Of a DNA stretch of 19,046 nt, positions 1 to 19,046 are shown piece after piece (position 1 is the stretch's first letter; every line of letters begins with the position of its first letter). The notes below the pieces were generated by a model. The model had not been told where the DNA came from, made no database searches, and saw only the letters and a list, made by a program, of their open reading frames with translations. The stretch lies in the NCBI GenBank assembly GCA_946885605.1, contig CAMPGR010000071.1, forward strand, positions 1-19,046. Reading direction: 5' to 3'. Both the position numbers and the translations under genes were made by a program. The stretch comes from an uncultured Pseudomonadota bacterium (GTDB lineage Bacteria; Pseudomonadota; Gammaproteobacteria; Burkholderiales; SG8-41).

Positions 1-2
1 GA

Positions 3-1238
3 GGCAAACTCGGAGATGCACCGCGCGATTGGTGGAAGGGATTCGCCGATCCGACGCTCGACCGACTGATCGCCGCAGCGGACGCCGAAAATTTCGATCT
101 CAAGCGCGCCCGCGCGCGCGTGCGTGAGGCACGCGCCGCTCGCGCCGCCACAGCTGCCCGCCTCTATCCGGAGGCCGATTTCACCTCCGCGGCAGCGCGC
201 AGCAACGCCGGCCTGATCGGCTCGGAGCGCACGGTGTCGTACTTCGAGAGTGCGTTCGATGCGCGATGGGAATTGGATGTGTTCGGTGCAACGAGCCGTC
301 GCGTGGAAGCCGCCGACGCGCAGGCACAGAGCGCGGTGGAAGCGGAAGCGGACGTGCTGCTCACGCTGCGCGGAGAAGTCGCGCGCAACTACGTGGAGCT
401 GCGCGCGGCGCAGAACCGCCTCGGCCTCGCGCTCGAGACGTTGCGCGCGCACCGCGAAACTGCCGGTCTCGTGAGCTCGCTCGAATCCGCCGGGCTGCGC
501 AGCGAACTGGACGTCACCCAAGCCCAGACACAAGCGCTCTCGCTCGCGGCGCAGGTTCCAACGCTAGAGACAGCCGTCACCGCAGCGACACGCCGACTCG
601 ACACCCTGCTCGGCCGAGCGCCTGGAACGACCGAAGCAGACCTATCTAATACAGGCCCGGTCCCTGTAACGCGAGCGCCTGCAGTCCTCGATGAGCCGGC
701 GACGGTTATTGCACGCCGCCCTGATCTCAGGCGGGCCGAACGCGAACTCTCCGCTGCGAGCGCGTTGACAGAAGCGGCGAAGGCGGATCTCTATCCCAGC
801 GTCTCGCTCGGCGGCCTGTTCGGTTTCCGCAGCGTCGCATCGGGGCCGGCCGGAGTGATCTGGACGATTGCCGGCGTTCTCACGGCGCCGCTCATCAACT
901 TTGGGCGCCTGGAAGCCCAGGTCGACATTGCAAACGCGCGCGGCGAGCAGAGCTACTTCGCTTTCCGCCAGGCCGTGCTGCTCGCGCTAGAAGAAGTGGA
1001 GACCACGCTCACCGCCTACGTCAATGCCTGGCGCAACGTCGAGTCGCTGGACGACCTGGTCGGTAACGAGCAGCGCAAGCTCGCGCTCGCCGAGGAACGC
1101 TACCGCAAAGGACTATCGCCTTTCATCGAGGTGCTGGACGCGCAGCGCTCACTCTACACCGCGCAGACCGACCGCGTGACTGCGCAGGCGGAGCTCTCCC
1201 GTGGCTACATTGCGCTCAACAAGGCCGTTGGCGGCTGA
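3..1238 (+). CDS. RND efflux outer-membrane factor, NodT/TolC family (5' truncated by window edge)
   Basis: Outer-membrane channel of a tripartite RND-type efflux pump, which would export drugs, metals or solvents together with an inner-membrane pump and a periplasmic adaptor presumably encoded upstream. The reading frame is open from base 3, so the start codon and lipoprotein signal lie outside the window; an internal GTG at 120 is not the start, because the residues before it (WWKGFADPTLDRLIAAA) are the typical N-terminal region of the NodT group. Two long alpha-helical hairpin repeats are visible. The second carries the family signature region API-L-INFGRLEAQ near position 890-925, and the protein ends in a typical YIALNKAVGG-like tail. 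It terminates normally at 1238. Family assignment is strong; the transported substrate cannot be inferred here. Confidence 0.9.
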   Translation, partial: GKLGDAPRDWWKGFADPTLDRLIAAADAENFDLKRARARVREARAARAATAARLYPEADFTSAAARSNAGLIGSERTVSYFESAFDARWELDVFGATSRRVEAADAQAQSAVEAEADVLLTLRGEVARNYVELRAAQNRLGLALETLRAHRETAGLVSSLESAGLRSELDVTQAQTQALSLAAQVPTLETAVTAATRRLDTLLGRAPGTTEADLSNTGPVPVTRAPAVLDEPATVIARRPDLRRAERELSAASALTEAAKADLYPSVSLGGLFGFRSVASGPAGVIWTIAGVLTAPLINFGRLEAQVDIANARGEQSYFAFRQAVLLALEEVETTLTAYVNAWRNVESLDDLVGNEQRKLALAEERYRKGLSPFIEVLDAQRSLYTAQTDRVTAQAELSRGYIALNKAVGG

Positions 1239-1338
1239 ACGAACCGGCGACTGCATTGGGTGAAATGCAGGAAACAGAAGCCAGAGTTCACCAACATCTT
1301 TCAGAGTCGCTGATCCAAGCGGTTGGTTGGCGCTGCTC

Positions 1339-3030
1339 TTACAAGCCGGCAATCCCCGGCGTCACCTCAGCCTTCGACCAGAGCTTCTTGAGCCGCCGGC
1401 CGATCTCGTCCGCCTCGCGCGTGCGATTCTGCGCGTAGAGCGCCTGAGTGACGCCCTGAAGCGACCATACGTTCTCGGGGAAACGCTTGAGATCTTCGCG
1501 GAACGCCCGCTCGGCGTCGGCCGCCCGCCCGGCCTTGAGCAGGACCAATCCGAGCTCCTGCCGCACCGGCACCGACCACTCGGGCGGCTCGCCATAAACG
1601 AGCTCGTCCTCCCGGCGCGCAGCCTCGCGCAGACGTGTGATCGCCGCTTCGAAATCGCCGTTGGCTGCGGCAAGGTGCCCGGCCAGCACTTCGCTCGCAA
1701 TGCCCAGCACCTGCCCGGAGGTGTTGAACTCGAGCCGTAATTGGGCGGTTTCCGAATTCCGGACAGCCTCGCGCAATTGCGCGAGGTTCGCTTCAGCCGC
1801 CTGAATATCCCCTTGCGCAACGAGCGCGCGACCCCTCGCGTAATGCCACATCCCCCGCGCATGAACGAGATCGGCTGCCGGCGCCGGCGTAGTGAGAATG
1901 TCGACCCACCGGCCAAACCTCACCTTCATCTGCAGGTGGCGCGTATGGTGGTTCTGGGTGAATGTCATTCCCGGCGCCTTCATCATCTCGGGCGTGGCGA
2001 GGGCAGCGATCTTCTCCGCTGCGCCGATCGCCTGTCCGCTGCGGCCGATCATGCTCGCGGCAAACGCGAGGAAGTCGTAGTTGTGGGGGTAATACCCGGC
2101 CACATATGCACCGAACGCCGGCGACTGGTCGCGTATGTAGGTTTCATCCGCATGGACCGCGTGCTCGTTCGCCTTGATGGCGTCGAGGTAACGGCCCACA
2201 CGGATATAGATGTGCCCCGGCATGTGGACGATATGTCCTGCCCCAGGCATGAGCTGCGCGAGCCGCTCGGCAGAGGGCAAAGCGCGCTCGGGCTGCACCG
2301 CTTCCACTGCATGGATGTAGAAGTGATTGGCGCCTGGATGATTTACGTTCGCCGCCAGAACATGCTCCAGTTGCGAGAGCAGCTCCGTGGTGTTTTCGCG
2401 CGGCTTCCCGTCGCGTGTCCAGTACTGCCACGGGCTCAGATCCATCAGCGCTTCCGCGTAGAGCGTGCGCGCTTCCAGGTCGTCGGGATACTGGCGCACC
2501 ACCTCGCGCATCGCCGAAGCGTAGGCTTTGTCGAGCGCGGCGCGGTCTTCCGGCGGCTCCGCTGCGTAACGCGTGGCGAGCGCGCGGATCAGCGCCCGCT
2601 CCTTCTCACTCGCATTTCCGGAAAGCTCGCTCGCTTTCTGGATCGCAGCGTAAGCCGCGCGCCCGGCCTCGGCGTCCATCGGCGCATTGATGTTCGGCCC
2701 GAGCGCAATCGCGACGCCCCAATGCGCCATGACGCAGCTCGGGTCGAGCCGGGCCGCCTCTTCGAACGCGCGAATCGACTCCTGGTGGTTGAACGCGTAG
2801 TAGAGCCGCAACCCCTGGTCGAAGTAGCGCTGGGCGAGCGGTACTTTCGTCGTGACGGAGTAGTGGTGGTTGCCGAGGTTGTCGTATAACGGCACCCGCG
2901 CTTTATCCGCCTGGGCAGAATGGCGGGCGCCGTGTTGAGCGTGCATTTCGTGCTGAGGGCCGTGCGACAGTGCAAGCGATGGCAGCGCCATGGCCATAAA
3001 TAGAACCGGGATGACAGCAGGTCGGGACAT
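1339..3030 (-). CDS. Secreted tetratricopeptide-repeat protein with His-rich N-terminus
   Basis: A 563-residue protein of unknown function, probably periplasmic. The N-terminus (MSRPAVIPVLFMAMALPSLALS) is a clear signal peptide. The mature N-terminus is unusually rich in histidine (SHGPQHEMHAQHGARH), which could bind metal. TPR-type helical pairs follow, for example YFDQGLRLYYAFNHQESIRA with FEEAARLDPSCVMAHWGVA, and again near the C-terminus (ELGLVLLKAGRAADAERAF). TPR proteins usually act as protein-protein scaffolds; no catalytic motif was recognised. The start at 3030 is supported by AAGGAG at 3037-3042, six bases upstream. The gene is preceded by a long leader carrying the same direct-repeat element found before the flavin oxidoreductase, so the two genes may be co-regulated. 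It ends convergently with the efflux gene, about 100 bp away. Confidence 0.8.
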   Translation of the reverse strand: MSRPAVIPVLFMAMALPSLALSHGPQHEMHAQHGARHSAQADKARVPLYDNLGNHHYSVTTKVPLAQRYFDQGLRLYYAFNHQESIRAFEEAARLDPSCVMAHWGVAIALGPNINAPMDAEAGRAAYAAIQKASELSGNASEKERALIRALATRYAAEPPEDRAALDKAYASAMREVVRQYPDDLEARTLYAEALMDLSPWQYWTRDGKPRENTTELLSQLEHVLAANVNHPGANHFYIHAVEAVQPERALPSAERLAQLMPGAGHIVHMPGHIYIRVGRYLDAIKANEHAVHADETYIRDQSPAFGAYVAGYYPHNYDFLAFAASMIGRSGQAIGAAEKIAALATPEMMKAPGMTFTQNHHTRHLQMKVRFGRWVDILTTPAPAADLVHARGMWHYARGRALVAQGDIQAAEANLAQLREAVRNSETAQLRLEFNTSGQVLGIASEVLAGHLAAANGDFEAAITRLREAARREDELVYGEPPEWSVPVRQELGLVLLKAGRAADAERAFREDLKRFPENVWSLQGVTQALYAQNRTREADEIGRRLKKLWSKAEVTPGIAGL

Positions 3031-3085
3031 CGGTTACTCCTTCAACGGTCGGTTGATCACCAGTTGCCCGGGAGGCGGACTGCCT

Positions 3086-3162
3086 TACACAACCCGCAGA
3101 TTAACGGCCGCCCGCAACGCCCAGATGTCCCCTCGGTTTCGGATTGTTTCAGTTGCGTATCG
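3086..3162 (-). promoter_or_regulatory. Conserved control region upstream of the TPR gene, copy 1
   Basis: Read on the minus strand, this contains three direct repeats of the form YGWWAC: CGATAC (3162-3157), TGAAAC (3151-3146) and CGAAAC (3141-3136), spaced 11 and 10 bp apart. A conserved stretch with GACATC and TAATCTG follows. The same arrangement, with identical spacing from the repeats to TAATCTG (39 bp), occurs at 6097-6171. Helical-turn spacing of direct repeats is typical of OmpR/PhoB-type response-regulator sites, and TGAAACA resembles OmpR half sites. Regulator identity is inference. The -10 is not obvious in this copy (GTTGTGTAA region). Confidence 0.5.
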
Positions 3163-3186
3163 CGCGCGGACGGTCACACGGCCCCG

Positions 3187-3219
3187 CTTCAACTTCGGAC
3201 GCCTGGAGGCGCAGAATCC
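3187..3219 (+). pseudogene. Tiny remnant of a TolC/NodT-type efflux gene
   Basis: On the plus strand this reads RFNFGRLEAQN, matching INFGRLEAQV of the efflux gene at about 896-927. Over 28 aligned bases 23 are identical, and four of the five differences are synonymous third-position changes. This suggests descent from a related efflux gene rather than a recent DNA copy of the one at the left edge. There is no longer frame on either side with recognisable efflux sequence, so it is a scar of a lost gene, or a chance match of a short conserved motif. Confidence 0.35.
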
Positions 3220-3251
3220 GCGTTCCGCCCGTGCCATCGTATAGATTCACC

Positions 3252-3383
3252 TCAGTATCCGGTAACCAACGTCCGGGTCCAGCGGGCCAGCATGTCCGCG
3301 TGACGCGCAACCGCCACCGCCGCGATCTTGCGACCGATCTCCTCACCGGCATCCACATCGAACCGATAGTGGAAGGTTTTCAT
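3252..3383 (-). CDS. Hypothetical 43-residue small protein
   Basis: A short frame beginning MKTFHYRFDVDAGEE and ending TLVTGY, with a very good ribosome site: AAGGA at 3395-3391, seven bases before the ATG. It starts 38 bp after the methyltransferase stop on the same strand, so it could be the last gene of that operon. The composition is a plausible soluble alpha/beta protein, with an acidic N-terminal part and a helix rich in Ala and Arg. No family is recognised. It could instead be the truncated N-terminus of a longer gene whose remainder was lost, since the adjacent gap also carries an efflux-gene remnant. The strong Shine-Dalgarno is the main support. Confidence 0.4.
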   Translation of the reverse strand: MKTFHYRFDVDAGEEIGRKIAAVAVARHADMLARWTRTLVTGY

Positions 3384-3421
3384 TGGGCGCTCCTTGAAGA
3401 GAGGTATTAGACGATTGGGTA

Positions 3422-4270
3422 TTACTTCCTGGTAATCACGACCTCGAGGTATTCGCCGGGCACGACAAGCGAGTTCGGCCCGCCTACGTTTCGGCGTTCG
3501 AGGAGCGCCGTGATGTCCGCCGTCAAGCGCGCCTGGCGCTCGGGATCAAGTGCCGCATACGCCTTGTGCGTCGGTCCGTAGAAATTGCGGAATACTTCGA
3601 TCCAATGCGCGGCGGATCGATACCGAAAGCGGAAGTCCCGTCGCACGCAGCGAAGGTCGGTCGCTTCGGGGCCGAACAGCTCGACGATCCGCGGCTCGGA
3701 GCCCCATAGCGCCGGGGATTCCATGCCTGCCGGCGGCGGCACGTAGGCGCCGATCACGCGAAAGAGCTCGCCGATAAAGCCTTCGGGCGTCCAGTTCGCC
3801 ATACCAATGCGGCCGCCGCTACGCACCACGCGCCGCAACTCGCGCGCCGCCTTACTCTGGTCGGGGGTGAACATCGCGCCAAACGTGGAGAGCAGCACGT
3901 CGAAGGACCCGTCGTCGAAGGGCAATGCCTCGGCGTCCGCCAGCTGGAATTCGACGTCCAGTCCTTCCGCCTTTGCTCGCGCGGCGCCCTTGTCGAGCAA
4001 ATGCTGTACGTAGTCGGTCGACGTTACATGCGCGAAGCGGCGGGCGGCGGCCAGCGTGGCGTTGCCGTTGCCGGCTGCCACATCGAGCACGCGCTCTCCG
4101 GCTCGCACATCGACCGCCTCGGCAAGCGTCTCCCCGACGATTTGCAGTGTCGTGCCGATTACGGCGAAGTCGCCGCTCGCCCAGGTTGCCTGCTGACGTT
4201 GTTTGATGGCAGTGAAGTCGGGCGAAACGACGGGTTTGGAAATGGTGCAAATGGCGGTGTTGGCGTTCAT
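3422..4270 (-). CDS. Class I SAM-dependent methyltransferase (Methyltransf_11 type)
   Basis: A 282-residue soluble enzyme predicted to transfer a methyl group from S-adenosylmethionine to an unknown small-molecule acceptor. The SAM-binding motif I is VLDVAAGNG at residues 61-70. It is followed by an acidic motif-II region (TSTDYVQHLL), the motif ADAEALPFDDGSFDV typical of UbiE-like enzymes, and the post-motif ARELRRVVRSGGRIGMANW. The C-terminal third (from about residue 165) is the variable substrate-binding part. The start at 4270 has AGGAGAG just upstream. A short inverted repeat (4298-4311) lies in the leader. The flavin oxidoreductase lies upstream on the same strand but about 410 bp away, so co-transcription is uncertain. 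The substrate cannot be named. Confidence 0.85.
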   Translation of the reverse strand: MNANTAICTISKPVVSPDFTAIKQRQQATWASGDFAVIGTTLQIVGETLAEAVDVRAGERVLDVAAGNGNATLAAARRFAHVTSTDYVQHLLDKGAARAKAEGLDVEFQLADAEALPFDDGSFDVLLSTFGAMFTPDQSKAARELRRVVRSGGRIGMANWTPEGFIGELFRVIGAYVPPPAGMESPALWGSEPRIVELFGPEATDLRCVRRDFRFRYRSAAHWIEVFRNFYGPTHKAYAALDPERQARLTADITALLERRNVGGPNSLVVPGEYLEVVITRK

Positions 4271-4297
4271 GTCTCTCTCCTGTCAGTAAAAACTTTG

Positions 4298-4311
4298 GTT
4301 GCACATGCAAC
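4298..4311. promoter_or_regulatory. Inverted repeat, putative operator for the methyltransferase gene
   Basis: GTTGCA-CA-TGCAAC is a perfect 6-bp inverted repeat with a 2-bp centre, about 28 bp upstream of the methyltransferase start. Such compact palindromes in leaders are typical operators of TetR- or MarR-type dimeric regulators. No regulator gene is adjacent, so the assignment is tentative. Confidence 0.3.
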
Positions 4312-4465
4312 GCCTCCAGTGTGCGCACTTCTCCCGGCCGGCGCTTTCCCGAGCGTCTGTAAAACTTGCTCACGCGTCCACGATTGCTCTCGGACTTGAT
4401 TGCGCGTCCAAACTGGTCGATCAGGAATCCGTATTGCCGTGCTGAGATGGCGGAGCTTGCAGCGG

Positions 4466-4693
4466 ATGATGAACGACAAGCGCGTAAGCAAGCTCGCAAG
4501 GGAGAACAATTGCATCGATCTCCCGGCGCCTCACGGTGTCGAGGTCTACCCGACGCAGGTTGCGTTCGGGTACATCGTCTCGCGCGAAGAGCGCAAGGGG
4601 TACAAGGGCCTTCCGACCGCTTTGGAGCTGCCCGCAAAACGGTCGAAAAGCTGGCCGGATTGCTTTTCAGCGATAAGGCGTGCTACGCCCTGA
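4466..4693 (+). CDS. Doubtful hypothetical ORF in the 412-bp gap between methyltransferase and flavin gene
   Basis: The gap 4271-4682 has no recognised gene. On the plus strand a frame from the tandem ATGs at 4466/4469 gives 75 residues with fairly protein-like composition (DLPAPHGVEVYPTQVAFGY followed by IVSREERKGYKGL). It runs 11 bp into the 3' end of the convergent flavin gene. It lacks a close Shine-Dalgarno and an overlapping frame is also open, so coding status is uncertain. It could be the leftover of an older gene. No family was recognised. Confidence 0.2.
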   Translation: MMNDKRVSKLARENNCIDLPAPHGVEVYPTQVAFGYIVSREERKGYKGLPTALELPAKRSKSWPDCFSAIRRATP

Positions 4694-6065
4694 TGTTCTG
4701 ATTCATGCGAAAGACGTTTTCAGGGTCGTACCGTTTCTTGACACTCGCCAGGCGGGAATAGTTGGCGCCATAGGCCGCGGCCACGCGGTCGGTCTCGTCT
4801 GCCGTCATGAAGTTCACGTAGGCGCCGGCCGAGGCATAGGGTTTGGACGCCTGGAAAAACTCGCGCGCCCAGCCGATGCAGGCGTTGTCCTGCGGCGCTT
4901 CGTCCCATCTGGCGTGCACATTCATCACGAACTTCGCGTCCCGGCTGCCATACGCTGTAGCATCTCCCGGCACGCGATTGGCGGCACCCGCGATGAGCCC
5001 GATGAATATTTCGCACTGGGGTGACGGAAGCGTCGCGGCGAATTTGACGACCGTATCGATCGCCTCGTCCTTCAGCTCGGCAAAGTTATGCGACTTCCAG
5101 TAATTTCGTGCCCCGGGTGTGAGCAGCGGGTCGAAGGCCTTCTGCCATTCGACATACGGCATCTCGCCGATGTGCTCACCGTAGGCATTGCCGAATTGGC
5201 GCAGCGGGGCGATCAGCTTCTCGCCTTCCCGGCTATCTCCGACATAGAACATCGGCAACACGATTACGCCTTTGCCATGGACGTCGGCAGGCAGAAACGG
5301 CAAAGGAGGCGCCTGGCGGAGCACGACCCACACGTTGAGTTCCTCGGGTGCGGATGCCACGAAGTAGCGGTACTTCTCCAGCACCTGCTTCGCCTGGGCG
5401 ATCGGGAATACGATCAGGCCGGCCAATACCTGTGGGCCTACCGAATGGAGCTGAAATTCATACTGGGTTACGACGCCGAAGTTGCCGCCGCCGCCCCGGA
5501 TCGCCCAGAAGAGATCACGGTTTTCCGCCTCGCTCAGCGGCAGCTTGTCCCCCGCCGCCGTCACCAGGTCCGCCGAGACCAGATTGTCTACGGTCATGCC
5601 GTACTTGCGTGTCAGCCACCCGAAACCTCCGCCCAATGTCAAACCGGAAATGCCGGTGGTCGAGTTGATCCCGACAGGCGTGGCCAACCCATGCTTTTGC
5701 GCCGCCGCGTCGAAATCCGCCAATGTGGCGCCAGGACCGACGCAGGCGCGCTTTGTGTCCGTATCGATCCGCACGGTATTCATCCCTGAAAGATCGATCA
5801 TCCAGCCACCTTCGCATACGGCATTGCCGGCGATGTTGTGGCCTGCGCCACGAACCGACAACTGCAGACCCTGCTCGCGCGCAAATTTGATGGCATGGAC
5901 CACATCGTCGGCGCTGGCGCAGTGAACAATGCCTGCGGGATGTCGATCGATCATGGCGTTCCATACTGTCCGGGCCCTCTCGTACCCCGGGTCGCCGGGC
6001 AGCGAGATCTGGCCCCGGATTTTTCCCTTCAGTTCGCGGGCAACCTTCTCAGCTAAATCTGACAT
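4683..6065 (-). CDS. FAD-binding oxidoreductase, berberine-bridge-enzyme-like (PCMH fold)
   Basis: A 460-residue flavoenzyme of the FAD_binding_4 plus BBE family, which oxidises alcohols, sugars or alkaloid-like substrates using oxygen or another acceptor. The FAD-binding domain covers about residues 35-215. RGAGHNIAG places H76 at the position used for 8-alpha-histidyl flavin attachment. The second covalent cysteine of bicovalent enzymes is not evident (GGGFGWLTRKYGM region). The C-terminal BBE motif is YDPENVFRMNQNI. I chose the ATG at 6065, not the in-frame ATG at 6122. GAGGAAG lies six bases before 6065, the protein then begins with the usual MSDLAEKVARELKG, and a -10-like TATAGT at 6102-6097 lies inside the longer version. 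The gene is divergent from the cysteine-synthase fusion; physiological substrate unknown. Confidence 0.88.
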   Translation of the reverse strand: MSDLAEKVARELKGKIRGQISLPGDPGYERARTVWNAMIDRHPAGIVHCASADDVVHAIKFAREQGLQLSVRGAGHNIAGNAVCEGGWMIDLSGMNTVRIDTDTKRACVGPGATLADFDAAAQKHGLATPVGINSTTGISGLTLGGGFGWLTRKYGMTVDNLVSADLVTAAGDKLPLSEAENRDLFWAIRGGGGNFGVVTQYEFQLHSVGPQVLAGLIVFPIAQAKQVLEKYRYFVASAPEELNVWVVLRQAPPLPFLPADVHGKGVIVLPMFYVGDSREGEKLIAPLRQFGNAYGEHIGEMPYVEWQKAFDPLLTPGARNYWKSHNFAELKDEAIDTVVKFAATLPSPQCEIFIGLIAGAANRVPGDATAYGSRDAKFVMNVHARWDEAPQDNACIGWAREFFQASKPYASAGAYVNFMTADETDRVAAAYGANYSRLASVKKRYDPENVFRMNQNIRA

Positions 6066-6096
6066 GGAAGTCTTCCTCGATAGAGTGGGCATGCAG

Positions 6097-6171
6097 ACTA
6101 TACGCCAGATTAGCGGCGGCATGCATCGCGCCGATGTCGGCCGGGTATCGGTTTGTTTCAGTCGTGTAACG
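6097..6171 (-). promoter_or_regulatory. Promoter and conserved direct-repeat control region of the flavin gene, copy 2
   Basis: On the minus strand a -10-like TATAGT (6102-6097) lies about 32 bp before the ATG at 6065. Upstream are the repeats CGTTAC (6171-6166), TGAAAC (6160-6155) and CGATAC (6150-6145), spaced 11 and 10 bp. The -35 position (TGCATG, 6125-6120) is poor, as expected for an activator-dependent promoter. The whole block aligns with 3086-3162 without gaps between repeats and TAATCTG. It also lies upstream of the divergent cysteine-synthase promoter and could act on both. Confidence 0.5.
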
Positions 6172-6185
6172 CCGGGTAATTGTTG

Positions 6186-6214
6186 TTGACGCCGGCGAAC
6201 GGAGTCGGAACACT
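6186..6214 (+). promoter_or_regulatory. Putative sigma-70 promoter for the cysteine synthase-glutaredoxin operon
   Basis: TTGACG (6186-6191), a 17-bp spacer and AACACT (6209-6214) form a reasonable -35/-10 pair, placing a start near 6221. AGGAG follows at 6228-6232, nine bases before the ATG at 6242. The -35 is good and the -10 is weak. Confidence 0.4.
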
Positions 6215-6241
6215 GGCGGCAACCCTCAGGAGCGGACCATC

Positions 6242-7723
6242 ATGCCGGGAATCAAAAATTCCATACTGGACACGGTCGGCGACACCCCGGTCGTGCGCAT
6301 CAACAACATCGCGCCGCCGGGCGTAGAGTTGTTCGCCAAGCTCGAAGCGTTCAACCCGCTCGGGTCGGTCAAAGACCGACTCGCGCTTGGCGTGATCGAG
6401 GCGGCTGAACGCGACGGCTCGCTCGAGCCGGGGCAAACGGTTATCGAAGCGACGAGCGGCAACACCGGCATCGGACTCGCCATGGTCTGCGCCCAGAAGG
6501 GTTACCCGTTGGTCGTGACGATGGCGGAGAACTTCAGCATCGAGCGGCGCAAGCTGATGCGCTTTCTCGGCGCCAAAGTGATCCTCACGCCCGCGGCCGA
6601 AAAAGGCAGCGGGATGCTGGCCAAGGCACGCGAACTTGCCGAAAAGCATGGCTGGTTCCTCTGCCACCAGTTCGAAAACGAAGCCAATGCCGACATGCAC
6701 AGCCGCACGACAGCGGAAGAGATCCTATCCGATTTCGGCGACGGCCTCGACTACTGGGTAACCGGCGTCGGCACCGGCGGCACGCTCAAGGGCGTCGCGC
6801 GCGTGCTCAAGGCGCGAAGCCCGAATACCGAGGTCGTCGTATGCGAGCCCGACAACTCGCAATTGCTCGCCAGCGCCTTCGAGCAACCCTATCTGGACGA
6901 CGGCAGCCCGGCGGCGAGCCACCCCGGTTTTCGTCCGCATCTCATGCAGGGATGGACGCCCGACTTTATTCCGAAGCTCGCCCATGACGCGATAACGGCG
7001 GGACTGATCGATCGCTTCGTGCCCATCCGCGGCGCCGACGCCCTGCAATGCGCGCGCGACCTCGCGCAGAAGGAGGGTATTTTCTGCGGCATTTCCGCAG
7101 GCGCAACGTTCGCAGGCGCACTCGAAGTGGCGAAGACCGCAAAGAAAGGGGCGAAGATTCTCGCGATGCTTCCGGACACGGGCGAACGCTACCTCTCCAC
7201 GCCGCTCTTCGAGGGCATCTCCGAGGCGATGACGAAAGCGGAACTGGAAATCGCCGCCTCGACTCCGCGCTACCGCTTCGACGTCAAAGCGGCCTCCGCA
7301 CCGAGCCCCGCCGCGCCCGAGAAAGCAAACCCTGAAGCAGTCGCCTTCGTCGAGGAGGTCATCAACGACAAGGCGCAGCCAGTGGTGATGTTCGCGCTCG
7401 AATGGTGCGAATTCTGCTGGTCGGTGCGCCGCCTCATGGCGGACGTCGGCATTCCTTACCGCTCGATCGACCTCGACTCGGTCGCCTACCAGAAGGACAA
7501 CCGCGGCGGCGACATCCGTATCGCCCTGCGCCAGAAGATCGGCTCGCCCACGATCCCGCAGATTTTCGTCGGCGGCGAATACCTCGGCGGCTGCACCGAA
7601 ACCTTCGATGCCTTCAACGCAGGGCAACTGCAAAAGCTGCTCGAGGCGAACAGCATTGCCTTCGACCGCGGCAAGAAGGTCGACGCCTACAGCTTCCTGC
7701 CGAAGTGGCTGCATCCACGATGA
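6242..7723 (+). CDS. Cysteine synthase (PLP fold type II) fused to a C-terminal glutaredoxin domain
   Basis: A 493-residue fusion. Residues 1 to about 330 are a cysteine synthase/cystathionine beta-synthase-type enzyme. GSVKDR supplies the PLP lysine K44, TSGNTG (71-76) is the substrate loop, and GVGTGGT holds the PLP phosphate. Such enzymes replace the beta substituent of activated serine with a sulfur nucleophile. A linker rich in Ala and Pro (about 350-365) leads to a glutaredoxin domain with WCEFCWS (C389 and C392), the cis-proline motif SPTIPQIFVGG and GGCTETF, all expected for a working dithiol glutaredoxin. The glutaredoxin might deliver or reduce the sulfur donor, or regulate the synthase. 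The stop codon overlaps the next start (ATGA), implying coupled translation with the decarboxylase. The start is fixed by AGGAG at 6228-6232. Exact substrates are unknown. Confidence 0.9.
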   Translation: MPGIKNSILDTVGDTPVVRINNIAPPGVELFAKLEAFNPLGSVKDRLALGVIEAAERDGSLEPGQTVIEATSGNTGIGLAMVCAQKGYPLVVTMAENFSIERRKLMRFLGAKVILTPAAEKGSGMLAKARELAEKHGWFLCHQFENEANADMHSRTTAEEILSDFGDGLDYWVTGVGTGGTLKGVARVLKARSPNTEVVVCEPDNSQLLASAFEQPYLDDGSPAASHPGFRPHLMQGWTPDFIPKLAHDAITAGLIDRFVPIRGADALQCARDLAQKEGIFCGISAGATFAGALEVAKTAKKGAKILAMLPDTGERYLSTPLFEGISEAMTKAELEIAASTPRYRFDVKAASAPSPAAPEKANPEAVAFVEEVINDKAQPVVMFALEWCEFCWSVRRLMADVGIPYRSIDLDSVAYQKDNRGGDIRIALRQKIGSPTIPQIFVGGEYLGGCTETFDAFNAGQLQKLLEANSIAFDRGKKVDAYSFLPKWLHPR

Positions 7724-9135
7724 CGCAGGGACGCGGGGACGACGCGGCGACCCGTGCGCTCGACCGGGCAGCGTCGTACGGACGGCGCTTCCGCGGCAGC
7801 AGTCCCGTGCACCCGAGGGCCGACGCCGACGAGCTGCGGCAGCTATTCGATGTCGGGCTGCCCGAAGCCGGGCGCGACGCGCTCGGCATACTCGATGACC
7901 TCATCGCCGCAGCCGAGCCCGGACTGGTCGGCAACACCGATCCGCACTTTTTCGCCTGGGTGATGGGCGCTTCTCACCCCGCGGGTGTCGCCGCGGACTG
8001 GCTCACCTCGATCTGGGGCCAGAACGCCGGCATCTTTCAGACCTCCCCCGCCGCCGCTATCGCGGAGGAAGTCACTGCGAAGTGGTTGCTCGAACTGCTC
8101 GACCTGCCGCGTGAAAGCTCGGTCGGCTTTACTACCGGCGCCACCATGGCCGCCTTCATCTGCCTCGCGGCAGCGCGCGGCGAAGTGCTGCGGCACGCGG
8201 GACACGATTTCGACCGCGACGGTTTGCAGGGCGCGCCGAACGTCGACATACTCATCAGCGAAGAGGCGCACGCGTCGAACTTTGCCGCCTTGCGCTATCT
8301 CGGCTTCGGCGCGCGCAACGTCACGCACCTGAAGACCGACAGCGAGGGCATGATCGACACGCGGGCATTGCGCGCAGCGCTCGCAGCAAGCGATGGCCCG
8401 ACGATCGTCATCTGCCAGGCAGGCCAGATCAATACCGGCGCGTTCGACCGCTTCGACGAGATCGCCCGACTCACTGCCGCCCGCAGCGCCTGGCTGCACG
8501 TGGACGGGGCGTTCGGCCTCTGGGCCCGTGCGGTACCCGAACTCAAGGCGCTCGCGTCCGGGGCCGAGCGCGCCGATTCCTGGGCAGTGGACGGGCACAA
8601 GTGGCTGCAGATGCCCTACGACACGGGTTTTGCCATTGTCCGCGACGCCGACGCCCATCGCCGCGCCATGGATATCACCGCGAGCTACCTGAGTGAAAGT
8701 CCTGGCGACGGTCGCAACCCCACGCATTACAACCCGGAACTGTCACGGCGTGCGCGCGGCTTCGCGGCCTGGACGATGATTCAGGTGCTGGGCCGGCAGG
8801 GAATCGCCGAGATCGTGCAGCGGCATTGCAACTGCGCCGCGCACATCGCGGAGAGATGCAAGGCGGTAGGCGGCATCGAAGTACTCAATCAGGTCTGTCT
8901 CAACCAGGTCGTGCTTTCGTTTCGCGGGAACAAAGAAGATCGCGGCGCCGACGCCCTCACGCAGCGGATGGCGGACGCGCTCAATGCAACGGGGCGATTT
9001 TTCCTCCGCACGGCGCAGTGGAAGGGCCGCAAAGTGTTGCGCATCTCCGTCATCGCGAACGGGACCGACCGGGCAGTCGCCGAAGACCTGGCGGCCGCCA
9101 TCGAAGCGACTTGGCGCACGATCTTGCCACGTTAA
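7720..9135 (+). CDS. PLP-dependent group II decarboxylase (DOPA/glutamate decarboxylase-like)
   Basis: A 471-residue fold-type I PLP enzyme, predicted to decarboxylate an L-amino acid. The PLP lysine is K294 in VDGHKW. H184 in SEEAHASN matches the histidine that stacks on the PLP ring, GFTTGATMAA is the phosphate-binding region, and LHVDGAFG contains the aspartate that pairs with the pyridine nitrogen. I use the ATG at 7720, which overlaps the upstream stop by 4 bp. The frame is open further upstream, but that sequence is the shadow of the preceding gene. Coupling to a cysteine synthase fusion suggests that its substrate may be the synthase product, a cysteine or S-/beta-substituted alanine, but this is inference. 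Aldehyde-forming aromatic-acetaldehyde-synthase-type activity cannot be excluded. Confidence 0.87.
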   Translation: MTQGRGDDAATRALDRAASYGRRFRGSSPVHPRADADELRQLFDVGLPEAGRDALGILDDLIAAAEPGLVGNTDPHFFAWVMGASHPAGVAADWLTSIWGQNAGIFQTSPAAAIAEEVTAKWLLELLDLPRESSVGFTTGATMAAFICLAAARGEVLRHAGHDFDRDGLQGAPNVDILISEEAHASNFAALRYLGFGARNVTHLKTDSEGMIDTRALRAALAASDGPTIVICQAGQINTGAFDRFDEIARLTAARSAWLHVDGAFGLWARAVPELKALASGAERADSWAVDGHKWLQMPYDTGFAIVRDADAHRRAMDITASYLSESPGDGRNPTHYNPELSRRARGFAAWTMIQVLGRQGIAEIVQRHCNCAAHIAERCKAVGGIEVLNQVCLNQVVLSFRGNKEDRGADALTQRMADALNATGRFFLRTAQWKGRKVLRISVIANGTDRAVAEDLAAAIEATWRTILPR

Positions 9136-9203
9136 TACGGCGCGTCGCTCCGTGGAATGGCTTGCGATGAACGTTGTCAGTGTGCCAAATACGGAGGCGA
9201 CTC

Positions 9204-9635
9204 ATGACTGTCCCGGTGTGGATGCTGCTGGGATTCGCGACCTGGACCGTGCTGCTGTTGCTGACTACCGTCGGTGTGTATCGTTGGAGCCGGATACTGA
9301 CGGGGCGCGCCCCGATACGGGAGTTCCGGGCAGATCGAGTCGAGGGAGAGGAGTGGTACAAACGCGCGATGCGGGCGCACGCGAACTGCGTCGAGAATCT
9401 TCCCGTGTTTGGTGCCATCGTCTTTGCACAGCACGCGAGCGGCGTGGCGGGCACCATTGTCGATGCGCTGGCGGTCGCAGTCCTTGTTGCCCGCATCGCG
9501 CAATCCGTCGTGCACGTGGCGTTCGCTCAGACAAACACGGTTGTATCGTTCCGCTTCGCGTTCTTTTTCGTGCAAATCCTCTGCTTTCTCGCTTTGGCCG
9601 CAATTGTTGTCATTGGGTACGTCAGAAGCGCATGA
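9204..9635 (+). CDS. MAPEG-family integral membrane protein
   Basis: A 143-residue protein with four predicted membrane helices, beginning at about residues 5-25 and ending near 115-140. The MAPEG signature RAHANCVENLP lies at 57-67. The family includes microsomal glutathione S-transferases and eicosanoid enzymes; bacterial members are thought to conjugate glutathione to lipophilic electrophiles or reduce lipid peroxides in the membrane. The start at 9204 is chosen because GGAGGCGACTC immediately precedes it, and the longer frame from 9174 would add residues with no membrane character. It follows the decarboxylase by 68 bp on the same strand, so it may be in the same transcript. A glutathione/redox role would suit the glutaredoxin fusion upstream. 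Confidence 0.85.
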   Translation: MTVPVWMLLGFATWTVLLLLTTVGVYRWSRILTGRAPIREFRADRVEGEEWYKRAMRAHANCVENLPVFGAIVFAQHASGVAGTIVDALAVAVLVARIAQSVVHVAFAQTNTVVSFRFAFFFVQILCFLALAAIVVIGYVRSA

Positions 9636-9785
9636 CAGACCTTCACGCCGGGGCCTCGGCAGAGCCTGAACAGCAAACCATCGGCGAATCGCGTTCTCCA
9701 TGAACCGAACGCCGGGCACGGATATCAAAGGAAAGGGAGTTGGAAGGCTCGGCGCACCGCCAGCCCCCGCGCGAAGGAAGGGACG

Positions 9786-10214
9786 ATGAAGCGGCTTTAC
9801 CGGTCACCGGTCGAGAAAAAGATCGCCGGAGTTTGCGGCGGTCTAGGGGAATATTTCGGCGTGGATCCGGTGTTCTTCCGGGTGTTGTTTATCGTGCTGG
9901 CGTTTCTCTGGGGCATCGGCATCCTCGCCTACATCGTCATGTGGATCATGGTACCGATGAAGGGCGAGGCACCCGAGGGCATCCCCCAAAAGCGGCTGCA
10001 CCTCTCGAAGACCGATCGCAAGATTGCGGGAGTGTGCGGCGGTCTCGGGGAATACTTCGACGTCGATCCGGTTCTGTTCCGCGTTATCTTCATCGTGCTC
10101 GCTTTCGTGGGCGGGCTCGGAATACTGCTCTACATCGTGCTCTGGCTGGTGATGCCGCAAGATACGACGGCGGCGCCGCCCGCGCCCGAACGCCAGCCGG
10201 CCGAAGACGTATAG
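9786..10214 (+). CDS. Protein with two tandem PspC domains
   Basis: A 142-residue inner-membrane protein made of two copies of the PspC domain, about residues 1-58 and 68-126. Each copy contains the signature KIAGVCGGLGEYF (GVDPV or DVDPV follows), then a hydrophobic helix pair ending in WIMVPM or WLVMPQ. PspC proteins sense or respond to envelope stress and, in enterics, relieve PspA inhibition of PspF. Here no pspA, pspB or pspF is present, so the role is uncertain. One domain per protein is the common form in Gram-negative bacteria, and the duplication makes it look like an internal tandem duplication. GAAGGAAGGGACG gives a strong ribosome site. The TAG stop lies within a TATAGT possible promoter for the next gene. 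Confidence 0.88.
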   Translation: MKRLYRSPVEKKIAGVCGGLGEYFGVDPVFFRVLFIVLAFLWGIGILAYIVMWIMVPMKGEAPEGIPQKRLHLSKTDRKIAGVCGGLGEYFDVDPVLFRVIFIVLAFVGGLGILLYIVLWLVMPQDTTAAPPAPERQPAEDV

Positions 10215-10215
10215 T
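10210..10215 (+). promoter_or_regulatory. Possible -10 element for the DsrE-like gene
   Basis: TATAGT overlaps the PspC stop codon, 33 bp before the ATG at 10248, the same hexamer and almost the same distance as in front of the flavin gene. No good -35 is seen. Read-through from the upstream gene is equally possible. Confidence 0.2.
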
Positions 10216-10247
10216 TTTTCAACGTATCCTTCACAGACGAGGCGACG

Positions 10248-10607
10248 ATGAAATTTCATGTCACCGGAACCAGCGGCTCGGAAAACCCTACCAAGGCCAC
10301 CCTCACGTTTGTGCACGCGAAAGGGGTCAAAGAGGCGGGCCACGATGTTTCGATAGCGCTGCTGGGCGATGCCGTTGTGCTGCTGGATCCCACTATCGCA
10401 AAGAACGTCCATGGCGTCGGATTGCCGCCCTTGGCTGAACTGATCACCTACGCCAAGGACAACGGCATTCCCGTCTATGGCTGAGGGCTCTGCTGCTCGG
10501 CCCGTGGGGTCAGCGAGGAGCACGCCAAAGCGTTGGGCGGGAAATATATCAGCCCGAAGGTTCAAGCCGAAATGTGTGCGGAAGCGGATCGGACGGTATT
10601 TCTTTAG
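10248..10607 (+). CDS. DsrE-family protein with in-frame UGA, probable selenoprotein
   Basis: A small sulfur-relay/redox protein of the DsrE/DsrF/YchN group. Read to the first stop it is 78 residues (10248-10484), which would lack the conserved C-terminal third. The frame continues after TGA (10482-10484) with GLCCSARGVSEEHAKALGG and so on to TAG at 10605-10607, giving 119 residues, the usual family length. In relatives the position of the TGA is the conserved cysteine: E. coli YchN, from memory, has VKLCKTC followed by xxGRG, against VYG-U-GLC followed by CSARG here. This gives U79-x-x-C82, a typical selenocysteine redox pair. A stem-loop follows at the expected distance. DsrE-like selenoproteins have been reported in metagenome surveys. 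The alternative is a nonsense mutation at exactly this cysteine codon (TGC/TGT to TGA). GAGG precedes the ATG. Confidence 0.75.
10491..10522 (+). promoter_or_regulatory. Predicted bacterial SECIS stem-loop
   Basis: Immediately downstream of the TGA: TGCT (10491-10494) pairs with AGCA (10519-10522), and CTCG (10496-10499) with CGAG (10514-10517). GCCC (10500-10503) pairs with GGGT (10507-10510, one G-U pair). The apical loop GTG is at 10504-10506, with a G-G mismatch and a CAG bulge. The loop begins 19 nt after the TGA and starts with G, as expected for a bacterial SECIS read by SelB. Confidence 0.6.
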
Positions 10608-10961
10608 CAGGCAACCATAGGTAGACATCGGGCGCGCCGGTGACAGTTACGACTTCGCCGGCCGCCAAGCGTGTACTGCGCGCACCGGAAGAAGTCGTTA
10701 CCGCTTATCCCAAGTAATTTCTCTCGAAATACGCGCCGCGGCTTAGAGCCGCGTTCGTACGCACGAAAATAGTGGCGAAGACGAATACAGCCAGGTGTTG
10801 ATTCCTCGATCGCCCGAGCGCACGCTCGCTCGCGACACGACTCGCACCCTTTCAGCGCCCCAGGCTTGGATCGCAGTCATCTTACGGCTACACTTGAGCG
10901 CGGCGCCTCGTCGATACATCAAACAACCGGCTGCAATTTCGAATCAACTATTTCAATCAAC
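10608..10961. other. Gene-free gap between the DsrE-like gene and the M23 peptidase
   Basis: About 350 bp without a convincing gene; frames here are short and lack ribosome sites. It contains a GC-rich hairpin, CGCGGC-TTAGA-GCCGCG at 10737-10753, with no U-run, so at most a weak terminator. Near the right end TTGGAT (10866-10871), a 17-bp spacer and TACACT (10889-10894) form a possible promoter for the peptidase gene. Base composition falls towards A+T just before the peptidase start. Confidence 0.45.
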
Positions 10962-12389
10962 ATGAGCATTTTCGACTCCGAAAGACCTCGGAAAACAAGA
11001 TTTCCAGCGATTATTTTTCTTGTTGCGATCCTTGTCGTCGGGCTTCTCGGCGGCGCCTACTACCTGGGCCCACGCCTCGAACGGGACGCGCCGCAAATCA
11101 CGGTGACGCCGGACTCGGACGTGCTTGGCCGGGCGCCCATCGCGATCGCCGTTACCGACCAGGGGGCTGGATTGAAGTCGGTTACCGTGACGCTCTCAGC
11201 CGGCGGCGCCGAGCACACGCTGGCGGCCGAACAGTACCCCGAGCCGGTGAGAGAGAAGAAATTCCCTCTCGACGTGTCGAAGCTTGCCGGGCTCAAAGAA
11301 GGGCCTGCGGTCCTGCGCGTCAGCGCGCGGGACGGTTCGCTGTGGAAATTCTTCCGCGGCAACGAGACCGTGCTCCAAAAAGAGCTCACGATCGACATCA
11401 CTCCGCCCACCATCGCACTCATCGCCGATGACCGCTACGTCACTTTTGGCGGCGTCGGGGCGATCGTCTACAAGCCTTCCCAGGATACGGTAAAGAGCGG
11501 AGTGAGGGTCGGCGATTACTTCTTCCCGGGCTTCCAAGGGCAAGTAAAGGGCCAGCCCGATCACTTTATCGCTCTTTTTGCCCATCCGTACAACGTTCCG
11601 GACGGTGCCAAACCCGTACTTGTCGCGACCGACAAAGCGGGCAATGCGAGGGAAATGCCGCTCGTCTATGAACTCAAAGGCGCAAAATACAGGAAGAGCA
11701 CCATCGCGATATCCGACAGCTTCATTCAGAACAAGGTCGCGCCCCTGTTGAACGATGTCAATGCGCGCCAGGGTTCACGGAAAGACGTCTTCATCGCCGT
11801 CAACAAACGCCTCAGAAAGGAAAACGAAGACAAGATCTCGGCGATCACGAGGAAATCGACTCCATCGCTACTCTGGAACGGTGCGTTCGTTCAGCTCAGC
11901 AACTCGAAAGTCGAAGCGAACTTCGCCGATGAGCGGACCTATACCTACAACAGTGAACCGATCGACACCGCCCATCATCTCGGCTACGACCTGTCGGTCA
12001 CCAAGCAGTATCCCGTCGAAGCGGCCAACAGCGGAACCGTCGCCTTTGTCGGCGATTTGGGCATCTACGGAAATACCGTCATCCTCGATCATGGCCTGGG
12101 GCTCTTTACGCTTTACAGCCACCTGAGTTCCATCGACGTCAAGGAGGGCGAATCGATCAAGCAGCGGCAAATCCTCGGCAAGACCGGCGAGACCGGCCTG
12201 GCCGCCGGCGATCATCTGCACTACGGAGTTTATTTGCACGGGGTCGCGGTTTTACCGGTCGAGTGGTGGGACCAGAAGTGGGTCAACGACAATATCCGCC
12301 CCAAGCTCGAGGGACATAGCGGCGAAGCGATCGCCGAATCGCAGCAGCCGAAAGCGCCGCGCAAGGCCGTGTCCAAGCGCCGGCGCTAG
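10962..12389 (+). CDS. Membrane-anchored M23 (LytM) peptidoglycan peptidase
   Basis: A 475-residue cell-envelope protein. An N-terminal anchor (FPAIIFLVAILVVGLLGG, about residues 16-33) precedes a large periplasmic region with an Ig-like fold (PQITVTPDSDVLGRAPIAI). A C-terminal M23 domain then carries the zinc motifs H339-x3-D343 (HLGYD) and H418-L-H420 (HLHYG), plus YSHLS. All zinc ligands are present, so it should be an active endopeptidase cutting peptide cross-links rather than a degenerate LytM regulator. The C-terminus is strongly basic (KAPRKAVSKRRR). I prefer the ATG at 10962, just before the anchor, over the TTG at 10866 that overlaps the promoter; neither has a strong Shine-Dalgarno. 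Its stop overlaps the remnant TauE frame's stop on the other strand. Confidence 0.88.
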   Translation: MSIFDSERPRKTRFPAIIFLVAILVVGLLGGAYYLGPRLERDAPQITVTPDSDVLGRAPIAIAVTDQGAGLKSVTVTLSAGGAEHTLAAEQYPEPVREKKFPLDVSKLAGLKEGPAVLRVSARDGSLWKFFRGNETVLQKELTIDITPPTIALIADDRYVTFGGVGAIVYKPSQDTVKSGVRVGDYFFPGFQGQVKGQPDHFIALFAHPYNVPDGAKPVLVATDKAGNAREMPLVYELKGAKYRKSTIAISDSFIQNKVAPLLNDVNARQGSRKDVFIAVNKRLRKENEDKISAITRKSTPSLLWNGAFVQLSNSKVEANFADERTYTYNSEPIDTAHHLGYDLSVTKQYPVEAANSGTVAFVGDLGIYGNTVILDHGLGLFTLYSHLSSIDVKEGESIKQRQILGKTGETGLAAGDHLHYGVYLHGVAVLPVEWWDQKWVNDNIRPKLEGHSGEAIAESQQPKAPRKAVSKRRR

Positions 12390-12635
12390 ACCTGCGCGGG
12401 TTGGGAGTACCGTCTCCACCGCACGAGGCTCGCGAGAAAACGCAGCGACGCGGCGAGCAGGAACAGCCCGAACGCCGTTTCGAGCGCCCGTCGCGAAAGG
12501 ACGTGGGCCATTCTCGCGCCATAGGACGCGGTGAGGCCATCAGTCCGACCGCGAGGCCGTAGAGGCGCGCCAGCGGATGCTTCGGCAGGTCGTCGCCCAG
12601 CCGCCACGATTCCCGGGCGCACAGAAGCTTGCCGG
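12386..12635 (-). pseudogene. Decayed TauE/SafE permease copy with internal deletion
   Basis: Two blocks match the intact permease at 14703-15533: 12423-12534 aligns with 14710-14821 (C-terminal end, ASYGA, AHVLSRRALE, LLAASLRFL). 12535-12635 aligns with about 15051-15151 (WRLGDDLPKHPLARLYGLAVGLMAS). A 229-bp deletion joins the two blocks and shifts the frame, and everything encoding the N-terminal half is absent. The left neighbour MFS gene starts right at the broken end. It is therefore non-functional. Confidence 0.85.
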
Positions 12636-12685
12636 CTCCTGATCTCTCACGGCGGGCGGGCCGGCGTTCAACCACTGGAAACGAC

Positions 12686-13915
12686 GTGGAAGAGAAAGCC
12701 AATCCCCTTCTCGCGCTCAAGACGCGCGACTTTCGCCTTTACTGGCTCGCCCTGGTCGCACAGGTCATCGGCCAGCACATGTTTGCGTTCACGCTGGGGT
12801 GGCTCGTCTTCGAGATCACGGGATCGCAGGCGCAGCTGGGCTTCATCCACCTTTGCGGTTTCGTGCCCCAATTCACCCTGATGCTGCTGGGCGGCGTGCT
12901 GGCCGATCGGGTCGATGCGCGCAAGCTCATCGGCGCCGCGCAGATCACTGCCGCGCTCGCGATGATTATGGTTGGCGTGACCGCGATGCTCGGCGTGGCG
13001 CAGCTGTGGCACCTCGCGCTCGGCGCGTTCCTTTGGGGACTGTCGGCCGCCATCGACGAGCCCGCGCGCGCGGCATTTTTCCCGCGCCTGCTGCCCCGCT
13101 CGCTGTTGCGATCCGCGGTGCCGCTGATCTCCATGGCTTTCGGCGGCAGCCGCGTGATTGCCCCATCGATCGGGGGATTTCTCATCGCCGCGGCGGGCGC
13201 GCCGGCCACTTTCCTGTTGTCCGCGGCTGCGGTCAGCACCATGATTGCGGTGCTGTTCCTGCTTCGCCCGGCGCACAGCGTCGCGCGCTCGCACGGCAGC
13301 CTGCTCAGCAACTTCACCGAGAGCCTGCGTTACATACGCGCCAACGAAGCTTTCGCCAAGGCCATCGGTGCAGCGCTGCTCAATGCAACCCTGTGCATGG
13401 GCTTCATCCACATGCTTCCGGTATTCGCCAAGGTGGTATTGCAGGTCGATTCGCGGGGCCTGGGCATCCTTGCCTCCGCTGCCGGCCTCGGCGCGTTGAC
13501 CGGCTTTGCTTCTTATGGCTGGGTGCAATTGCGCACATCGCCGCGAAACCTGATCGTGGGCGCCCTGACCGTCTACACCGTGGCATTGATCGGCCTCGCC
13601 TTCAGCGATTGGTACTGGCTCTCTTTCTGCGCGATCCTGGTCGCCGGCCTGTGTCATGCCTATTTCCTGACCTGCGTGCAGGTCATGCTGCAAACCCTGG
13701 TCGAGGATCATTACCGCGGGCGGGTGATGAGTGTGTTCGCGCTGGTATGGAGCCTGATGTTCTTCAGCGGATTTCTGTTGAATGTCGCTGGGTCGCTGGC
13801 CGGCCCGCGCCTGGCGCTCGCGGGAGGCGCGGTAATCGTGCTTGCCTACGTGTGGCTGTCGCTGGTGCGCGCGACTGCGTTGAAAAACCTGGTCCTCGCG
13901 CCGAAGCCGGGTTGA
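12686..13915 (+). CDS. MFS exporter (EntS/MFS_3-like)
   Basis: A 409-residue inner-membrane transporter with about 12 hydrophobic helices. It begins LLALKTRDFRLYWLALVAQ, the usual first helix of the MFS_3 (enterobactin exporter-like) group. It contains GGVLADRVDARK (the MFS loop 2-3 motif, DRxxRR-like) and YRGRVMSVFALVWSLMF, a characteristic helix-10/11 region of this subfamily. It probably exports a small molecule by proton antiport; substrate unknown. I chose GTG at 12686 because the residues upstream to the TTG at 12629 are read from the TauE remnant and are not MFS-like. The ribosome site is weak (GGAAA). It stands alone on its strand between two oppositely oriented genes. Confidence 0.85.
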   Translation: MEEKANPLLALKTRDFRLYWLALVAQVIGQHMFAFTLGWLVFEITGSQAQLGFIHLCGFVPQFTLMLLGGVLADRVDARKLIGAAQITAALAMIMVGVTAMLGVAQLWHLALGAFLWGLSAAIDEPARAAFFPRLLPRSLLRSAVPLISMAFGGSRVIAPSIGGFLIAAAGAPATFLLSAAAVSTMIAVLFLLRPAHSVARSHGSLLSNFTESLRYIRANEAFAKAIGAALLNATLCMGFIHMLPVFAKVVLQVDSRGLGILASAAGLGALTGFASYGWVQLRTSPRNLIVGALTVYTVALIGLAFSDWYWLSFCAILVAGLCHAYFLTCVQVMLQTLVEDHYRGRVMSVFALVWSLMFFSGFLLNVAGSLAGPRLALAGGAVIVLAYVWLSLVRATALKNLVLAPKPG

Positions 13916-13942
13916 AACAAACGGCCATGGACGCGCCAGGGC

Positions 13943-14629
13943 CTATGGCTGGTCGCCGAATACCCAGCGATAGATCCGCGAATCGTCCTGGTAGCCGCCG
14001 TTCGCAGCGAACGGCTCGTTGTTCCAGAAATGCTCGGCCGCCGCACGGTCTGGCAATTCGAGCAGCAGCGCGGTCCCGACATTTTCTGTTCCGTCCGGCG
14101 AACGCAGCGGTCCGCGGAATATGAAGCTCTTTTCGTACTTCTTGAAGTAAGTCTCGTGCGCGTGCAGGTGTTGGGCAAAGAAAGCCGCAGCGCCGGGAGT
14201 CTTGGAGCCGGTGCACAGATACTGCTGCAGCCCCTTGCGCCTGTAGTCGGCGGCGCGCTTCAGGAAACTGTTCGACCAGCGGCGGATATCGGTCCTTTCG
14301 TAGACGCCCGCCCGGTTCAAAGGGTCGTCCGCGATAAACACTTGGGCGGCGGCCCGGTCGTCGAGCTGGACGAACCAGGTCGTCGCCAGCACTGCGGAGG
14401 CGTCGTCCGATACGAGGTGACCGTAGCCGATGAGGCGCTCATCGAGCGCTCTCGCATAATCCTTCTGGGCGGCGATATGGGCTGCGCGCACGTGAGCCTT
14501 GCCGACGCCGTCCCACGCAAGAATCATCCATTGCGCGGGTTTCTCGCGGTAGTACTGGCGCAGCGACTCGCCGCTCAGCCCGTAGCGCGGATCGCCCGGC
14601 AGATAGCCGCTCGCTTCGCCTTGCGCCAT
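13943..14629 (-). CDS. Protein with two tandem YCII-related domains
   Basis: A 228-residue soluble protein carrying two copies of the YCII/ABM-like ferredoxin fold, about residues 33-118 and 137-225. Each copy starts near a histidine-rich helix (RAAHIAAQKDYARAL; QHLHAHETYFKKY), continues with a beta strand (ATTWFVQLDDRAAAQVF; TALLLELPDRAAAEHFW) and ends with a repeated GVYERTDIRRW or GGYQDDSRIYRW. YCII proteins are small and often of unknown catalytic function; most are single domain and dimeric. Here the pair probably forms one pseudo-dimer. GGAGG lies upstream of the ATG at 14629. It is separated by 73 bp from the TauE permease, which precedes it in the same direction, so they may be co-transcribed. 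Confidence 0.8.
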   Translation of the reverse strand: MAQGEASGYLPGDPRYGLSGESLRQYYREKPAQWMILAWDGVGKAHVRAAHIAAQKDYARALDERLIGYGHLVSDDASAVLATTWFVQLDDRAAAQVFIADDPLNRAGVYERTDIRRWSNSFLKRAADYRRKGLQQYLCTGSKTPGAAAFFAQHLHAHETYFKKYEKSFIFRGPLRSPDGTENVGTALLLELPDRAAAEHFWNNEPFAANGGYQDDSRIYRWVFGDQP

Positions 14630-14702
14630 CGAGGCTCCCCCTCCTGCATTCGGTTACCGGCATGATCACGCACGCACAGCCGGCGCGTCAACGTATACCG
14701 CC

Positions 14703-15533
14703 TTACCAGACGAGGCTCACGAGAAAGCGCAGCGATGCGGCAAGCATGAATAGCCCGAACGCGACTTCGAGCGCGCGTCGCGAAAGGACGTGGGCTATTT
14801 TCGCGCCATAGGAAGCGGTGAAGCTCGACACCGGCGCCATCAGCGCAATGCCGATCAGCGACACGAAGCCGATCGATAGCGGCGGCAGCTCGCCCTGATG
14901 CGGCAGACCGGCGACCATATAGCCGACCGTCCCGGCGAGTGCGATCGGTACCACGATGCCGGAAGAGGTCGCGACCGCCTGATGGATCGGCTTGCCATAG
15001 AGCGTGAGCACGATGGTGCACAGCGAGCCGCCGCTGACGCCGGTGAGCGAGGCCATCAGCCCGACCGCAAGGCCGTAGAGGCGTGCCAGCGGGTGCTTCG
15101 GCAGCTCGTCGCCCAGCCGCCACGACTGCTGCCCGAACAGCAGTTTGCTGGCAATGATTGCCGCGATAGCGACAAATGCGATTTTGAAAACCGGGGACGG
15201 TGCGACTGTGGCGATGCCGGAACCGATGGCGATGCCGACGAGCAGGGCCGGCGTCCACTGCCGCACGACATCCGTGAGCACCGCACCGGTCGCGCGATGC
15301 GTCAGATGCGAACGGATATTGGTCGGTATCATGATCGCAAGCGACGTGCCGATACAAAGCTGCATCAGCACCGCGTCCGGCACGCCGAAGAGGCGGAATA
15401 TCTCATAGAGCACCGGCACCACGATCACGCCACCGCCGACGCCGAACACGCCCGCAAGCAGTCCGGCCACCACGCCGCCCGCCACGATGGCGGCGGCGAG
15501 GACGAGCAATTCATTGAGTGGCACGCTCATCAT
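14703..15533 (-). CDS. TauE/SafE-family sulfite/sulfonate-type permease
   Basis: A 276-residue inner-membrane protein with about eight hydrophobic helices and the two family repeats, GVFGVGGGVIVVPVL (N-terminal half) and LTGVSGGSLCTIVL plus YGKPIHQAVATSSG (C-terminal half). TauE/SafE proteins are thought to move sulfite, sulfonates or sulfoacetate, though many members have no assigned substrate. Start: tandem ATG at 15533/15530, with no clear Shine-Dalgarno, so the start could be either. A broken paralogue lies 2.2 kb to the left (12386-12635). Two copies flank the MFS gene and the YCII gene, which suggests a past segmental duplication. Confidence 0.85.
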   Translation of the reverse strand: MMSVPLNELLVLAAAIVAGGVVAGLLAGVFGVGGGVIVVPVLYEIFRLFGVPDAVLMQLCIGTSLAIMIPTNIRSHLTHRATGAVLTDVVRQWTPALLVGIAIGSGIATVAPSPVFKIAFVAIAAIIASKLLFGQQSWRLGDELPKHPLARLYGLAVGLMASLTGVSGGSLCTIVLTLYGKPIHQAVATSSGIVVPIALAGTVGYMVAGLPHQGELPPLSIGFVSLIGIALMAPVSSFTASYGAKIAHVLSRRALEVAFGLFMLAASLRFLVSLVW

Positions 15534-15600
15534 GCCGCTACGATAACAGGCTCAGCAGGAAACGCGGCGGCATACCTGGTTATTCGTTCTAGCCTTTGAC

Positions 15601-15960
15601 CTAATCCGGGATGAAGGCGACCGCGTCGATTTCGATGAGGGCGCCCTGGAGCAGGCCCGCAACCTGGACGGCGGCGCTCGCGGGCAGGTTCGCGCCGAAG
15701 CGTTCGCCGCGCACGCGCGCGTATTCGGCGTACTCGTCCAGGCTCGTGAGCCAGGCGGTGATGCGAACCACGTGCTCGAGCGAACCGCCGACGACGCGGA
15801 GCGCCTCCTCGATCTGGTCGAAACACCCGTTCGCCTGCTCGGCCATCGAGCTGCCGCGGGCGAGATGCCCCGATACGTACACCGTCCTCCCCGCTCCACT
15901 AACCGCCACCGCCTTGCTGAAGCTGGCGCCGCGCGCACCCGGAACACGTTCTATGCCCAT
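15601..15960 (-). CDS. RidA-family (YjgF/UK114) protein lacking the catalytic arginine
   Basis: A 119-residue small cytosolic protein of the Rid family. It has the usual fold markers: TVYVSGHLARG, LEHVVRITAWLTSLDEY and GALIEIDAVAFIPD at the C-terminus. Canonical RidA enzymes deaminate 2-aminoacrylate with an arginine in a P-A-R-S/T context; here the equivalent stretch reads PASAAVQV, so the arginine is absent. It is therefore probably one of the Rid subfamilies with another activity or a binding role. AGGAGGAAG before the ATG at 15960 is a strong ribosome site. It is divergent from the TauD and amidohydrolase genes with a shared 156-bp control region. Some Rid relatives act as 2-aminomuconate deaminases, which would fit this context (inference). 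Confidence 0.85.
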   Translation of the reverse strand: MGIERVPGARGASFSKAVAVSGAGRTVYVSGHLARGSSMAEQANGCFDQIEEALRVVGGSLEHVVRITAWLTSLDEYAEYARVRGERFGANLPASAAVQVAGLLQGALIEIDAVAFIPD

Positions 15961-15989
15961 GTCTTCCTCCTGTTCGAAAGGGTGAGGTC

Positions 15990-16019
15990 AGTGTACGATG
16001 ATCCAGTGGGATCGGTCAC
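15990..16019 (-). promoter_or_regulatory. Putative promoter of the RidA-family gene
   Basis: On the minus strand GTGACC (16019-16014), an 18-bp spacer and TACACT (15995-15990) give a -35/-10 pair, with a start near 15983, 23 bp before the ATG. The -35 lies inside the inverted repeat 16001-16026. Confidence 0.35.
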
Positions 16020-16026
16020 ACTGGAT
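16001..16026. promoter_or_regulatory. Inverted repeat operator candidate between divergent ridA-like and tauD-like genes
   Basis: ATCCAGTG (16001-16008) and CACTGGAT (16019-16026) are a perfect 8-bp inverted repeat with a 10-bp spacer, so the half sites are 18 bp apart, nearly two helix turns. It overlaps the predicted -35 of the RidA-family gene and lies in the shared intergenic region, as expected for a dimeric regulator controlling both directions. No regulator gene is adjacent. Confidence 0.45.
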
Positions 16027-16116
16027 TCGGGATCGCCTGGCGCTCACGCAGTGGCCGCATTTGCGCTAATCTCGCACCTTCCAAACACGGGACCGGCAAA
16101 AACCCCCGGAGGAGCC

Positions 16117-17019
16117 ATGCCTACGCTCGAGACCCGACTCACCATCAAACGCCTGCATCCACTCTTCGTCGCCGAGGTGACCGGTATCGATCTGACGGTG
16201 CCCATAGCGCGCGAAGACTTACGCACGATCTGGGACGCGTTCAACGAGCACCAGATCATCGTCTTCCGCGACCAGACTTTCGACGACGAGTCGCAGATCG
16301 CGTTCAGCCGCAACTTCGGTGAGCTCGAGACGATGGTGGCGCACCCCGGAAACGACTGGAATCCGGGGCACGTTTCGGTTATGACCAACCTCGGCAAGGA
16401 CGGCAACATGCTGCCCCTCGACCACCCGGCGATGGAGCACCGCATGCGCAACGAGGCCTGGCACAGCGACAGCTCGTTCAAGCCGATCCCCGCGCTCGCG
16501 TCGCTGCTGTCGGCGCGCATCGTGCCGCCGACCGGCGGCAATACCGATTTCGCCAGCGCGCGTGCGGCTTACGAGGACTTGCCCGCAGAGCGCAAGGCAG
16601 AGCTCGAACGGCTGACCGCCGTCCATCGCATCACGCACCCGGACATGGACGAGGACAAGGGCTATGACGAGGAAGCCAAGAAGCGCCACACCGTCACGCA
16701 CCCGCTGATCCGGACCAACCCGTTCAACGGCCGCAAGGCGCTCTATGTCGGCGCGCACGCGCAGGAGATCGTCGGGATGCCACAGAAGGAAGGGCGCAGG
16801 ATGCTCGACGAGCTGACCGCGTTCTGTACGCAGCCACAGTACGTGTACAGCCATCGCTGGCGCAACGGCGACGCGGTGATGTGGGATAACCGCTGCACGC
16901 TCCACCGGGCGACGCCGTTCGACAAGACCCAGTACAAGCGCAAGCTGCACCGCACGACCATCGCGGGAAAGGCGCCGGATAGCGCTTTCGCGAGAATGCC
17001 GGAATCGCTTGTCGTTTAA
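16117..17019 (+). CDS. TauD/TfdA-family Fe(II)/2-oxoglutarate dioxygenase
   Basis: A 300-residue enzyme of the TauD/TfdA group, which hydroxylates a substrate with oxygen and 2-oxoglutarate, releasing succinate and CO2. The iron ligands are H116 and D118 in WHSDSSF, and H263 in CTLHRATPF. The 2-oxoglutarate-binding arginine is R275 or R279 in YKRKLHR. The N-terminal LHPLFVAEVTGIDL and DQTFDDESQIAFSRNFGELE are standard for the family, and length is usual. The start at 16117 follows GGAGGAG. The amidohydrolase begins 33 bp downstream, so the two are co-transcribed. Substrate could be an aryloxy acid, sulfonate or similar; nothing in the sequence decides. Confidence 0.9.
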   Translation: MPTLETRLTIKRLHPLFVAEVTGIDLTVPIAREDLRTIWDAFNEHQIIVFRDQTFDDESQIAFSRNFGELETMVAHPGNDWNPGHVSVMTNLGKDGNMLPLDHPAMEHRMRNEAWHSDSSFKPIPALASLLSARIVPPTGGNTDFASARAAYEDLPAERKAELERLTAVHRITHPDMDEDKGYDEEAKKRHTVTHPLIRTNPFNGRKALYVGAHAQEIVGMPQKEGRRMLDELTAFCTQPQYVYSHRWRNGDAVMWDNRCTLHRATPFDKTQYKRKLHRTTIAGKAPDSAFARMPESLVV

Positions 17020-17052
17020 GAGCCGGAGACAACCCCCAAGGGAGAAGAAAGA

Positions 17053-18171
17053 ATGAACACGCACAACGCGACCCATCCGCGCGCCGCGGAACCCGCGATC
17101 GTTTTCACGAGCTGCGAGCTGATGGCCGCGCAGGAGCCGCGGCTTGCCGCGGCGGCGCAGGGAGGCTCGGGCTCGGCGCAACCCGCGGTCAAGCGCCGCG
17201 AAGTCGTCGTCAAGGGCCGGCGCGTGAAAACCATCGACGTGCACGCGCACTGTCTCATCCCCGCGGCGTGCAAGCTGCTGGGTCAGGACGCCTACAAGCA
17301 CCACACGGACGGCATCGTACTCGAGGATGCGACCACGCGGCTCCGCGACATGGACGCGCAGGGCATCGACATCGAGGCGCTCAGCATCAATCCATTCTGG
17401 TATCGGGCCGATCGCGATACCGCCGCGGAAGTCGTGCGTCTCAACAACGAAGGGCTGGTCGAGATCTGCGCGCGCAATCCCGACCGCTTCGTCGCGTTCG
17501 CCTCGGTCGCGCTCCAGTTTCCCGACCTCGCCGCGCAGCAGCTCGAGCACGCGGTGAAAGAACTCGGCTTGCGCGGCGCCGCGGTCGGCGCGAGCGTCGG
17601 CGACGACGAGTTCGCCGACCCGAAGTTTCACCCGTTCTGGAGGAAGTGCGAGGAGCTCGACATCCTCATCTTCCTGCACCCGCAGGGCACGCCCGATCTC
17701 GCGCGCCGCCTTAAGGGCAACGGCGTGCTCGACAACGTGATCGGCAATCCGCTCGATACGACGATCGCGCTCTCGCATCTCATCTTCGAGGGGACGCTCG
17801 ACATGTTCCCGGGGCTGAAGATCTGCTCCGCGCACGGCGGCGGCTACCTCGCGTCCTACATGGACCGCTCCGACCACGGCTGCCTCATGTTCCCGCAGCG
17901 CTGCAACCGCACGCTCAAGAAACGGCCGACGGAGTACCTGAAGCAGCTCTATTACGACGCGCTCATTTTCACGCCCGAAGCGTTGCGGCATCTCGCCGCG
18001 AACGTGGGATCGAGCCAGATCATGCTCGGCACCGACTACCCCTACCCGTGGGAGGACAAGGCGGTAGATCACATCCTCAACACGCCGAGCCTGAGCGACG
18101 AGGAGCGCATCGCTATCCTGGGTGAAACCGCAGCGAAACTGCTGAGGATCCAGTACCCGCCATTAAAATAG
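17053..18171 (+). CDS. Amidohydrolase-2 / ACMSD-like metal-dependent enzyme
   Basis: A 372-residue TIM-barrel metalloenzyme related to 2-amino-3-carboxymuconate-6-semialdehyde decarboxylase (ACMSD) and gamma-resorcylate or carboxyvanillate decarboxylases. Metal ligands: H64 and H66 in DVHAHC, H209 in IFLHPQG, H261 in CSAHGGG, and D328 in GTDYPYPW. The family usually starts right before the HxH motif. Here about 58 residues precede it, rich in Ala and Gly then basic (KRREVVVKGRR); their role is unknown. The long start is kept because GGGAGAAGAAAG precedes the ATG at 17053. Together with the dioxygenase and the divergent RidA-family gene, this suggests breakdown of an aromatic or meta-cleavage product; substrate is inference. 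Confidence 0.88.
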   Translation: MNTHNATHPRAAEPAIVFTSCELMAAQEPRLAAAAQGGSGSAQPAVKRREVVVKGRRVKTIDVHAHCLIPAACKLLGQDAYKHHTDGIVLEDATTRLRDMDAQGIDIEALSINPFWYRADRDTAAEVVRLNNEGLVEICARNPDRFVAFASVALQFPDLAAQQLEHAVKELGLRGAAVGASVGDDEFADPKFHPFWRKCEELDILIFLHPQGTPDLARRLKGNGVLDNVIGNPLDTTIALSHLIFEGTLDMFPGLKICSAHGGGYLASYMDRSDHGCLMFPQRCNRTLKKRPTEYLKQLYYDALIFTPEALRHLAANVGSSQIMLGTDYPYPWEDKAVDHILNTPSLSDEERIAILGETAAKLLRIQYPPLK

Positions 18172-18183
18172 GCGCGCATCGGG

Positions 18184-18340
18184 TGTCAGGAGGCGAGGGA
18201 AATAGCCGAAGGCACGTACAACCTTCGCGCTGACGTGCTGATGGGTCTTCTCAAGCGCTGCACGAGCGTGAAGACGGTACGGCTGTGCCTCACGCTCGCG
18301 CGCGAGCTTGCGCTCCCGTGGGGGAGCAAGCTCAGAGTCA
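18184..18340 (+). pseudogene. Remnant resembling the C-terminus of an AbiEi-type antitoxin
   Basis: The frame directly after the amidohydrolase stop is open and reads NLRADVLMGLLKRC then TSVKTVRLCLTLARELALPW and GSKL. The block SVKxxRLxLxLARExxLPW resembles the C-terminal region of AbiEi-type antitoxins (type IV toxin-antitoxin). There is no start codon with ribosome site, no upstream HTH domain and no AbiEii toxin gene, so it is a relic. Recognition is from memory of the motif only. Confidence 0.3.
18304..18333. terminator. Hairpin between convergent amidohydrolase and rluE
   Basis: GAGCTTG, a CG bulge, CTCCC, loop, then GGGAG and CAAGCTC form a strong hairpin (about 12 pairs). It lies five bases from the rluE stop and 130 bp beyond the amidohydrolase stop. 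No U-run follows on either strand, so it may be a transcript-end stabiliser rather than an intrinsic terminator. Confidence 0.35.
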
Positions 18341-18871
18341 GTGACGAACTTCCCATTCCCCGGGTCGCAGGCCGTCGAGCGACCACGCGCCAATGCTCAC
18401 GCGCACCAGCCGCAGGGTCGGGTGGCCGACGGCGGCGGTCATGCGGCGGACCTGGCGATTACGGCCCTCGTGGAGCGTGATCTCCAGCCACGCGGTGGAA
18501 ATGTTGCGCCGGTAGCGTATGGGCGGCTCGCGGGGCCACAGCCAGTCGGGTTCCTCCACCAGTCGCGCATCCGCAGCCGCCGTCATGCCGTCGCGCAGTT
18601 TCACACCGCGGCGCAGAAGCGCGAGTGCCGCGTCGTCCGGCACGCGCTCGACCTGGGCGAGGTAGGTCTTCTTCGTCCGGTGGCGCGGATCGGCGATCCG
18701 TTTTTGAAGCGCGCCGTCGTCGGTGAGGAGCACCAGGCCCTCGCTGTCGTAGTCGAGCCGGCCCGCCGGATAGACACTCTTCACCGTGACGAAGTCGGCC
18801 AGCGTGCGCCGGGCCGCGCCATCGGTGAACTGGCAGAGCACGTTGAACGGCTTGTTGAAGGCGATCAGCAT
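18338..18871 (-). CDS. rluE: 23S rRNA pseudouridine synthase, RluE-like (RsuA family)
   Basis: A 177-residue enzyme of the RsuA/RluB/E/F family, which isomerises uridine to pseudouridine in rRNA; RluE acts on position 2457 of 23S rRNA. The catalytic aspartate is D40 in [25 protein letters not shown] and [10 protein letters not shown] followed by [13 protein letters not shown] complete the family pattern. The N-terminal S4 RNA-binding domain of RsuA and RluB is missing, as in RluE. The short length and direct [16 protein letters not shown] start support the RluE branch. GGAG precedes the ATG at 18871. It transcribes convergently with the amidohydrolase. Confidence 0.88.
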
Positions 18872-18923
18872 GGTCTCCGATAATCAGGCGCGGTTGAAGG
18901 ACTGGACTATCGGGAGTTCTGGG

Positions 18924-19046
18924 TCAAGGAAGAGCCCGTTGCAGCATGTGCCGCTCGCGCGACGCGAGCAGCGGCACCGCGTCGGCAAGGTACTTTTTGA
19001 AGTGCGGCGTCTGCTGGTGGGCTTCGAACGCCTTCTCGTCGTCGTA
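18924..19046 (-). CDS. C-terminal end of an ABM/quinol-monooxygenase-like protein (truncated by window edge)
   Basis: The last 40 codons of a minus-strand gene, reading YDDEKAFEAHQQTPHFKKYL and ending MLQRALP before TGA at 18924-18926. The motif YDDExAFxAHxxTPHFKxYL is typical of the antibiotic biosynthesis monooxygenase (ABM/YgiN) fold, small dimeric proteins that often oxidise quinols or protect against reactive aromatic compounds. The start is outside the window. It reads in the same direction as rluE, which begins 53 bp downstream of this stop, so the two could share a transcript. Confidence 0.65.
   Translation of the reverse strand, partial: YDDEKAFEAHQQTPHFKKYLADAVPLLASRERHMLQRALP

What the first reader, a model, noticed from the sequence alone, without database searches (positions are those of the whole stretch)
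10248..10607. DsrE-family gene with an in-frame UGA at the conserved cysteine: a candidate selenoprotein missed by standard gene calling
Seen: TGA at 10482-10484 interrupts a frame that otherwise runs 119 codons to TAG at 10605-10607, and the continuation (GLCCSARGVSEEH and so on) is the expected family C-terminus. The TGA replaces the conserved cysteine and creates U-G-L-C, a UxxC redox pair. Known: the DsrE/YchN family has a conserved Cys there, and Sec normally replaces catalytic Cys. Inference: UGA is decoded as selenocysteine, giving a sulfur-transfer or thiol-redox protein. Random nonsense mutation would rarely hit this exact codon while leaving the tail intact.
Basis: partly seen in the sequence, partly recalled or inferred. 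Interest (0 to 1): 0.92.

Follow-up and report, generated by a model that had tools for sequence, protein, structure and literature searches.

The report
Selenocysteine DsrE-like protein gene
A small bacterial redox-type protein gene very probably uses the stop codon TGA to insert the rare amino acid selenocysteine at its active site, so that databases list it as a short, broken protein; selenoproteins of this kind were already known.

Summary
In detail: an in-frame TGA at 10482-10484 splits a 119-codon DsrE gene (10248-10607), and the Sec reading is well supported. In 22 genes, window included, the only internal stop is TGA at this codon; 20 keep the tail to its end. The 120 listed full-length homologues (of 5672) all have Cys there. 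Of 43 nearest database proteins 41 stop at residue 78. After the TGA lies a hairpin fitting the bacterial SECIS model; its loop codons are GCC CGT GGG in 19 of 21 UGA genes and 0 of 20 Ser-type homologues, and its stem covaries by three of five measures. Selection downstream is purifying against L001 (dN/dS 0.14). SelA, SelB, SelD and tRNA-Sec occur in the genomes of the three nearest loci. The window's own genome is not held, so its Sec machinery is inferred; a wider link of the gene to Sec machinery was not significant. The kind is not new: a DsrE-like UxxC selenoprotein has been catalogued since 2005. New here is a branch in Betaproteobacteria and in records titled Actinobacteria and Armatimonadetes. 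A thiol/persulfide redox role is inferred; no neighbour or partner supports a specific reaction.

The parts
10248..10607 (+). DsrE-like selenoprotein gene, 119 codons counting the Sec UGA, ending in TAG
   Evidence: translation; Pfam DsrE over residues 1-117; 21 further UGA-bearing homologous genes
10239..10242 (+). GAGG, a plausible ribosome-binding site 5 bases before the ATG
   Evidence: read by eye; not tested
10482..10484 (+). in-frame TGA read as selenocysteine 79, first residue of the U-G-L-C motif
   Evidence: same codon is TGA in 21 other genes; Cys in the 120 listed full-length homologues
10491..10493 (+). codon of cysteine 82, the second residue of the UxxC pair (resolving role inferred)
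   Evidence: invariant in A4 and in the 120 listed full-length homologues
10495..10514 (+). bacterial SECIS-like hairpin: 8 pairs, one bulged C, apical loop GUG (10504-10506)
   Evidence: 21-nt fold -10.7 kcal/mol, z -2.49; in 35- and 48-nt stretches the apical part stays and the lower stem re-pairs, z -0.90 and -1.08; fits the published model
10496..10502 (+). 5' arm of the 7-pair helix counted for covariation
10508..10514 (+). 3' arm of the same helix
10500..10508 (+). GCC CGT GGG codons (Ala-Arg-Gly) that form the loop and its closing pairs
   Evidence: identical in 19 of 21 UGA genes, 0 of 20 Ser-type homologues
10485..10604 (+). 40-codon tail after the UGA, holding the last strand and three helices of the predicted fold
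   Evidence: dN/dS 0.14 against L001; AlphaFold2 model, mean pLDDT 96.5

Best explanation
The gene encodes a 119-residue DsrE-fold selenoprotein. A SECIS hairpin at 10495-10514 recruits SelB with Sec-tRNA-Sec, so that UGA 79 is read as selenocysteine. The Sec starts a U-G-L-C motif at the end of the third strand of the domain, where the Cys relatives have the first Cys of CGxC. The UxxC pair most likely cycles between selenol/thiol and selenenylsulfide, and works as a thiol oxidoreductase or a per(seleno)sulfide carrier. Shown by sequence evidence: reading frame, Cys/Sec correspondence, hairpin with synonymous constraint and covariation, purifying selection on the tail, fold model. Inferred: the host's Sec machinery (from relatives), actual Sec insertion, and the chemistry.
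For: TGA at the same codon in 22 genes, never TAA or TAG. 41 of 43 database hits stop at residue 78. Cys in all 120 full-length homologues listed, of 5672 found. SECIS: GCC CGT GGG 19 of 21 against 0 of 20; CGT 20 of 21 against 4 of 20, with CGT 7.9% of Arg codons in 15 window genes and 11.7% in flanking frames. Helix: 72.9% of cells paired, at most 50.7% when slid by 1-3; covariation 0.289 against shuffled 0.162, 0 of 500 as high; columns 18/30 C-G in 9, G-C in 7. dN/dS downstream 0.14 against L001. SelA/SelB/SelD/tRNA-Sec in G001-G003, with selA, selB and tRNA-Sec within 5 kb on one contig in G001 and in G002. Fold: model pLDDT 96.5; best Foldseek matches include YchN, DsrE, DsrEFH and TusBCD.
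Against: The window's own genome is not held, so its selA/B/C/D are not shown. Of 21 genomes with the UGA gene, 4 lack a tRNA-Sec hit over 60 bits and 4 lack SelA; 3 (G004, G424, G749) lack both. G001-G005 are metagenome assemblies by title, and no completeness figure was given. The link to Sec machinery is not significant against 33 comparison genomes (tRNA-Sec 17/21 v 18/33, p 0.08; selA 17/21 v 21/33, p 0.23). L081's tail leaves the family sequence after about 16 codons, as after a frameshift. RNAalifold's consensus is weak, 4 pairs at -1.47 kcal/mol; 48-nt folds of nine genes have z 0.04 to -2.18; the good z of the window's 21-nt stretch was taken after seeing the fold. 'Pairs with a change on both sides' and 'further pair types' do not beat shuffles. 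In all five pairs dN/dS is higher downstream than upstream; L076/L079 gives 1.2, on 5 changes. The 21 UGA genes are not independent; 8 form one clade. Nothing shows the substrate; no shared neighbour was found.
Confidence: 0.95

Rival explanations
1. Nonsense mutation: the TGA is a stop in a decaying gene.
For: Gene callers truncate the protein at residue 78 in 41 of 43 database hits; no Sec machinery could be shown in the window's own genome; dN/dS is somewhat higher after the TGA in five of five pairs.
Against: The same codon is TGA in 21 other genes; those in A4 are 38-82% identical to the window with conserved tails; none has TAA or TAG; dN/dS downstream 0.14 against L001; synonymous constraint in the loop codons.
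Confidence: 0.02
2. UGA is a real, conserved stop giving a functional 78-residue protein, or is read through by an ordinary near-cognate tRNA or a changed code.
For: The truncated database entries are predicted as short complete proteins.
Against: A stop at 78 removes the last strand, three helices and the second Cys of the predicted fold; 5 of the 16 other window genes looked at end in TGA, with no homologous continuation noticed by eye, so TGA is not reassigned throughout; plain read-through would not explain the SECIS-like codon constraint.
Confidence: 0.02
3. It is a selenoprotein, but Sec serves as a soft-metal(loid) or selenium-binding ligand and not as a redox or sulfur-carrier residue.
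For: A review says that Sec in SaoB, SaoC and UXX-star proteins may act as a metal ligand or bind other unknown substrates (PMC13188914, passage); no neighbour or partner ties this gene to sulfur transfer.
Against: [quoted passage not shown] the NCBIfam SaoD/DsrE model gives only 12.7 bits against a cut-off of 152.
Confidence: 0.25

Closest known systems
DsrE-like selenoprotein (pfam02635, UxxC; Sargasso Sea 2005, GOS 'DsrE 1/2' 2008, Desulfovibrio vulgaris 2006)
   Same: Same Pfam family, Sec in the first position of UxxC, hairpin just downstream (PMC1088965, PMC2398784, PMC1794560, PMC13188914: passages)
   Different: Examples in the passages seen are few (2 in the Sargasso Sea, 19 and 2 in GOS, 1 in the genomes of the 2006 study) and are marine or from D. 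vulgaris; this branch lies in Betaproteobacteria and in groundwater and sediment records of other phyla. Direct sequence comparison with those records was not made.
Cys-containing DsrE proteins of the same subfamily (e.g. P0044, P0051)
   Same: C-G-A-C at the same columns (119 of 120 have A, one V), same conserved G10, P14, T15, G40, G58, D114
   Different: Cys for Sec; most of the 120 listed are about 149 aa, with an N-terminal extension of about 30 residues in those printed (5 of 6)
E. coli YchN / DsrEFH / TusBCD
   Same: Same fold: Foldseek TM (by query) 0.67-0.77 to 1jx7, 2hy5 and 2d1p
   Different: 14-19% identity; DsrEFH and TusBCD are multi-subunit sulfur relays (recalled), whereas no partner gene was found here
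YedF (SirA-like + DsrE-like domains)
   Same: DsrE domain with CGxC, linked to Se genes (PMC5322559, passages)
   Different: No SirA match in the Pfam scan

Membership tests
DsrE/DsrF-like family (PF02635) | profile match over the curated cut-off | tested here: met
   43.4 bits v 22.7, residues 1-117
DsrE/DsrF-like family (PF02635) | DsrE/YchN fold | tested here: met
   model pLDDT 96.5; of the ten best Foldseek hits nine are YchN, DsrE-family or TusBCD chains and one is a protein of unknown function
Bacterial selenoprotein | in-frame UGA aligned with a conserved Cys of homologues | tested here: met
   Cys in the 120 full-length homologues listed, of 5672; a more distant Ser-type subgroup lacks it
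Bacterial selenoprotein | bSECIS: UGA-to-loop 16-37 nt, 3-9 nt loop, 4-16 bp upper stem, G in the first two loop positions | tested here: met
   19 nt, GUG loop, 8 bp with one bulge, G first (model); conserved across relatives, with the weaker results told in the Against line
Bacterial selenoprotein | selA, selB, selC, selD in the same genome | tested here: inconclusive
   own genome not held; all four in G001, G002, G003
Bacterial selenoprotein | Sec physically incorporated | not testable with these tools
   needs 75Se labelling or mass spectrometry
Published DsrE-like UxxC selenoprotein family | PF02635 with UxxC | tested here: met
   U-G-L-C in PF02635
Published DsrE-like UxxC selenoprotein family | direct homology to published members (such as WP_014524487.1) | not tested
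   those records were not fetched
SaoD/DsrE (NF040913) | curated NCBIfam cut-off 152 bits | tested here: not met
   12.7 bits

The most novel reading that the evidence does not exclude
The family's conserved Ala-Arg-Gly peptide after CxxC can itself be written as a SECIS loop (GCC CGU GGG), so a Cys-to-UGA change plus synonymous tuning makes a selenoprotein. This would let Sec and Cys forms replace each other easily, and bacteria of several phyla would hold a large, mostly mis-annotated set of DsrE selenoproteins.
Probability: 0.3. Interest if true: 0.55.

Novelty: new member of a known kind. Interest (0 to 1): 0.42.

Why it matters
Gene callers cut selenoproteins short. Here 41 of the 43 nearest database proteins end at the UGA, so a conserved redox-type protein is recorded as a 78-residue fragment. 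Correct models would extend the known Sec proteomes of Betaproteobacteria and of the lineages titled Actinobacteria and Armatimonadetes. A subgroup in which Sec and Cys forms sit side by side is a natural system for asking what Sec adds to a DsrE active site.

Tried and rejected
Own-genome search and file: not available. The single-sequence scan of genome contigs found no relative; the alignment scan found 13 loci. A viral-contig scan found no relative. Rfam on the window: no match at the gathering score; ARAGORN: no tRNA or tmRNA. A conserved operon was looked for by BLASTP of open frames of 90 codons or more in 21 loci; only pairs that include the window, L001-L005 or L057-L059 were printed. 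Beside the DsrE gene and its antisense frames there were four matches (L002-window, a methyltransferase; L005-window, an MFS gene; L002-L004; L003-L073), none at the same place relative to the gene. Many loci hold only about 1.5 kb of flank per side, so this is a weak negative. The PALP-glutaredoxin gene was used to place the host in the family of G001; only G407 of 74 genomes matched at E <= 1e-100, over residues 7-343 at 72% identity, so the host's family stays open. Association of the UGA gene with Sec machinery was positive but not significant. A search for 'SaoD' + 'selenoprotein' found no paper.

Rows dropped or limits: L087 (contig ends two codons after the TGA) is out of all tail, codon and hairpin counts; L083 is missing from alignment A5, because my pattern missed it (found), but is counted in the codon tallies; A2 holds the window and P0001-P0037 only. 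Of the 120 listed full-length homologues 10 went into the tree. The Ser-type comparison set is what one pattern found: 20 genes in 25 loci searched, one of which (L087) is a UGA gene; 2 of the 20 have Val or Pro in place of Ala, so that GCC was not open to them (0 of 18 without them; the UGA genes with Ala are 19 of 19). In some searches only 11 or 15 first-look candidates per genome were scored. The comparison genomes (20 with a stop-free match, 13 without) were picked from the listed ones, not at random.

Full report
Observation. The frame at 10248-10607 is as described: 78 codons, TGA at 10482-10484, 40 codons, TAG. Read through, it matches Pfam DsrE over residues 1-117 of 119, E 4.6e-11, 43.4 bits against a cut-off of 22.7. 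A GAGG lies 5 bases before the ATG (by eye).

The stop is conserved and, where DNA was seen, always TGA. A search of about 5.8 billion proteins with the read-through sequence gave 43 hits (55 candidates scored); in alignment A1, 41 of the 43 end exactly at window residue 78, just before the TGA, down to 44% identity. Their DNA was not seen. For DNA, an alignment-based scan of genome contigs gave 13 loci. L001-L005 (titled Betaproteobacteria twice, Proteobacteria, Armatimonadetes, Actinobacteria) all have TGA at this codon with the tail intact. L006-L012 have Ser there and no CxxC, a different subgroup; L013 is a partial match. Searches of 369 genomes (class of G001), 74 (family of G001), 399 (class of G005), 291 (phylum of G004) and 41 (order of G003) listed 86 match rows. 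22 rows, 21 distinct genes, have an internal stop; each has exactly one TGA and none has TAA or TAG. With the window this makes 22 genes. L087 is cut by its contig end two codons after the TGA; L081 leaves the family sequence about 16 codons after it, as after a frameshift; the other 20 keep the tail to its end.

It replaces a cysteine. A profile of nine UGA genes (A4) found 5672 proteins at E <= 1e-10, of which 120 were listed. In all 120 the residue at the UGA column is Cys, followed by G and, three positions on, by Cys. In the tree of 41 rows the Sec pair L059/L111 shares one well-supported group (100/99) with ten Cys proteins, the order inside being unresolved, so a Cys/Sec switch lies there in one direction or the other. 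The Sec label needs four changes on the best tree and two on supported branches, with five truncated proteins of unseen DNA counted as not Sec, which may inflate this. Window, L001, L002 and L003 form one supported group (99/94).

There is a SECIS-like hairpin. The stretch 10495-10515 folds into 8 pairs with one bulged C and a GUG loop, -10.7 kcal/mol, z -2.49; this stretch was chosen after seeing the fold. In 35- and 48-nt stretches the GUG loop and its closing pairs stay, the lower stem pairs otherwise (CUCG with CGAG across a 3-nt bulge), and z is -0.90 and -1.08. UGA-to-loop distance is 19 nt. A 2026 review gives the bacterial model as 16-37 nt, 3-9 nt loop, 4-16 bp upper stem, G in the first two loop positions (PMC13188914, passages); all are met. 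Across relatives the loop is fixed at synonymous sites: the three codons are GCC CGT GGG in 19 of 21 UGA genes (all but L002 and L003, which code Gly-Arg-Gly) and in 0 of 20 Ser-type genes (Fisher p 9e-10; 0 of the 18 that code Ala-Arg-Gly); CGT is used in 20 of 21 against 4 of 20 (p 7e-7), while CGT is 7.9% of Arg codons in 15 window genes and 11.7% in the longest flanking frames. These p-values ignore relatedness. On alignment A5 (20 genes) the 7-pair helix has 72.9% of cells paired against at most 50.7% when slid, and a covariation score of 0.289 against a shuffled mean of 0.162, 0 of 500 as high; columns 18/30 swap C-G (9) for G-C (7). Against this: two of the five measures do not beat shuffles, RNAalifold's own consensus is weak, and 48-nt folds of nine genes have z from 0.04 to -2.18.

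Selection. Nei-Gojobori dN/dS for window against L001 is 0.09 upstream and 0.14 downstream of the TGA. Downstream (upstream) values are 0.10 (0.05) for L057/L058, 0.31 (0.23) for L077/L078, 0.09 (0.03) for L002/L003, and 1.2 (0.26) for L076/L079, the last on five changes. The downstream value is the higher one in all five; fewer synonymous changes in the hairpin may be part of the reason (inference).

Machinery. In the genomes of L001, L002 and L003, SelA, SelB and SelD are over the cut-offs and tRNA-Sec scores 77.7, 74.1 and 66.5 bits. selA, selB and the tRNA-Sec gene lie within 5 kb on contig C95 of G001 and on C513 of G002. In G004 and G005 no SelB or SelA reached its cut-off; G005 has tRNA-Sec (77.5 bits) and SelD, G004 a partial SelD. 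The best SelD match of all five genomes itself holds one in-frame TGA, as is known for SelD (recalled). The tRNA-Sec family cross-hits other tRNAs near its cut-off (control genomes ring), so I counted only hits over 60 bits; there is a gap between 52.7 and 63.3 bits. By that count 17 of 21 genomes with the UGA gene have tRNA-Sec, 17 of 21 have SelA, 18 of 21 have at least one. Comparison genomes: 20 picked with a stop-free homologue, 10 and 13 of 20; 13 picked without a match in the class of G005, 8 and 8 of 13. Differences are not significant (p 0.08 and 0.23). The window's own genome could not be examined.

Fold and mechanism. AlphaFold2 on A4 (UGA given as Cys) gives mean pLDDT 96.5 and pTM 0.88; residue 79 ends strand 76-79 and is followed by helix 80-85; termination at 78 would remove strand 115-118, three helices and Cys82. 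Foldseek's best hits are E. coli YchN (1jx7), putative DsrE 3pnx, 3mc3 and DsrEFH (2hy5), with TusBCD (2d1p) at ranks 9 and 10. By sequence only 3mc3 is found in the PDB at E <= 0.01. UxxC at the cysteine site argues for a thiol/selenol redox or per(seleno)sulfide carrier role (inference). The neighbours (PspC 9786-10214, M23 peptidase 10965-12389) were not seen at the same place in the other loci, so no pathway is indicated.

Known or new. The DsrE-like UxxC selenoprotein family is on record: 2 genes in the Sargasso Sea set, with a predicted SECIS (PMC1088965), one in D. vulgaris (PMC1794560), GOS 'DsrE 2' with 19 and 'DsrE 1' with 2 sequences (PMC2398784), and reviews of 2022 and 2026 (PMC9312934, PMC13188914). 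I read passages of these, not whole texts. Full-text searches for 'DsrE-like' + 'selenoprotein' (6 papers), 'DsrE' + 'selenocysteine' (31, 20 listed) and 'selenoproteome' + 'Betaproteobacteria' + 'metagenom' + 'SECIS' (2) showed no title or abstract start about this branch; that is no proof of absence. The one passage on Betaproteobacteria that I saw concerns transfer of the Sec trait (PMC5029168). Verdict: new member of a known kind, with a clear correction to database models.

Noticed in passing
window 12408-12636, minus strand: Two pieces of a decayed second copy of the TauE/SafE gene at 14703-15533 (residues 239-276 and 128-162 at 83-85% identity, in different frames; DNA 85-87% identical), beside the MFS gene.
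   Followed up: partly
window 6242-7723, plus strand: PLP-dependent enzyme (PALP domain, cysteine-synthase-like) with a C-terminal glutaredoxin domain. Among 74 genomes of G001's family only one matched at E <= 1e-100, over residues 7-343, that is without the glutaredoxin part.
   Followed up: partly
P0045-P0163 (Cys homologues): Most of the listed Cys homologues are about 149 aa; the five long ones printed start with about 30 extra residues that look like an export signal, whereas the Sec forms start directly at the domain.
   Followed up: no
L006-L012 and most of L084-L100: A related subgroup has Ser in place of the UGA/Cys residue and no CxxC, yet mostly keeps the A-R-G segment; it probably lacks the thiol chemistry.
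   Followed up: no
genomes G001-G005 (L034-L038): The best SelD match of each of the five genomes holds one in-frame TGA itself.
   Followed up: no
window 9786-10214, plus strand: Two tandem PspC domains in one small protein just upstream of the selenoprotein gene.
   Followed up: no
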